From an uncultured beta proteobacterium (lineage in GTDB: Bacteria > Pseudomonadota > Gammaproteobacteria > Burkholderiales > Burkholderiaceae_C): DNA of 63,602 nucleotides. A model generated the notes under the pieces. The model did no database searches and was not told the origin of the DNA. It saw only the letters and a program-made list of their open reading frames with translations. The stretch lies in the NCBI GenBank assembly GCA_903930255.1, contig CAIYYA010000191.1, forward strand, positions 1-63,602, read 5' to 3'. Below, in pieces: positions 1 through 63,602 of the stretch. Numbering within the stretch: position 1 is the stretch's first letter; every line of letters begins with the position of its first letter. The translations under genes and the position numbers were made by a program.

Positions 1-1238
1 AAAAAGTTATATGGATTTAAAACATCATTTGATTCGACATTTTCATACTCATTTGAATAGCGTATAACCAATTGTTTACACCATTTTAAATAGGCTGAGT
101 GCTCCAAATTATTGTTTGATTTATGAATATTCAAAAATTGATCAAAAAATGTTTCTGCTGTTGACAGCATTTTCATATTCAGGTGAAGTGTCGGTTTGTT
201 CAGCTCTGCTGAATCAACATCCACCATGCTGATGTATGCATTTTTGGCAAAACTTTGCCAGTTATAGCTAATCTGTCTAATGTTTAAACGACAACCGATA
301 ACCAACAAAAAATCAGCGTTCTGCACCACAAAGTTTCCTACCCTGTCGCCAACGGTGCCAGGGTGCCCTGAATAATTGGGGTGGTTTGTAGGCACCAAGT
401 CCAGAGCGTTCCAGCCAGTAACGACCGGAATCTGCACACTTTTAAGAAATCTGGCAAGACCGGCTCTGGCTTTTGAAGAGTTAACACCAGTCCCAACCAA
501 CACAACAGGTCTTTTTGCTGCGTTCAAACGTTGGCTAAGTTGACACAGTTGCGCTTGAAGAATCTCATCAGATTGAGCGCTCGTGCTGGTGAGTGCTAAG
601 CATGTATTCGGGTGGCATCCGCTGTCATTTATGAGCTTGCCTTTGAGATCAGAGTTGCGCTCGGAAACAGCCAGTTCATCCAGCTCTATTGGGTTAACCA
701 TACTCGCTTGGATGTCTATCGGAATATCCAACCACACAGGTCCAGGTCTGTCTGAGTGCATCAAATAGAGCGCCCGCTCAAGTGCCACCACTCCTTCGCT
801 AGCAGACCTGATAGTACTCACATATTTGACGATGCTTTTGACGATAGTGACAATTGGAGCTTCTTGATCTCCCAATTGTCTAAGTGCCAGTTCTGGGTAG
901 CTACTGGTGCATGTTGCAAGCTTGACCTGGCCAGATACAACCAACATCGGCACGGAGTCAACGAATGCACCGAACACACCGACCAGCGCATTGATGCCGC
1001 CTGGTCCTGTCGTGACATTGAGAACACAGGGCTCACCTGAAAGACGGGTAAACCCCTCGGCAGCGATAGCCGCTGCTTGCTCATGGTGAAAGCAAGTAAC
1101 CTGCATTTGACGGTTTCTTGCAAGTGCATCATTTAGATGCATAGCGCCGCCACCGGTGACAAGAAAGACGTGGTTCATCCCGGCCTGCAGAAGTCTGTTG
1201 GTCAAATAGTCAGCAAAACGAATAGATTTTTGCATCAT
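1..1238 (-). CDS. ThDP-dependent acetolactate synthase-like enzyme (3' end outside window)
   Basis: The minus-strand frame is open from ATG ATG at 1238/1235 to the left edge, giving about 412 residues without a stop. The N-terminus reads MMQKSIRFADYLTNRLL and is followed by a ThDP-enzyme Pyr domain. The Glu of FHHEQAA (about residue 53) should be the cofactor-activating Glu, and the TTGPGGINA loop is present. A central domain follows (RPVVLVGTGVNSSKA, then FLLVIGCRLNIRQISYNW). The C-terminal PP domain with the GDG...N metal motif lies outside the window. This is the acetolactate synthase/pyruvate oxidase fold. Beside glycosyltransferases and flagellin it is unlikely to be the housekeeping IlvB. 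By analogy with YerE-type enzymes it could add a two-carbon branch to a nucleotide sugar, which is inference. No clear Shine-Dalgarno was seen, and the DNA is A+T-rich. Confidence 0.85.
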   Translation of the reverse strand, partial: MMQKSIRFADYLTNRLLQAGMNHVFLVTGGGAMHLNDALARNRQMQVTCFHHEQAAAIAAEGFTRLSGEPCVLNVTTGPGGINALVGVFGAFVDSVPMLVVSGQVKLATCTSSYPELALRQLGDQEAPIVTIVKSIVKYVSTIRSASEGVVALERALYLMHSDRPGPVWLDIPIDIQASMVNPIELDELAVSERNSDLKGKLINDSGCHPNTCLALTSTSAQSDEILQAQLCQLSQRLNAAKRPVVLVGTGVNSSKARAGLARFLKSVQIPVVTGWNALDLVPTNHPNYSGHPGTVGDRVGNFVVQNADFLLVIGCRLNIRQISYNWQSFAKNAYISMVDVDSAELNKPTLHLNMKMLSTAETFFDQFLNIHKSNNNLEHSAYLKWCKQLVIRYSNEYENVESNDVLNPYNF

Positions 1239-1328
1239 GAATAACTTGATCGAAATAGTTTGTTCTGCTCGTCAAATTAAAATAATCTGAATATATAACC
1301 ATCTTAGCCGAATATAAACTCTATAAAA

Positions 1329-2600
1329 TTATGAATTTTTCCAGATTGTTTGTGTCATTTCAATAAAATCGTGAAGTTCAGCTTTAAATTCATCGAGAGA
1401 TGATTGAAGCGTCAAAGGCTCCGGAAAATCAACCATGATTCCATTGTTGTCAATGTATTTAACATCACACCCACACAGCATTGCCTCGTGACCAATTGCA
1501 CTGATAAGATCATAAGTGTAAAGCGTCTTCAAACTTCGCATGAATTGTGCAACGGCATGGCGTGTAGCCGGAAAATTTCTTGTAATATAAATACTGTCAG
1601 CCGGGTGTTTACCTAGGTCTTTCTCTTTGCCAACATAGACTGCAGTCAAGGTTTTGGGAGTGTTATCACTATAAAAATAGTGTTCGACAGGCGGCACCAT
1701 CATGATGGCTCCTTTTGCATGCATTGCAAATGTGCCGCTATAGGCCACTAACAATTCGCTTTCATCATATTCTTTTGTACCACCAATTTTTCCAGGTGAA
1801 TTAAGTATGTATCGAACTATTCTTTTGGCTTTTAGTGGATTCCCTGTTACAACCTCAGGATAGATCACAATATCATCATCAAAACTTCCGATTGAATCCG
1901 CTTGCAACCCTGCAACCACGATTGCATCGTATCCTGAACAAACTAACCATTTTTGCAAATCATATAAAACTCGAATACCTGAACTATTATGTCGATATGT
2001 TGGCGCCAAAATGACATACCGACGACCTTTACACTGAGGAGCGCGAATATAGTCGAGATTGGCTGTCAGGCTGAGTCGAGGTTCTGGCCAGGGCGGAGGG
2101 ATTAACAAGCGGTGACTCTCAGCCTCTCCAGCCAGTTTCTCAGATAATGCAGCCTGATCTTCTAATTTTTTTAGATACCCACTTAACAAGTTCTCTGCTT
2201 CAGAGGCACGAAGTCCAAACTTGGTACCCCACTCCAGCGCAGACGCAACTGTCTCAGTTGCACCTATTTGCATTAACGCTGTAATATATGAAATCCAATA
2301 TTTTTCTATTTGTGGATTCTCTTGAATTGACACTTCAAAAAAAGGCAAGGCATCTTCAGCTTTTTTTTCCTGAATAACTAGAAGTCCCAAATTGTGATTC
2401 GCTTCAGCATGCCTAGGCTGAAGTTTAATAATTTCAACATACAAGTGAAGCGCAGCTAAATTAAGCTCATTATTTTTATTTAGCTCAGCCATTCTCATCA
2501 TGGCATCAACGATGACATCAACAGATCCGTCTACAGAGACTATTTTTGAGTTATTCATATCATTAGTATATTTTGTAATATATAAGTAGTCAATTGACAT
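1329..2600 (-). CDS. TPR-repeat protein with C-terminal glycosyltransferase-like domain
   Basis: About 423 residues from ATG at 2600. In-frame alternatives are TTG 2606 and ATG 2558, and none has a good ribosome site. Residues about 30-150 form TPR-like helices (for example AEANHNLGLLVIQEKKAEDA). From about residue 185 there is a GT-B-like domain (YVILAPTYRHNSSGIRVL, DIVIYPEVV, RIVRYILN, TLYTYDLISAIGHEAMLCGC). This C-terminal domain resembles the N-terminal domain of the next gene upstream (2616-6242), including the YPE, VRYILN and E-LCGC positions. It probably transfers or helps transfer sugar to flagellin or a surface glycan, and TPRs often bind the acceptor protein. The substrate is unknown. 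It starts 15 bp after the stop of the upstream glycosyltransferase, so the two are probably co-transcribed. Confidence 0.8.
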   Translation of the reverse strand: MSIDYLYITKYTNDMNNSKIVSVDGSVDVIVDAMMRMAELNKNNELNLAALHLYVEIIKLQPRHAEANHNLGLLVIQEKKAEDALPFFEVSIQENPQIEKYWISYITALMQIGATETVASALEWGTKFGLRASEAENLLSGYLKKLEDQAALSEKLAGEAESHRLLIPPPWPEPRLSLTANLDYIRAPQCKGRRYVILAPTYRHNSSGIRVLYDLQKWLVCSGYDAIVVAGLQADSIGSFDDDIVIYPEVVTGNPLKAKRIVRYILNSPGKIGGTKEYDESELLVAYSGTFAMHAKGAIMMVPPVEHYFYSDNTPKTLTAVYVGKEKDLGKHPADSIYITRNFPATRHAVAQFMRSLKTLYTYDLISAIGHEAMLCGCDVKYIDNNGIMVDFPEPLTLQSSLDEFKAELHDFIEMTQTIWKNS

Positions 2601-2615
2601 TGACAATGAAATTTA

Positions 2616-5600
2616 TTAGTCAAATATGGCTTTTTTCCACAATGAGGTTTTTTCTTCAAGCGTGTATCTTGATTTTACCCAGTTGTAAATTAAATCAGAT
2701 TGGTGCGCTCTAAAGTCATGATCAAAAAGCCTTCTTATTTCTGTCAGCCATGCATCCTTATCATCTTTGACTCGCAAAACTGGCGCTTCATCGGTTTGAT
2801 AGGGGTACACATCAGAGCAAACCACCGGCCAACCCATCGCGCCATATTCAAGCAATCGTAAATTACTCTTGCATCGATTAAATATATTATCTTCCAAAGG
2901 TGCGATTGCAATATCAAGATCAAGCTCAGCTATTTTTTTCGGATATTCTGAAATACTCACGAAATGATGAAATTCTTTCAGGTAAGGTCTGATTCCATCG
3001 GTGCACATACCCATAAATACCCAATCGACTTCAGCTGCCAATTCACTGACAACAGCGCTGATGAGCTCAAGATCCCCTTGATGCTGCCCGGCCCCCACCC
3101 AGCCAATGCGAAGCCTGCTGCGCTGCTTGGGTTTGTTGCGTAGACCTTGCCACTGATAGGCCAGCATGTTGGGAACAATATGAACGTCATCCACATATTT
3201 TCGATAGTGATCAGCCAAGGTTTGTGTCGTCACAATCAGCCTATCTGACTTGATGAGTGCTTGCATCATTCGCTGGTGCCCTTCCCGAGATTGAAACTCA
3301 CGGTTGGGGTGTTTTTCTGGAACTTCGCCAAACAAGTCATCGACCATTTGAACGATGCGCAAATTCGGTGCTGCTTTTTTGTAATATTCGATTTGGCGCA
3401 ATTGACCATCGTCAACAGAATGCTGCAGTATCAGGCAGTCTGGAGCGGCTCGAACCACATCTAGTGGGCTGAGTATTCTGTGAGCGCGAGACGGCAGAGG
3501 CAACACGACACAACTTTGCACGAGTCCTGCATCTTGCAATGCGTTGAGTGGTTCGACCACACGATATTGACCTGCGCCGCTGAAGAGTGCTACGGCCATG
3601 GTTCTGGGTCTGTCATGGCGCCTGGGTTGCCAATCAACCACAATATCTGCCTCAATATCAAACGGTATGGCAAATGAAAGGTGACGGTTGTAGTTTGGAT
3701 CTTTGGCGAGCTGTGGCGCCCAACGTTCGAGCAAGCTTTCACGTTCCTGAATTTCGCGCTGAGCTAGAGCCAGTTGTTGCCGAATATCGCGCCTCAGTGA
3801 CTCGAATGTTTTCCCACCATGGTGCATCACACCAGCGAGTGGTGTCCAAACATGACGTCGTCCCAATTGGGACAAACGCAGGCAAAAATCTAAAACTGTG
3901 AAATAAAGCCCGAAAGTTTGCGAGTCAAATCCATTGACACGAACCCAGTCTGATTTGCGTAGCACAAAGAAATGCCCCGCCACAGCACTGACGTCCTGCG
4001 CCAATTGCAAACGCGAGTACACCCCAATTTCATCCAGTCGTTGCTCCTCACCCACATAAGCAGCCATCACGCCGCAAATGCCCAAAAACATCGGGCCACC
4101 AACCAGCTTGGGATCTTTATCTCGTGAAGCCACCAGTCTTGGTGCTACACAAGCCACATCAGATTGTGCAAAATAGCTCAGCAGTAGCTTGAGCCAATCA
4201 GCGTGCACGGGCTCCGTATCGTCATCTGCAATCAAAACAAAATCACCTTGCGCAAATTCAATGCCCTTATTCAAAGCAGCGCCATGGTTGTATTGAGCCT
4301 GCTCAAATTCAATGATTTGAATCTGCAGTGCTGGAAAGTCATCGCATACAAATGAAACCTCAGCCGCCTGCACTGGCTGGCAAACAAGCACAATATCGAC
4401 CAAACTTGGTTCAGGATAGCGCTTCAGTGCAAGCAGAAAACTGCGCAAATAACCTGTCTGCAAGCCTGTGGCCATGACAAGGCTAACACGCGTTTGCTCT
4501 GGCGCAACATATTCAACAAGCCACGTGCCAAACCAGTCCAGTGGCCTGAGTGCTTTGATTTCTGCATGCTTGGATATCGCTTTGCGAGCCGCTTCAAACT
4601 CTTGATTTTCTAAAACGCCAGATGAAATGGCTGGCGCATGAAATAAAACTGAGTCAACATGACCAATCGATTTCTTCCCCTGAGTGGCAAGAAGTTCGAG
4701 AGCGTAGCCATAGATGCCACCATCAAAAAGTGGCAACCCTGACTGAACCCAAGCATCGACCGAAACCAGTACGGCGCTGCCCAAATAATTGGTACAGCGC
4801 AATAGCTCAATATTGGCATCTGACTTAAAGAGAGGAAAGGCATGTTTGCCTTGTGCTTGGAGCACGTCCTCATCTGAATAAATCAGCATGCAGTCCGGCC
4901 TGTCTGTTGCAGCCCAAGAAAACTCAATGAGGGCGTGTGGCGCCAGCACAGTACCCGCAAGAACCAGCAAAACCCAATCAACAGCCAGTTCGTTGAGCTG
5001 GCTGATGCCTAAGCCATTTTCGGAAATCTGAATCCAGCGGATAGCCCCCGCATCCACGAATACACCGGGGATCGGATCGTGCGAGACAATGATGACCTCT
5101 GCAGGCTGACCAAGGCATGTCGCTAAACTGTCAATCGTGTCTGCCAATGCATCCAGGCTTGATGCACGCTGGTCAATCAACACTTTGAGTTGAGGCAATT
5201 CACCGTTGACCAACATTTCCGCATAAATTTGCGCATCAATTTCACGCAAACTGCTGCGCTCTGTCCATTGACTGTATTGCTGGTTGAGTTTGAACCATTT
5301 GTTGCGATCTGCCCTTGCGGCTAGATCCTTGCCTTCAGTGTAGATTCCAGGCAACGTGTCAACGGTTGCTTGCGGCCAGGCCAAATCTAATGTAAGCGTG
5401 TTCGCTGCCGCTTGCGTTGTGGCAATAAACGCAGCCAATTGTTCCTGCCATTGAGCAACGGACTCTAGGTATTGATTCCTAAACTGAAGAACGGTCGTGT
5501 TAGCACAGGCAAACTCCTCTGCACCCATGCCCCAAGCGAGTCCCGCATCACCATAAAAACCGATATCAGAATGCTGATCGGTCAAACACTGCGGGTTAGT

Positions 5601-6242
5601 CACGCAAACAACTGGGCAGCCACACAATCGAGCCTCGATCGCTATGAGCGCCCAGTCATAGACATAGAGCACCTTGGCGCGTTGCAACAAACAAATGGTT
5701 TCTTGTTCATTTTTTAGTTTTTCGTCTGAAAGTTCAACCGCATCTGGATGGCATTTCAGGGGGTCGCCCTTGAATCTGCCCAAATAAAACAATGCCACAG
5801 TCCTAGCTGAATCTTGTTCTGGCACAGGGTAATTGTTGGCATCGACAACCGGCAAAAACAAAGGTGCCGAAGCACCCCAAAATCCCCTTTGCCGTTCATA
5901 AACCAACTCATTTTCAGCAACTAGATTTTTGATTTTTTGATGCTGAATTTGGTTCAGAATGTAGCGTACCGGGACGCCCAATTTAAGCGTATCTGAAGTC
6001 ATCCATTCGGGATAGACCACAATGGGTTTTCGGTTGGCCTTGTAATGAGCGACCTTCACTTGCACATTTAGAGGCGGGGTCCACAAGCCACCATGAATGG
6101 ACGGCGACTCAACATAAGCTTCGAAGCCAGACAGATTAAGCAGATGACAAAGCTGATGTAAAAACTGCGCGCCGGACAACGTTTGCGCATAATCAGGCGC
6201 AACGATGTAATAAGGCTGCGGTTCGTAATGAAATTGCGACAT
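2616..6242 (-). CDS. Giant multi-domain glycosyltransferase
   Basis: 1208 residues from ATG at 6242. Four segments are visible. Residues about 1-290 are a GT-B-like domain (YYIVAPDYAQTLSGAQFL, IVVYPEWM, VRYILNQ, YVYDWALIAIEARLCGC). Residues about 310-580 look like a degenerate GT2 domain with YSDED. Residues about 585-850 are a better GT2 domain with DDDTEP as the metal-binding acidic motif and GHFFVLRKSDW-VNGFDS. From about residue 880 to the end there is a GT4/GT1-like domain (RLRIGWVGAGQHQGDL, AIAPLEDNIFNRCKSNLRLLEYGAMG). Such fusions build short glycans on flagellin or polysaccharide. The gene lies 92 bp downstream of a flagellin gene on the same strand with no clear terminator between, so it may be read from the flagellin side. 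Flagellin as the substrate is inference. Confidence 0.87.
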   Translation of the reverse strand: MSQFHYEPQPYYIVAPDYAQTLSGAQFLHQLCHLLNLSGFEAYVESPSIHGGLWTPPLNVQVKVAHYKANRKPIVVYPEWMTSDTLKLGVPVRYILNQIQHQKIKNLVAENELVYERQRGFWGASAPLFLPVVDANNYPVPEQDSARTVALFYLGRFKGDPLKCHPDAVELSDEKLKNEQETICLLQRAKVLYVYDWALIAIEARLCGCPVVCVTNPQCLTDQHSDIGFYGDAGLAWGMGAEEFACANTTVLQFRNQYLESVAQWQEQLAAFIATTQAAANTLTLDLAWPQATVDTLPGIYTEGKDLAARADRNKWFKLNQQYSQWTERSSLREIDAQIYAEMLVNGELPQLKVLIDQRASSLDALADTIDSLATCLGQPAEVIIVSHDPIPGVFVDAGAIRWIQISENGLGISQLNELAVDWVLLVLAGTVLAPHALIEFSWAATDRPDCMLIYSDEDVLQAQGKHAFPLFKSDANIELLRCTNYLGSAVLVSVDAWVQSGLPLFDGGIYGYALELLATQGKKSIGHVDSVLFHAPAISSGVLENQEFEAARKAISKHAEIKALRPLDWFGTWLVEYVAPEQTRVSLVMATGLQTGYLRSFLLALKRYPEPSLVDIVLVCQPVQAAEVSFVCDDFPALQIQIIEFEQAQYNHGAALNKGIEFAQGDFVLIADDDTEPVHADWLKLLLSYFAQSDVACVAPRLVASRDKDPKLVGGPMFLGICGVMAAYVGEEQRLDEIGVYSRLQLAQDVSAVAGHFFVLRKSDWVRVNGFDSQTFGLYFTVLDFCLRLSQLGRRHVWTPLAGVMHHGGKTFESLRRDIRQQLALAQREIQERESLLERWAPQLAKDPNYNRHLSFAIPFDIEADIVVDWQPRRHDRPRTMAVALFSGAGQYRVVEPLNALQDAGLVQSCVVLPLPSRAHRILSPLDVVRAAPDCLILQHSVDDGQLRQIEYYKKAAPNLRIVQMVDDLFGEVPEKHPNREFQSREGHQRMMQALIKSDRLIVTTQTLADHYRKYVDDVHIVPNMLAYQWQGLRNKPKQRSRLRIGWVGAGQHQGDLELISAVVSELAAEVDWVFMGMCTDGIRPYLKEFHHFVSISEYPKKIAELDLDIAIAPLEDNIFNRCKSNLRLLEYGAMGWPVVCSDVYPYQTDEAPVLRVKDDKDAWLTEIRRLFDHDFRAHQSDLIYNWVKSRYTLEEKTSLWKKAIFD

Positions 6243-6334
6243 ACAAAAAGCCCGACTTGAAAAAAATAATCACGCCTATTCGAAATTGTCACCAAGTCGC
6301 TGCGGCATTCTTGCAGCGATTGACATCGCGGCGA

Positions 6335-7174
6335 TTATTGCAGCAGTTTCAGCACATTTTGCGGCAACTGGTTAGCTTGGGCAATCATAGCGGTACCAGC
6401 CTGCTGCAAGATTTGAGCTCGACTCAGATTGGATGTTTCAGAGGCAAAGTCTGCATCCATGATGCGTCCACGAGCTGCAGCCTGATTTTCAACCGCAGTT
6501 TTCAAGAACGAAATCGTCGACTCAAAGCGGCTTTGCACAGCACCCAAGGTCGCACGTGTTGAGTTAATCGCGGCCAAGGCGCTGTCAATCGCAGTCAAAT
6601 TGACAGCGTTGGCAGAATTAATTATGCTCAAACCACTGCCGGCGCCACCCGTCATTGCAGCTATCGCTGCCGCAGTGCTGATATTCATATTTGCGGCATT
6701 GATCGAAATGGTCTGTCCACTGTTGGCACCCACCTGGAATTCAAGGTTTCCAGAATTGGTAAACAGTGAAGTGCCGTTGAACTGAACGGATGACAGTGTG
6801 CGAGTCAACTCTGCGCGTAGTTGGGTATATTCCTCATTGATCGCTGAAATATCACCCGACTGATTGGTTGAATTGATGGATTGAACCGCCAACTCACGCA
6901 TGCGCTGCAACATATCGGAAATTGAACTTAAACCGCCCTCAGCCACTTGTGCCAGAGAAATACCATCATTGGCATTGCGAATTGCCACGTTCATGCCACG
7001 CACTTGTGTGTTCATGCGCTCTGCAATGGCCAAACCAGCCGCATCGTCCTTCGCGCTATTGACGCGCAAGCCCGATGACAAACGCTGCAAAGACGTTGAC
7101 ATTGACTCTTGCGTGATCGACGCATTGCGCTGCGCATTGAGCGACATGGTGTTGGTGTTAATCGTCAGGGACAT
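6335..7174 (-). CDS. fliC: Flagellin (copy 1)
   Basis: 279 residues. The N-terminal D0/D1 helices (SLNAQRNASITQESMSTSLQ, LSSGLRVNSAKDDAAGLAIA) and the C-terminal D1/D0 helices (FASETSNLSRAQILQQAGTA, then ANQLPQNVLKLLQ) are intact. The middle is short, with no large D2/D3 domain. Polymerised outside the cell by the FliD cap, it forms the filament. ATG at 7174 is preceded by AAGGAG at 8 nt spacing. It closely resembles the flagellin at 8945-9787, mostly differing in the central region rich in Ala, Ser and Thr, where O-glycans usually attach. It lies downstream of fliD beyond a terminator-like hairpin, so it probably has its own promoter, but only a weak sigma-28-like match was found upstream. 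Confidence 0.97.
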   Translation of the reverse strand: MSLTINTNTMSLNAQRNASITQESMSTSLQRLSSGLRVNSAKDDAAGLAIAERMNTQVRGMNVAIRNANDGISLAQVAEGGLSSISDMLQRMRELAVQSINSTNQSGDISAINEEYTQLRAELTRTLSSVQFNGTSLFTNSGNLEFQVGANSGQTISINAANMNISTAAAIAAMTGGAGSGLSIINSANAVNLTAIDSALAAINSTRATLGAVQSRFESTISFLKTAVENQAAARGRIMDADFASETSNLSRAQILQQAGTAMIAQANQLPQNVLKLLQ

Positions 7175-7294
7175 GGTGGTTCTCCTTCAATAAATCAGTG
7201 ACTAAAAAAAACGACTCACACGGTTTGCTACGAAGCTTCTCGGTGATCGTTTCATCCGGGTGTTGGAGAGATTGTTGACCGGATGGAAAAAAGC

Positions 7295-7317
7295 AAAACC
7301 CCGATAAACGGGGTTTT
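7295..7317. terminator. Bidirectional intrinsic terminator between fliD and flagellin copy 1
   Basis: AAAACCCCG, loop ATAAA, CGGGGTTTT forms a 9-bp stem. On the plus strand a run of seven T follows. On the minus strand TTTTGCTTTTTT follows, 44 nt after the fliD stop. It probably ends fliD transcripts. Confidence 0.75.
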
Positions 7318-7360
7318 TTTCTCTTTATTCACTGCCTTACAAAGGCATCTTCAATGCTTG

Positions 7361-8815
7361 TCATCCCGATTTATTCCACTGAGCGATCTGCGATGACATG
7401 AAACTGCCTATGCCATTAATAGAGCTAAGACTGCTGTCCAATCGGCCATATTGGGCATATAGACGCGCCTCAGTTCGGGTCACGCGTGCGGTCATGGTGT
7501 CGATTTCTTTCGAGTTTCTGCTAATGGCCGCTTGGAGCGCCGTATTCCGCCCCGTTACATTACCGTCGATATTGTTGAGGCCCCGCGCAAAATCACGCAA
7601 ACGGCGCGCTACGCCATCGGTGGAAGACGTTCCAGTTGACGTGGCCAAGAAGGCTTGCACATTGGCAACATCTTGTAGCGCACTGTCAAGTTTAGTTGTG
7701 TTGCTCAGCAAGGTACCGTCACGCTGTGTTTGCAGCCCCATATCGCTGAGGCGACTAATGGTGCTGGCAGCTGGACCCGTCGCCGAAACCATGTCACGCA
7801 ACATTTTTTCGATACCCAAAGACGTGTTGTCGCCTAACAAGGGGCCTCCCGTCTTTGACGCCGGGTCATACAACATAAACCCAGCCAACTTGGTGCGTAT
7901 GTCGTTATAGGCTGTGCGGAATGACTCCAGCTTGGTTTTAATAAATTCTTTGTCAACACCCACGGTGACCTGTGCGGCTGTTGATGTTGTTGCTTGCAAA
8001 TTCAAGGTGATTCCAGGCACCGCATCGCTCACGGTATTCGATGCTGAAGAGATGGCGATGCCATCAATGGTTAACGCTGAATTCTGTGCAGTTTGTGTTC
8101 GCGTCATACCGTACATCGTGGCAGGGAAACCACCAACACTGTAGGCATAAGCACCTACCCCAGTTGTGCCATCGGTAATTTGCGTGCTGCTACCATCAAA
8201 GGCGTCTATCTTGAATCCATTGGCATCACCCGTCGTGTTGCCGCGGATCAACAAACGATCAAGTCCACCACTGGTGACGACTACAGCGGAAACCCCAGCT
8301 GCTGCTGTGTTAATTTTGCTTGCAACTTCGGTCAGTGTATCGGTCGCAGCAATCGAGACACTGAAAGTTGCGTTACTACCGCCGTCGTTATTGCTGCCGT
8401 CAAAACTGACCCCAGTCCACTGACCAGCCTGAATATCCAGCCGCCCCGCAGCACCAATGGCAGCGCCAGCCACAACCGAATTGGATTTAAGAGACTGAAC
8501 TTGCGCCAAAGCAGTGACTTGCACGGCAAAAGAGCTGGCCAGCGCTGTTGAGGTTGCGCTCCCCGTAATCGCCGTGGTATTGTTCGAAGTGAACGTGCGC
8601 GCTTTCCAGGTGGTTGAATCTGTTAACGCCGTTGCAGCGTCATCCAGCGTCGCCAACGACGACTTAATCTGCCCGTAGGCTGACAGCTTGGTTTGCAAGG
8701 CTGTGCCCTTGGTTTGCAATTTGGTTACGGGCAGGCGCTCCAGCGCAACCAATTGTGTCACGATCGACTTCACGTCGAGACCACTGCCAATACCCGGTGA
8801 TGAGAGCGTCGCCAT
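7361..8815 (-). CDS. fliD: Flagellar filament cap protein FliD (hook-associated protein 2)
   Basis: 484 residues from ATG at 8815, which has GGAG 6 nt upstream. An in-frame TTG 15 nt further up overlaps that ribosome site and is rejected. FliD_N is at the start (SSPGIGSGLDVKSIVTQLVA), followed by a Ser/Thr/Ala-rich middle and the FliD_C domain. The C-terminus has the coiled-coil pattern of the leg region (RVTRTEARLYAQYGRLDSSL). FliD caps the filament tip and guides insertion of flagellin exported by the type III apparatus. The length is normal for the family. Its place between two flagellin genes on the same strand fits late (class 3) expression, although no clear sigma-28 site was found directly upstream. 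Confidence 0.96.
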   Translation of the reverse strand: MATLSSPGIGSGLDVKSIVTQLVALERLPVTKLQTKGTALQTKLSAYGQIKSSLATLDDAATALTDSTTWKARTFTSNNTTAITGSATSTALASSFAVQVTALAQVQSLKSNSVVAGAAIGAAGRLDIQAGQWTGVSFDGSNNDGGSNATFSVSIAATDTLTEVASKINTAAAGVSAVVVTSGGLDRLLIRGNTTGDANGFKIDAFDGSSTQITDGTTGVGAYAYSVGGFPATMYGMTRTQTAQNSALTIDGIAISSASNTVSDAVPGITLNLQATTSTAAQVTVGVDKEFIKTKLESFRTAYNDIRTKLAGFMLYDPASKTGGPLLGDNTSLGIEKMLRDMVSATGPAASTISRLSDMGLQTQRDGTLLSNTTKLDSALQDVANVQAFLATSTGTSSTDGVARRLRDFARGLNNIDGNVTGRNTALQAAISRNSKEIDTMTARVTRTEARLYAQYGRLDSSLSSINGIGSFMSSQIAQWNKSG

Positions 8816-8894
8816 ATCAACTCCTTCCAATTCAGTTCTTTTGTTTATACCCTTTTTGAGTCACTTCAAAAGCCTGATTAACGGCGTCTTCAGC

Positions 8895-8926
8895 AAAAAA
8901 GGCCCGAACTGTTGTTCGAGCCTTTG
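8895..8926 (-). terminator. Intrinsic terminator after flagellin copy 2
   Basis: On the minus strand AAAGGCTCGAAC, loop AACA, GTTCGGGCCTTTTTT forms a G+C-rich stem with one mismatch or wobble and a six-T tail, about 20 nt beyond the flagellin stop at 8945. It separates flagellin copy 2 from fliD. Confidence 0.85.
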
Positions 8927-8944
8927 CGTTGACGGTTAAACCGA

Positions 8945-9787
8945 TTAACGCAGCAGTGCCAACACCCCTTGTGGCAATTGATTGGCTTGCGCCACCATCG
9001 CCATGCCAGCTTGCTGCAATATTTGAGCACGACTCAAGTTGGATGTTTCTGATGCGAAGTCTGCATCCATGATGCGGCCGCGAGCAGCTGCCTGATTTTC
9101 TTGTGCGGTCTTCAAGAAGCTCATGGTGCTTTCAAAGCGGCTTTGCACAGCACCCAAAGTAGCACGAGTCGAGTTGATGGTCAGTAAAGCTTTATCCAAG
9201 AGATCAATATTACTAGCATTGGCTGAGTTAGCCGATGTGACCAGCGCACTTCCTGCTCCTGTTGTAATGGCGCCCACATTGACAGCCGTGTTGACACCGA
9301 TCGAGGTTGCGCTAACTGTGATGGTTTGTCCACTGTTGGCGCCCACTTGGAAGTCGAAGTTGGCAGTGGCCGTGAACAACGTGGTTCCGTTGAACTGCAC
9401 CGCACTGATCGTGCGGCTCAACTCACTGCGCAATTGTGTGTATTCTTCATTCAGAGCCGAAATATCGCCTGATGTGTTGGTTGCATTCACCGCCTGCACC
9501 GACAACTCACGCATGCGCTGAATCATGTCCGACATGGCGGTCAAGCCACCTTCAGCCGTTTGCGCCAGAGAGATCCCATCGTTGGCATTACGAATCGCCA
9601 CAGCCATGCCGCGCACTTGGGCATTCATGCGTTCTGCAATGGCCAAGCCAGCAGCATCGTCTTTGGCGCTGTTCACACGCAAACCCGACGACAGGCGTTG
9701 CAAAGATGTTGACAATGAAGATTGGCTCACCGATGCGTTGCGTTGCGCATTGAGCGAAGCCATATTGGTGTTGATTGCGAATCCCAT
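8945..9787 (-). CDS. fliC: Flagellin (copy 2)
   Basis: 280 residues with the same compact architecture as copy 1: conserved N-terminal helices (SLNAQRNASVSQSSLSTSLQ), a short variable core, and a conserved C-terminus (FASETSNLSRAQILQQAG, ending NQLPQGVLALLR). ATG at 9787 follows AAGGAG. A near-consensus sigma-28 promoter lies at 9890-9916 and a strong terminator at 8895-8926, so this copy is a self-contained class 3 unit and probably the main filament subunit (inference). The two flagellins most likely arose by duplication with fliD ending up between them. Confidence 0.97.
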   Translation of the reverse strand: MGFAINTNMASLNAQRNASVSQSSLSTSLQRLSSGLRVNSAKDDAAGLAIAERMNAQVRGMAVAIRNANDGISLAQTAEGGLTAMSDMIQRMRELSVQAVNATNTSGDISALNEEYTQLRSELSRTISAVQFNGTTLFTATANFDFQVGANSGQTITVSATSIGVNTAVNVGAITTGAGSALVTSANSANASNIDLLDKALLTINSTRATLGAVQSRFESTMSFLKTAQENQAAARGRIMDADFASETSNLSRAQILQQAGMAMVAQANQLPQGVLALLR

Positions 9788-9889
9788 GATAAATGCTCCT
9801 TGTATCCAAATAAGCCGGTATTGCTACCGGTGAAGGCCCCACCCACTGCGGGTCTGGCAACGAACCTTCTATAAAGCCCGTTGTGATAT

Positions 9890-9916
9890 TTATCGGGCAA
9901 TGTCGCCAAAACTTTA
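9890..9916 (-). promoter_or_regulatory. Sigma-28 (FliA) promoter of flagellin copy 2
   Basis: On the minus strand the -35 element is TAAAGTTT (9916-9909), an exact match to the sigma-28 consensus. An 11-nt spacer follows, then the -10 element CCCGATAA (9897-9890), which matches GCCGATAA at 7 of 8 positions. Transcription would start near 9883, leaving a leader of about 95 nt before the ATG at 9787. Confidence 0.88.
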
Positions 9917-9963
9917 GTCACCAAGCAACAATTTGATTGAGAATTTTTTTTCACCCCTGTTTC

Positions 9964-10049
9964 TGTCAGGTTTTTTCTGACACAACAGCGCAAAAAATCT
10001 GACAACCGAATCAGACGCTTGCCAATTCAAGTTTTCAGAGTGCCGATAC
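9964..10049 (+). promoter_or_regulatory. Putative flhDC control region with repeated TCTGACA motifs
   Basis: The 314-bp gap between the divergent flagellin and flhD genes carries, on the flhD side, TGTCAG and CTGACA as a 6-bp inverted pair (9964-9969 / 9977-9982). A second TCTGACA lies at 9999-10005, exactly 23 bp after the first. TCAGAC follows at about 10011. GCCGATAC at 10042-10049 resembles a sigma-28 -10 element but has no -35 at the right distance. The cluster could be an operator for the flagellar master operon. This is inference from repeat pattern and position only. Confidence 0.35.
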
Positions 10050-10101
10050 AGAATTCAGCCATCGCAAAGCCAATTGCGCTTTACACAAGCTGGAGCACAC
10101 C

Positions 10102-10428
10102 ATGAATGACGAGCAACTGACCCAAGAAATCCGGGATGCCAATCTGACCTACTTGATGTTGGCACAAAATGTCATCCGCAAGGACAAAGCCGAGGCGTTG
10201 TTTCGCTTGGGCATCTCAGAAGAAGCCGCCGACATGATTGCAACTTTGTCAGCGGCTCAGATTTTAAAGATCGCCACCAGCCCCATGCTGCTGTGCCGTT
10301 TCCGCGTCGATGACGACATGGTCTGGGGACTGCTGACCAACCACACGCCAGCCAAGGTTGACAACGATTCCACCACCAAACTGCACGCCAGCATTTTGAT
10401 GGCCGGCCGCTATGCCGAAGCCCTATAA
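10102..10428 (+). CDS. flhD: Flagellar master regulator subunit FlhD
   Basis: 108 residues, typical FlhD length, with recognisable core NLTYLMLAQNVIRKDKAEA and LGISEEAADMIATLS. With FlhC it forms the FlhD4C2 activator that turns on class 2 flagellar operons with sigma-70. ATG at 10102 is preceded by GGAG about 8 nt upstream. flhC follows after 11 bp, so the two form one operon. It is transcribed divergently from flagellin copy 2 and heads the long plus-strand flagellar block. Confidence 0.95.
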   Translation: MNDEQLTQEIRDANLTYLMLAQNVIRKDKAEALFRLGISEEAADMIATLSAAQILKIATSPMLLCRFRVDDDMVWGLLTNHTPAKVDNDSTTKLHASILMAGRYAEAL

Positions 10429-10439
10429 GGAGTTACATC

Positions 10440-10985
10440 ATGGCCACCGTTTCGACCAAAAGCGTTTTGAATGACTCCCGGCAAATTGATCGCGCCGTGG
10501 CGCTCATTCACCTTGGCGCACGCTTGCAGGTGTTGGAAAGCGAGACCAGTCTGTCTTATGAGCGCCTGCTGCGCCTTTACAAAGAAGTGGCTGGAAAGTC
10601 ACCCTCAAAAGGACAACTGCCCTTTTCGACCGATTGGTTTTTAACTTGGCAGCCGAATATCCACGCATCTCTGTTTTTAAACACCTATGAATACCTGAAC
10701 AAGGTCAGTGCACTGGATGATATTGATGCTCTGATGAAAGCATTTCGACTTTACAACGAACAAATTGCTGCCTGCGGCGTAGAGCCATTGCTCACCATCA
10801 CACGAGCCTGGCGCCTGGTGAAGTTTGTTGATAACAACATGTTGTCAATGACCAAATGCAGCAAGTGTGGAGGCCACTTTGTCAGTGAGCCTTATGAGAA
10901 TGCGCGCCATTTCGAGTGCGGCTTGTGCACGCCTCCAGCGCGTGCCGGCAAAAGTGCCAGTGCCGGCAGCATTTTGTTGCACTAA
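10440..10985 (+). CDS. flhC: Flagellar master regulator subunit FlhC
   Basis: 181 residues. The N-terminal helices (AVALIHLGARLQVLESETSL, YERLLRLYKEVAGKSPSKGQ) match FlhC. The zinc-binding part carries CSKCGGHFV and CGLCTPP, the four Cys of the family's Zn site. FlhC provides most DNA contacts of the FlhD4C2 complex. ATG at 10440 has AAGGAG 7 nt upstream. The stop overlaps the start of a dispersed repeat (10987-11040) that separates flhDC from motAB. Confidence 0.95.
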   Translation: MATVSTKSVLNDSRQIDRAVALIHLGARLQVLESETSLSYERLLRLYKEVAGKSPSKGQLPFSTDWFLTWQPNIHASLFLNTYEYLNKVSALDDIDALMKAFRLYNEQIAACGVEPLLTITRAWRLVKFVDNNMLSMTKCSKCGGHFVSEPYENARHFECGLCTPPARAGKSASAGSILLH

Positions 10986-10986
10986 T

Positions 10987-11040
10987 CAAAAATGATAGCT
11001 GCTTGCGCTTACTGGATAAGCGCTAAGGTCTGATTTCTTC
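10987..11040 (+). repeat. Dispersed ~50-bp repeat, copy A (between flhC and motA)
   Basis: The core is GATAGCTGCTTGCGCTTA then CTGGATAAGCGCTAAGGTC, flanked by A/T. The two GCGCTT/AAGCGC blocks make a hairpin. Related sequences lie at 36488-36541, 43195-43247, 43671-43728, 57700-57757 and 58712-58763. It resembles a repeat type common in Comamonadaceae genomes (from memory, not checked). Confidence 0.6.
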
Positions 11041-11045
11041 AAAAC

Positions 11046-11072
11046 TCAAGACCTTGCTTGAAGCGACGATAT
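11046..11072 (+). promoter_or_regulatory. Possible sigma-28 promoter of motAB
   Basis: TCAAGACC, an 11-nt spacer, then GACGATAT match the sigma-28 elements at 4/8 and 6/8 positions with exact spacing, 74 bp before the motA ATG. motAB is a class 3 operon in FlhDC/FliA systems, so position supports it. The sequence match alone is modest. Confidence 0.4.
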
Positions 11073-11145
11073 GATAGAGACACAGCGCACGTGGTGTGCA
11101 CTGTGCTTACTTTGAAGCGCAAGCTTCCACAGACCTGCTGAATCT

Positions 11146-12003
11146 ATGTTTGTCATTGTTGGTTGGTTGATCGTTATGGTGTGCGTCTTTGGCGTATACA
11201 TCTTCCACGGTGGCAACATCATGGTGGTGTTGAAAGCATTGCCGTTTGAGCTGATCACCATTGGTGGTGCTACTCTGGGCGCGTTTGTTGCCAATAATCA
11301 AATGAAGGTCATCAAGTCCAGCATGAAGGGCTTGGGCATGTGCTTCAAGGGCAGCAAATACACCAAAGCACGCTATATGGAATTGCTCGCGCTGCTTTAC
11401 GACATTTTGCAAAAAGCGCGAAAAGAAGGATTAATGGCCATTGAAAAAGACGTTGAAGACCCCCATTCGTCCGAAATTTTCAAAAAACACGGTGAGGTTG
11501 GTCACGACCACCACGTCGTTGAATTCATCACTGATTATTTGCGCATGATGGTTTCTGGAAACTTGAATGCCCACGAGATCGAGTCGCTCATGGACAGTGA
11601 GATCGACACCCACCATGCTGAAGAGCATGCTGCCGTGGCTGCATTACAACGCATTGCAGGTGGTTTGCCAGCATTTGGTATTGTTGCGGCGGTGCTGGGT
11701 GTGGTTAACACCATGGGTTCAGTGGGGCAGCCACCCGCCGTGCTTGGCGGCATGATTGCATCGGCCTTGGTTGGAACATTTTTGGGGATTTTGCTGGCTT
11801 ACGCCTTTGCAGAGCCGCTAGCCGGACTGCTGGAGCAAAAAGTCGAAGAAGCTGGCAAAGAATTTCAATGCATCAAAACAACACTTTTGGCTAGCATGCA
11901 AGGTTACAACCCGGCTACAGCCATTGAATTTGGTCGTAAAGTGCTTTATTCCACCGAACGCCCCAGCTTCTCAGAACTCGAAGCTTTCGTTAAGAAAAAA
12001 TAA
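11146..12003 (+). CDS. motA: Flagellar motor stator protein MotA
   Basis: 285 residues, typical for MotA. Transmembrane segments are visible at about 1-25, 33-52, 170-190 and 205-225, with a large cytoplasmic loop between the second and third pairs that contacts FliG (RYMELLALLYDILQKARKEG region). The conserved region with PAFGIVAAVLGVV and the downstream proline-rich turn (GQPPAVLGGMIASALVGTF) are present. MotA5MotB2 conducts protons in the inner membrane and drives rotation. motB follows after 18 bp. ATG at 11146 has no strong Shine-Dalgarno. Confidence 0.96.
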   Translation: MFVIVGWLIVMVCVFGVYIFHGGNIMVVLKALPFELITIGGATLGAFVANNQMKVIKSSMKGLGMCFKGSKYTKARYMELLALLYDILQKARKEGLMAIEKDVEDPHSSEIFKKHGEVGHDHHVVEFITDYLRMMVSGNLNAHEIESLMDSEIDTHHAEEHAAVAALQRIAGGLPAFGIVAAVLGVVNTMGSVGQPPAVLGGMIASALVGTFLGILLAYAFAEPLAGLLEQKVEEAGKEFQCIKTTLLASMQGYNPATAIEFGRKVLYSTERPSFSELEAFVKKK

Positions 12004-12021
12004 TTCGACAGACCAAGCAGC

Positions 12022-12960
12022 ATGGCAACCGAAGCCAAAAAACTCCAGCCCATCATCATCAAGCGGGTAAAAAAAGGCGGGCACGCCACGCATGGTGGTG
12101 CCTGGAAAATTGCTTACGCAGACTTTGTCACGGCCATGATGGCTTTTTTCTTGCTCATGTGGTTGCTTGGCAGCACGTCTGAAGGCGACAAAAAGGGTTT
12201 GTCTGATTATTTTCAGTCACCGCTCAAGGTGGCCATGCAGGGCGGAACTGGCGCTGGAGCAAGCAACAGTGTTGTCAGTGGTGGTGGCAGTGATTTAACG
12301 CAAAGCGCCGGCCAATCCAAACGCAACGACAGCAACGACTCGAAAGCCAAAAAATCATCCAGTGAACAAGTCAAAGCGGCTCGTGCCAAGCAGGACGCGC
12401 AAAAACTCGCTGAGTTGAGCGCCAAAATTAGCGCGATCATTTCGAATAGTCCGAAACTGTCGGAATTTAGCAGCCAAATCAAACTCAGCATGACGCCCGA
12501 TGGGTTGCAAATTCAGATCATGGATGATCAAAAGCGCCCGATGTTTGACAGTGGCAGCGCCATGGTCAAACCCTATATGCGTGACATTTTGCAGGGTATT
12601 GGCTCTGCACTAGTGGATATTGACAACAAAATCAGCATGGATGGGCACACTGACCAAACGCCTTACGGTGCAGGTGCACGCGGCTACAGTAACTGGGAGC
12701 TTTCTGCTGATCGTGCCAATGCATCACGGCGTGAACTAGTCGCATCGGGTCTGCCCGATGACAAAATTGCCCGAGTCATGGGCTTGGCCTCCAGCCTGCT
12801 TCAGGACGAAGAAAACCCACGTAGTCCAGCTAACCGTAGAATCAGCATTACTGTGATGACACGCGAAGCTGAAGAAAGATTGCTGGGTCCGCGTCGCGCT
12901 GAGGTCATCACCGAGCAAAATCCGGAGCCCCCCCCTGCAAAACCGGGGGCTAAGCAGTAA
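12022..12960 (+). CDS. motB: Flagellar motor stator protein MotB
   Basis: 312 residues. A basic cytoplasmic N-terminus (IIKRVKKGGHATHGGAWKIA) precedes one transmembrane helix, YADFVTAMMAFFLLMWLL, whose Asp is the proton-carrying residue. The plug/linker is Ser- and Lys-rich. The OmpA-like peptidoglycan-binding domain is at about 160-290 (DGHTDQTPY, NWELSADRANASRREL). MotB anchors the stator to the wall. It is co-transcribed with motA. Confidence 0.96.
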   Translation: MATEAKKLQPIIIKRVKKGGHATHGGAWKIAYADFVTAMMAFFLLMWLLGSTSEGDKKGLSDYFQSPLKVAMQGGTGAGASNSVVSGGGSDLTQSAGQSKRNDSNDSKAKKSSSEQVKAARAKQDAQKLAELSAKISAIISNSPKLSEFSSQIKLSMTPDGLQIQIMDDQKRPMFDSGSAMVKPYMRDILQGIGSALVDIDNKISMDGHTDQTPYGAGARGYSNWELSADRANASRRELVASGLPDDKIARVMGLASSLLQDEENPRSPANRRISITVMTREAEERLLGPRRAEVITEQNPEPPPAKPGAKQ

Positions 12961-13028
12961 CATCAGCGTCATCATGATTGGGTATCAAGTTATGTCAGAT
13001 TTTTTTAGTCCCACCGAAAGTCCAAGCC

Positions 13029-13418
13029 ATGGCGCATGATCTCAAATTTTTGGTGGTTGATGATTTTTCGACCATGCGTCGCATCGTGCGCAATTTGCTC
13101 AAAGAGAGCGGTTATACCGAGGCAGACGAAGCCGAGGACGGCGTGGCCGCACTGCACAAACTGCGCAATGGCAATTTTGACTTTGTCGTCAGCGACATCA
13201 ATATGCCGAACATGAACGGATTTCAGTTGCTGTCTGAAATCAAAAAAGACGAGAAGCTCAAGCACATCCCCGTGCTGATGGTCACGGCTGAAGCGCGCAA
13301 AGAAGACATCGTGATGGCGGCTCAGCAAGGAGCATCTGGCTACATTGTCAAACCCTTTACCAAGGCAACGCTGGAAGACAAGGTTAATTTGATACTCACC
13401 AAGCTGGGGTTGAAGTGA
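13029..13418 (+). CDS. cheY: Chemotaxis response regulator CheY
   Basis: 129 residues when started at ATG 13029 ([18 protein letters not shown]). An upstream in-frame TTG at 12978 would add 17 residues with no family counterpart. The acidic pair (VVDD), the phosphoacceptor Asp in [10 protein letters not shown], the Thr of VTAEA and the Lys of IVKPF are all present. Phospho-CheY binds the switch protein FliM to reverse rotation. The stop overlaps the GTG start of cheZ. The cheA, cheW and receptor genes are not in this window. Confidence 0.95.
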
Positions 13419-14053
13419 GTATTCAACCCTCACCTTCAGGTTCAACCGATGTTCCTCAGGATGTCCATCAAAAGCTGGGCTCACTGACGCGGCAGCTTCA
13501 CGATTCGCTGAATGGCCTTGGCCTTACCGATATGGTAAAAAACTGGGCGGGTGAACTTCCCGATGCCAAAAGCCGTCTGTCTTATATTGCCAGACTGACC
13601 GGTGAGGCCGCCGAAAAAGTGCTCAATAATGTCGATCAAGCCAAAGCCCACCACGATCACATCATTTCCGAAACACGTCGCTTGGGCCTTCTTATTTCGC
13701 AAGACCCTGGCACAGCTATCGCCAAGGGACCAGTGATGAAATTCATCACCGACGTCGAGCAAGCCAGCCAGCATATTGATCAAAATTTGACCGATATCAT
13801 GATGGCGCAAGATTTTCACGATCTCACCGGCCAAGTTATCACCAAGGTGGTCAACCTTGCAGCCAGCATCGAAGAACAATTGGTGCAATTGCTCATTCTG
13901 ACAGCGCCACCTGAAGCACCAGGCAAACTGGCACCTCCCTCAAAAACCAACGAACCCATGTTGCAAGGGCCTGTTGTTCAACATAACGGCAATCCAGAAG
14001 TTGTCAAAGGTCAATCTGAGGTTGATGACTTGCTAGCCAGTCTGGGTTTCTGA
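13415..14053 (+). CDS. cheZ: CheY-P phosphatase CheZ
   Basis: 212 residues from GTG 13415, which overlaps the cheY stop (GTGA). The long helical hairpin of the dimer includes the catalytic region [19 protein letters not shown], whose Gln dephosphorylates CheY-P. The C-terminus ends in the CheY-binding peptide ([11 protein letters not shown]). A 95-bp gap with an unusual hairpin separates it from flhB. Confidence 0.95.
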
Positions 14054-14120
14054 TCATTCACCAAACAGGCTGGTAAAACACCAGCTTATCGCGCTTTAGT
14101 TTTTAGTCTCATTCAAGACA

Positions 14121-14147
14121 ATGGGGAGAACCAAGCTCTCTCCCCAT
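14121..14147 (+). promoter_or_regulatory. Hairpin abutting the flhB start codon
   Basis: ATGGGGAGA (14121-14129), loop ACCAAGCTC, TCTCCCCAT (14139-14147) is a perfect 9-bp stem ending one nucleotide before the flhB ATG at 14149. The only Shine-Dalgarno-like sequence, GGGGAGA, is inside the left arm and is 20 nt from the ATG in linear distance. Folding would hide it and block the start. There is no T-run, so a terminator is unlikely. A translational control element is possible, which is inference. Confidence 0.5.
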
Positions 14148-14148
14148 C

Positions 14149-15306
14149 ATGGAATCAAGTAGTCAAGATCGCAACCTGCCTGCTTCTGCACGAAAACTGC
14201 AGAAGGCTCGCGCAGACGGGCAAGTCGCCCGGTCGCGTGATCTTTCACATCTGGCGGCACTGGGAACAGGCGCACTTTGCCTGATTGGCTTCGGCCCTCT
14301 GTTATTTGAACATCTGCAAAATGCAGCCAGCCTGCAACTGATGTTTAACGCAGAGACCATCAAAAACCCGCTTCACATGCTCAATCGCCTGCAATCCATG
14401 ATGACCGTGGGGCTAATTGCCAGCGTCAGTTTTGCAGGTATTTTAAGTGCCATGAGCATCGTCAGCACAGTCGCTGCAGGTGGCTGGGTATTGAGCCTAA
14501 CACCACTTTCACCCGATTTCAGTCGCATCAATCCTTTGAGTGGTTTGGGCAGAATGTTCACCAAAGACAAGCTTTTTGAAGTGCTCAAAGTTTGTTTTAT
14601 TGCTGCCATGCTATTGGCAATTGGCTACAACTATCTATCCTCAGGGCTAAGCACTTTAGCGGCTTTAGTCTTGCAGCCTTCAGCCCGTGCCATCGAGCAC
14701 TTGGCGAATTGGTTGCAAAACGGTTTGGGCTTAATGCTGCTGGTGATTCTGTTGGTCGCCATTGTGGACGTGCCATTGCAAAATTTTCTGCACAAATCTC
14801 GCATGAAGATGTCACACCAGGAAATGCGCCAGGAAAACAAAGAGTCCGACGGCAGCCCTGAAATGAAAAATCGCAGGCGTCAACGCCAACGCGAAATTGC
14901 CAATGGCAACAGCATCACAGCCGTGCCGAAAGCTGATTTTGTGCTGATGAATCCAACGCACTATGCCGTAGCGGTGCAATACGACGAGTCAACCATGCAG
15001 GCACCACGCGTTATCTCCAAAGGCGCAGACATTCTGGCCTTCAAAATTCGTGACATCGCCAAAGAAAGCAATATACCTGTGCTGCAATCGCCAATGCTGG
15101 CGCGCGCACTCTATGCCAATGCCGAAATAGACCAAGATATTCCAACCAGTCTTTACACCGCCGTAGCGCAAGTGTTGGCCTATATTTACCGCCTGAAGGC
15201 CGCTCTGCGGGGTGATGGCCCGATGCCTGGCGAGGCACCTGTGCCATTTGTCCCCCCCGAACTCGACCCCCTGTCCAAAGTGGTTAACGCCACCACAACA
15301 CCATGA
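14149..15306 (+). CDS. flhB: Flagellar type III export protein FlhB
   Basis: 385 residues. The N-terminal part carries the usual pattern (ARKLQKARADGQVARSRDLS) and four membrane segments between about 30 and 215. The cytoplasmic domain has the self-cleavage motif NPTH (in VLMNPTHYAVAVQYDE), cut between Asn and Pro when export switches from hook to filament substrates. FlhB and FlhA form the export gate in the inner membrane. The stop overlaps the flhA start (ATGA). Confidence 0.97.
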   Translation: MESSSQDRNLPASARKLQKARADGQVARSRDLSHLAALGTGALCLIGFGPLLFEHLQNAASLQLMFNAETIKNPLHMLNRLQSMMTVGLIASVSFAGILSAMSIVSTVAAGGWVLSLTPLSPDFSRINPLSGLGRMFTKDKLFEVLKVCFIAAMLLAIGYNYLSSGLSTLAALVLQPSARAIEHLANWLQNGLGLMLLVILLVAIVDVPLQNFLHKSRMKMSHQEMRQENKESDGSPEMKNRRRQRQREIANGNSITAVPKADFVLMNPTHYAVAVQYDESTMQAPRVISKGADILAFKIRDIAKESNIPVLQSPMLARALYANAEIDQDIPTSLYTAVAQVLAYIYRLKAALRGDGPMPGEAPVPFVPPELDPLSKVVNATTTP

Positions 15307-17390
15307 ACTTCTCTTTTCAATCGCTGAAAAATCAGTTCACCAGCAACACGGCGGTGATTCAAGGCGCAGCAGCCCCGATGCTGGTGGTGGCCATTCTGTC
15401 AATGATGGTGCTGCCCTTGCCAGCTTGGGTACTAGACACCTTTTTTACCTTCAATATCGCGATAGCACTGATGGTCATGATGGTTGCAGCCTACATGATT
15501 CGGCCGCTTGATTTTGCGGCATTTCCAGCCGTTTTGTTGTTGACAACCCTGATGCGTTTGTCGCTGAACGTTGCCTCTACTCGGGTGGTGCTGCTCGAAG
15601 GACACACCGGCCCAGGTGCTGCCGGCGCAGTGATTGAGGCATTTGGACACTTTTTGATCGGCGGTAATTTTGCCGTGGGTCTGATCGTCTTCTCGATTTT
15701 GGTGGTTATCAACTTTGTGGTTGTGACCAAAGGTGCAGAACGCATAGCCGAAGTGTCTGCGCGCTTTGCCCTGGATGCGATGCCAGGCAAGCAAATGGCA
15801 GTTGATGCCGATCTGAACGCAGGCTTGATTGATGAAAAAGAAGCCAAACGCCGTCGCGCAGAAGTCTCCGAAGAAGCTGACTTTTTTGGCTCTATGGATG
15901 GTGCCTCGAAGTTTGTGCGTGGCGACGCCATGGCGGGCATTTTGATTTTGCTGATCAATATTTTTGGTGGTTTTGCAGTGGGTGTGCTGCAACATGGTTT
16001 GACAGCTGCACAGGCAGCAGACACCTACATCCTATTGGCTGTGGGTGATGCCTTGGTCGCACAAATCCCAGGCTTACTGATCTCCGTAGCCGCAGCCATG
16101 GTGGTATCACGGGTAGGCAAAGAGCGCGACTTGAGCGGCCAGATTGTTAGCCAGATGTTTGTCTCTCCGCGTGTCTTGGGAGTGACTGCCTGCATCATGG
16201 GCATTCTTGGGATTATTCCTGGGATGCCGCACACGGTGTTTCTAGGCATAGCACTGTTGCTTGGCTATGGTGCCTGGATGCTGGCCAACCAACCACCCCC
16301 TATTGAGCCCAGCACCATCACCCCAGCCCCCACATCAGACGGTGAAGCCAGCTGGGATGATCTGCAACCCGTTGACCAACTCGGCCTGGAGTTGGGCTAT
16401 CGCTTAATCACCCTGGTTGACAAAAACCGGCAAGGGGATTTACTCACTCGCATCAAAGGCGTGCGGCGCAAATTTGCCCAAGAGGTAGGTTTTTTACCCC
16501 CGCCCGTACATGTGCGCGACAACCTCGAACTCAAACCCAGCGGCTACCGCATCACCTTGCGCGGGGTCATCGTGGGCGAAGGTGAAACCTTCCCGGGCAT
16601 GTTTTTGGCCATCAATCCAGGTGGTATCACAACGCCACTCATCGGCACAGCCACAACAGACCCGGCTTTTGGACTGCCAGCGCACTGGATCGACAGCCAG
16701 CAAAAGGAAGCCGCACAAATGGCCGGATTTACCGTGGTTGATTCAGAGACTGTGATGGCCACGCATTTGTCACACTTGATGCAAGTGCAAGCAGCCAAAT
16801 TATTGAGCCGAACCGAGACCCAACAGCTTGTTGAACATGTCAGCCGACTCGCACCCAAACTGATAGAGGAAGTAGTCCCAAAAATGGTATCGATCGCCGT
16901 ATTTCAGAAAGTCTTGCAGCTACTGCTTGAAGAGTCTGTGCACATCCGCGATATCCGCACCATCATCGAGTCGCTGGCTGAGCACGCGACCAGTGTGACC
17001 GACCCAGCTGAACTGGCGCGCCGTGTGCGTATTGCCTTGTCGCCAGCGATCGTGCAACAAATATACGGGCCTGTCCATGAACTTAACGTGATTGCGATTG
17101 ACCCGCCGCTGGAACGTCTACTGGTTCAAGCGCTAGGCAACAACTCTGGCCAAGGGCAAGCCCTGGATCCGGGCGTTGCCGATATTCTGACCCAAAGAGC
17201 CGCAGAGGTGGCCATGAAGCAAGAAGAGATCGGCATCCCTGCCTGCTTGCTGGTACCCGACCAGATTCGCAGCTCTATCGCACGTTTGGTGCGCCGCGTA
17301 GCACCGCGACTGCAGGTGCTTGCACACAGCGAAATCCCAGAATCACACTCCATCCGAATTGGCCCCGTACTTAAAGGTGCAGCATCATGA
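15303..17390 (+). CDS. flhA: Flagellar type III export protein FlhA
   Basis: 695 residues, standard length. About eight membrane helices lie in residues 20-320, with the conserved FHIPEP-type loop region (RIAEVSARFALDAMPGKQMA). The C-terminal cytoplasmic domain, which forms the nonameric ring that docks chaperone-substrate complexes, runs from about 350 to 695. ATG at 15303 overlaps the flhB stop and the flhA stop overlaps the flhF start, so the genes are translationally coupled. Confidence 0.97.
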   Translation: MNFSFQSLKNQFTSNTAVIQGAAAPMLVVAILSMMVLPLPAWVLDTFFTFNIAIALMVMMVAAYMIRPLDFAAFPAVLLLTTLMRLSLNVASTRVVLLEGHTGPGAAGAVIEAFGHFLIGGNFAVGLIVFSILVVINFVVVTKGAERIAEVSARFALDAMPGKQMAVDADLNAGLIDEKEAKRRRAEVSEEADFFGSMDGASKFVRGDAMAGILILLINIFGGFAVGVLQHGLTAAQAADTYILLAVGDALVAQIPGLLISVAAAMVVSRVGKERDLSGQIVSQMFVSPRVLGVTACIMGILGIIPGMPHTVFLGIALLLGYGAWMLANQPPPIEPSTITPAPTSDGEASWDDLQPVDQLGLELGYRLITLVDKNRQGDLLTRIKGVRRKFAQEVGFLPPPVHVRDNLELKPSGYRITLRGVIVGEGETFPGMFLAINPGGITTPLIGTATTDPAFGLPAHWIDSQQKEAAQMAGFTVVDSETVMATHLSHLMQVQAAKLLSRTETQQLVEHVSRLAPKLIEEVVPKMVSIAVFQKVLQLLLEESVHIRDIRTIIESLAEHATSVTDPAELARRVRIALSPAIVQQIYGPVHELNVIAIDPPLERLLVQALGNNSGQGQALDPGVADILTQRAAEVAMKQEEIGIPACLLVPDQIRSSIARLVRRVAPRLQVLAHSEIPESHSIRIGPVLKGAAS

Positions 17391-18823
17391 ACATCCAGAA
17401 ATTTACCGCTTCAACAGCACGTGAAGCACTGGCGAAAGCCCGCCTTACGTTTGGTGATGGCACGCTGATTTTGTCAAATCGGTCAACCGCATCTGGCATC
17501 GAAGTAGTGGCGACTGGCGAAGAAACACTATCTGCGCTTGATCGAGCCGACTCGGCGCGTCAGAAATCACGCCAAGCTGCCGCGCAAATGATCAATGCCA
17601 GCACCGTCAACCCGAATAGCGCGGTTGCAGACGATGCAACGCAATTGGCCATGAGCACACTCTCGTTTCAGGACTACGTGCGTGAAAGAATGCTGCGCCG
17701 CCGCCAGGAAGCACTCAGTGGATCAAGCCCTGCAGCGAACTTGCAAGAACGCACATTGGCGCCCAGAAATCTGCAACCAAGCGTGCGCCTAGCAAAAGCC
17801 CCGGCAGAGCCAGTTGCCACACCCATGCCAGCCAAAGCGGCAGCAAGCACGCGCACGATTGCAGCAGCCAGCGTCAACGCATCATCTGGCCTGGTCGATG
17901 AGTTGCATGCCATGAAGGTCATGATTGAAGATCGTTTCAACACCCTGACTTGGCTCGGGCAGGCACGCCAAAACCCGATTCAGTCGAATTTGATGCTCAA
18001 GCTCATTCGCTCGGGTTACTCGCCAACGCTGGCTCGCACGCTGCTTGAGCGCATGCCCGAGGGCTTTGATGCAGCCCAATCCATGCGTTGGGTGATGGAT
18101 GTGCTAACACGCAATTTGCGCACCGACGCGAGTGCCCTACCGATTTACGAAGAAGGTGGCACCTTTGCGCTGATTGGCTCAACCGGCGTTGGCAAAACCA
18201 CGACCGCGGCCAAATTGGCTGGTCTTTGTGCACGCACCCATGGCGCTAACAGCGTCGGCCTGATCACCCTTGACACTTACCGAGTTGGTGCACACGAACA
18301 GTTGCGCGCCTATGGTCGCATGCTGGGCGTTGTGGCCCATTTGGCACACGATCGGGCAGCCCTGCAAGACTTGCTGGGCTTGCTCGCGAACAAAAAAATG
18401 GTGCTGATTGACACCACGGGCATTGCGCCCAATGATCCGCGCAAACGCGACATGCTAGACATGCTGGATTTACCAGAAATTCAACGCTTATTGGTTTTAA
18501 ATGCCGGAAGTCACGGTGACACGCTGGATGATGTAGTTGCCTCCTTCAAATCAGCGGGAGCACAACAAACCATTCTTTCAAAAACCGATGAAGCAGCAAA
18601 AATTGGCCCTGCGTTGGATGCCTGCATTCGCCACCAACTGTTTTTGCGTGGCATCACGATGGGACAAAAAGTTCCGCAAGATTGGGAGTCAGCTGATGCC
18701 GCCAAACTGATCGCCATGTCGATGCGATCTCCCAATAAATCAGCCTTTGACCCCAAAGCAGCCGACCTCGGCTTCTTTTTCACAGAGACGCTCCCCCTGG
18801 AAGCTGGAAAACTCGATGCTTGA
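17387..18823 (+). CDS. flhF: Flagellar SRP-like GTPase FlhF
   Basis: 478 residues. The N-terminal B domain starts MNIQKFTASTAREALAKA, followed by a low-complexity Ala/Pro-rich linker (about 100-165), the N domain and the SRP-type G domain. Walker A is GSTGVGKTTTAAKLA near residue 264, with DTYRVGAHEQL and DTTGIAPNDPR as G2/G3-like motifs and SKTDEAAKIG as the NKxD-equivalent region. FlhF places the first flagellar components at the pole in polar flagellates. Its presence suggests a polar or subpolar flagellum even though flhDC is also present. Confidence 0.95.
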   Translation: MNIQKFTASTAREALAKARLTFGDGTLILSNRSTASGIEVVATGEETLSALDRADSARQKSRQAAAQMINASTVNPNSAVADDATQLAMSTLSFQDYVRERMLRRRQEALSGSSPAANLQERTLAPRNLQPSVRLAKAPAEPVATPMPAKAAASTRTIAAASVNASSGLVDELHAMKVMIEDRFNTLTWLGQARQNPIQSNLMLKLIRSGYSPTLARTLLERMPEGFDAAQSMRWVMDVLTRNLRTDASALPIYEEGGTFALIGSTGVGKTTTAAKLAGLCARTHGANSVGLITLDTYRVGAHEQLRAYGRMLGVVAHLAHDRAALQDLLGLLANKKMVLIDTTGIAPNDPRKRDMLDMLDLPEIQRLLVLNAGSHGDTLDDVVASFKSAGAQQTILSKTDEAAKIGPALDACIRHQLFLRGITMGQKVPQDWESADAAKLIAMSMRSPNKSAFDPKAADLGFFFTETLPLEAGKLDA

Positions 18824-19559
18824 CACCTTCGTCAATCAGGCGGCAGGGTTGCAAGGTCTCGCAGACCCAGCCGCCCCTCGCTTGATTCTGATTGCCAGCC
18901 ACGGACAACAGCAAGGTGAATTGCCATTGCTTTGGAGTCTGTGCAGCGCCTGGGAAGCGCTGGGTCTGAGTGTTTTGGTTCTCGATGGCTTGGCCTGCGA
19001 GACACCCCAAAACCCGGGCCTGCTGCAATTGCTCGACGATCCGCATAGTCGCTTTGATCACGCCGATTCACCCTTATCATGGACTGTCGTTTCTGCCCAA
19101 CAGGGCCTGAGCCGCCTGTCAGCACAGACTCATCCCGAGGCAACACTAGGAACTCTTTTTGGCAATTACGCCGTTGTTCTGATTTATGCCAGTGCCCAAG
19201 CCACATCAAAAATCTTTAAAAACAACGCTGGAGCCCCCTTGCTGCTGCTCACGCCGCACTCAACATCCAGCGTGAGCGCTTACCAAGCCTTGAAACAATT
19301 ACGGCAACAAGCCCAATTGCGTCCAACTATTGCTAACATTGCGATATCTTCAAAACCCCGCCCTGGGGTGCCGGCATATTCTTCCTTCCAAAATTTACAA
19401 AACTGCGCAATGACTTTTCTCGGATACCGTCTAGATGCCGCAACCATTCGGGTTACCGCCGACGATACTTCTGCGCAAAATGACATTCGTAGCCTGGCTT
19501 TAAAGCTTTTAGAAAGTAGTTTGCCCTTGTTGCGTAGCCGCCTAACGGAGATCCATTGA
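18816..19559 (+). CDS. Degenerate FlhG/FleN-like protein lacking the P-loop
   Basis: 247 residues from ATG 18816, which overlaps the flhF stop by 8 nt. It sits where flhG (a MinD-type ATPase that limits flagellar number and stimulates FlhF) is usually found, between flhF and fliA. The sequence keeps a ParA/MinD-like flow (LILIASHGQQQGELPLLWSL, LSVLVLDGL, YAVVLIYASAQ, LLLLTPHSTSSVSAYQALK), but the deviant Walker A KGGVGKT is absent: the loop reads SHGQQQGEL. It probably cannot bind ATP in the usual way. It could be a FlhF partner that kept only the binding role. Orthology is inferred mainly from position. Confidence 0.7.
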   Translation: MLDTFVNQAAGLQGLADPAAPRLILIASHGQQQGELPLLWSLCSAWEALGLSVLVLDGLACETPQNPGLLQLLDDPHSRFDHADSPLSWTVVSAQQGLSRLSAQTHPEATLGTLFGNYAVVLIYASAQATSKIFKNNAGAPLLLLTPHSTSSVSAYQALKQLRQQAQLRPTIANIAISSKPRPGVPAYSSFQNLQNCAMTFLGYRLDAATIRVTADDTSAQNDIRSLALKLLESSLPLLRSRLTEIH

Positions 19560-20275
19560 TGTACACCGCCAAGGGTCATTTGGATCGCAACGCCTTGATT
19601 CGACAATACCAGCCACTGGTGCGCAAGTTGGCTCACCACATGATGGTGAAGTTGCCAGCCAACGTGCAAGTGGACGACCTCATTCAAGTTGGGTTGATCG
19701 GTTTATCTGAAGCACTGACGCGCTTTGAAGCCAATCAGGGCGTTCAGTTCGAGACCTTTGCTACGCAACGCATTCGTGGTGCCATGCTCGACGAACTGCG
19801 GGAAAACGATTGGGTTTCACGCAGCACACGAAAGAGCCAAAAAGAAATCGAAGAATCACTGCGCCGCCTTGAGCACCGCTTGGGTCGCAGCCCAATCGAG
19901 AGCGAGATTGCCGCAGACCTTGGAATCAGTCTGTCCGATTACCAGAGCATGCTCAACAAGGTGCGTGGTACGCAGCTTGTCTATCTGGAAGACATGACGC
20001 ACAGCTCGGATGATGAAGACAGCTTCCTGGATCGTCACATGGGTGACAGCGAAGCCGATCCGCTCAACATGTTACGCGACCAGCGCTTGCGTCAGGCACT
20101 GGTGGATGCCATCAAAAATCTACCCGAACGCGAACAGCATGTCATGAGCATGTATTACGAAGAAGACATGAATCTGAAAGAAATTGCCGCAGTGTTGAAT
20201 GTCACCGAATCGCGAATTTGCCAGCTGCACAGCCAGTCAATCGCCAGGTTGCGCGCCAAAATGCGCACACACTAA
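19559..20275 (+). CDS. fliA: Flagellar sigma factor FliA (sigma-28)
   Basis: 238 residues from ATG 19559 (the A is the last base of the preceding TGA). GGAG lies 8 nt upstream, and TTG 19556 is rejected. Region 2 (VDDLIQVGLIGLSEALTRFE, FATQRIRGAMLDELRENDW), region 3 (LGISLSDYQSMLNK) and region 4 (LPEREQHVMSMYYEEDMNLK, then TESRICQLHSQSIARLR) are all present. FliA directs class 3 genes such as flagellin, motAB and flgM and is held inactive by FlgM. It converges on flgN with only 19 bp between. Confidence 0.97.
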   Translation: MYTAKGHLDRNALIRQYQPLVRKLAHHMMVKLPANVQVDDLIQVGLIGLSEALTRFEANQGVQFETFATQRIRGAMLDELRENDWVSRSTRKSQKEIEESLRRLEHRLGRSPIESEIAADLGISLSDYQSMLNKVRGTQLVYLEDMTHSSDDEDSFLDRHMGDSEADPLNMLRDQRLRQALVDAIKNLPEREQHVMSMYYEEDMNLKEIAAVLNVTESRICQLHSQSIARLRAKMRTH

Positions 20276-20294
20276 ACGCCTGCGGATTCAAGTC

Positions 20295-20687
20295 TTAAGC
20301 CGTCAAGGCTTTGAACTCGCCACTTTGCCGGCCAACACTACCATAGGGTTGTCGTGCATAGCGCCCAGCGGCAGGCGTGTATGTGGTGCTTTCTTGACTG
20401 GACGGAACCAGCGCAGCTAAGGCACGCTGCGTGACGGCAGCATGACGAAACAACGCCTCCCTGCTTGACGCCATCAACGCCGAGAGCTTAAGCAAACGTT
20501 TTTTAACCTGGGTGTTTTGACTACGCTGCGACTGCAACAACAACTTGGGAAGCAGAAGCGACAGACGCTGAACCTCGTTACTGGCCATCAGTAATTGATC
20601 GGGATTTTTTTCGAGCAACGCTTGCGCCAGCTGATTCAGAGAAAATTCAACGTGGTCAAGCGTCGTGTTCATCACTTCTTGGTTCAT
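20295..20687 (-). CDS. flgN: FlgN-type flagellar export chaperone
   Basis: 130 residues, largely alpha-helical, with a Leu-rich central stretch (EVQRLSLLLPKLLLQSQRSQ). FlgN is the cytoplasmic chaperone of the hook-filament junction proteins FlgK and FlgL, both encoded downstream on the other strand. Sequence conservation of FlgN is low, so position directly after flgM on the same strand carries much of the weight. ATG at 20687 has AAGGAA upstream. Confidence 0.8.
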   Translation of the reverse strand: MNQEVMNTTLDHVEFSLNQLAQALLEKNPDQLLMASNEVQRLSLLLPKLLLQSQRSQNTQVKKRLLKLSALMASSREALFRHAAVTQRALAALVPSSQESTTYTPAAGRYARQPYGSVGRQSGEFKALTA

Positions 20688-20718
20688 GGTTTTTCCTTAA
20701 AAACCAGAAAAAAAGCAC

Positions 20719-21045
20719 TCAAACTCGTGTCGGTTTGAGCATTTCCTGGGCATTGGATAATAATTTGTCGGCAATTGCTTCGGGATTGACTTTGTAAGTG
20801 CCTTGGGCGATAGCCTCGCGCACTGAAGCAACTTTTTCCATATCGATGTCTGACACCTCGCTGCCAGAACTCGTCGCCATGGCACGCATCAAGGGCGACA
20901 CCGTCACAGCTACGCCCGCCGATTGGGTGCTTTTGGTCGCGCCCGAACGAGCCAGCAGGCTGGCGTTGGGGCCGGTTTTGATGGTCATGTTCGCAGCATT
21001 GCTGCTGATAGCGGCGGGATTGTCTGAAGGTGAGTTGATTTTCAT
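20719..21045 (-). CDS. flgM: Anti-sigma-28 factor FlgM
   Basis: 108 residues from ATG 21045, preceded by GGAGAG at 6 nt. A start 18 nt earlier is non-ATG and rejected. The N-terminus starts MKINSPSD and the C-terminal helices that hold FliA read DIDMEKVASVREAIAQGTYK and NPEAIADKLLSNAQEML. FlgM is exported through the completed hook, which frees FliA. A sigma-28 promoter at 21088-21114 makes its expression depend on FliA. Confidence 0.95.
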   Translation of the reverse strand: MKINSPSDNPAAISSNAANMTIKTGPNASLLARSGATKSTQSAGVAVTVSPLMRAMATSSGSEVSDIDMEKVASVREAIAQGTYKVNPEAIADKLLSNAQEMLKPTRV

Positions 21046-21087
21046 GATGCTCTCCAAAACCACAACCGATGTAGCCTTGTAGGAACT

Positions 21088-21114
21088 CTTTCGGCAAAAA
21101 CAGGCCAGACTTTA
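21088..21114 (-). promoter_or_regulatory. Sigma-28 promoter of flgMN
   Basis: On the minus strand TAAAGTCT (21114-21107), an 11-nt spacer, GCCGAAAG (21095-21088). The matches are 7/8 at -35 and 6/8 at -10 with exact spacing. Transcription would start near 21081, 36 nt before the flgM ATG. Confidence 0.75.
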
Positions 21115-21141
21115 ACCTTATTTTACAAAAATCTAATAACA

Positions 21142-21870
21142 TCACAAAGCCATCCTTACCGTGCGGCTGTCCAAAACCACACCGGCCATGATTCGTCCGT
21201 TGTCCATACGAACTCGCGCCATTTGTCCAAGCACTCCCGCAGAAACCGCTTGTGCACTGGTGGCAATCTCAAACCCTGAGCCATAAGCCAGCACCCGCAC
21301 TTGGGCACCCGCCTGAAAAACCTGCGCAGCTTTCACCATATCCTGACGCAAAGCCTGCCCGGTGCTCAATGATCGAGTGGCAGTTTGTCCCAGCCAATCA
21401 GCGCGCTCAGCAATGATCGGGCTATTTAGCTCGGCCCAATCCACCTCAACCGCCATGGCATCGGATTCTGTCAAAACCACGCCCGATGGAACTTGATCTC
21501 GAATCACCCAAGCAGGCCCAAAAGCCTTCACGGTCAACGGCATAAAAACATTCCATTTACTCAGCCCTTGTACGCAGCGAAGCCCTAAACGCGTTTTACC
21601 CCACAAACGCGTTCCAACCGGCAAATAAGGCTCTATCCGTTCACACGGTGCAAGCTGCAGACGTGCATCAAGGTCGCCCAGCGAAACCTCCAGACGCAAG
21701 GGCAAACCTTTCACTTGCATCCCCGATGACAAGGTTGCATCCAACCAAGCGCGAGCGCGGGCAGAAACATCTGCCCCGACCTGCGCCTGTGCCTGCATGA
21801 CGCTCAAAAAAGCCAGCAAGCCGAACAGCATGCGCATGCATCGGAGAAACAGGGTCTGCGCAAAAATCAT
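21142..21870 (-). CDS. flgA: P-ring assembly chaperone FlgA
   Basis: 242 residues with a signal peptide (LFGLLAFLSVMQAQAQV). Two SAF/antifreeze-like subdomains include GVVLTESDAMAVEVDWAEL and ARVRMDNGRIMAGVVLDSRT. FlgA works in the periplasm to help FlgI form the P ring. It is divergent from flgB with a 181-bp gap that must contain the promoters of both operons. Confidence 0.94.
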   Translation of the reverse strand: MIFAQTLFLRCMRMLFGLLAFLSVMQAQAQVGADVSARARAWLDATLSSGMQVKGLPLRLEVSLGDLDARLQLAPCERIEPYLPVGTRLWGKTRLGLRCVQGLSKWNVFMPLTVKAFGPAWVIRDQVPSGVVLTESDAMAVEVDWAELNSPIIAERADWLGQTATRSLSTGQALRQDMVKAAQVFQAGAQVRVLAYGSGFEIATSAQAVSAGVLGQMARVRMDNGRIMAGVVLDSRTVRMAL

Positions 21871-22051
21871 GATGACACTCCAGTAATCAACTTGACTGTA
21901 CGCATGCCAGCGCGCAGCAAATTCTGCAATTAAGCCGTTTTACTGCCTGTATTTGGGGTTTAGAAAATGCAGAGGCTTTTCATAATCACTCGAAACCAAC
22001 TCAAGTGCTGCGCCTCTGACATGTGCCAGCCAATGAAATTCGAGGTATTTA

Positions 22052-22501
22052 ATGTTTGCCAATTTGACCAGCGGTCTGGATATTCATGCCAAAGCTTTAG
22101 TGCTTCGGGCAGAGCGCCAGCGCGTCATTGCTAGCAACATTGCCAATGCTGATACCCCCGGATACGTTGCGCGTGACATTAAATTCAAAGAAGCACTGAT
22201 TGCCTCGACACAGACCAGTTCCAGTGAATTAGGACAAGGCACTAATCGCCTGCAATTCAATCAAGCAACAGCAACGACGCACGCCGCCCACATCGCAGTT
22301 CCAAGCGCGATCAACAGCCAACTCGGCGGCACCGGTACGCCTGCCTACACCATCCAAAGTCAGCCCAGTGTGGATGGCAATAGTGTTGACTTGGACCGTG
22401 AGCGGGCCAGTTTTGTTGATAACTCTGTGCGCTATGAGTCGACCCTGCGTTTCATCAACGGACAGTCAAAAACTATTTTGAGCGCCATTCAGGGTCAATA
22501 A
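22052..22501 (+). CDS. flgB: Flagellar proximal rod protein FlgB
   Basis: 149 residues. The N-terminal rod motif is present (LRAERQRVIASNIANADTPG) and the C-terminus has the family pattern (ERASFVDNSVRYESTLRFIN). FlgB links the MS ring/export gate to the rod. It is the first gene of the flgBCDEFGHIJKL operon, and flgC follows after 20 bp. Confidence 0.96.
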   Translation: MFANLTSGLDIHAKALVLRAERQRVIASNIANADTPGYVARDIKFKEALIASTQTSSSELGQGTNRLQFNQATATTHAAHIAVPSAINSQLGGTGTPAYTIQSQPSVDGNSVDLDRERASFVDNSVRYESTLRFINGQSKTILSAIQGQ

Positions 22502-22521
22502 ACCGCACATAAGGTGACACC

Positions 22522-22926
22522 ATGTCCATGTTTTCTATCTTCAACGTTTCAGGCAGTGCCATTAGCGCGCAGTCAATGCGCCTCAACGTCGTGGCGAGCA
22601 ACCTGGCCAACACCGATGCAGTGGCGGGCCCCGATGGCCAAGCTTACAAAAGTCGTCAAGTCATTTTTCAGACCGTTCCCATGGGCAACAATGCCACAGC
22701 AGGCGTCAAAGTCAATGGCATCAGCGAAAGCAACGAACCCTTCAAAAGAGTGCACAACCCGAACCATCCTTCGGCAGATGCTCAAGGCTATGTGAGCTAC
22801 TCGAACGTGAATCCGGTCGAAGAGATGGTCAACATGATTTCGGCCTCGCGCTCTTATCAAAACAACGTCGAAGTCATGAATACCGCCAAAACCCTGCTGC
22901 TCAAAACGCTGCAAATGGGTCAATAA
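22522..22926 (+). CDS. flgC: Flagellar proximal rod protein FlgC
   Basis: 134 residues. The N-terminal SAQSMRLNVVASNLANTDAV rod motif, the YVSYSNVNPVEEMVNMISAS block and the C-terminal helix (YQNNVEVMNTAKTLLLKTLQ) are typical of FlgC. ATG at 22522. flgD follows after 13 bp. Confidence 0.97.
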   Translation: MSMFSIFNVSGSAISAQSMRLNVVASNLANTDAVAGPDGQAYKSRQVIFQTVPMGNNATAGVKVNGISESNEPFKRVHNPNHPSADAQGYVSYSNVNPVEEMVNMISASRSYQNNVEVMNTAKTLLLKTLQMGQ

Positions 22927-22939
22927 CCAGGACATTGCC

Positions 22940-23605
22940 ATGATCAGCGCCACCACCTCCAGCCTCAATACCAACACAACAGCCGCTACAACAGGTTCGA
23001 CCAGCACGGCCAATTCCAGTAGCGACATGAATGCGGCACAAGACCGTTTTTTGAAGCTATTGGTAGCACAACTCAACAATCAAGACCCCATGAACCCGCT
23101 GGATAACGCGCAGATGACCAGTCAGATGGCTCAAATCAACACGGTGACAGGCATTCAGCAGGTCAACGACACGCTGAAAAGCATGGCCGAGCAGTTCACA
23201 GCCCTGCAAGTGCTACAGGGCTCCAGCATGGTCGGCCATGATGTTTTGGTTGAAAGCGCCAGCTTGACGATCAACAACGGCAAAGCCGGTGGTGCCATCG
23301 ATTTGGCCGGACGCGCCGAATCCGTCAAAGTCGACATCCTCTCTCCGGGAGGCCAAGTGATTGACACGATCAATCTGGGCGCTCTCGAAGCAGGTCGCCA
23401 CAACTTCGACTGGGATGCCGCTGCTTACAACTACAGCGGTAACCCGAGCTTCAAGGTTTCAGCCACCTTGGGTGGGCAAACCATCGCCAGCACCAGCTTG
23501 GCACGTGCCAATGTTGCCTCGGTTGGAAGCGAAGCGGGTGCCATGTCGGTACAACTGGAAAACCGTCCGGCCGTCGCTTACAGCGCAATCAAAGCCATTC
23601 TCTAA
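22940..23605 (+). CDS. flgD: Hook assembly scaffold FlgD
   Basis: 221 residues. A Ser/Thr/Asn-rich start is followed by the conserved N-terminal segment (RFLKLLVAQLNNQDPMNPLD, QMTSQMAQINTVTGIQQ) that caps the growing hook. A FlgD-type Ig-like/Tudor fold follows (VDILSPGGQVIDTINLGALE). FlgD is lost when the hook is complete. Confidence 0.96.
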   Translation: MISATTSSLNTNTTAATTGSTSTANSSSDMNAAQDRFLKLLVAQLNNQDPMNPLDNAQMTSQMAQINTVTGIQQVNDTLKSMAEQFTALQVLQGSSMVGHDVLVESASLTINNGKAGGAIDLAGRAESVKVDILSPGGQVIDTINLGALEAGRHNFDWDAAAYNYSGNPSFKVSATLGGQTIASTSLARANVASVGSEAGAMSVQLENRPAVAYSAIKAIL

Positions 23606-23631
23606 ATTATTTTGTCTAAAAGGAACTCATC

Positions 23632-24843
23632 ATGTCATTCCAAACCGGCCTATCAGGACTGAGTGCCTCCAGTCGCAGCCTAGACGTGATCGGCAACAAC
23701 ATTGCCAACGCCAACACCACCGGCATGAAATCATCACGTGCCGAATTCGGAGACCTCATTGCCGCCACATTAGGGGGCAGCGGAAGCTATGGCGCCGGTA
23801 TCGGCGTTGCCGTCAATGCAGTTTCACAGCAGTTCAGTCAAGGCAATATCACCGTCACAGGCAACACCCTCGATGTCGCCATCAACGGCAGTGGCTTCTT
23901 TCAATTGACGCAGCCCGATGGCTCCTTGGCTTACACCCGCGACGGCTCGTTCAAACTCGACAAAGACGGTTACATCAAAAACACAACCGGTGCCAACCTG
24001 ATGGGCTACCCCACCGACAAGGTCGGCAATCCGACCAGCGTGAGTGCGCAAACCCTGCAACTTCCCACCAGCGCACCCATTGCCGCCAGTGCCACAACAG
24101 CCGTGCTCGCCGAATTCAACCTGGATGCCCGTGCACCGGTTGCGGCTAGTCTTACGCCCCCCACTCCGCGCACGACATATGGCACATCGCTGACCGTTTA
24201 CGACTCGCAGGGAGCCCAAGTGCCCATGAGTCTTTATTTTGAGCGTGTTACATCAACCACCACGGACAACTGGGACGTTTACGACGTTGCCACTGGCGGC
24301 ACACCGGTGTTTCAGATGCAGTTCGATGCGTCAGGCAAACTGGTTGCGCCCGTTACTTCCCCCACCTTGACGGTGACCACACCTTCGGTCGTGACGCCCA
24401 ATATCACGGCCTCCATCGACATCACCAAAATCACCCAATTTGGCTCTGCTTTTGCGGTATCGAACCTCTCGCAAGACGGCTACGCTGCGGGCGAACTGGT
24501 GAGCGTGAACATCGGCACAGACGGCGTGATTACATCGCGCTACTCGAACGGACAAACCCAGACCTCCGGCCAGGTCGCACTGGCTGATTTTCGCAACATT
24601 CAGGGCTTAACACCGCTGGGTGGCAATGCATGGGCCTCCACTTACGCGAGCGGATTGGCCGTGCAAGGTTCACCGGGTGTTGGCAAGTTTGGCGTTTTGC
24701 GCTCGGGCGCTTTGGAAGAGTCAAACGTTGACCTGACCTCTGAGTTGGTCAACATGATGACAGCGCAGCGGGCTTACCAAGCCAACGCGCAAACCATCAA
24801 AACCCAGGATCAGATCATGTCCACACTGGTTAACTTACGTTAA
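23632..24843 (+). CDS. flgE: Flagellar hook protein FlgE
   Basis: 403 residues. The N-terminal D0 motif (LSASSRSLDVIGNNIANANT), the FlgF/G/E-shared segment (GFFQLTQPDGSLAYTRDGSF) and the C-terminal motif (ESNVDLTSELVNMMTAQRAY) are intact. About 120 copies of FlgE build the hook. The ribosome site is AAAGGA before ATG 23632. Confidence 0.97.
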   Translation: MSFQTGLSGLSASSRSLDVIGNNIANANTTGMKSSRAEFGDLIAATLGGSGSYGAGIGVAVNAVSQQFSQGNITVTGNTLDVAINGSGFFQLTQPDGSLAYTRDGSFKLDKDGYIKNTTGANLMGYPTDKVGNPTSVSAQTLQLPTSAPIAASATTAVLAEFNLDARAPVAASLTPPTPRTTYGTSLTVYDSQGAQVPMSLYFERVTSTTTDNWDVYDVATGGTPVFQMQFDASGKLVAPVTSPTLTVTTPSVVTPNITASIDITKITQFGSAFAVSNLSQDGYAAGELVSVNIGTDGVITSRYSNGQTQTSGQVALADFRNIQGLTPLGGNAWASTYASGLAVQGSPGVGKFGVLRSGALEESNVDLTSELVNMMTAQRAYQANAQTIKTQDQIMSTLVNLR

Positions 24844-24879
24844 CCGGGTCTGACCGAATCTGCCGGATAAGGACGCACC

Positions 24880-25620
24880 ATGGATCGCCTGATTTACACC
24901 GCCATGACCGGCGCCAATGCGGCCGCACACCACCAGGCCATTTTGTCAAATAACCTGGCCAATGTGTCAACCAACGGTTTTCGTGCCGAGCTGCACACCT
25001 ACCGGTCTGTTCCCGTGCGGGGCGACGGTGCCACCACCCGAGTGATGGCGATTGAAGCCACCCCTGGTTTTCTAGACACGCCAGGCTCCCCGCAGCGCAC
25101 TGGACGTGCCATGGATGCCATGACCACCGGCAACGCCTGGTTCGCCGTGCAAGGACTCGATGGTACCGAAGCTTATACACGCAATGGCTCTTTCGAAGTT
25201 TCCAACACCGGCACGCTGCTCACCAACACCGGGCTTAGCGTATTGAGTGATGGCGGCGCACCCATCAATGTGCCGCAAGGTGCCGAAGTCACTTTGGGAA
25301 TCGATGGCATATTGAGTGCCAAAGTCGGCAAACAACCTGCAACGGGCATCGGGCGACTCAAAGTGGCAACCCCCACGCCGGAAGACCCGCTGCGACGCGG
25401 CACCGATGGGCTTTTTCGCACCGTTTCGGGTGAACCCCTTGCCAGCGACCCAGCAGCCCGACTGCAATTGGGTGTCATTGAAGGCTCTAACGTCAACGCG
25501 ATTGAAACCATGGTTGACATGATTCAGGCCGGGCGCCAGTTTGAAGCGCAAACCCGGCTCATGCAAACCGCCGAAGCCAATGACCGCTCCGCAGCACAAC
25601 TGCTGAGCATGCAGGGATAA
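24880..25620 (+). CDS. flgF: Flagellar proximal rod protein FlgF
   Basis: 246 residues. It begins MDRLIYTAMTGANAAAHHQA and keeps the internal AWFAVQGLDGTEAYTRNGSF and C-terminal EGSNVNAIETMVDMIQAGRQ of rod proteins. It is followed by an unusual 116-bp spacer of degenerate heptamers before flgG, whereas other genes in the operon are separated by 36 bp or less. Confidence 0.96.
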   Translation: MDRLIYTAMTGANAAAHHQAILSNNLANVSTNGFRAELHTYRSVPVRGDGATTRVMAIEATPGFLDTPGSPQRTGRAMDAMTTGNAWFAVQGLDGTEAYTRNGSFEVSNTGTLLTNTGLSVLSDGGAPINVPQGAEVTLGIDGILSAKVGKQPATGIGRLKVATPTPEDPLRRGTDGLFRTVSGEPLASDPAARLQLGVIEGSNVNAIETMVDMIQAGRQFEAQTRLMQTAEANDRSAAQLLSMQG

Positions 25621-25626
25621 AGAGTG

Positions 25627-25715
25627 GTTAGTTATTAGTTTGTAGTTATTAGAAAAATCAAATCCATTCACTATCAGCTACCAATTACCAACGACCAACT
25701 TTCGACTAACGACTC
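25627..25715. repeat. Inverted degenerate heptamer repeats in the flgF-flgG spacer
   Basis: On the plus strand 25627-25652 reads as TAGTTAT TAGTTTG TAGTTAT TAG, a period of 7. At 25669-25715 the minus strand reads as related heptamers (GTTAGTC, GTTGGTC, GTTGGTA, ATTGGTA, GCTGATA). The two arrays face each other across an A-rich centre. The function is unknown. It lies inside an operon, so it is presumably transcribed. Confidence 0.55.
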
Positions 25716-25736
25716 ATCAATTTTGAGGAAAGCATC

Positions 25737-26519
25737 ATGATTAACTCGCTATGGATCTCCAAAACAGGCATGGAAGCCCAGCAAATGCAGCTGGATGTTA
25801 TTTCCAACAACTTGGCGAATGTCTCAACCAATGGCTTCAAACGCTCCACCGCTGTATTTGAAGACCTGATGTACCAAAACCTGCGGCAGGTGGGAGCCAA
25901 CAGCACCGAGCAGTCGCAGTTGCCAACCGGCTTGCAAATTGGCCTGGGTGTGCGCACGGTCGCCACCAGTCGCTCGTTTGCCCAAGGCAATTTGCAGCAA
26001 ACCAGCAACAAGCTAGATGTGGCCGTTCAGGGTGACGGTTTTTTTCAGGTCACCATGCCCGACGGCACCACCAGTTACACGCGAGACGGCTCTTTTCAGG
26101 TTAACGCTGCTGGCGCACTGGTCACGGCCACTGGCCTGCCTGTGGCCAATGGCGTCACGATTCCACCGAATGCAACCAGTGTCACCATTGGGGGCGACGG
26201 TATTGTCACAGCCACCATTCCCGGCACGGCAACGCCACAAAGCATTGGCTCGATTGCACTGGCGCGTTTTATCAATCCGGCTGGACTCACGCCACTTGGA
26301 CAAAATCTGTTTGCTGAAAGTGCGGCCTCGGGCCAACCCACCGCTGGCACACCCGGAGCCGACGGCATGGGCGCACTCATGCAAGGCTTTGTGGAAACGT
26401 CCAACGTCAACGTGGTGCAGGAGCTGGTCACCATGATCCAGACCCAGCGCGCCTACGAGATGAACTCCAAAGCCATTCAAACCTCCGACCAGATGCTGCA
26501 AAAGCTAGGTCAACTGTAA
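25737..26519 (+). CDS. flgG: Flagellar distal rod protein FlgG
   Basis: 260 residues. The conserved start ([20 protein letters not shown]), [20 protein letters not shown] in the middle and C-terminal [20 protein letters not shown] are typical of FlgG. ATG at 25737 follows GAGGAA. It spans the peptidoglycan and the P and L rings as the drive shaft. Confidence 0.97.
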
Positions 26520-26534
26520 CCCAAGGAGTTCATC

Positions 26535-27254
26535 ATGAGCCACCATGGTCACTATCATAAATATAGCCTCTCACGCTTGTGTATATTGCTCAGCAGCGTA
26601 TTTTTAGCAGGCAATATGGTGGGCTGCAATTCGTTGCCACAAACGGTCAGCGTGGATTTTCCTGCGCCGCCACCAGCACAACCGATTGCGTCTGTAGCCC
26701 CCGTGAAAAGCCCGTCCTCGGGCAGCCTGTTTCAGAAAGCCAGCTACCGCCCCGCGTTTGAAGACGCCCGTGCTCGCGTGGCGGGGGACAACATTACGAT
26801 CCAGATCATTGAAAAGGTCACTGCCAGCCAGGTGTCCAAATCCACCGCCAATCGAACAACCACGGGCTCCACCTCGGTGACGGCGTTTCCAACACTGTCG
26901 CCGCTGGACATGGCCAACCTAAAAACCGACACGGCTTCAGCTAACGACTTCTCTGGCAAAGGTGGCACCGAAAGCGCGAACACCTTCTACGGCACCATTA
27001 CGGCCACAGTGATTGATGTTTTGCCCAATGGCCATCTGCTGGTGGCGGGTGACAAACAGATCGGCATCAACCAAAACGTGGATGTCATGCGTTTTTCAGG
27101 AACTGTTGATCCGCACCTGATCCAACCCGGCAATTTAATCAACTCAACCCAGGTTGCCAATGCCCGCATGGAGTCCAAAGGACGTGGGGCGCAGGCTGAA
27201 GCGCAAACAGTTGGCTGGTTAACACGGTTCTTTTTCAGCTTTCTACCTTTCTAA
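26535..27254 (+). CDS. flgH: L-ring lipoprotein FlgH
   Basis: 239 residues. The N-terminus is unusually His-rich (MSHHGHYHKY) before a lipoprotein signal ending MVGC at about residue 32. The FlgH core (FEDARARVAGDNITIQIIEK, then TFYGTITATVIDVLPNGHLL) and the C-terminus (RFFFSFLPF) are intact. It forms the outer-membrane bushing ring. AAGGAG precedes ATG 26535. Confidence 0.96.
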   Translation: MSHHGHYHKYSLSRLCILLSSVFLAGNMVGCNSLPQTVSVDFPAPPPAQPIASVAPVKSPSSGSLFQKASYRPAFEDARARVAGDNITIQIIEKVTASQVSKSTANRTTTGSTSVTAFPTLSPLDMANLKTDTASANDFSGKGGTESANTFYGTITATVIDVLPNGHLLVAGDKQIGINQNVDVMRFSGTVDPHLIQPGNLINSTQVANARMESKGRGAQAEAQTVGWLTRFFFSFLPF

Positions 27255-27287
27255 AGTTGAGCAGAATTGTGCCGAGGGTTAAACATC

Positions 27288-28442
27288 ATGCACGCTTCTG
27301 CCAACACACCATTTCTGTCAGCAATCAGTTTCCATACCGCATGGCGACTTCTTGCGCTCGTCTGCTTCAGCACACTCATACTGGGTAGCGCACAAGCTGC
27401 GCGCATCAAGGAAGTTGCCAGCGTTGAAGGCGTGCGCACCAACCAGTTAACTGGTTTCGGGCTGGTAGTTGGCCTGGATGGCACCGGTGACCAAACCACC
27501 CAAATGCCCTACACATCTCAAGGCATCACCAACTACTTGCAGCAACTGGGCATTACCCTGCCCATTGCCTCGGCCTCGCAGCTGCAATTAAAAAATGTCG
27601 CGGCTGTGTTGGTTACAGCACAATTGCCAGCCTTTGCCCGCCCTGGACAAGCCATCGATGTGAATGTGTCGTCAGTGGGCAATTCCAAATCGCTCAAAGG
27701 CGGTATGCTGATCACAACCCCACTCAAGGGGGCTGACGGCGAAATTTACGCCTTAGCACAGGGCAATCTAGTGGTTGCCGGAGCGGGTGCTTCAGCGGGC
27801 GGGAGCAAGGTTCAAGTGAACCATTTAAGCGCTGGACGAATTCCTAACGGCGCCCAAGTCGAGCGCAGCGTAGCCACCCCGCTGCAACAAGGCGACAACC
27901 TGATTCTGGGGCTTGAAGCGAGCGATTTCCAGACAGCGCGCAAGGTTGCTCAAGCCATCAACAACCGCTTTGGCGCAGGCACTGCACAAGCGCTGGATGG
28001 TCGCACCATCAAAGTCCAGGCACCCATGGTTCCAGATGATCGCGTCAACTTCATGGCTGAACTCGAGGAGCTTCCGCTCGAGTCGTCCATCCCTTCGGCC
28101 AAAGTTGTCATCAACTCACGCACCGGCTCGATCGTGCTGAATCAGTCCGTCACGCTCGGCCCCTGTGCTATTGCGCACGGCAATTTGTCCATCAGCATCA
28201 GCTCGACACCCAATGTCAGCCAACCGAATGCACTTTCGGGCGGCCAAACCACCGTCACAGAAAAAACTGACATCCAGATCAAAAGCGAACCCGGCATGTT
28301 GATTCAGCTGCCCCCTGCCCCACTGCTGGCTGATGTGGTACGCGCGCTCAACTCGCTCGGCGCCACACCGCAAGACCTGTTGGCGATTTTGCAAGCGATC
28401 AAGGCAGCCGGTGCGCTGAATGCCGAACTGGAGGTGATCTGA
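27288..28442 (+). CDS. flgI: P-ring protein FlgI
   Basis: 384 residues from ATG 27288, which follows GAGGG. TTG at 27267 is rejected. The signal peptide ends around GSAQAARIKEVASVEG, then comes the conserved NQLTGFGLVVGLDGTGDQTT. The C-terminus has LADVVRALNSLGATPQDLLA. FlgI assembles around the rod in the periplasm with FlgA's help. The stop overlaps the flgJ ATG by one base. Confidence 0.96.
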   Translation: MHASANTPFLSAISFHTAWRLLALVCFSTLILGSAQAARIKEVASVEGVRTNQLTGFGLVVGLDGTGDQTTQMPYTSQGITNYLQQLGITLPIASASQLQLKNVAAVLVTAQLPAFARPGQAIDVNVSSVGNSKSLKGGMLITTPLKGADGEIYALAQGNLVVAGAGASAGGSKVQVNHLSAGRIPNGAQVERSVATPLQQGDNLILGLEASDFQTARKVAQAINNRFGAGTAQALDGRTIKVQAPMVPDDRVNFMAELEELPLESSIPSAKVVINSRTGSIVLNQSVTLGPCAIAHGNLSISISSTPNVSQPNALSGGQTTVTEKTDIQIKSEPGMLIQLPPAPLLADVVRALNSLGATPQDLLAILQAIKAAGALNAELEVI

Positions 28443-29350
28443 TGAGCCTCGGTCAAACCAGCAGCATCAATCAGTCTCTGGCGGCTGATGCCGGCGCACT
28501 GAATCGGCTGAAAATGCAGGCGGGTCAAAGCGACCCTGCCTCCATTAAAGAAACCGCCAAACAATTTGAATCGCTGTTCATGCGCGAATTGATCAAGAGC
28601 ATGCGCGAAGCCACCATGAAATCGGGCATGCTGGACAACCCCGGCAGCAATCTGGGAACAGACTTGCTCGACCAACAATTTGCCGTGCAAATGTCAGGTC
28701 AGCCTGGTGGGCTGTCAGAGATGATTGCCGCCCAACTGTCGCGCCAGATGGGGCTAAAACCCGAGGCGCTCGACACCAGCAAGGTGCCAGCCACACTAGG
28801 CGCAATGGGAAAAAGTTCTTCATTAGCCGCCTACCGCGCAAACGCGCCCAAACCCACGGTCAACCAAAGCAATTTTGTCGAACGGCACACCGAAGCGGCT
28901 GCACGGATTGAAAAAGAAACCGGTATCCGCGCCAGCTTCATGGTGGGTCAGGCCGGCCACGAAACCGGCTGGGGTCAGCACGAGATCAAAATGCGCGGCG
29001 GCAAACCCTCGTTCAACTTGTTTGGGATCAAGGCTGACCCGAGCTGGAAGGGCAAAGTGGCCGAAGTTACCACCACTGAATTTGTCAACGGCGTCGCTGA
29101 AAAACGAGTTGCCAAATTTCGCGCTTATGACTCATACGACGCCTCGTTTCGGGACTATGCACGTTTGATGACCCAATCGCCACGTTACGCCAAGGTGGAT
29201 CTGAAAAATGGCTCCGCCCTGGCTTTTGCCAGCAGCCTGCAAAAAGCCGGCTACGCGACGGATCCTAACTATGCGGCCAAACTCAGCCGCGCTATTGAAG
29301 CCACCCAGCGTCTGCAGCAGCGTACGCAAGTTGTGGCGCAAAACGTATGA
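28442..29350 (+). CDS. flgJ: Rod assembly protein and muramidase FlgJ
   Basis: 302 residues with two domains. The N-terminal rod-binding part (about 25-110) has AKQFESLFMRELIKSMREAT and LLDQQFAVQMS. The C-terminal glucosaminidase/muramidase domain (about 145-295) has GVRASFMVGQAGHETGWG-type sequence with the catalytic Glu in GHETGWG, and FNLFGIKA. It opens the peptidoglycan for the rod. The stop overlaps the flgK start (ATGA). Confidence 0.96.
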   Translation: MSLGQTSSINQSLAADAGALNRLKMQAGQSDPASIKETAKQFESLFMRELIKSMREATMKSGMLDNPGSNLGTDLLDQQFAVQMSGQPGGLSEMIAAQLSRQMGLKPEALDTSKVPATLGAMGKSSSLAAYRANAPKPTVNQSNFVERHTEAAARIEKETGIRASFMVGQAGHETGWGQHEIKMRGGKPSFNLFGIKADPSWKGKVAEVTTTEFVNGVAEKRVAKFRAYDSYDASFRDYARLMTQSPRYAKVDLKNGSALAFASSLQKAGYATDPNYAAKLSRAIEATQRLQQRTQVVAQNV

Positions 29351-31281
29351 GCGGCGTACTCAACATTGCCACCCGGTCGCTGATGGCCAATCAGGCCATT
29401 TTGCAAACCACGGGGCACAACATTGCCAACGTGAACACCGCTGGCTATTCGCGCCAGTCGGCTGTATTGCAAACCGTTGAAGGCCAGTTCACTGGTGGTG
29501 GCTACATTGGCAAGGGTGTCGATGTGCAAACCATTGTGCGCAATTACAGCGAATTTCTAACCCGTCAAGCCACTTTGGCTGGCGCCACCAGTGCGGGCGA
29601 TACGGCACGATCAGACAAACTGCGTTTACTCGAAGAAATTTTTCCAGGTGGCTCCAGCGCGCTGGGTGCCGCACTCAGCGACATGTTGAATTCGTTCTCG
29701 GATGTTGCCAATGCACCCACCGACCTGACCGCGCGCGCCGTGGCACTCACCCGTGTCAGCGAAACCGCATCGCGCATGCGCAGGGCCTCGCAAAGTCTCG
29801 ACGACCTGCAATTAGGGGTGACACAGGAACTCGATCAAAAAATAACGGCGGCCAACACCCTGGCTCAATCAATTGCCAGTATCAACGAACGCATCTCACA
29901 AACGCTTGGCAGCGGTCAGTCGCCCAACGACTTGCTCGACCAACGAGATCAACTGGTGCGCGAACTCAATCGCTACGTCCAAACCACTTCCATCAACAAC
30001 AGCGATGGCAGTGTGGGTGTTTTTATTGGTGGCAGCCAGGCACTGGTGCTGGGCAACAGCGCTTCACCCATTAGCCTGCGATCTGACGATTTCAACGACC
30101 CCCTGAAAAGCAAACTGCTGATCAACAGAAATGGACAGCAACAGTTGGTCGATGAAGTCAGCCTGGCAGGCGGAGAAATTTCGGGGCTGCTGCGTTTTCA
30201 AAATAGCGACCTCAACGAAGCCCGCAACCTGCTGGGTCGCATCACCCTAGGGGTTAGCACGGCGATGAACGCGCAGCATCGATTGGGGGTGGATTTGGAT
30301 GGCAACGTGGGCGGCAATTTGTTTACCCCAACCAGCTTCACCACCAACAACATCATGCCCCCAAGTGCACCCGCAATCCTGAATACGGGAACTGCGGCCA
30401 TGGCATTGAGCATTGCCGACAGCAGCAAATTAGCCAGCTCCGATTACGAAATGAATTTCTCTGGCGGCACCACCGGCACCATCACACGCCGCTCGGATGG
30501 CGTACTCACGGCATTTGACTTTGCATCCACCAATCCGCTGGTGCTGGATGGCTTTAATTTTTCATTGAGCAGTGGCACTGCGAATGCGGGCGATCGCTTC
30601 CTGATCAAACCCTTCAGCACATCTGCCAGCAATATTCAGGCTGAATTTTCAACCCCTCGCTCGCTCGCCGTATCGAGTCCGTTGGCCGGGCAAATGGGCA
30701 CCACCAACACCGGCAGCCTGCAGCAGTCCAGGCTAACCGCTCGTTCCAACCCGCCCACCAACCTACCGGTCACGCTGAATTTCACTGGCTCGGGCACTTA
30801 CACACGCAGCGATGTTGCTGGCACTTTTAACTACACCTCTGGGCAAAGCATAGAAGGCACCGTGCCGGCAACAGCCCCCTTAAGTCAATGGTCGTTAATT
30901 TTGCATGGTGCCCCAAAAGCTGGCGACACTTACACCGTGAGCGCCCAACCGAACGCATACCGCAATCTGAATTCTGGCAACGCCTTGGCCATCATGGATC
31001 TGCGCGATGTGGCCATGTTTGACGGCGCCGTCTTGACCGATGGCTATGCCAGCATGATCTCGCAAATTGGCATCCGTGCGCAAAGCGCCAACTATGCAAC
31101 CCAAGTCTCGAGTTCGATTGCAGCCAACTTGGAAACTGACCGCACCGCCATCTCAGGTGTCAACCTGGACGAGGAAGCGTCGAAATTGCTGCAATTTCAG
31201 CAGGCCTACCAAGCTTCGGCCAAGCTGATTCAGGTTTCGCAAAGCATTTTCGACACGTTGATTCAAACCATGGCACGTTGA
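29347..31281 (+). CDS. flgK: Hook-filament junction protein FlgK (HAP1)
   Basis: 644 residues. The N-terminal NIATRSLMANQAILQTTGHN and IANVNTAGYSRQSAVLQT and the C-terminal GVNLDEEASKLLQFQQAYQA and SAKLIQVSQSIFDTLIQTM are the family signatures. The middle is Ser/Thr/Asn-rich. FlgK is exported by its chaperone FlgN and joins hook to filament. Confidence 0.97.
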   Translation: MSGVLNIATRSLMANQAILQTTGHNIANVNTAGYSRQSAVLQTVEGQFTGGGYIGKGVDVQTIVRNYSEFLTRQATLAGATSAGDTARSDKLRLLEEIFPGGSSALGAALSDMLNSFSDVANAPTDLTARAVALTRVSETASRMRRASQSLDDLQLGVTQELDQKITAANTLAQSIASINERISQTLGSGQSPNDLLDQRDQLVRELNRYVQTTSINNSDGSVGVFIGGSQALVLGNSASPISLRSDDFNDPLKSKLLINRNGQQQLVDEVSLAGGEISGLLRFQNSDLNEARNLLGRITLGVSTAMNAQHRLGVDLDGNVGGNLFTPTSFTTNNIMPPSAPAILNTGTAAMALSIADSSKLASSDYEMNFSGGTTGTITRRSDGVLTAFDFASTNPLVLDGFNFSLSSGTANAGDRFLIKPFSTSASNIQAEFSTPRSLAVSSPLAGQMGTTNTGSLQQSRLTARSNPPTNLPVTLNFTGSGTYTRSDVAGTFNYTSGQSIEGTVPATAPLSQWSLILHGAPKAGDTYTVSAQPNAYRNLNSGNALAIMDLRDVAMFDGAVLTDGYASMISQIGIRAQSANYATQVSSSIAANLETDRTAISGVNLDEEASKLLQFQQAYQASAKLIQVSQSIFDTLIQTMAR

Positions 31282-31302
31282 TAGCGTAAAGGACAAATCA
31301 TC

Positions 31303-32595
31303 ATGGCCAATACAATTTTGAGAACCGGCACCGCCAACACCTACGACAGCTCGCTGCGCAGCATTACCTCGCGCCTGTCGTCACTCTCAGCGCTGCAAGA
31401 AAACATGACATCTGGCAAAAAAGTGGTGCGAGCCAGTGACGACCCAACCAACGCCGCCACGGCCGAGCGCGCGCTGATGCGCATCAACCGCATCGCCACT
31501 GACCAACGCGCGCTCGAATCTCAGCGCAACTCAATTGTCCTGGCCGAAAGCACCCTGGGCGACGTGACCGACACCATGAATCGCTTTCGCGAGCTGGTGG
31601 TGAACGCCGGTAATGCGGTGAACAGCAGCGCCGAACGACGTGCCATCGCCAACGAATTGCAGGGGCTGCGTGAACAAGTTCTTTCTTTGGCGAATCGCAC
31701 TGACACCAACGGAGCCCCTCTGTTCAGTGCCCTGGGCAGCGCATTGGCTCCATTTGTAGGGCCAGCTGCTACCTCGCCCGACTACACATTCAATGGACTT
31801 CCAGGCCAACTCGCCAGCAGTGATGTGGCAATCCCCTACTCGCTCGACGGCGATGGCGCGTTCATGCACCAGCCTTTGCGTGATCAAGTCTTCAACACCA
31901 GCATAGTCCCTGCAGGCACTGCCCATGCCCTGTCCACAGGCCCTTTCAGCGTCAGCAATTCAGCCACGGTCAGCGCCACCAGTGCGGCAGCTTCTGCTTC
32001 AACCGGCATTGCCAACAGCTACCCCAGCTACAGCCTCCAATTCACTGGAGTGGATACAAGCACCACACCAGGCACCACCAGCGCAACCTATACGGTCACT
32101 GAAACACCCGTGGTATCAGGTGCCCTTGGCCCCTTCACTGCCACCGGCCCGAGCAATCAAGCTTTGACCATCACGGGCTTGCCGGGTCTGAGTTTTTCGC
32201 TCAGGGGCACCCCCGTTGTCGGCGACAAACTTAATATCAGCGCCAGCGCCAGCGTATTCAGTGTGATGGACAACGCTATTCGCGACATTGGTGGCGCAAC
32301 CAACAACAACACCGCGTCACAGGCGGTGAGTCAGGCGCTCTACAACCTAGACATCGGCATGGAGCGTATCTCGGCCGTGCGTGGCCAGGCCGGTGATCTG
32401 CTCAACCGCGCTGACCGCATCACGGCCAACCAAAGTAGCCGTAACGTGCAACTCGAAACCGACCGTTCGCGCGCACAAGACCTCGACATGCTGCAAGCCA
32501 TTTCTGATTTCAACAACCAACAAACCGGTTACCAGGCCGCGCTGCAAAGTTATGCCCAAGTGCAAAAACTCTCGCTCTTCAACTACATAGGCTAA
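31303..32595 (+). CDS. flgL: Hook-filament junction protein FlgL (HAP3)
   Basis: 430 residues, longer than the roughly 300 of enteric FlgL. The extra length is a Ser/Thr/Ala-rich segment at about 195-330, also common in other Burkholderiales. The N-terminus has SITSRLSSLSALQENMTSGK and VVRASDDPTNAATAERALMR. The C-terminus has DLDMLQAISDFNNQQTGYQA. It is the last structural gene of the flg operon, and an HDOD gene follows after 6 bp. Confidence 0.96.
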   Translation: MANTILRTGTANTYDSSLRSITSRLSSLSALQENMTSGKKVVRASDDPTNAATAERALMRINRIATDQRALESQRNSIVLAESTLGDVTDTMNRFRELVVNAGNAVNSSAERRAIANELQGLREQVLSLANRTDTNGAPLFSALGSALAPFVGPAATSPDYTFNGLPGQLASSDVAIPYSLDGDGAFMHQPLRDQVFNTSIVPAGTAHALSTGPFSVSNSATVSATSAAASASTGIANSYPSYSLQFTGVDTSTTPGTTSATYTVTETPVVSGALGPFTATGPSNQALTITGLPGLSFSLRGTPVVGDKLNISASASVFSVMDNAIRDIGGATNNNTASQAVSQALYNLDIGMERISAVRGQAGDLLNRADRITANQSSRNVQLETDRSRAQDLDMLQAISDFNNQQTGYQAALQSYAQVQKLSLFNYIG

Positions 32596-32601
32596 CCCAT
32601 C

Positions 32602-33822
32602 ATGGCCGCCGGTGTGCTGCACGATGTTTCCTTCGCCTACCAATTATTTTGGAACGCCAAACGCCAGGTTGCTGGTGTGCGCTTGCACATTCGGCCGCAC
32701 AGCGCCAGCGCTTTCGAAGCGGAGCATCTGCTCAGCACGCTCAGCGCGGCGTGGCCAAGCACAGCACCACCGCTGCTTTTGGCGAGCAGCGATGCTCCCT
32801 TGCTCAGCGCCTTGCTCAAGCACTTGCCAGCGCATTTGGCGCAACTCGAACTATCGCAAGCCATGCTGGAGCGACCCGACATCGCCGAGCAATTAGCCAG
32901 CGCTCAACGCCGCGGCTTACAACTGGTCTGGCGCGGCGAGCCTGGCGAAAGACTCCAGCCCATCCAAACAGCCTACTTTGCCCGACAAATCCACTATCTG
33001 AGCCCTGAAGAAGCCTTGACCGGGCTGCGTGCCGGGTTGCAGCAGCGCAAAACCACGGCGCAAACCGAAACTCGCCCGATTTTCAGCCCAGTGCTGGCCA
33101 ACCAGTTTTATGCCGGAGTTGCCAGTCGGGCACTGCTTGAGCATTGTCTAGACCAACAAAACGTCAGCGCTTTGCTGGGTTGGCCTGCTGAAGATGTCCT
33201 GCACGGCTATCGCCTAGGCAACCTGTACCCTGCGCACGACAATATCAACCGACTACTGCGCGCCATTGAAGCCGATACCTCGATGGATGACATTGAGCGC
33301 TGCCTCGGGCTTGACCCTCTGCTGAGTTTTCTCTATCTGCGCTTTGCCAACTCAGCCAGTCTGGGTTTGCAACACGACATCGCTTCGCTGCGTCAAGGTC
33401 TGATGGTGCTGGGTCTGGGACGCACCCGCAGCTGGCTCATTGAACAACGCTTGCACAACACCCATGATCTGAACCTGCGACCCATTCACAGCAGCATGGT
33501 GCTACGCGCACAACTGATGGCGCAGATGCTGCACACCGGAGAAGAACTGGCGCTCAAGCGCGAGCTTTACCTTTGTGGTCTGCTATCTCAAATCGATCTG
33601 CTGGTGAGCGACTCGTTAGCCCACGCACTCAAAAGCATCCCCCTGCCGGAGCGCATCAAAAATGCCATTCTGGGACTAGGTGGGCCCTATCAAGCTTTTC
33701 TCGAAATGGCCTGCGCCATGGAGTCCGAACAAGCCAGCCTCGCCCACACCGTTTGCGATCGCTACGAGCTGGATCAGGAAGCCATCAACCAAGCACTACT
33801 GAACACCTTGGCTAAACAGTAA
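32602..33822 (+). CDS. HDOD-domain protein at the end of the flg operon
   Basis: 406 residues. The C-terminal two thirds (about 185-400) form an HDOD domain (LLRAIEADTSMDDIERCLGL, LLSFLYLRFANSASLGLQHD, LRQGLMVLGLGRTRSWLIEQ). The metal-binding His-Asp pair of true HD hydrolases is not seen. The N-terminal 150 residues have the hydrophobic pattern of a degenerate EAL domain, as in YuxH-type EAL-HDOD proteins, with no intact EAL catalytic motif. HDOD proteins act as signalling adaptors. Its start lies 6 bp after flgL, so it is co-transcribed with late rod/hook genes and may link flagellar completion to another signal (inference). Confidence 0.75.
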   Translation: MAAGVLHDVSFAYQLFWNAKRQVAGVRLHIRPHSASAFEAEHLLSTLSAAWPSTAPPLLLASSDAPLLSALLKHLPAHLAQLELSQAMLERPDIAEQLASAQRRGLQLVWRGEPGERLQPIQTAYFARQIHYLSPEEALTGLRAGLQQRKTTAQTETRPIFSPVLANQFYAGVASRALLEHCLDQQNVSALLGWPAEDVLHGYRLGNLYPAHDNINRLLRAIEADTSMDDIERCLGLDPLLSFLYLRFANSASLGLQHDIASLRQGLMVLGLGRTRSWLIEQRLHNTHDLNLRPIHSSMVLRAQLMAQMLHTGEELALKRELYLCGLLSQIDLLVSDSLAHALKSIPLPERIKNAILGLGGPYQAFLEMACAMESEQASLAHTVCDRYELDQEAINQALLNTLAKQ

Positions 33823-33926
33823 TTGACTTTTGAGGGATACGCAAATCGCCAATTTCAGAATTCCTGAAGCGTTGCGGTGGTGATTAGAATCAACACAATC
33901 GCACTGACTGAGAACCTGTTTCCCCC

Positions 33927-34550
33927 ATGAGCAATGCTGAATTGACTTCCCTGCTGGTTCTTTGCACCGTTACTAGCTTCACCCCTGGCCCCAACACCAC
34001 CTTATCCACGGCACTGGCTGCCAACCTGGGTCTGCGCCACGCTTTGACCTTTGTTGTCTCGGTTCCGGTGGGCTGGGGCTTGCTGTTTATTTTATGTGCC
34101 GGTGGTTTGGGTGCAACCGTGGTGGCGATGCCTGCTGCACGGTTCGGCATTCAGGTGCTGGGTGTCGGCTATTTACTCTGGCTGGCGTTTAAGTTATTTA
34201 ACACCGACGCACTGTCTGCGCTGAATACGAACCAGCTGAGCGTTACTTTTTGGCAAGGTGTGCTGCTGCAGTTTCTCAACATCAAAGCTTGGATGCTGGC
34301 ACTGACCGTGGTGGCTGGCTGGCTGGCAGGGCGTGCCGATGCTTATGAGCGGCTGACCATCATTCTGCCTTTGATGCTGCTGTTTGGCCTGTGCAGCAAT
34401 CTGGCCTACGCGAGCATTGGCTCCTATTTGCGCGAATGGCTGGGTGGCCCTTACGTCGACTCAATCGGCTCTGCACTGCGCTTGCGCTGGTTCAACCGCA
34501 GCATGGCCGTTGTGCTTGTCATCACCGCTGCCTGGATGATTACATTTTGA
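33927..34550 (+). CDS. LysE/RhtB-family amino-acid exporter
   Basis: 207 residues with about six transmembrane segments. The family signature TPGPN is at about residues 20-24 (VTSFTPGPNTTLSTALAANL). The family exports amino acids or their derivatives through the inner membrane; the substrate cannot be read from sequence. A PLP aminotransferase follows on the same strand, which would fit turnover and export of an amino acid, though an 88-bp gap leaves co-transcription unproven. Confidence 0.9.
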   Translation: MSNAELTSLLVLCTVTSFTPGPNTTLSTALAANLGLRHALTFVVSVPVGWGLLFILCAGGLGATVVAMPAARFGIQVLGVGYLLWLAFKLFNTDALSALNTNQLSVTFWQGVLLQFLNIKAWMLALTVVAGWLAGRADAYERLTIILPLMLLFGLCSNLAYASIGSYLREWLGGPYVDSIGSALRLRWFNRSMAVVLVITAAWMITF

Positions 34551-34638
34551 GCGCGAAAGCGACTGCTCAGTGCCATCCACAGGTGGCAATTGGCTCCTTA
34601 GGGCTGGCTGCGCCCTTAATTGCTGTTCCCAAAAAATC

Positions 34639-35847
34639 ATGACACATTCAAATCCATGGAAACTGGCCGCACGCGCCGCCAAAATGAACCCCTCCGTGAT
34701 CCGAGAAATCCTCAAGGTCACCGAAAAACCCGGCATCATCAGTTTTGCGGGTGGGCTGCCCTCCAGCAAAACTTTTCCGGTGGCCGAATTTGAGGCCGCC
34801 TGTGCCAAAGTTCTGCGCGACGACCCCGCTGGGGCTTTGCAATATGCTGCCAGCGAGGGTTTTGCGCCACTGCGCGAGATGGTCGCTGACATGCTGCCCT
34901 GGAACGTCGACCCAGCTCAGGTGCTCATCACCACCGGCAGCCAGCCGGGGCTCGACTTGGTGGCCAAGGTGCTAATTGACTCTGGCAGCAAAATTCTGGT
35001 CGAGTCGCCCACTTATTTGGGCGCTGTGATGGCTTTTATTCCAATGGAACCGCAAGTGGTCAGCATTGCCAGCGACGAGCACGGGGTCGAAATCGCCGAC
35101 TTGTCTGAAAAAGCCAGCGATGCACGGTTTTTATACGTGCTACCCAACTTTCAAAATCCCACCGGGCGCACCATGTCGGAGCAGCGTCGCACGGCTCTCA
35201 GCGCTTTGGCCGGCGAGCGTGGCTTGCCCTTGATTGAAGACAACCCCTATGGCGACTTGTGGTTTGACACCCCGCCCCCGGCACCCCTGACTGCACGCAA
35301 TCCGGATGGCTGCATATATCTGGGTTCGTTCTCCAAAGTGTTGGCGCCGGGTTTGCGGTTGGGTTTTGTGGTGGCGCCCAAAGCGGTTTACCCTAAGTTG
35401 CTGCAAGCCAAGCAAGCCGCAGATCTGCACAGTCCGGGCTTTAACCAGCGCATGATCACCGAAGTGATGAAAGGCGGTTTTTTAGACCGCCATGTGCCCA
35501 CCATCCGCGCACTTTACAAAGCACAGCGCGATGCCATGTTGCAAGCCCTTACGCATGCCTTTGCAGAGAATACCAACCAAGCCGACGCCTCGTTGACTTG
35601 GAACTCACCCGCAGGCGGCATGTTTTTGTGGGCGCGCCTGCCCCAAGGCATGAATGCCGTTGATTTATTGCCGTTTGCTGTTGCGCAAGGTGTGGCTTTT
35701 GTGCCCGGAGCGCCGTTTTATGCCGAGCATGGCGACTTGCGCACCCTGCGTCTGAGTTTTGTCACTCCCAGCGTTGATGAAATTCACCGGGGCGTAGCAG
35801 CGCTGGCGCTGGCAATAAAGAACTATGCATTCAGTCTGAAAAGCTAA
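34639..35847 (+). CDS. PLP-dependent aminotransferase, class I/II (LysN/2-aminoadipate type)
   Basis: 402 residues from ATG 34639 (MTHSNPWKLAARAAKMN). The upstream in-frame start at 34570 adds 23 residues unlike the family. Motifs present are ISFAGGLPSSKTFP, TTGSQPGLDL, the NPTGRTMS loop, EDNPYGDL and the PLP Lys in YLGSFSKVLAPGLRLGF. Members transfer amino groups from 2-aminoadipate, aromatic or branched-chain amino acids to 2-oxo acids. The exact substrate is uncertain. The PhzF-like remnant starts 4 bp after the stop. Confidence 0.9.
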   Translation: MTHSNPWKLAARAAKMNPSVIREILKVTEKPGIISFAGGLPSSKTFPVAEFEAACAKVLRDDPAGALQYAASEGFAPLREMVADMLPWNVDPAQVLITTGSQPGLDLVAKVLIDSGSKILVESPTYLGAVMAFIPMEPQVVSIASDEHGVEIADLSEKASDARFLYVLPNFQNPTGRTMSEQRRTALSALAGERGLPLIEDNPYGDLWFDTPPPAPLTARNPDGCIYLGSFSKVLAPGLRLGFVVAPKAVYPKLLQAKQAADLHSPGFNQRMITEVMKGGFLDRHVPTIRALYKAQRDAMLQALTHAFAENTNQADASLTWNSPAGGMFLWARLPQGMNAVDLLPFAVAQGVAFVPGAPFYAEHGDLRTLRLSFVTPSVDEIHRGVAALALAIKNYAFSLKS

Positions 35848-35851
35848 ACCC

Positions 35852-36490
35852 ATGAAAATCGGCCCGTTTTGTCCGGTCGACGTATTCACCGATGCGCCTT
35901 ACCTGACTGAACCACTGGCTTTTGCTGCACTGCCACGCAAACGTTATGCGCCAGATGCCAGTTTGCTGAGACCAGTATTGCTCATTTTGGGGCTGGATAA
36001 TTCGCAGCTTCGCGCCAGTCAAGTGCTCGACAACGGGACCGTCTGGTTGGTTTTACTGGTGCAGCATCAGCCAACCATGTTTGCGCTCAAACCCGACCCT
36101 ATGGCACTCGCAAATTTAGGCATAAAAGTGGCTGTCGTGTCCATTGAAGAAGCACCAACCACTAGCAAACTCATAGCAAGATCGAACCGCGAAGCGCGTG
36201 CATTTGGGGCACGCTCAGTGGCGCTTTCCGACGCAGTTGCCACGCCAGTCGTGCACGTGCGCGCTTTTGCTGAGGTGCAGGGTCGCAACGCAGACCCGGC
36301 AAACTGCAGCCTGACTGAGAGTTTGACCGAGTGGCTCTTGGCCGACTCACTGGTTCCCGCCAACTGCGTTGTAGCGCAAAGAACTGGCTTAGAAGAATTC
36401 GTCCAAATTCACATCGAAGCGTGTTCGGACGGACAGAGTTGGGCAGGTGATGCTTCTCAAAGCAGCATCAACAGCACACTTTTTATTTGA
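35852..36490 (+). pseudogene. Internally deleted PhzF-family gene
   Basis: The open frame encodes 212 residues against about 270-300 for PhzF proteins. The family's first strand is present (FCPVDVFTDAPYLTEPLAFA), but the sequence then jumps to the end of the first lobe (LDNSQLRASQVLDNGTVWL). About 80 residues are missing, including the catalytic Glu and the glycine-rich G-E-PFCGHAT motif. The second lobe is worn: the usual EDPVTGS reads ADPANCS and the closing GGHSV-like motif reads AGDAS. The frame stays open but an active isomerase is unlikely. It lies 4 bp after the aminotransferase and was probably its operon partner. Confidence 0.7.
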
Positions 36491-36541
36491 TGAAAATGAC
36501 CGCTAGCGCAAGCACAGCAAGCATGAGCAGCTTTGTTTTTA
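36488..36541 (-). repeat. Dispersed ~50-bp repeat, copy B
   Basis: On the minus strand the sequence contains AAAGCTGCTCATGCTTGCTG and GCTTGCGCTAGCGGTC, aligning with copy A (10987-11040) along its length. It begins at the stop of the PhzF remnant and may have arrived with, or after, the decay of that gene. Confidence 0.55.
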
Positions 36542-36595
36542 GGAGCAAAATCAGCTGTCCGCTAGCTGCAAGCGAACTACGGTATAAACGGATCA

Positions 36596-37264
36596 ATGGG
36601 TAACCTTTATCTTGTCCGACATGCTCAAGCCTCTCTGGGGGCTGATGATTACGACCATTTGAGCGACATGGGCGAGCGCCAAAGTCTCCAACTCGGGCGT
36701 TATCTTTCCAGCAAAAAAATCAGCTTCGATGCCGTGCTAAGTGGCACACTGCGCCGCCACAGCCAAACGCTAGCCGGTATCAGCGAGGGCATGGACACGC
36801 CCTTGCACACGGTGCAATGGCCGGGTCTCAACGAATACGACAGCGCGGCAGTGATTGGCGCCACTCACTCCGAACCGCTGCTGAAGCCGAGCACGCCCGA
36901 GGGCTACCGCCAGCATTTTTTGCTACTGCGTCAAGGTCTGGTTTTGTGGATGCATGGCAAAACTGCCCCTTTGGGCATGCCCAGCTGGATCGATTTTCGG
37001 CAGGGGGTGGTTGATGTGCTCACGCACATTCAGCAAAGTGGTGCAGAGCAGGTTTTGCTGATTTCGAGCGGCGGGCCAATCGCCTGCATTTTGAGCCACG
37101 TGCTGCAAACCCCACCCGAAAGCACGGTCGAGCTGAATATGCGCCTGCGCAACAGCGCCATCAGCGAGCTGGTTTTCAGCCCAAAACGCTACGCATTACA
37201 AACCTACAACACACTACCGCATCTGGACAGCTCTGAATTTAACAACTGGATCAGCCACGCTTGA
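36596..37264 (+). CDS. Histidine phosphatase superfamily protein
   Basis: 222 residues. The phosphohistidine motif LVRHAQAS is at residues 6-13 (His9), with LSDMGERQS and VLSGTLRRHSQT following. The second catalytic His, usually in a VSHGG-type motif, is replaced: the sequence reads LISSGGPIAC. Members hydrolyse phosphate esters in the cytoplasm. With that substitution the activity may differ or be reduced. A good terminator follows at 37283-37310. Confidence 0.88.
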   Translation: MGNLYLVRHAQASLGADDYDHLSDMGERQSLQLGRYLSSKKISFDAVLSGTLRRHSQTLAGISEGMDTPLHTVQWPGLNEYDSAAVIGATHSEPLLKPSTPEGYRQHFLLLRQGLVLWMHGKTAPLGMPSWIDFRQGVVDVLTHIQQSGAEQVLLISSGGPIACILSHVLQTPPESTVELNMRLRNSAISELVFSPKRYALQTYNTLPHLDSSEFNNWISHA

Positions 37265-37282
37265 GACACGGCAGACCGAGAT

Positions 37283-37310
37283 AAAAAAAGCACCCGAAGG
37301 TGCTTTTTTT
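37283..37310. terminator. Bidirectional intrinsic terminator
   Basis: AAAAAAAGCACC, loop CGAA, GGTGCTTTTTTT forms a 12-bp stem with T-runs on both strands. It lies between the convergent histidine phosphatase and phasin genes and serves both. Confidence 0.93.
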
Positions 37311-37333
37311 GTCGGAGCAAAATGGCTGGTCGA

Positions 37334-37879
37334 TTATGCTTTTTTGCCCACAGCTGCGGCGGCGCTGAGCGCTTGCTCGGTCACAGCGTTCAGGTTGCCT
37401 TCAGCCATTTGCAGGGCTTTCTTGGCAGCAGCTTGAGCTGATTCGATGGCGCTTTGGCTAGAAGCCATGGCACTCTTGAGCACAGCCACTGCCGACTCAG
37501 AGCCAGCTGGTGCATTTTTGGTCATGTTGTCCATCACTTGACCCAATGCTTTTTGGCCTTCAGCAGCTTTTCCTTCGAGGGCTTTGGTGAACTCGGCACT
37601 GGTTTCAACAGCGATGCCATACACGTGACGGCCATAAGCAACCGCTTTTTCAGCACTGGGGGCAGCAAAGCTGGTTTGCAGAGCCAGCGCTTGCTGGATG
37701 TCTTTGACCGACAGCAGGGCTTGAGTGTGCTCGATCGATTCTTTCACCAGCGCCTTGGCTGCGGCCAGGTTCAATTCAACCAGCTTTTCAAAGCCAGCAA
37801 AGGTTTTGTTCGACAAACCCAAAACAGCGTTCAGATTGGTTTTGTTGGTAGCAGAGATTTGGTCAGCAGTAATAAACAT
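37334..37879 (-). CDS. phaP: Phasin (PHA granule surface protein)
   Basis: 181 residues, Ala-, Lys- and Gln-rich and helical throughout. The start MFITADQISATNKTNLNAVL and the phasin_2 pattern (FAGFEKLVELNLAAAKALVK, VYGIAVETSAEFTKALEGKA) are typical of Burkholderiales PhaP. Phasins coat polyhydroxyalkanoate granules. AAGGAA precedes ATG 37879. The upstream region has a pair of PhaR-like palindromes (37936-38009), so expression probably follows granule formation. Confidence 0.93.
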   Translation of the reverse strand: MFITADQISATNKTNLNAVLGLSNKTFAGFEKLVELNLAAAKALVKESIEHTQALLSVKDIQQALALQTSFAAPSAEKAVAYGRHVYGIAVETSAEFTKALEGKAAEGQKALGQVMDNMTKNAPAGSESAVAVLKSAMASSQSAIESAQAAAKKALQMAEGNLNAVTEQALSAAAAVGKKA

Positions 37880-37935
37880 GGTATTTCCTTGAAAGTTGGG
37901 TTAACTTGCTGCTCAACATTCATCTCCTGGATTTA

Positions 37936-38009
37936 TGTTGCACTGCAGCATGGTTTGAATTATAGGGTAAACCCGTTGCCCTCATCACTGTTTATGCTGC
38001 ACTGCAACA
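37936..38009 (-). promoter_or_regulatory. Twin palindromes, likely PhaR operators of the phasin gene
   Basis: TGTTGCACTGCAGCA (37936-37950) and TGCTGCACTGCAACA (37995-38009) share the core TGCACTGCA and are near reverse complements of each other (14 of 15), centred 59 bp apart. PhaR repressors are known to bind TGC-GCA palindromes before phasin genes. One site lies near the expected promoter of phaP, the other further upstream. Confidence 0.7.
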
Positions 38010-38084
38010 AAATATTTTAGAGGGTTCACCTTAACGTGTATTCGCCCGTTCGTGCTTATTAATCCGGTCCGATGTTGTATAACT

Positions 38085-38162
38085 TTCCGTTCGGGCTGAG
38101 CCTGTCGAAGCCCTTCGACCGTTCGTCAAGCTCACGACCGGCCAAGTTCAGGGCGAACGGTT
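38085..38162. repeat. REP-like inverted repeat element
   Basis: CCGTTCGGGCTGAGCCTGTC at the left and CAGGGCGAACGG at the right are complementary ends of an element of about 75 bp with internal CTTCGAC/GTCAAGCTC-type arms. Sequences of the form GTTCGCCCTGAGCTTGTCGAA are widespread palindromic repeats in proteobacterial intergenic regions (recognised from memory). A degenerate relative lies at 52285-52330. Confidence 0.65.
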
Positions 38163-38195
38163 CAAACCTATTCAAACAGCGCCACTGTCCAAGCG

Positions 38196-38867
38196 CTACC
38201 ACCAACGCCAGTCAACCAACTCATCGCGGTGGTGCTCCCAGGTTGAGCCCGAAGGTCGGGTGTCTTGGTATTCTTTGGCCACCACACGCAAGGCATCGGG
38301 CGCATACCAATACACCTCGGATATCCGGCCACGCCAGCGCCTGCTACCCTCCGTGGCGGTGTACCACCCGGCGTGCTCAACACGCAGGGTTTTAAAGGTG
38401 CCAGCCGGAACCGTGACGGTTTCCCAACCCTTAACGACTGCGCTTTGCTGCACATCCACGTGCGAGCCAGGTTTGCTTTGGTATTGGTATTTGAAAGACC
38501 AGGTTTTGCCAATGCTCAGCGGAAATTTCAGCGGTTCGTGATGCCCCGTCAAACGCGGGTCAGCAAAGCTCTGGGTTGCTGACTCAAATCGCTCTGGCGT
38601 GGTGCCAATGCGATTCACGTCGCTGGCGCTCAGAATCATCCACTGCACAGTCCAGTAACCATCGCGTTCAGATTCAAACACCTGGGTATAACGTTCGGTT
38701 TCTTCGTTTTTGTTCAAATCGATGTGTCGATACGTCCACTGATAGCTGTTGACGATTTTGGGACTTTGGACGTGCACGGGTAGCGGATTTGGCGCTTGTG
38801 GCAAAGTCTGCGCGCTGGCCGCCATGAGCACAGCCGATAGGCCTAACAAAAAGCATAATTTTTTCAT
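38196..38867 (-). CDS. Secreted protein of unknown function
   Basis: 223 residues with a signal peptide (KKLCFLLGLSAVLMAASAQT, cleavage near AQT). The rest is a predicted beta-rich domain with many aromatic residues (SYQWTYRHIDLNKNEETERY, ISEVYWYAPDALRVVAKEYQ, ending DWRWW). KFPLSIGKTWSFKY and VTVPAGTFKTLRVEH resemble segments of periplasmic DUF3108-like or lipoprotein beta domains, but no family was assigned. It is probably periplasmic. Monocistronic: the REP-like element lies at its 3' side. Confidence 0.75.
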   Translation of the reverse strand: MKKLCFLLGLSAVLMAASAQTLPQAPNPLPVHVQSPKIVNSYQWTYRHIDLNKNEETERYTQVFESERDGYWTVQWMILSASDVNRIGTTPERFESATQSFADPRLTGHHEPLKFPLSIGKTWSFKYQYQSKPGSHVDVQQSAVVKGWETVTVPAGTFKTLRVEHAGWYTATEGSRRWRGRISEVYWYAPDALRVVAKEYQDTRPSGSTWEHHRDELVDWRWW

Positions 38868-38970
38868 GCATCACCCCGGAATAAAAGTTGAATCTGCGTC
38901 AGTATCTTGGTTCAGCATGACAGCACAGCCACGCGTTGAATGACAAGTTTGTCATCTTAAAAGCGCGCAC

Positions 38971-39864
38971 TCAGCGACTCAAAAGCAACACAGTTCCCAG
39001 CACCGTTAACCCGGCACCCAGCCAGGCCGGCAGCGCTGGTGCTCTGCCCAATTGAAACCACAGCAATGGCAACACCAATATCGGCGATACCGACGACAAA
39101 ATCGCCACCATGCCAACATCACCTTTTTCCAGAGCCAACAGCACCAGCGTCATGCCAACCCCCATCGCAATAAAGCCATTCAGTGCAGTTTGCGCCAGCA
39201 CGCGAAGTGTTGGCGCCTGAGTGGCACGCGCTGCGCCAAAGCCTGCCAGCAACAACAGCGTGTGCGCCAAGGTCGCCACCGTGACACGCACCGCTGAAGC
39301 CATCACCGGATCAACCTGCAAAGCCATCACAGGTTTGGCAATGAGTGAGCCCACCGCCTGACACAGTGCCGCAACCAGTGCCAGCGCTACGCCCAACCCA
39401 ACATGGCCATGATCGGCCTCCCATGCGTGGGTTTCGTCTTTGTGGCGCCCCAGCACAATCGCCAGCATCACCCCGGCGAGCGTCAGCACAGCACCCAGCA
39501 GCGCTTGCAGACTCATGCGCTCACCCAGCACCACAAAACCCAAACCTGCGCTAAATGCGGCATGGGTTGCAAACAACACACCAGCGCGGCGCGGCCCCAG
39601 CCGGTTGATGGCTGAAAACAAAGCGGTGTCACCAATAAAAATGCCCACCAGACCACTCACAGCCATGACGCCCCAGGCACTGCTGTCAAAGGTGCGCCAA
39701 CTGCCTGTGAATGCCACCACGCTCCAAAGCATCAGCGCCACCATGGCCATGCGCCAGCGGGTAAAGGCAAAGGCACCCAAGTGCCGCGCCGGGGTCACCG
39801 ACATGACACTGCCCACAGCCCAGCAAGCCGCCGCACCAAGGGCCAACAAATCATAGGCAGCCAT
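38971..39864 (-). CDS. DMT-family (EamA) inner-membrane transporter
   Basis: 297 residues from ATG 39864 (MAAYDLLALGAAACWAVGSV). The open frame continues upstream without membrane character and is not used. Ten transmembrane helices form two EamA repeats of about 140 residues each. The family moves small metabolites, often exporting amino acids or nucleosides. No substrate can be read from sequence. Its start lies 10 bp from the stop of the creatininase-family gene upstream on the same strand, so the two are probably one operon. Confidence 0.88.
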   Translation of the reverse strand: MAAYDLLALGAAACWAVGSVMSVTPARHLGAFAFTRWRMAMVALMLWSVVAFTGSWRTFDSSAWGVMAVSGLVGIFIGDTALFSAINRLGPRRAGVLFATHAAFSAGLGFVVLGERMSLQALLGAVLTLAGVMLAIVLGRHKDETHAWEADHGHVGLGVALALVAALCQAVGSLIAKPVMALQVDPVMASAVRVTVATLAHTLLLLAGFGAARATQAPTLRVLAQTALNGFIAMGVGMTLVLLALEKGDVGMVAILSSVSPILVLPLLWFQLGRAPALPAWLGAGLTVLGTVLLLSR

Positions 39865-39874
39865 TCTGAGCACC

Positions 39875-40726
39875 TCAGCGCGGGGTAAAGTCGGTGCGCG
39901 CAGCCAAAGTGTCTGCGGGCAGACTGTCAAGCTGCGCAAGCAAGCGCGCCAACGCCCGCCCTGCGGCATCCAGCACGACAGCCCCTTTGTCAGCGCTGGC
40001 TGCCGCTGCATTGCCCACAGCTCCAGCAGGGTTGTAATCTTGCATCTGCCAGCCCAGTTTGGCGCTTTTTCCGTTGCCCAGTATGTCAAACTGCTCTGCA
40101 CGGGTTTGCGCTGTCGAGACAAAATTTTGCGCATGTTGCATGGCTACGTGGGTTGGGTCGAGCGCCAACATCATCGAAGTTTCCATGTCACCCGCATGGA
40201 TGCCAAAGCGCTGCTCATGCGCAGCAAACCGGGTCATCACATCGTGACCCTGTACATCATGCAGGGGCAAGTTGAACCAACTCACGCTGTAGACCAGCAT
40301 GTCCAGGCGCGCCCGCAGATCGCGCGCCACCATATCCATCACGCTGACGTTGCCACCATGCGCATTAAAAAACAGCAGTTTTTTCAGGCCAGATGCCGCC
40401 ACCGACTCCGCAACGTCCGTCAAGACACGCAAAATGGTTTCATTTTTCAGCGTCAACGTGCCAGCAAAGCGCGCATGCTCTGGGCTCAGTCCAATGGCTT
40501 GGGTCGGCAAAAACAAAACCGGTAGCGCCATTTGTAAATGCGCCAGAGCTGCCTTGATCACGCCATCAACCAGCACCGTGTCAACACTCAGCGGCAAATG
40601 CGGGCCGTGCTGCTCGGTTGCAGCCAACGGCAGCACGGCAATCGTGCGCGCCAGTTCGCCACTGGCTTGGAGATCGGCGAAGTGTTGGGCGCTCAGGTCA
40701 GCCCAGAAACGGGAGGTCGTACTCAT
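39875..40726 (-). CDS. Creatininase-family amidohydrolase
   Basis: 283 residues. Metal-binding motifs of the family are present: the Glu-His of LAATEQHGPHLPLSVDT (about 35-52), NAHGGN (about 120) and the Glu of HAGDMETSMM (about 178). Members hydrolyse creatinine, guanidine-containing or formamide intermediates, including MftE and ArfB. The substrate is unknown. It overlaps no neighbour and is flanked by the DMT transporter downstream and yjdM upstream on the same strand. Confidence 0.9.
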   Translation of the reverse strand: MSTTSRFWADLSAQHFADLQASGELARTIAVLPLAATEQHGPHLPLSVDTVLVDGVIKAALAHLQMALPVLFLPTQAIGLSPEHARFAGTLTLKNETILRVLTDVAESVAASGLKKLLFFNAHGGNVSVMDMVARDLRARLDMLVYSVSWFNLPLHDVQGHDVMTRFAAHEQRFGIHAGDMETSMMLALDPTHVAMQHAQNFVSTAQTRAEQFDILGNGKSAKLGWQMQDYNPAGAVGNAAAASADKGAVVLDAAGRALARLLAQLDSLPADTLAARTDFTPR

Positions 40727-40742
40727 GGCTGGCGTTACCCGC

Positions 40743-41090
40743 TCAGGCTTTTTTCATGAATTCAGCCTTGAGCATGAAGGCACCCTGCTCGGTTTTGCAA
40801 TCCACCTCGTGGTCGCCAGCGCCTTCAGGCAGTCGGATGCCTTTGATTTTGGTGCCCTTTTTCAGCACAATCGATGACCCCTTGACCTTCAGATCCTTGA
40901 TCAAAATCACACTGTCACCACTGCTCAACACCTGACCATTGGCATCTTTGACCAAGCCGTCGGAGACATCCCCTGCGTCAGCCAGTGCCGCTATAGGCCA
41001 CTCAAAAGCACAATCGGGGCACACATAGTTGGCGCCATCAGGATACGTGTTTTCCAGAGTGCATTGGGGGCAGGCAGGTAAATTAGACAT
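40743..41090 (-). CDS. yjdM: YjdM/PhnA zinc-ribbon protein
   Basis: 115 residues from ATG 41090 (MSNLPACPQCTLENTYPDGA); the open frame runs further upstream but without similarity. A four-Cys zinc ribbon is at the start (CPQC...CPDC). The C-terminal half is the PhnA-type SH3-like domain (DANGQVLSSGDSVILIKDLK, then GTKIKGIRL). Despite the old name it is not known to degrade phosphonates, and the cellular role is unclear. Confidence 0.9.
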   Translation of the reverse strand: MSNLPACPQCTLENTYPDGANYVCPDCAFEWPIAALADAGDVSDGLVKDANGQVLSSGDSVILIKDLKVKGSSIVLKKGTKIKGIRLPEGAGDHEVDCKTEQGAFMLKAEFMKKA

Positions 41091-41141
41091 GACAATCAAC
41101 GGGGTAAAGCGGGCGATTGTAGAGGTCGTTATCATCCCGTC

Positions 41142-41486
41142 ATGACTCAAAAACGCCCCCGCAACATCACTGGCGACAGCTTTTTTGCCTGGGACGACGA
41201 TGTTTTGGTGCTCAACATATTAGGCAAACCCAGCGCAAGCAAAGACGCCATCGGCAAGCCCAAAGGCACGCAGCTCAAGATCAGCGTCACCGCCGCACCT
41301 GTGAATGGCAAAGCCACCGACCACATGGTGCGCTTTTTGGCACCGCTGTTTGGCGTGAGCGTGAACGCCATCGAGGTGGTGTTTGGCCAAGAAAATGTCA
41401 ACAAACAGTTGCGCATCAAGGCTCCCACCAAACTGCCCCCGGTTTTTTCCCAGCAGCTTGAACTTTCTGCTGCCAACCCACTCTGA
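41142..41486 (+). CDS. DUF167 (YggU) family protein
   Basis: 114 residues. The family core is clear: VLVLNILGKPSASKDAIGKP, LKISVTAAPVNGKATDHMVR and LRIKAPTKLP. The family is small, conserved and of unknown function. dsbD starts 8 bp after the stop, so the two are likely one transcript. Confidence 0.88.
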   Translation: MTQKRPRNITGDSFFAWDDDVLVLNILGKPSASKDAIGKPKGTQLKISVTAAPVNGKATDHMVRFLAPLFGVSVNAIEVVFGQENVNKQLRIKAPTKLPPVFSQQLELSAANPL

Positions 41487-41493
41487 GCCATCT

Positions 41494-43626
41494 ATGCGCC
41501 TATTTGACCGACTCCTGAATACTATTTTTTTTAGTGCTACTTGCGTTTTATCCATGAGCGCTGGAGCCCAAATTAGCTTGCAATCAGTGTTGAGCAATGA
41601 GCTTGTGCGCGCCGAATTGCTGGCCTTTGCACCCGACGGTGCCGATGCCGGCAAAACGGTTTGGCTGGGCTTGCAACTCAAACATCAGCCCGAATGGCAC
41701 ACATACTGGAAAAATTCAGGCGATTCGGGACAACCGACCACTCTGAGCTGGAGCTTGCCAGCAGGTGTCACAGCGGGCGACATTGCCTGGCCCTTGCCCA
41801 AAAAAATACCCATCGGCAACCTGGCCAACTATGGCTATGACGGCACGGTGCTATTGCCAGTGCCTTTGCACATCACCTCAGCCTTCAAGCCGGCGGCGCT
41901 CAAATCAACGCTGGATATCGAACTGCAGGCGAGTTGGCTGGTTTGCAAACAGGAATGTGTGCCGCAAGAAGGCAAGTTTGCGTTGAATCTGCCGGTTAAG
42001 GGGTCAACTGCTTTGAATGCCGCCGATTTTGATGCGGCATTTCAGCTCACGCCCAAACCCCTCAAGGGTGAAAGCAGCATCAGCATCCAAGGCAACACAC
42101 TGCACCTTTCGGTGAGCGGTTTGCCCGCCACGCTGCAAAGCAAAACACTCGAATTTTTTCCGGAAAATCCCGAGGTGATCGAAACCGCAGCGCGCTGGAG
42201 CCAGAGCTGGCAAAACGCCACCTGGACAGCGCGGGTGCCGATCTCCCCCCAGCGCCTGAACAGCCCTGGCGAAATGACACTGGTGTTGGCTGCGCAAGCT
42301 GATGGCGAGCGCATGGGCTTTATCAGCAACGCCAAGGTGTCCGGCGCCTGGCCAAGCCAAGCCGCTGCGGGTTCAGCACCAACCATGCCCAGTCCTTTAA
42401 CGAAACCCACTGCGCCGGCCGTTTCTCTGAGTTTCTGGGCGGCACTGGTCGGAGCTTTGCTGGGCGGCATGCTGTTAAACCTAATGCCCTGCGTGTTTCC
42501 GGTGCTGGCCATCAAGGTGATCAGTTTCACCCGCCACGCAGAGAGTCCGCGTGGCCAGCGCATCAGCGGCCTGGCCTACAGCGCCGGTGTGGTGCTGTCG
42601 TTCATGGCACTTGGCGCGCTAATCCTGACGCTGCGCGGTGCCGGTGAGCAACTTGGCTGGGGCTTTCAGCTGCAGTCGCCCTTGGTTGTCGCTGCTTTGG
42701 CAACCCTGTTTACCGTGATGGGACTGAATTTAGCCGGTTTGTTTGAGTTTGGCCAGTTTGTGCCCAGCAGCATCGCCTCACTGGAGGCAAAAAATCCATC
42801 GCTCAACGCCTTTTTGTCGGGGGTGCTGGCGGTGCTGATCGCCTCGCCCTGCACCGCACCGTTCATGGGCGCCTCGTTGGGTCTGGCTTTGAGTTTGCCG
42901 ACGCCGCAGGCATTGGCAATTTTTGCAGCCATCGGCGTTGGCATGGCTCTGCCCTACTTGGGTGCAAGCTGGTCGCCTGCGCTGGCCAGCCTCTTGCCAC
43001 GCCCAGGTCAGTGGATGAACACCTTTCGCCAGGCTATGGCTTTCCCCATGTTTGCCACCGTCATCTGGTTGGTGTGGGTGTTGGGTCAGCAAAGCGGCAT
43101 CAACGGGGCCAGTGCTTTGCTGGCGCTATTGCTGGGCTTGGCTCTGCTGCTCTGGGCACTGCAACTGCAGGGTCGCAGCGGACGCATAATCGCTACATTT
43201 TCTGTAGTAGCATTGGCTTTACTGGCAAGCGCTATAGGTCAAAATATACTGCAAGAAAATGAGGCGCAGAGCAGCACCAACAGCAGCCCGATCTGGCAAG
43301 CCTGGACACCCGGCAAGACCGAACAACTACTGGCCAGTGGTGCACCCGTCTTCATTGACTTTACCGCCGCTTGGTGCGTCACCTGCCAATACAACAAAAA
43401 AACGACACTCGCCGATACCGATGTGCTGGCGGACTTTGCCAGCAAAAAAGTGGTTTTGCTGCGCGCCGACTGGACGCGCCGCGACCCCGCCATTAGCCAA
43501 GCTCTGGCAGATCTGGGACGCAGCGGCGTTCCGGTGTATGTGCTGGCAGCGCCCGGACGTGCCCCGGTGCTCTTTTCTGAAATCCTTTCGGCCAGCGCTT
43601 TGCGCCAAGCTTTGGCCGAACTGTGA
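41494..43626 (+). CDS. dsbD: DsbD/ScsB-type transmembrane thiol:disulfide reductase
   Basis: 710 residues from ATG 41494; earlier in-frame starts lie inside the DUF167 gene. A signal peptide (LSMSAGAQISL) leads to a periplasmic alpha domain with CKQEC near residue 155. About eight membrane helices run from 310 to 590, with the redox Cys in LMPCVFPVLAIKV and IASPCTAPFMGAS. The C-terminal thioredoxin domain carries WCVTC near residue 626. The protein moves electrons from cytoplasmic thioredoxin to periplasmic partners and can supply reduced apocytochrome for heme attachment, fitting the cytochrome c genes that follow. A copy of the dispersed repeat (43195-43247) forms part of the coding sequence between the last helices and the thioredoxin domain. 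Confidence 0.93.
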   Translation: MRLFDRLLNTIFFSATCVLSMSAGAQISLQSVLSNELVRAELLAFAPDGADAGKTVWLGLQLKHQPEWHTYWKNSGDSGQPTTLSWSLPAGVTAGDIAWPLPKKIPIGNLANYGYDGTVLLPVPLHITSAFKPAALKSTLDIELQASWLVCKQECVPQEGKFALNLPVKGSTALNAADFDAAFQLTPKPLKGESSISIQGNTLHLSVSGLPATLQSKTLEFFPENPEVIETAARWSQSWQNATWTARVPISPQRLNSPGEMTLVLAAQADGERMGFISNAKVSGAWPSQAAAGSAPTMPSPLTKPTAPAVSLSFWAALVGALLGGMLLNLMPCVFPVLAIKVISFTRHAESPRGQRISGLAYSAGVVLSFMALGALILTLRGAGEQLGWGFQLQSPLVVAALATLFTVMGLNLAGLFEFGQFVPSSIASLEAKNPSLNAFLSGVLAVLIASPCTAPFMGASLGLALSLPTPQALAIFAAIGVGMALPYLGASWSPALASLLPRPGQWMNTFRQAMAFPMFATVIWLVWVLGQQSGINGASALLALLLGLALLLWALQLQGRSGRIIATFSVVALALLASAIGQNILQENEAQSSTNSSPIWQAWTPGKTEQLLASGAPVFIDFTAAWCVTCQYNKKTTLADTDVLADFASKKVVLLRADWTRRDPAISQALADLGRSGVPVYVLAAPGRAPVLFSEILSASALRQALAEL
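43195..43247 (+). repeat. Dispersed ~50-bp repeat, copy C, inside dsbD
   Basis: The sequence includes GTAGTAGCATTGGCTTTACT and GGCAAGCGCTATAGGTC, which align with copy A over about 40 bases. It is read in frame and encodes the hydrophobic stretch VVALALLASAIGQN. Confidence 0.55.
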
Positions 43627-43670
43627 TACCGTTTGACGCCAGCTCAGACCCGACAAAGGCCGCAGAATAG

Positions 43671-43728
43671 CTATAAATTTGTGAGCTACTAGCGCATACT
43701 CAGCAAGCGCCACAAGCATATTCAACTG
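43671..43728 (+). repeat. Dispersed ~50-bp repeat, copy D, after dsbD
   Basis: GAGCTACTAGCGCATACTCA followed by GCAAGCGCCACAAGC aligns with copy A. It occupies the first half of the dsbD-dhc gap, upstream of the palindromes at 43769-43805. Confidence 0.5.
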
Positions 43729-43768
43729 AATTATTTTGTCGATCTCAGGCGACATTCCCTAAGCCCGC

Positions 43769-43805
43769 ACTAAGGATTCCTTAAGACTGCCCTGTTAGTC
43801 TTAAG
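43769..43805 (+). promoter_or_regulatory. Overlapping palindromes before the cytochrome operon
   Basis: TAAGGATTCCTTA (43771-43783) overlaps TTAAGACT-N8-AGTCTTAA (43781-43788/43797-43804), which has perfect 8-bp arms. ACTAAG-N5-CTTAAG at 43769-43785 resembles the direct-repeat box bound by PmrA/QseB-type response regulators. The dhc start codon is 30 bp downstream. Alternatively the second palindrome is a promoter-proximal RNA hairpin. Confidence 0.5.
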
Positions 43806-43834
43806 TCTTGTTCTAAAACAACAGGAGTCAAACC

Positions 43835-44293
43835 ATGAATTGTGTCAAACACCTCGCTGTCAGCTTGATCGCGCTCACCAGCGCGTCTTCGTTTGCCGAT
43901 CAAATTGCTGGGGCTATACCTCTCATCCCCAAAGCTGAACAAGAATGCTCGGCCTGTCACATGGCCTATCGCCCCAATTTTCTGCCCAAGTCTTCCTGGC
44001 AAAAGGTCATGACCACGCTCGACAAGCACTACGGTGTTGACGCCTCCTTGACGGCGGCTGATCAAAAAGAAATCGCCGACTGGCTTAACGCCACAGCCCT
44101 GGATGCCGGTGAAGCGCCCCCCGAAAACCGTGGCACCAAAGCTTTTTGGTTCACCCGCAAGCATGGCACCAGACACATTGCAACCGATGTTTGGGCGCGC
44201 ACAGCGGTCAAGAGCCCATCCAACTGCCAAGCTTGCCACGTGGATGCAGCCAAGGGCGATTTCAATGAACGCAATATCAGAATTCCACGCTAG
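43835..44293 (+). CDS. Diheme cytochrome c (DHC), first copy
   Basis: 152 residues with a signal peptide (KHLAVSLIALTSASSFADQ). Two heme sites are present: CSACH at 38-42 and CQACH at 131-135. The surrounding DHC family pattern is present (ECSACHMAYRPNFLPKSSW, VKSPSNCQACH, ending IRIPR). DHC is the periplasmic electron donor to SHP in Rhodobacter sphaeroides. The stop TAG sits at the left edge of a 166-bp inverted-repeat element, so the link to the downstream shp gene has been altered. Confidence 0.92.
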   Translation: MNCVKHLAVSLIALTSASSFADQIAGAIPLIPKAEQECSACHMAYRPNFLPKSSWQKVMTTLDKHYGVDASLTAADQKEIADWLNATALDAGEAPPENRGTKAFWFTRKHGTRHIATDVWARTAVKSPSNCQACHVDAAKGDFNERNIRIPR

Positions 44294-44456
44294 GAGGCTG
44301 TCGAACCTTCGGCATCGAAGCGAAAATCGACCCCGGCGAGCACAGTTTTTGCTAGATTTGCAGGCCATTAGCCTCGCTATTGGTCAAAAAGACGGTGAAA
44401 AATGAGCCGCGGCGGTCGGTTTGCAGCTGATCCACCGAAAGTTCGACAGCCTCCTA
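44291..44456. mobile_element. MITE-like element or deleted IS with 16-bp perfect inverted repeats
   Basis: TAGGAGGCTGTCGAAC (44291-44306) and GTTCGACAGCCTCCTA (44441-44456) are perfect reverse complements bounding 166 bp. If TA is the duplicated target, the inverted repeats proper are 14 bp. GGAGGCTGTCGAA-type ends resemble insertion-sequence termini. The inside has no substantial open frame. It lies between dhc and shp, and the dhc stop codon overlaps its left end. The family is not identified. Confidence 0.7.
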
Positions 44457-44500
44457 TATAAGTTCGATAATTTCAACTCTCTCCAACTCAAGGAAACACC

Positions 44501-44893
44501 ATGATCACGACCAAAAAAACCTTTCAATTATTGGCCGGCCTGGCTCTGGCTTTGCCCCTCGCTGCTGCCGCTGCCAATCCGATTCTGGATGGCTACCAGG
44601 CTGAAATCAAAGGCACGTTCAGTGCAGCGGCTGGTGAAAAACTCTATAAAACAGTGGGTCCGACCCAACTCTCGTGCGCCTCCTGCCACACCGCCTCACC
44701 CAAGGGTGTCGGCAAGCACGAAAAGACCAACAAGCCCATCGACCCACTGGCACCCAGCGCCAACCCCAAACGCTTCACAGATGCTGCCCAAGTTGAAAAA
44801 TGGTTCAAACGCAACTGCAACGACGCCTTGGGACGTGCCTGCACCACCCAGGAAAAGGGCGATTTCATGACTTACGTTTTGTCCGTTAAATAA
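44501..44893 (+). CDS. shp: SHP-type monoheme cytochrome c (DUF1924)
   Basis: 130 residues. A signal peptide ends near AAAAANPILDGY. One heme site CASCH lies at 59-63. Asn105 in KRNCNDALGRAC corresponds to the Asn that is the labile sixth heme ligand in the R. sphaeroides SHP structure, next to a disulfide that would pair Cys106 and Cys114. SHP binds O2, NO and small anions when the Asn swings away. Its physiological role is not settled. AAGGAA precedes ATG 44501, and dhc copy 2 follows after 11 bp. Confidence 0.92.
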   Translation: MITTKKTFQLLAGLALALPLAAAAANPILDGYQAEIKGTFSAAAGEKLYKTVGPTQLSCASCHTASPKGVGKHEKTNKPIDPLAPSANPKRFTDAAQVEKWFKRNCNDALGRACTTQEKGDFMTYVLSVK

Positions 44894-44904
44894 GGTTGGC
44901 GCAG

Positions 44905-45384
44905 ATGAAATTCATTCAACACACCTTACTCGCCGTTTTGGCGGTGGCATCGTTAGGTGCCCAAGCCAAATACAACGGTGAAGACCGGGGCAAACCGGTC
45001 ATGCCCAATGAAGTCAACGCCAAGATGCAAAAAGAATGCTCGGGCTGCCACATGGCTTTCCCCCCCGGTCTGATGTCTGCCAACTCCTGGAAAAAGCTCA
45101 TGTCAGGTTTGGATAAGCACTTTGGCACCGATGCTTCGATATCGGCACAAGACACCCAAGAAATCACCAATTACTTGGTCAAGTACGAATCCAACCGCTG
45201 GACAGCCAGCACTGCACCGATTCGCATCACCGAGGCCAAATGGTTCAAGGACAAGCACAACGGCGAAATCAGCCCTGCCGTTTGGAAGCGCGAGTCGATC
45301 AAAAGCCCGTCTAACTGCGCTGCTTGTCACCAAGGCGCTGAAAAAGGCAATTTTGACGAGCACAGCATCAAGATTCCAAAATAA
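44905..45384 (+). CDS. Diheme cytochrome c (DHC), second copy
   Basis: 159 residues from ATG 44905 (TTG 44896 is rejected). A signal peptide (LLAVLAVASLGAQAKY) precedes two heme sites, CSGCH at 45-49 and CAACH at 138-142. It is similar to the first copy around both hemes (SWKKLMSGLDKHFGTDAS versus SWQKVMTTLDKHYGVDAS) and at the end (IKIPK). It is the likely direct partner of SHP. The b561-DHC fusion follows after 62 bp. Confidence 0.93.
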   Translation: MKFIQHTLLAVLAVASLGAQAKYNGEDRGKPVMPNEVNAKMQKECSGCHMAFPPGLMSANSWKKLMSGLDKHFGTDASISAQDTQEITNYLVKYESNRWTASTAPIRITEAKWFKDKHNGEISPAVWKRESIKSPSNCAACHQGAEKGNFDEHSIKIPK

Positions 45385-45446
45385 AAGTGCACCTCAGCAT
45401 TGCTGAATTTGCTGCAATTTCCACTCACCGCTGAAAGCCAGAGCCC

Positions 45447-46649
45447 ATGCAACGCACCCTGATCTGGGATCTTCCCACTCGCCTGTTCCACTGGACTCTG
45501 GCCTCCTGCTTTGCCACTGCCTGGCTCACCAGTGATGGCGATCGGTGGATCGCGGTGCATGTGTTTGCCGGCTACCTGATGCTGGGTTTGGTGGCTTTTC
45601 GCGTGCTATGGGGCTTTTGGGGCTCCCATTTTTCACGCTTTGCCACGTTCTGGTTTGGCCCGCGTGAAGCCATAGCCTATTTGAAAGAAGTGGTTGCTGG
45701 CCACGCCGCGCGCCACGTGGGGCATAACCCAACCGGTAGCGTGGCCATTTATATCTTGCTCGCGCTGACCGTGGTGGTTGGTTTTGCAGGCATTGTCACC
45801 ATGGGGGGTGACGAGCAACAAGGCCTGGCTGCGGGTTGGTTCAGTTTTTCGCAAATTGAAGTTTTGAAAAAACTCCATGAAGCTGGTGCCATTTTGATGC
45901 TGCTGGTGGTGGCTGGCCACATCACCGGCGTGGTGGTTGAGAGCGTGCAGCACAAAGAAAATTTGGCACGTTCGATGGTAACGGGCTACAAACAAGCCGA
46001 GCCGGGTACACCCATAGCCATGGCTCGCCGCGGTGTTGCCGGCGTGCTACTGCTGGGTATGTTAAGTTTTGCCGGCTGGTGGTTCTACTACGCCATTGAC
46101 CGACAAATTGACGGTCAAGGTTGGCACGTCAAACTTGAAAGCGGCACAGGAGAAGAGGCTCATGTGAAATTTGTTGGCAAACAACTCGCCGACAACAAAC
46201 CATGGCGCGACGAATGCGGTAGCTGTCACTCGGTGTTTTACCCAGCGCTGCTGCCAGCGCGCTCGTGGGAAAAAATGATGGCCGAGCAAGACAAGCATTT
46301 TGGCTCCGACTTGGGTCTTGATGCGCCCACCACTGCGGCTGTTTTGAAATTCATGGTGGACAACTCGGCCGACAAACATTTGATTGAAGCTGCATTCAAA
46401 ATTGACAAATCCGTTGCAAAAGAGGCAACCCCTCAACGCATCACCGAAACCCCCTATTGGGTCAATAAACACCGCGAAATTGCCGCCTCTGACTGGGCTA
46501 ATCCACTGGTCAAGAGCAAAAACAATTGTGCGGCCTGCCACACTGACGCAGATGACGGCACCTACGAAGATGGTGCCATGCAGATCCCCAAGGCGCCAAA
46601 AATGACCGTCTCAGCGCCTGCCTCAGCGCCTGCGCCTGCCAAACCTTAA
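45447..46649 (+). CDS. Cytochrome b561 fused to a diheme cytochrome c domain
   Basis: 400 residues. Residues 1-215 are a cytochrome b561/Ni-Fe-hydrogenase-type b domain with four or five membrane helices. Likely heme b ligands are His15 (LFHW), His38, His144 (KKLHEAG) and His158 (AGHITG). Residues about 235-380 form a third DHC domain with hemes at CGSCH (257-261) and CAACH (361-365) and the same W-x9-KHFGSD pattern. A Pro/Ala-rich tail ends the protein. It would pass electrons from the quinone pool through b hemes to its own c hemes and then to soluble DHC and SHP. In other bacteria the b561 and DHC are usually separate proteins. Confidence 0.92.
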
Positions 46650-46707
46650 CCCAAAGAACCTGACTGCAAGCGTTCAAGGGCAGGCCGCTTGCTGCGACAA
46701 TTACGGC

Positions 46708-47823
46708 ATGAACTCACCTATCACTCCCTCCTCTTACGCCCCGCTACAAAATGACACTTTTCTGCGCGCTTGTCTGCGCCAGGCGACCGACTACACGCCC
46801 ATATGGATGATGCGTCAGGCCGGACGTTTTTTACCTGAGTACCGCGCCACCCGTGCCAAGGCCGGCAGTTTCATGGGCTTGGCCACTAACACCGACTTTG
46901 CCACCGAAGTCACCTTGCAGCCGCTCGATCGCTTCCCAATTGACGCGGCTATTTTGTTCAGTGATATTCTGACGGTGCCGGATGCAATGGGCCTTGGTTT
47001 GAGCTTTGCGTTGGGCGAAGGCCCCAAATTTGCATCCCCCGTGCGCGACGAAGCTGCTGTCACCCGGCTGCAAGTGCCCGACATGGACAAGCTGCGCTAT
47101 GTGTTTGATGCCGTCACCTCGATTCGCAAAGCACTGAATGGTCGTGTTCCGCTGATTGGTTTTTCGGGCAGCCCCTGGACGCTGGCTTGCTACATGGTCG
47201 AAGGTGCCGGTTCTGACGACTACCGCCTGGTCAAGACCATGCTCTACAGCCGCCCAGATCTGATGCACAAAATGCTGCAAATCAACGCAGATGCCGTGGC
47301 GTTGTACTTGAACACACAAATTGAAGCGGGCGCACAAGCGGTGATGATTTTTGACAGCTGGGGCGGCGTGCTCGCCGACGGTGCATTTCAAGAGTTCAGC
47401 CTGGCTTACACCCGCCGCGTACTCGCTCAATTGCACAAAAACTGGGACGGCGCGCGCATTCCAAGCATCGTCTTCACCAAAGGCGGAGGTTTGTGGCTCG
47501 ACGAAATGGAGCAACTTGACTGCAACGCGCTAGGACTAGACTGGACCGTTAACCTGACCAAGGCGCGTGCCACTGCCGGTGGTAGCAAAGCCCTGCAGGG
47601 CAACCTTGATCCGAACGTGTTGTTTGCCCAACCCGCGCAAATCGAGGCAGAAGTCATCAAGGTGTTGAATGCCTTTGGCTCACCACACAGTGGCACCGGC
47701 GAGGGCCCGACACACATCTTTAACCTGGGTCATGGCATCAGCCAGCACACGCAACCCGAGCACGTTGCCGCCTTGGTGCAGGCTGTGCACCACCATTCAC
47801 GGCAAATGCGCGGCGCGTGCTAA
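46708..47823 (+). CDS. hemE: Uroporphyrinogen decarboxylase
   Basis: 371 residues. The signature [20 protein letters not shown] is at residues 31-50, and the second ([20 protein letters not shown]) is near 153. The C-terminus has [20 protein letters not shown]. The cytoplasmic enzyme removes four acetate carboxyls from uroporphyrinogen III to give coproporphyrinogen III in heme synthesis. It lies directly after the heme-protein operon, though a link is not required because hemE-priA is common in Burkholderiales. Confidence 0.97.
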
Positions 47824-48168
47824 AAACCAGCTTGCGTAACACCTTTTCAGCCTATTTAACTGCCTTGACGTGAAAAATAGGGGTAACTTATTCACAAAAT
47901 CTTTGACGTAGCGCAATATTTTGTTGAACAGCAAAAAACTTCGCTAGCAAAGCCATAGCTAACGTAAGTCATTGATTTATATTGTTTTTAAAATTTGCCT
48001 TATTTATAGGCAACCTAACGAAAGCCTTGATTAATAAGGCTTCGCAGGGTTTCAGAGTGACATATCAACAGAGTTATCCACAGAAAAACTGAATGACTCG
48101 TAAAACCCTAAAAAATCAATGACTTAAAGCGTTTTTCGCAAGTTCACTTGAACAAAACACCCTAAACG
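47824..48168. promoter_or_regulatory. A+T-rich hemE-priA intergenic region with two DnaA boxes
   Basis: 345 bp without a gene. It contains TTATTCACA (47888-47896) and TTATCCACA (48074-48082), both fitting the DnaA box TTATNCACA, in the same orientation. Between them is an A+T-rich stretch (about 47970-48010) and a hairpin AAGCCTT-N7-AAGGCTT (48022-48042) without a T-run. It must hold the priA promoter. DnaA may regulate priA or hemE here. It could also be a minor initiator-binding locus, which is speculative. Confidence 0.5.
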
Positions 48169-50298
48169 ATGCCCAGTTTGCCCACTTTGATATCCGTCGT
48201 GCTGCACACGCCGATGCATAGCCAAATGGCGCCAGCACTGCACTATTTAAGCAACCGTGCACTGGCAGCCGGAACCCTAGTGCGGGTGCCGCTGGGCAGT
48301 CGTGAAGTGCTGGGTGTGGTGTGGGACACTGCGCCTGAAACAGCCTATGAGTCCTTGCCGGACCCACAAAAGCTGCGCTCCATCACCACGGCTCTGGATC
48401 AGCTACCGCCGTTGAGTTCGGCCTGGCGCGCGCTGATTCGGTTCACCGCCAACTACTACCAGCGATCAGTGGGCGAGGTTGCACTGGCAGCACTGCCGCT
48501 GCAGCTGCGCGACCTGAGTGAAATGCAACTCGCCAAAAAAATTATAAAACTCGACAAAAACACAGCATCGCCCTCACCTGTTGAGGCCAAACATGCTATG
48601 CATAGCGTAGCGCTGAGTGCAGAGCAGATAAGCGTTAGCGCTGAATTTAACGCTAACGCAGGGCCATTTTTGTTATTTGGTGCCACGGGCAGCGGCAAAA
48701 CTGAAGTATTCATGCGCTGCACCGCTGATCTGCTGCAACACACACCGCAAGCACAGGTGATGGTGATGGTGCCCGAGATCAACCTGACACCCCAACTAGA
48801 GGCTCGCTTCAAAGAACGCTTTTGCGCACGCTACGGCGCCCAAGCGGTGGTTTCGCTGCACAGTGGCATGAGTCCGGCGCAACGCCTCAACAGCTGGCTC
48901 TCAGCGCACAGTGGCACTGCGCGCATTGTGTTGGGCACACGCATGGCGGTGTTTGCGTCGATGCCGCACCTGCAACTGATCATCGTCGATGAAGAACACG
49001 ACCCCAGCTACAAAAGCCACGAGGGCGCACGCTACTCGGCGCGCGATCTGGCGATTTATCGGGGTCGCCTTGAAGGCGCCAAAGTGTTGCTCGGCTCAGC
49101 CACACCCTCGCTCGAGAGCTGGCAGCACAGCCGCCCAGCCAGTGAAGGCGGGCGCTACCAGCGCTTGTGCATGCCCAGTCGGGTTGGCGCCAATGCCGTT
49201 TTACCCAACGTCCGTCGGGTCGACATGAACCACCAGGCCAAGTCCTGCATCATTTCTGCACCGCTGCTCGATGCCATCAAAACACGCATTGCACGAGGCG
49301 AACAAAGCTTGATTTTTTTGAATCGGCGTGGCTATGCACCGGTGTTGCAGTGCACCGACTGCGATTGGAAAAGCGAATGCCCCAACTGCAGCGCCTACCG
49401 GGTTTTCCACAAAATAGACCGCAGCTTGCGCTGCCACCACTGCGGTTTTAATGAGCGCGTGCCTCGCACCTGCCCAGCCTGCGGCAACCACGACATTGCA
49501 CCGATTGGACGCGGCACCGAGCGCCTCGAAGAACATTTAACCGAACTGCTGGTTAACTTCAAACGCCCAGATGAACAGGCAGTGCGCATTGCCCGCATCG
49601 ATGCCGACAGCACCCGACTCAAGGGATCACTGGAGTCACAACTGGCCCAAGTTCACGCCGGTGATATCGATGTACTGGTGGGCACGCAAATGATTGCCAA
49701 AGGTCACGATTTCAGGCGCATCACGCTGGTAGCGGCCATCAACCCCGACGGCGCGTTGTTTTCCAGCGACTTTCGTGCGCCAGAGCGCTTGTTTTGCCTG
49801 CTCATGCAAGCCGCAGGTCGAGCCGGGCGCGATGCCAGCATCACCAGTTCAAGTGAAATGTGGGTACAAACCATGCATCCAACCCACCCGCTGTATGAAG
49901 CGCTCAAACGCCACGATTACCCAGCGTTTGCCGCCTCGCAACTTCAAGAACGCCAGCAAGCCGGCATGCCACCGTTCAGTTTTCAGGCCTTGGTGCGCGC
50001 CGACGCACGCAGCCAGGAGTTGGCTCAGGCATTTTTGAGCGCAGCCAGCGCTGCCGCCGTGCACATGCCCGATGCCCCCGAATTGCTGGCGCACATCAGT
50101 TTGTTTCCACCTGTGCCACTGACGATCGCCCGGGTCGCCAATGTCGAGCGCGCCCAAATGCTCATCGAAAGCCCATCCCGCGCAGCCTTGCAGCGTTTCC
50201 TGACTGCCTGGCAGAGCGTGCTGCACGCCACGCGCAGCCAACCAGAAGGCAAAGGCGTGATGCGCTGGGCCGTGGATGTCGATCCGCTGCTGATTTGA
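48169..50298 (+). CDS. priA: Primosomal replication restart helicase PriA
   Basis: 709 residues. The 3' DNA-binding domain is N-terminal, the helicase core has Walker A FGATGSGKTEVF (near 170) and DEEHDPSYKSHEGARY, and eight zinc-binding Cys follow (CTDCDW, CPNCSAY, CHHCGF, CPACG). Helicase motifs V/VI include GTQMIAKGHDF and QAAGRAGR. PriA reloads the replisome at stalled forks. A segment before Walker A (about 125-165) is longer and poorly conserved and contains repeat-like DNA at 48590-48660. Confidence 0.97.
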   Translation: MPSLPTLISVVLHTPMHSQMAPALHYLSNRALAAGTLVRVPLGSREVLGVVWDTAPETAYESLPDPQKLRSITTALDQLPPLSSAWRALIRFTANYYQRSVGEVALAALPLQLRDLSEMQLAKKIIKLDKNTASPSPVEAKHAMHSVALSAEQISVSAEFNANAGPFLLFGATGSGKTEVFMRCTADLLQHTPQAQVMVMVPEINLTPQLEARFKERFCARYGAQAVVSLHSGMSPAQRLNSWLSAHSGTARIVLGTRMAVFASMPHLQLIIVDEEHDPSYKSHEGARYSARDLAIYRGRLEGAKVLLGSATPSLESWQHSRPASEGGRYQRLCMPSRVGANAVLPNVRRVDMNHQAKSCIISAPLLDAIKTRIARGEQSLIFLNRRGYAPVLQCTDCDWKSECPNCSAYRVFHKIDRSLRCHHCGFNERVPRTCPACGNHDIAPIGRGTERLEEHLTELLVNFKRPDEQAVRIARIDADSTRLKGSLESQLAQVHAGDIDVLVGTQMIAKGHDFRRITLVAAINPDGALFSSDFRAPERLFCLLMQAAGRAGRDASITSSSEMWVQTMHPTHPLYEALKRHDYPAFAASQLQERQQAGMPPFSFQALVRADARSQELAQAFLSAASAAAVHMPDAPELLAHISLFPPVPLTIARVANVERAQMLIESPSRAALQRFLTAWQSVLHATRSQPEGKGVMRWAVDVDPLLI

Positions 50299-50338
50299 CC
50301 CTAAGCAGAACCATTCGACCCAGCTCAAGGCGATCGGT

Positions 50339-50842
50339 TCAGGCGTTGTCTGGGCGCCTCAAGAGTGGCAGCTGGGTGGTGTTTTTGACTTCTTCCATCA
50401 CCGCATAGGTGCGGGTTTCGCGCACACCGGGCAATTGCCAAAGCACGGTTCCGGCAAAGCTGCGGTAAGCGGCCATGTCAGTCAACCGGGTTTTCAGCAG
50501 ATAGTCAAAACCACCGGCCACCATATGGCATTCCATGATCTCGGGGCGCACCTGCACAGCGGCCTTGAAAGCGTCAAAAACATGCGGCGTGGTTTTGTCA
50601 AGCAACACTTCAACAAACACCATCAAACCAGCTCCGAGTTTGGCCGGATTCAAACGCGCCTCATAGCCTTCAATCACCCCATCTTTGCTAAGGCGTTGCA
50701 CCCGCGCCAGCACAGCGGTGGGTGACAGCGCCACGCTTTCAGCAAGCTTCAGATTGCTGATGCGACCATCGCGTTGCAGCTGGTCAAGTATTTTCAGGTC
50801 AATGCGATCCAAATGGAGTTCTGGCATGGCGTGGTGCGGCAC
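50339..50842 (-). CDS. Lrp/AsnC-family transcriptional regulator
   Basis: 167 residues from ATG 50842; ATG 50827 (MPELHLDRIDLKILDQLQRD) is equally likely and matches the family better. An N-terminal winged helix-turn-helix (ISNLKLAESVALSPTAVLAR) is followed by a RAM domain (MVAGGFDYLLKTRLTDMAAY). In many proteobacteria such a regulator is divergent from putA and controls proline use. Here putA is 6.2 kb away with a signalling block between. It starts 10 bp after the response-regulator stop on the same strand. Confidence 0.9.
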   Translation of the reverse strand: MPHHAMPELHLDRIDLKILDQLQRDGRISNLKLAESVALSPTAVLARVQRLSKDGVIEGYEARLNPAKLGAGLMVFVEVLLDKTTPHVFDAFKAAVQVRPEIMECHMVAGGFDYLLKTRLTDMAAYRSFAGTVLWQLPGVRETRTYAVMEEVKNTTQLPLLRRPDNA

Positions 50843-50851
50843 GTTAACCGG

Positions 50852-51277
50852 CTACGCGTCGATGCCGAGGGCGTTTGCCAGGGCACTCAAGCGCATCGGC
50901 TTTTGAAAAGCGCCGACAACTTTGACCCCCGAGCCCAGCCCGATGTCCTGCGCCAAAGCCAAGGTTTCGAGGTTAACCCCGCTGATCAGAATGACACTGC
51001 CCTGAAACTGGATGTGACCCAGCTCAGCGACAAACTCAATGCCATCCATATCGGGCATATAGATGTCGCAAATCAAAAAATTTGGCGCTGTGTCGAGGTA
51101 TGCCAATGCCTGCAAAGCTTCACGACCATTGCACGCGAGGTGCACCTGGCACACCCCTAATTGCCCCAACATATCGCAGAGCAATTGCTGGCTGAATACA
51201 TCGTCATCAATAACCATCACGCGGGTGCTCAACAGCGGTCTGGTCGTGTTCGTTGTCGTTGTTGTATCCATAGCCAT
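50852..51277 (-). CDS. Stand-alone response regulator (REC only)
   Basis: 141 residues. After a Thr-rich start (MAMDTTTTTNTTRP) the receiver domain runs from MVIDDDVFSQQLLCDMLGQL through the phosphoacceptor Asp in FLICDIYMPDMDG to VILISG and the Lys of GAFQKPM. No output domain is present. It lies downstream of the HDOD and hybrid-kinase genes on the same strand and is the probable phosphoacceptor of that kinase (inference). Confidence 0.9.
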   Translation of the reverse strand: MAMDTTTTTNTTRPLLSTRVMVIDDDVFSQQLLCDMLGQLGVCQVHLACNGREALQALAYLDTAPNFLICDIYMPDMDGIEFVAELGHIQFQGSVILISGVNLETLALAQDIGLGSGVKVVGAFQKPMRLSALANALGIDA

Positions 51278-51304
51278 CTCATCCTCATTACTTGTCCAGC
51301 ATTG

Positions 51305-52210
51305 TCAGTCAGTTAACCGGTCGATTGTGCTGCACAACTCATCCCAGGGCGGAAAGTTTCTGCCCGCCTGCGTGTGTAAAACACCCACCTGCTGCGCCAG
51401 CAGCTCAGGCCAACTAGCCTCGATTTGCGCGTCGTCTGGGGCAGCATCCGTGACCCAGGCTTGCCAGGCAGCGAGCGTGATCAAAGCCGCCAAGGGTTGC
51501 GCAGCAGGCTCCACACTCACCGAAGCCCCGGCGATAACCTGAGAAAACAGCGCTGGAAACTGCCAACGCTGGAGCAATTCAGCGCCGACCTGTGCCGTCG
51601 AAAACCCCAACACCTGTTGTTCCAAGAGTTGGCGGCGCGGGTCATTGGCGCTCATTTTCAGGTCGAGTTCCAGCATGGCATCAGGCAAACGGATGCGCAT
51701 GAGCAATTGCCCAATTGCATGCAACAAGCCCAGCAAATAGGCTAACTCAGGGTTGACATCGAGCCGCGCAGCCCAATGGCGCGCAGCCATCGCCGTGTGT
51801 ACACTGTGCTGCCAAAAGGGTTTCAGTAAATGCCCCGGCACGTTGACAAACCGGGTCATCAGCCCGATGCGGATCACCAGCGCACGCACATTTACAAAGC
51901 CCAGTTGCTGAAGCGCTTGATGCACCGAACCCACTGGACTCGAACGCTGGAAATAGGCCGAATTGGCCAAGCGCAAAAGTTCCGCACTGAGCACCGGATC
52001 ACTGCCAATAAGCGGCACCAGATCGTCGCTATGTGCTGCCTCAGACGCCAAACTCGCCACCAATTGCTGCACCACTCGCGGCATGGCCGGCAGCATCTGC
52101 GGTTGCTGAAAAAGTGCTTCTAATTTCAACCTGGATTCCTCAGTTGGACGTGCTCGAGTGCCAATTGGGTGAACTCCATAAAAGTCACAATTTTCAATCA
52201 TTTGAATCAC
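51305..52210 (-). CDS. HDOD-domain signalling protein
   Basis: Up to 301 residues from GTG 52210; ATG 52201 is an alternative and similarity begins near LKLEALFQQPQMLPAMPRVV. The HDOD core is clear (LVPLIGSDPVLSAELLRLAN, SVHQALQQLGFVNVRALVIR, LGLLHAIGQLLMRIRLP). The HD metal site is degenerate, as is usual for HDOD. The N-terminus may be shorter than the open frame. It lies 27 bp upstream of the response regulator, forming a unit with it. Confidence 0.85.
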   Translation of the reverse strand: MIQMIENCDFYGVHPIGTRARPTEESRLKLEALFQQPQMLPAMPRVVQQLVASLASEAAHSDDLVPLIGSDPVLSAELLRLANSAYFQRSSPVGSVHQALQQLGFVNVRALVIRIGLMTRFVNVPGHLLKPFWQHSVHTAMAARHWAARLDVNPELAYLLGLLHAIGQLLMRIRLPDAMLELDLKMSANDPRRQLLEQQVLGFSTAQVGAELLQRWQFPALFSQVIAGASVSVEPAAQPLAALITLAAWQAWVTDAAPDDAQIEASWPELLAQQVGVLHTQAGRNFPPWDELCSTIDRLTD

Positions 52211-52284
52211 TTATTGACGTTATCAAGTGGTCAATTGAGGAATCCAAGTTCATACTGAAGGCGTCCCTTCAACGGCCACACCGT

Positions 52285-52330
52285 TCGTCTCGAGCCTGTC
52301 TAAACACCCTTTGACAAGCTCAGCGTCATT
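52285..52330. repeat. Degenerate REP-like element
   Basis: CCGTTCGTCTCGAGCCTGTC, then CTTTGACAAGCTCAGCG, follows the same plan as the element at 38085-38162 (CCGTTCG...GAGCCTGTC...GACAAGCTCA). It lies in the 149-bp gap between the hybrid kinase and the HDOD gene, in which nothing else stands out. Confidence 0.45.
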
Positions 52331-52359
52331 GTTCGCAGTGATCGCCATGACAGTGACGA

Positions 52360-56280
<3,921 letters not shown>

Positions 56281-56355
56281 TGGCAAAACTGATGCGGTGT
56301 TTGGCTACGCAAAAGTGATGGAGCCGATTGTCGTTGAACTCGAAGGGCTAAAACA

Positions 56356-56568
56356 TCAGCTGCGCGACAAAACCAAGGTGGCAGCCAATCCACCCTGTGC
56401 TCTGTTGGACAGCAAAAGTTCACCGTTGTGCATCAAGGCGATGTCTTTGACAATCGACAAACCCAACCCAACGCCATCACCCGGTTGACTGCGTGCACGA
56501 TCCAAACGGTAGAAGGGCTCGGTCACTTTTGCCAGTTTGTCCGAGGCAATGCCAGGCCCTTGATCTTC
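56356..56568 (-). pseudogene. 3' remnant of a sensor histidine kinase gene
   Basis: On the minus strand the frame reads EDQGPGIASDKLAKVTEPFY, RLDRARSQPGDGVGLGLSIV, KDIALMHNGELLLSNRAQGG, LAATLVLSRS and stops at 56356-56358. This is the G1/F/G2 end of a HATPase domain of the EnvZ/QseC type. Nothing upstream of the first motif survives: at about 56568 the similarity stops and unrelated sequence follows. The rest of the gene has been lost. Confidence 0.8.
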
Positions 56569-56648
56569 TCATGCGCTGCAACAGTGCGTTGATGTCAATG
56601 GCGCGCACCACTTCATGGCTCAGCAAGGCACGCAGCGTGGCGCAATCA

Positions 56649-56921
56649 GGTTATGGCCGCCCCAACCCGGCGCGCGACTACCTGTATTTAAAAGCCAGTG
56701 TGAGCGAACCTTTCAACTGGGTCTATGGCGCAGCGTCCGTCACTGCCATCATCAACCTGAATGACCATAGCTACCAAATCACACCTGAAATCAGTTACGC
56801 CGGGTTTTCAAACTGGGAACTGCGCGGGCGGCTGATGATGCTGACAGGTCAAGTGCGCACTGAGTTCAATGAAAAAGCCGCTAGCGCCCGACTCGAGCTC
56901 ACGGGGCGTTACTTTTTTTAA
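56649..56921 (+). pseudogene. 3' remnant of an outer-membrane beta-barrel protein gene
   Basis: The last 90 codons of an open frame that begins further left encode alternating hydrophobic strands (YLYLKASVSEPFNWVYGAAS, YQITPEISYAGFSNWELRGR) and end in LELTGRYFF. A terminal Phe is a beta-barrel assembly signal. The upstream part of the frame is opposite-strand sequence with no strand character, so the 5' end is lost. It lies head to head with the kinase remnant. The protein family is not identified. Confidence 0.6.
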
Positions 56922-56992
56922 AATCAGTCAAGCCAACCACGGCAAACCATTGGCTGCATTCGCTCACGGGACTCTGATAGTGAATTATTATG

Positions 56993-57018
56993 TATTTATC
57001 TGATATTTCAGATAAATA
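56993..57018 (+). promoter_or_regulatory. Perfect A+T-rich palindrome upstream of putA
   Basis: TATTTATCTGA (56993-57003), TATT, TCAGATAAATA (57008-57018) has perfect 11-bp arms, ending 54 bp before the putA ATG. Lrp/AsnC regulators bind A+T-rich palindromes, and one such gene lies at 50339-50842. There is no T-run, so it is unlikely to be a terminator. Confidence 0.65.
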
Positions 57019-57072
57019 TTAATCCAAGTTTCTGTAAACATAGCGTATTCACATCGTTTTTGGAATCATCAG

Positions 57073-60000
57073 ATGCACACCCACCAGCGCTTGCCCAACC
57101 CCTATCGCCTTGAATCCGGCATTGTTTCAAATTGCCTGGAACAACTACAAGGCGCGCTCGACTGGGCCGCTGCTGCCCGTGTGGCGACACCTTGGGTGCA
57201 AGCGGTGCGCGACAACCCGCCGCCTTTTTGGGCGATGGAGAGTTTGCTTAAGGAATATCCCATTTCAAGTGCCGAAGGTCTGGCCCTGATGCGCCTGGCT
57301 GAAGCTCTGCTGCGTGTGCCCGATGCCGAAACCGCGATTGCCCTGACAGCCGACCAATTGGGGCGGGCCGACTTTGCTGGCAGCAGCAACCAGGTGTTGT
57401 CACGTTTGTCGAGCACAGCCATCGCCATGAGCAAGCATTTTCTGCCCGGCGCAGACCCATCTGCCAATCAGCCAGGCTTGCTCGGCAAGCTGGGCGCCAA
57501 AACTGTGGTGGCAGCCACCTTGCGGGCGGTGCAATTGCTCGGGCGTCAGTTTGTGCTTGGCCAAAGCATCGCCGAGGGCATGTTTGAAGCGCAAGCCGCA
57601 AAAGGCAAAATGCCCAATTTGCGCTACAGCTACGACATGCTGGGCGAAGGGGCACGCACCGAAGCTGATGCACTGGTGCATCTGGCAAGCTACCAAAATG
57701 CTATCGATGCAATAGCTGCTCACGCAAGCTCATCATGCGCTTGCGAACAAAATGATGGTATTTCCATCAAACTCAGCGCGTTGCACCCACGCTACGAGGA
57801 CGCGCAATGCCAGCGCGTTTTGGCCGAATTGGTGCCGCGTGTCTGGGGGCTGTGCCAGCAAGCCGCACGTGCCAACATCAACCTGACCATTGACGCCGAA
57901 GAGGTCGATCGGCTGGAACTGTCGCTGCAGGTATTTGAGGCATTGCTAGCCCAGGTGGCAGCGCATTACCCACAGTGGCGTGGCTTTGGGCTGGCCATGC
58001 AGTCGTACCAAAGCACAGCACTGGACCTGATCGGGCATGTCACCACCCTGGCACGCAGCTACAAGTTGCGCCTGATGTGTCGTTTGGTCAAAGGTGCCTA
58101 TTGGGATGCCGAGATCAAACGTGCGCAAGAGTTGGGGCTGTCGCATTACCCGGTATTCACCCACAAGCACCACACCGATGTGTCGTACCTGGCCTGCGCC
58201 AAAGCACTGCTGGACGCGCCCGATGCCATTTACCCGCAATTTGCCACACACAACGCGGCTACCGCAGCGGCCATTTTGCAGATGGCTGCGCAGGCTCCCA
58301 AACTGGCCGGGGCGTTGGGCACAAGCTTTGAATTTCAGCGCTTGCACGGCATGGGCGAAGGCATTTACCGCGAAGTGCTCAAAAACCCGCAAGTGGCGTG
58401 CCGTGTCTATGCACCAGTGGGCGCACACAAAGACCTGCTGGCTTATCTGGTGCGCCGCCTGCTGGAAAACGGCGCCAACTCGTCTTTTGTGCACCAATTG
58501 GCCGACACAGCGGTACCCATCGCTGATCTGCTGGTTTCGCCCCTACGCCTTGAACCATACTCATCACTGCCGCTGCCGCCCGATCTGTTTGGCCTGCAGC
58601 GCGCCAACAGCCAAGGGCTCGATCTGAGTTTGCCCAATATGCGCGCGCCTTTGTTGGCTGCCTATGCCCAAGTGAGTCTGCCCAAGGTGCCAGAGTTTGA
58701 TGTCAAATTGCTCTCGGAAGCTTTATCAACAAGCACGAGCAGCTATCAACTATGGAGCAAAAAACCGGTCGCTGAACGCGCTGACATACTGCGCCAAGCG
58801 GCCACTGCGCTGCAAGCCGAGCTGCCCAAATTTTGCGCACTGCTGGTCAAAGAGGCGTTCAAAACCTGGGGCGATGCGCTCAGCGAAGTGCGCGAAGCAA
58901 TTGACTTTTTGCGCTACTACGCCGCGCAGGCCGAACGCATCATGCAGCCACAGATCATGCCGGGAATCGAAGGCCACTGCGTTTTGGGTGTCACGGGCGA
59001 GAGCAATGTGCTGCGCTTAAGTGGGCGTGGCCCTTGGGTTTGCATCAGCCCGTGGAACTTTCCGTTGGCGATTTTTGTCGGCCAAGTCGCCGCCGCACTG
59101 GCTACTGGCAATACCGTGCTCGCCAAACCGGCCGAACAAACGCCAGGCGTAGCGCTCGAAGCGGTCAAACTGCTGCATGCTGCTGGCGTGCCCGAAGAGG
59201 CTTTGCAATTGCTGCACGGCCCGGGTGAAACGGTGGGGGCTGCGCTGGTGGCGGCGCCCGGTGTGGCCGGCGTGGTGTTCACCGGCTCGACCCAGGTGGC
59301 CAAACACATCAACCGGGCACTGGCCGCCAAAAACGGCCCGATCGTGCCGCTCATAGCCGAAACCGGTGGTATCAACGCCATGCTGGTGGACAGCACAGCA
59401 CTGCCCGAGCAAGTCAGCGACGCGGTGATGCAGTCAGCCTTCAGAAGTGCGGGGCAGCGCTGCTCGGCACTGCGTTTGCTGTGTCTGCACGAGGGCATTG
59501 CAGAGCGTGTGATCGAGATGATTCGTGGCGCGGCAGCTGAGCTGGTAGCAGGCGACCCGGCCGAGTTCGCGACCGATCTCGGCCCCGTGATTGATGCCGC
59601 AGCATTTGCCGGCATTCAGCAGCACATCACACGTTTAAAAATTGAATCAAAAGAGCTTCTGACGCCCGTCCATCATGCACGAGAAGCTCTCACAACTATA
59701 GCAAACTTAATCCCTCCTCATGCCTTTGAAGTGTCCCGCATCAGTGATTTGAAAGAAGAAATTTTTGGCCCGGTGCTGCACATCGTTCGCTGGAGCGGCG
59801 ACCCGCTGGACGTGATTGAGCAAATCAACGCGCTGGGCTATGGCCTGACCATCGGCATTCAGACCCGCATCGACAGCCGCGCTCAGCACCTTGCCAGCGC
59901 CGCGCACGTGGGCAATGTGTATATCAACCGTAATCAGATTGGTGCAGTTGTCGGCGTGCAGCCGTTTGGTGGCGAAGGTTTGAGTGGCACTGGCCCGAAA

Positions 60001-60096
60001 GCCGGTGGCCCACATTACCTGTATCGCTTTTGTACCGAACAAACCGTGACGATCAACACCACCGCAGCCGGTGGCAATGTGCAGCTGATGAGCTGA
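57073..60096 (+). CDS. putA: Bifunctional proline dehydrogenase / P5C dehydrogenase PutA
   Basis: 1007 residues, the minimal type without the N-terminal ribbon-helix-helix DNA-binding domain of trifunctional PutA, so it should not repress its own gene. The FAD-dependent proline dehydrogenase domain is at about 75-490 (DGISIKLSALHPRY, LTIDAEEVDRLELS, MCRLVKGAYWDAEIKRAQ). The NAD-dependent aldehyde dehydrogenase is at about 545-1000, with SPWNFPLAIFVGQ, TGSTQVAKHINRAL and catalytic Cys797 in RSAGQRCSALR. It converts proline to glutamate at the inner membrane. At least two and possibly three spots contain dispersed-repeat DNA read in frame (57700-57757, 58712-58763, 59640-59705). Confidence 0.96.
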   Translation: MHTHQRLPNPYRLESGIVSNCLEQLQGALDWAAAARVATPWVQAVRDNPPPFWAMESLLKEYPISSAEGLALMRLAEALLRVPDAETAIALTADQLGRADFAGSSNQVLSRLSSTAIAMSKHFLPGADPSANQPGLLGKLGAKTVVAATLRAVQLLGRQFVLGQSIAEGMFEAQAAKGKMPNLRYSYDMLGEGARTEADALVHLASYQNAIDAIAAHASSSCACEQNDGISIKLSALHPRYEDAQCQRVLAELVPRVWGLCQQAARANINLTIDAEEVDRLELSLQVFEALLAQVAAHYPQWRGFGLAMQSYQSTALDLIGHVTTLARSYKLRLMCRLVKGAYWDAEIKRAQELGLSHYPVFTHKHHTDVSYLACAKALLDAPDAIYPQFATHNAATAAAILQMAAQAPKLAGALGTSFEFQRLHGMGEGIYREVLKNPQVACRVYAPVGAHKDLLAYLVRRLLENGANSSFVHQLADTAVPIADLLVSPLRLEPYSSLPLPPDLFGLQRANSQGLDLSLPNMRAPLLAAYAQVSLPKVPEFDVKLLSEALSTSTSSYQLWSKKPVAERADILRQAATALQAELPKFCALLVKEAFKTWGDALSEVREAIDFLRYYAAQAERIMQPQIMPGIEGHCVLGVTGESNVLRLSGRGPWVCISPWNFPLAIFVGQVAAALATGNTVLAKPAEQTPGVALEAVKLLHAAGVPEEALQLLHGPGETVGAALVAAPGVAGVVFTGSTQVAKHINRALAAKNGPIVPLIAETGGINAMLVDSTALPEQVSDAVMQSAFRSAGQRCSALRLLCLHEGIAERVIEMIRGAAAELVAGDPAEFATDLGPVIDAAAFAGIQQHITRLKIESKELLTPVHHAREALTTIANLIPPHAFEVSRISDLKEEIFGPVLHIVRWSGDPLDVIEQINALGYGLTIGIQTRIDSRAQHLASAAHVGNVYINRNQIGAVVGVQPFGGEGLSGTGPKAGGPHYLYRFCTEQTVTINTTAAGGNVQLMS
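57700..57757 (+). repeat. Dispersed repeat, copy E, inside putA
   Basis: AATAGCTGCTCACGCAAGCT and CATCATGCGCTTGCG resemble copy A. It encodes the Ala/Ser/Cys-rich segment AIAAHASSSCACEQNDG, just before the conserved SIKLSALHPRY, a place where PutA proteins vary in length. Confidence 0.45.
58712..58763 (-). repeat. Dispersed repeat, copy F, inside putA
   Basis: On the minus strand TGATAGCTGCTCGTGCTTGT and TGATAAAGCTT align with copy A's TGATAGCTGCTTGCGCTTAC and TGGATAAGCGCT. It encodes ALSTSTSSYQLWSK in the linker between the two enzyme domains. Confidence 0.5.
59640..59705. repeat. Possible repeat of a related type inside putA
   Basis: GAGCTTCT (59651-59659 region) and AGAAGCTC lie about 20 bp apart as 8-bp inverted arms, flanked by A/T-rich DNA. 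The stretch encodes IESKELLTPVHHAREALTTI, where the aldehyde dehydrogenase family has a variable loop. Its relation to copies A-F is uncertain. Confidence 0.35.
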
Positions 60097-60102
60097 TGGT
60101 GC

Positions 60103-60993
60103 TCAAAGCCCGCGCTGCCAAGCGGGTCGCAAGCGCGCTTGCTGCGGACGCTCGATCGCGCCACGCACCTCTTGCAGCAGGCGTTCTTTTTCGGCGCCAA
60201 GGACGCCTTTAAGCACCAGCCAATTGGATGCATGGTCGCTGCGAAAAACGCTGCGCTTAAGCTCCAGCGCTTGCAACAGCCAGGCCATTTCGGCAAACAG
60301 TTGCTGCTGGTTAAGCGGCTCCCATTCTGGAAAATCCTGACGAAACCGCGCTTCGCCCTGCGGGAAACTCACCACCAGCGTGGCCAAAAATTCGGGTTGT
60401 ACCAAGTTCATCAGTCGCGCCGAGTTTTCTGCATGTTGGCGTGACAAGCCGGGACCTCCAAGGCCGTTGAGCAGCATCACCGAGCGAGAGATACCGGCAG
60501 CGCCGAGCTTGACCAGCGCATCGCGGGTTGACTCAAAGGTTTCACCCTTGCGCACTTTTTGCAGCACCACATCGTCGCCAGACTCAGCACCCACATACAC
60601 CAGCGAGAGGCCTGCAGCACGCAAACTCTGCAACTCATGTACGCTTTTGTTGCGTACATTGCGCGGCAAACAGTAGCTAGAAATGCGTCGGACTTTGGGC
60701 AAATGCGACCGGATAGCCTCGAGCAGGGTCAACAAGCGCCGGGTGGATAACACCAATGCATCGCCATCACCCAAAAAAACCCGTTGAACCTGACTGGCAA
60801 ATTGTTCACCGCAAGCGCGAATGGCATCGAGCAGCTGCGCTTCGTCGCTGACATGAAACTTTTTTTGCGCTGCGCTGTACATCTCGCAATAGGTGCACTG
60901 GTTCCACGAGCAGCCGTTGGTGACCGGCAATATCAGCGAATCAGCCTCGCTGGGTGGGCGAAAGACGGGTTCGACGTAGTGAATGGGAAACAC
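60103..60993 (-). CDS. Radical SAM protein
   Basis: 296 residues. The cluster-binding Cys are C28, C33 and C36 (NGCSWNQCTYCEMYSAAQ), so the spacing is C-x4-C-x2-C rather than the usual C-x3-C-x2-C. FLGDGDALVL and YVGAESGDDVVLQKVRKGET are typical of SAM-binding strands in Elp3-like radical SAM proteins. The substrate is unknown. It converges on putA with only 6 bp between. The fmdB-type gene ends 7 bp upstream on the same strand, so the two are probably one operon. Confidence 0.9.
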   Translation of the reverse strand: MFPIHYVEPVFRPPSEADSLILPVTNGCSWNQCTYCEMYSAAQKKFHVSDEAQLLDAIRACGEQFASQVQRVFLGDGDALVLSTRRLLTLLEAIRSHLPKVRRISSYCLPRNVRNKSVHELQSLRAAGLSLVYVGAESGDDVVLQKVRKGETFESTRDALVKLGAAGISRSVMLLNGLGGPGLSRQHAENSARLMNLVQPEFLATLVVSFPQGEARFRQDFPEWEPLNQQQLFAEMAWLLQALELKRSVFRSDHASNWLVLKGVLGAEKERLLQEVRGAIERPQQARLRPAWQRGL

Positions 60994-61000
60994 AGTGCGT

Positions 61001-61225
61001 TCAATTCAACCCACACGAACCCGCACCACCCGCGTGCGGACACGCCCCACAGGGGCTGGGTGGCAGCGCTGGTGCTTGAGCAGCCGTGGCGGTCGTGGCA
61101 AAAACCGACAACAGTTTTTCGAGTTCGGTTGATTGGCATTTTGGGCATTGAACCACGGTGCTGCTGCGCACCAAAGCCTCAAACTCGTTGCCGCAATGGC
61201 TGCAGGCGTATTCGTAAATCGGCAT
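61001..61225 (-). CDS. FmdB-type zinc-ribbon protein
   Basis: 74 residues from ATG 61225, preceded by AAGGAA; the open frame also has a GTG one codon earlier. The start MPIYEYACSHCGNEFEAL and the second Cys pair CPKC define the FmdB/CxxC_CxxC_SSSS family. The C-terminus is Gly/Pro/Cys-rich (CGACPHAGGAGSCGLN) and could bind more metal. Its function is unknown. It lies between glpK and the radical SAM gene, all on the minus strand. Confidence 0.9.
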   Translation of the reverse strand: MPIYEYACSHCGNEFEALVRSSTVVQCPKCQSTELEKLLSVFATTATAAQAPALPPSPCGACPHAGGAGSCGLN

Positions 61226-61250
61226 CACATTTCCTTTTCAATGGGGCGAA

Positions 61251-62756
61251 TTATCCAGCCAGATCAGTGAGCAAGGTTTGCCGAACCGCGTGCTCCCAGC
61301 GCGCCATCCGCTCTTGGGCGTGCTTGGGTGCCAAGTTGGGCTCAAAGCGTCGTTCCACTTGCCACAAGTCGCTGAGCGCTTCGATATTTGGATAAACGCC
61401 GGTCGAGAGTCCTGCCAGATAAGCAGCCCCCAGCGCAGTGGTCTCGGTCACAGCCGGGCGCAGCACCGGGATACCCAGCATGTCGGCCTGAAACTGCATC
61501 AACAAATCGTTAACACAAGCGCCACCATCAACCCGCAGTTCAGTCACTGTGGCGGCGCCCGCTTGAACCGCGTCACGACGCATGGCTTGCAACAGAGCCG
61601 CGCTTTGAAAGGCAATGCTCTCCAACGCAGCACGTGCAATGTGGGCAACCGTGCTGCCACGACTCAACCCCGTGATGGTGCCGCTGGCGTTGGGCGCCCA
61701 ATAAGGCGCACCCAGCCCGGTGAAGGCAGGCACGATGATCACGCCACCGGCATCGGGAACGCTCTCGGCCAGGGCTTGCACTTCAGCGCTGCTGCGGATG
61801 GCGTGCAAACCGTCGCGCAGCCATTGCACCACCGCGCCGCCCACAAAAACACTTCCCTCGATGGCAAACTCGGCTTGTGCACCGAATTGCGCCGCTCGGG
61901 TGGTGATGAGTCCGTTGTTTGAGGTCTGAAAATGCTGCCCCGTGTGCATCAGCATGAAGCAACCTGTGCCATAGGTGTTTTTGACCATGCCCGACTTGAA
62001 ACAAGCCTGCCCAAACAAGGCGCTTTGCTGGTCACCCGCAACACCTCCGATAGGGATGGCATGGCCAAGCAGCGCCGGATTGACTTCGCCATACAACGCA
62101 CTCGAGGGCTTGACCGTGGGCATCAGGTTGGCCGGAATATCCAGCGCTTGCAGCAATTCGGTATCCCACTGGTTGCTGTGCACATTGAACAGCATGGTGC
62201 GTGAGGCGTTGCTGACATCGGTGGCATGCACCGCCCCCCCGGTAAGATTCCATATCAACCAGCTGTCAACGGTGCCAAAGGCGAGTTCGCCATGTTCTGC
62301 CCTTTGCCGTGCACCGGGCACATGGTCGAGCAGCCATTTGAGCTTGGTGCCCGAAAAATAGGCGTCCAGCCGCAAACCGGTTTTGGCTTGCAGAGTGGCT
62401 TCGAAACCATTGGCGCGCAACTCAGCGCATGTGGGTTCGGTGCGCCGGTCTTGCCAGACGATGGCATTGTGAATCGGCAAGCCCGTGAGGCGACTCCAGA
62501 CCAGCGTTGTTTCACGCTGGTTAGTAATGCCAACCGCGTGCACCTGCTTGGCCTGAATCCCGGCTTTGGCCAAGGCCTGGCGTGCCGTGGCCAATTGCGT
62601 GCGCCAAATTTCTTGCGGATCGTGTTCGACCCAGCCCGGCGTTGGGAAAATTTGCGAGAGCTCTTGCTGCGCTTGCGCGACCGCATGCCCACTGGCATCA
62701 AAAACAATGCTCCGGGAGCTGGAGGTGCCTTGGTCGAGGGCAAGAAGGTAGGTCAT
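61251..62756 (-). CDS. glpK: Glycerol kinase
   Basis: 501 residues, standard length. FGGY-kinase motifs are complete: [16 protein letters not shown] at the start, [38 protein letters not shown] and [20 protein letters not shown]. It phosphorylates glycerol to glycerol-3-phosphate in the cytoplasm. No glpF or glpD is in the window. Confidence 0.97.
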
Positions 62757-62833
62757 AAAAGCCTCAGTTTAATGATGGGTTGGTGTAATGTGCGCAAACA
62801 GCTATCACAATAATCCTAAATCAGCGATTGAAA

Positions 62834-63602
62834 TCACGCTTCTTCTTCATACAGATACCGCTGAAAGCTGCAAAATACCTTGCCGATCGCTTCCGGCTTG
62901 CCCAGATCGGCCACTGCATCGGTAATCGAGTCGTGGTACTTCAATAAAAGTAAGGGCCGCAGCTTGGCCTGGTCCAGCTCGTCCACGCCTTGCGCCACAT
63001 AGTGCGACAGCACAAAGTCCAGGAACACTTGCTGGCGGGCATTAAAGTGGGTGCTAATCAACGCCATAGCCCGATCCGCCCGCTCTTTCCGGGTCAGCGG
63101 TTCCAGCGCATAGGCCACATGGGCCAGCTCATCAAACAAGTCGCTTTTTTCGGCATCAATGATCTTCTGCATCTCCAGCAAATGGTCTTTGCCAAAGCCC
63201 TTTTCAGTGAGCCCCACCAGCAACCGTCAGCGGGTATCGGGCGCACTCCACAGGGCGCGCAACTCGACTTCATCTTGGAAGAAGTCGGGCAATTTGCCAA
63301 ACAGCGCCTCCATAAACTGCTGCGCCGACATGGGCGTGCCGTCAGGATGCCAAAAGCTGCTGACCACCATGTGCTGAATGTGGCGGAATTTGCCATCGGC
63401 CAGCTTCACCTCCGCCTTGCGGCGTGGCAGGTAGTCAGGTTGCGGCTCCCGCACCTCAGGTGGCGCGTCAGGCACCCGCTCGCCGCGTGGTGCGCGTACT
63501 TCCTGCTCCAGTGGTTCGCCATCCCATTCCGGGTCGCTGAAATGGTGGTGAGCCTTTACAAAATCGTAAATCGTGAAATAGTCCTTGCCATCAAACAGCC
63601 GG
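62834..63602 (-). pseudogene. hsdR: Type I restriction endonuclease subunit HsdR, C-terminal part, interrupted by TGA (5' part outside window)
   Basis: The minus-strand frame is open from the right edge (RLFDGKDYFTIYDFVKAHHH, FSDPEWDGEPLEQE), continues through FRHIQHMVVSSFWHPDGTPM and ELRALWSAPDTR, meets TGA at 63227-63229 and resumes in the same frame with RLLVGLTEKGFGKDHLLEMQ and AEKSDLFDELAHVAYALEPL to the stop at 62834. This is the EcoEI-type HsdR C-terminal domain, which binds the methylase core. A single sense-to-TGA change explains the break. hsdM and hsdS should lie outside the window. A sequencing error cannot be excluded. Confidence 0.8.

What the first reader, a model, noticed from the sequence alone, without database searches (positions are those of the whole stretch)
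43835..46649. Expanded DHC-SHP-b561 electron-transfer module with three diheme domains
The sequence shows four adjacent cytochrome genes with seven c-type heme sites (2+1+2+2) plus a membrane b domain. The known R. sphaeroides arrangement is one DHC, one SHP and one b561. Here DHC occurs twice as a soluble protein and a third time fused to b561. SHP has a ligand-switching Asn and can bind O2 and NO, but its role is unresolved. A chain quinone to b hemes to fused DHC to soluble DHC to SHP is implied. dsbD, which supports heme attachment, lies just upstream.
Basis: partly seen in the sequence, partly recalled or inferred. Interest (0 to 1): 0.75.

Follow-up and report, generated by a model that had tools for sequence, protein, structure and literature searches.

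The report
SHP cytochrome operon with shared operator
This is a known kind of bacterial electron-carrier gene set, here with one extra carrier gene; the DNA switch in front of it also sits in front of metal-export and other cytochrome genes in related bacteria, which gives a testable clue to what this oxygen-binding protein family is for.

Summary
The four genes are real: DHC1, SHP (DUF1924), DHC2 and a b561-DHC fusion, with 2+1+2+2 c-type haem sites plus a b domain. Nearest named relatives are Rhodoferax. The expansion is smaller than claimed: R. sphaeroides already has the fusion plus a soluble DHC, and operons with two DHCs are in print (Meyer 2010). The addition is DHC1, an old paralog, in the same order in 12 of 28 named loci and under purifying selection. 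The new result is the promoter: HTAAG-N6-TTAAG/T plus a -10 element precedes the operon in 28 of 28 loci with enough upstream sequence (controls dsbD 0 of 17, hemE 0 of 19). It resembles the operator of the ferrous-iron regulator BqsR. The likely cognate QseBC-class pair lies at a second locus beside a fourth DHC and another b561. In relatives the box also precedes a small-protein/CDF cation-efflux unit (12 of 29) and a FAD/2Fe-2S reductase (25 of 30). Best reading: a quinol-to-SHP haem relay in a QseB-class regulon, probably answering metal cations. The signal is inferred, not shown.

The parts
43759..43785 (+). Operator: CTAAG-N6-CTAAG-N6-TTAAG, three half-sites at 11-bp steps; core box 43770-43785
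   Evidence: core box in 28 of 28 loci with at least 120 nt upstream; half-site columns 95% conserved against 43% in the 25 nt upstream
43796..43801 (+). -10-like element TAGTCT, 10 nt after the core box (consensus TANNCT)
   Evidence: T 96%, A 100%, last T 100% of 28 loci
43835..44293 (+). DHC1, soluble diheme cytochrome c (CSACH, CQACH)
   Evidence: PF09626 E 6e-30
44291..44456 (.). MITE-like insertion with 22-bp terminal inverted repeats; its left edge overlaps the DHC1 stop codon
   Evidence: DHC1-SHP gap 207 nt here, 31-55 nt in 12 relatives
44501..44893 (+). SHP (DUF1924), monoheme CASCH, ligand Asn105, cysteines 106 and 114
   Evidence: PF09086 E 2e-37
44905..45384 (+). DHC2, soluble diheme cytochrome c (CSGCH, CAACH)
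   Evidence: PF09626 E 5e-37
45447..46649 (+). Cytochrome b561 - DHC fusion (b561 about 45465-45986, DHC about 46203-46565)
   Evidence: PF01292 and PF09626; conserved His and Cys columns in 25 rows
41494..43626 (+). dsbD, conserved upstream neighbour, not part of the operon proper
   Evidence: box found before dsbD in 0 of 17 loci
46708..47823 (+). hemE, conserved downstream neighbour
   Evidence: box found before hemE in 0 of 19 loci

Best explanation
An operon for a periplasmic electron relay: quinol reduces the b haems of the b561 domain, electrons pass to the fused DHC, then to the soluble DHCs (DHC2 and the extra DHC1), then to SHP, whose Asn ligand leaves on reduction so that ferrous haem can bind O2 or NO. 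The operon is switched on by a QseB/PmrA/BqsR-class response regulator bound over the -35 region at CTAAG-N6-TTAAG. The cognate pair is most likely the QseBC-class pair at contig C87, next to a fourth DHC and a stand-alone b561. The same regulator probably also drives a small membrane protein with CDF cation efflux, a FAD/2Fe-2S reductase and multihaem cytochromes, so the signal is probably a divalent metal cation (Fe2+ the best guess). Shown here: genes, motifs, order, operator footprint, co-occurrence, shared box. Inferred: electron flow, regulator binding, signal, terminal chemistry.
For: Families, motifs, ligands. Operator: window plus 27 named loci, 28 of 28; loci of unnamed genus genomes, overlapping the named set in species, 27 of 28 with usable upstream sequence, Markov null 0.5%. 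Box plus -10 in 89 genus genomes: 56 matches against 5 for the reversed pattern. Regulator: ortholog 80% identical to the one beside the R. antarcticus SHP operon, next best 48%. SHP and regulator ortholog: 56 both, 11 SHP only, 4 regulator only, 18 neither, of 89, p 4e-8 without correction for kinship. Class-wide: box in 7 of 8 SHP operons near a QseB-class pair (4 of 8 with a stricter operon rule) against 1 of 16 near other regulators. Shared targets; a conserved small ORF starts about 67-75 nt after the box between box and CDF in 11 of 11 loci read. Sensor ExxE directly after the first hydrophobic segment in 10 of 12 QseC-type rows, 11 of 12 anywhere in the stretch. Papers, passages only: BqsR consensus TTAAG(N)6TTAAG, ferrous-iron responsive (PMC4682146); BqsS binds Fe2+ (PMC12666569); Salmonella PreA/QseB activates a cytochrome b561 and PreB has a putative iron site (PMC2653508); A. 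vinosum DUF1924, DHCs, b561, FieF and RND efflux rise together on pyrite (PMC11267869).
Against: The A. vinosum SHP cluster is published as the SK1 type, not the QseB class, and pyrite is not a pure metal signal; three of its genes were reported lower on elemental sulfur than on sulfide. No CDF gene was found in 40 class-wide SHP stretches (0 of 40, one query). The bare box is not enriched in this genome (13 against 21 control). 17 of 29 CDF loci lack the box, and the box there lies 296-391 nt before CDF in 11 of 12 and also near a divergent pyrF where that was found (8 of 12). 11 of 67 SHP genomes show no close regulator ortholog. Regulator and sensor score below NCBIfam's QseB and QseC cut-offs (247.6 of 345; 340.9 of 475). 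ExxE is a short motif; 1 of 2 other-type sensors read also has one. The window genome is a 377-contig assembly with 6.5% contamination. The predicted structure of the fusion was too poor to use (mean pLDDT 47).
Confidence: 0.6

Rival explanations
1. NO detoxification chain: SHP is a periplasmic NO dioxygenase fed by quinol through b561 and the DHCs, and metals are at most a side signal.
For: R. sphaeroides SHP is reported to have NO dioxygenase activity (Li 2008, as cited in PMC2909971; that paper was not read). The ligand set is intact in 29 of 29.
Against: The box targets read are cation efflux and cytochrome or reductase genes. NO-response operators and NO genes were not searched for, so this rival was not tested directly.
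Confidence: 0.3
2. Electron-export or metal-reduction branch: SHP only passes electrons on towards multihaem cytochromes and metals, and ligand binding is incidental.
For: The same box precedes multihaem cytochrome operons. A. vinosum SHP genes rise on pyrite.
Against: SHP keeps the switching ligand set in 29 of 29, which a plain carrier would not need.
Confidence: 0.2
3. The box is bound by a different OmpR-family regulator and the QseBC-class link is coincidental.
For: The own genome holds 12 matches to the regulator at E<=1e-20; similar TTAAG repeats serve PmrA, QseB and BqsR (PmrA and QseB recalled).
Against: Box presence tracks the QseB-class pair class-wide and for CDF within the genus (11 of 12 with box against 7 of 17 without). 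A TTAAG-N6-TTAAT box precedes the C87 operon.
Confidence: 0.15
4. DHC1 is a decaying duplicate in an insertion-split operon and no longer matters in this strain.
For: A MITE-like element separates DHC1 from SHP; the window DHC1 has the longest end branch of the DHC1 rows displayed (0.39).
Against: The frame is intact with both CXXCH motifs; pN/pS of its 12 pairs is 0.29-0.43; DHC1 is an old clade (100/99), present in 12 of 28 named loci.
Confidence: 0.08

Closest known systems
[quoted passage not shown] 2010, PMC2909971
   Same: Same three protein types including the b561/DHC fusion; same SHP ligand and disulfide
   Different: Gene order differs; one extra soluble DHC (DHC1) comes first; R. 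sphaeroides is described as having no regulatory genes in the operon
SK2/QseC-type SHP operons (Burkholderia in Meyer 2010; Rhodoferax antarcticus L062 here)
   Same: Same genes; the response-regulator ortholog is 80% identical; same box before the L062 operon
   Different: In the window the two-component genes are not in the operon but at contig C87; L062 lacks DHC1
Pseudomonas aeruginosa BqsRS/CarRS ferrous-iron regulon
   Same: Operator TTAAG-N6-TTAAG, a pentamer over the -35 region; sensor with ExxE
   Different: Regulator scores best to QseB and PmrA models and was not compared with BqsR; Fe2+ response unknown here
Salmonella PreA/PreB (QseB/QseC) regulon
   Same: QseB-class regulator that activates a cytochrome b561 gene
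   Different: No SHP or DHC in the passages read

Membership tests
SHP (DUF1924, PF09086) | DUF1924 domain above gathering score with CXXCH | tested here: met
   127.9 bits against 22.5
SHP (DUF1924, PF09086) | Asn sixth ligand and adjacent disulfide cysteines | tested here: met
   Aligned to 1DW0; 29 of 29 rows
SHP (DUF1924, PF09086) | Ligand release on reduction, O2 or NO binding | not testable with these tools
   Needs purified protein
DHC (PF09626) | DHC domain with two CXXCH | tested here: met
   DHC1 105, DHC2 127.8, fused 133.1 bits against 22.2
CytB/mDHC chimera | b561 domain fused to a DHC domain | tested here: met
   PF01292 and PF09626 in one frame; one clade with 11 of 12 class-wide fused domains
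SK2/QseBC-type SHP operon | QseBC-class genes within the operon | tested here: not met
   hemE follows the fusion directly; the pair lies at C87
SK2/QseBC-type SHP operon | Operator shared with such operons | tested here: met
QseB and QseC (NCBIfam equivalogs), C87 pair | Score above the curated cut-off | tested here: not met
   247.6 of 345 and 340.9 of 475 bits: QseBC-class only
BqsR-type ferrous-iron regulon | TTAAG-N6-TTAAG operator | tested here: met
   One base off in the window (CTAAG first half-site)
BqsR-type ferrous-iron regulon | Induction by Fe2+ | not testable with these tools
   No expression data for this organism

The most novel reading that the evidence does not exclude
SHP modules of QseB-class bacteria are the electron-transfer arm of a divalent-cation (Fe2+) stress regulon, controlled together with a small membrane protein plus CDF efflux, a FAD/2Fe-2S reductase and multihaem cytochromes; SHP would use quinol electrons to bind or consume O2 or NO in the periplasm when ferrous iron builds up, which would answer what SHP is for.
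Probability: 0.3. Interest if true: 0.75.

Novelty: new variant of a known kind. Interest (0 to 1): 0.55.

Why it matters
SHP is described as the only c-type haem protein known to bind O2 (PMC2909971), and its role is open. An operator found in 28 of 28 usable loci, a candidate regulator and a list of co-targets turn that question into direct tests: which metal or gas induces the box, and which co-regulated genes share the phenotype. In the held paper library I found no paper that links an SHP operon to a TTAAG-N6-TTAAG operator or to a shared regulon with CDF efflux (searches; most subscription journals are not held).

Tried and rejected
Considered and dropped or limited. (a) 'Three diheme domains are new': rejected, the fusion and two-DHC operons are in Meyer 2010. 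(b) Net charge as a docking clue between DHC1 and DHC2: no difference. (c) DHC1 as a recent tandem copy of DHC2: rejected, DHC1, DHC2 and fused DHC are separate clades (100/99, 100/99, 100/88; the bootstrap had not fully settled). (d) Bare box count in the own genome: below its control (13 against 21); only box plus -10, or box plus target gene, carries signal. (e) CDF near SHP class-wide: 0 of 40 stretches. (f) Box straight before CDF: on rechecking, the distance is 296-391 nt in 11 of 12 loci; a conserved small ORF lies in between in 11 of 11 read (the twelfth, L216, has the box 106 nt away and was not read). (g) Structure of the fusion: mean pLDDT 47, not used; no fold search was run. (h) Rfam: no match at gathering score in the window. 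(i) The first box scan of the genus loci ignored strand and was redone (replaced). (j) Class-wide, a first count by eye (7 of 8 against 1 of 14, put into) left out two loci with intermediate regulator scores; the scripted counts at five operon-gap settings are the ones reported (an earlier single setting is). (k) The 8 T_hemolysin-type box matches were grouped by sequence likeness; only 2 of 8 were read and 1 scanned, so they may be chance or a real target.
Full report
WHAT IS THERE. Between dsbD and hemE the window holds four + strand genes: DHC1 (43835-44293), SHP/DUF1924 (44501-44893), DHC2 (44905-45384) and a b561-DHC fusion (45447-46649), all far above their Pfam gathering scores, with seven CXXCH motifs. 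SHP aligns with R. sphaeroides SHP (1DW0) through the Asn ligand and both disulfide cysteines; these are present in 29 of 29 SHPs aligned. In the fusion, both CXXCH sites, His284 and His342 (the likely sixth ligands, inferred) and b561 His93, 144, 158 and 169 are conserved in 25 of 25 rows. The best named relatives are Rhodoferax. The window genome has one SHP and a fourth DHC on contig C87.

THE FOUR-GENE FORM IS SHARED AND PARTLY KNOWN. Of 28 named loci brought in by the SHP protein, 12 show DHC1-SHP-DHC2-b561/DHC; among these 12, dsbD was found upstream in 11 and hemE downstream in 9, with one contig ending before hemE. The other 16 lack DHC1 or are cut off. Among 89 genus genomes 67 have SHP over the cut-off, and at least 14 show the four-domain order from the listed coordinates (the listing was truncated). 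Meyer et al. 2010 (PMC2909971; parts 1 to 4 of 5 read, passages) already describe 3-6 gene SHP operons with one or two DHCs, the CytB/mDHC chimera in R. sphaeroides and Rhodoferax ferrireducens, and the quinol-to-SHP model.

DHC1. In a tree of 118 DHC domains, DHC1 (13 rows), DHC2 (25) and fused DHC (26) are each one clade (100/99, 100/99, 100/88), and 11 of 12 fused class-wide domains join the genus fused clade, the twelfth being a long, uncertain row. DHC1 is thus not a recent copy of DHC2. Median dN/dS is 0.17 for DHC1 (76 of 78 pairs usable), 0.15 for DHC2 (77 of 78) and 0.11 for SHP (77 of 78); synonymous sites are near saturation, so these are rough. Net charge does not separate DHC1 (+3) from DHC2 (+3); SHP is +5, and the last 170 residues of the fusion are -4.

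INSERTION. A 166-bp element with 22-bp inverted repeats lies at 44291-44456. The own genome gives 11 matches: 4 near full-length places (C191, C175 twice, C294), 2 reverse-strand readings of the same places, and partial ones. The DHC1-SHP gap is 207 nt here and 31-55 nt in 12 relatives. As RNA it folds to -84 kcal/mol (z -7.7). A promoter-like pair spans its right edge (44443-44471), but such pairs were not clearly above shuffles (4 found, 1.8 with sd 1.5 expected).

OPERATOR. Upstream regions showed HTAAG-N6-TTAAG before the first gene. With checked starts, 28 of 28 loci with at least 120 nt upstream (window plus 27 named; L048 too short) have the box with at most one mismatch; in 22 of 28 its first base lies 56-61 nt before the start codon, in the window 65. 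Half-site columns are 95% conserved, the spacer 62%, the 25 nt upstream 43%; TANNCT follows at a fixed distance. Before dsbD and hemE in the same loci the box occurs in 0 of 17 and 0 of 19. In 30 SHP loci of unnamed genus genomes, two had almost no upstream sequence and 27 of the other 28 have the box within 800 nt, against 0.5% in Markov shuffles; this set overlaps the named one. Box plus -10 across 89 genomes gives 56 matches in 36 genomes against 5 for the reversed pattern. By my sorting 31 of 56 lie before SHP operons, 10 before the reductase, 8 are of a T_hemolysin type (2 read), 2 before a b561-DHC without SHP, 2 before a hydrophobic protein with a multihaem cytochrome, 1 before a ZIP-like gene (name recalled), 2 unclear.

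REGULATOR. In R. [quoted passage not shown] The window genome's ortholog, 80% identical (next best 48%), lies on C87 in an operon DHC - b561 - regulator - sensor with a TTAAG-N6-TTAAT box upstream. The same DHC-plus-regulator pairing away from SHP is seen by coordinates in at least 9 other genus genomes, which argues against contamination. NCBIfam ranks the C87 pair nearest QseB and QseC, below their cut-offs. SHP and the ortholog co-occur across 89 genomes (56 both, 11 SHP only, 4 regulator only, 18 neither; p 4e-8, kinship not corrected). Class-wide, SHP is over the cut-off in 48 of 276 genomes; of 50 such places outside the own genome I fetched 40: 8 have a QseB-class regulator within 5 kb, 16 another match to it, 16 none. 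The box is found in 7 of 8, 1 of 16 and 5-6 of 16 when operon gaps of 800-1600 nt are allowed, and in 4 of 8, 1 of 16 and 2-3 of 16 with gaps of 300-500 nt (Fisher 2e-4 and 0.028 for the first two groups; null about 1%).

REGULON. In the own genome the box lies before a CDF gene (C77), a FAD/2Fe-2S reductase (C269) and a hydrophobic protein followed by a multihaem cytochrome (C280). Among the best 30 loci for each protein (of 68 and 38 genus genomes with a match), the box lies within 400 nt of CDF in 12 of 29 with enough sequence, own genome included, and of the reductase in 25 of 30; null 0.1% and 0.4%. CDF loci with the box come from genomes with the regulator in 11 of 12 cases, without it in 7 of 17 (p 0.008). 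The box is 296-391 nt from CDF in 11 of these 12, and a divergent pyrF, where found (8 of 12), starts 24-149 nt from it. Between box and CDF, 11 of 11 loci read carry a small ORF (54 to about 80 aa, shared hydrophobic stretch and IPY...PGE) starting about 66-75 nt after the nearest box, close to the spacing seen for SHP operons. I read this as a box-driven small-protein/CDF unit; control of pyrF is not excluded. In L134 and L136 the reductase operon is divergent from another CDF gene. The sensor has ExxE right after its first hydrophobic stretch in 10 of 12 QseC-type rows.

LITERATURE LINKS (passages only). BqsR, a ferrous-iron responsive activator, uses TTAAG(N)6TTAAG, and in one dissected promoter the last pentamer overlaps the -35 (PMC4682146); its sensor binds Fe2+, the second Glu of ExxE being essential (PMC12666569). 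Salmonella PreA/PreB activates a cytochrome b561, and PreB has a putative iron site (PMC2653508). In Allochromatium vinosum on pyrite against sulfide, Alvin_0022 (DUF1924) has log2FC 7.10, with two DHC genes, b561, FieF, RND efflux and a regulator also raised; the paper does not use the name SHP and notes that Alvin_0020, 0022 and 0023 were lower on elemental sulfur than on sulfide (PMC11267869).

VERDICT. A real, conserved SHP electron-transfer operon with one additional soluble diheme cytochrome. The relay is the published model; the operator and shared regulon are the new part. The metal signal is an inference from box type, sensor motif and co-targets, and is not shown.

Noticed in passing
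44291-44456: MITE-like element with 22-bp inverted repeats, 4 near-full copies in the genome; very strong hairpin as RNA; possible hybrid promoter at its right edge.
   Followed up: partly
L100 3637-7029 (contig C87): Second locus DHC - b561 - QseB-class - QseC-class without SHP; the DHC-regulator pairing recurs in at least 9 other genus genomes.
   Followed up: yes
L191, L196, L197, L201, L202, L206, L207, L212, L213, L215, L219: Unannotated small hydrophobic ORF between the box and a CDF gene, conserved in 11 of 11 loci read; looks like a new small membrane protein.
   Followed up: partly
L102 2733-5324 (contig C280): Box-bearing operon of a 320-aa hydrophobic protein without a Pfam match and a large multihaem cytochrome; a similar pair in L144.
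   Followed up: partly
L134, L136: FAD/2Fe-2S reductase plus multihaem cytochrome operon with the box, divergent from a CDF gene.
   Followed up: partly
L082, L148: Box plus -10 before genes of the Pfam T_hemolysin kind (L082 scanned, L148 similar by eye); eight matches of this sequence type in the genus, meaning unclear.
   Followed up: no
35425-35511: ARAGORN tRNA-Phe with unusual anticodon aaa, antisense inside an aminotransferase gene: probably spurious.
   Followed up: no
52360-56286: Large hybrid sensor kinase with dCache, PAS, receiver and Hpt domains next to an HDOD protein.
   Followed up: no
2616-6242: 1208-aa open frame on the - strand without a Pfam match at E 1e-10.
   Followed up: no
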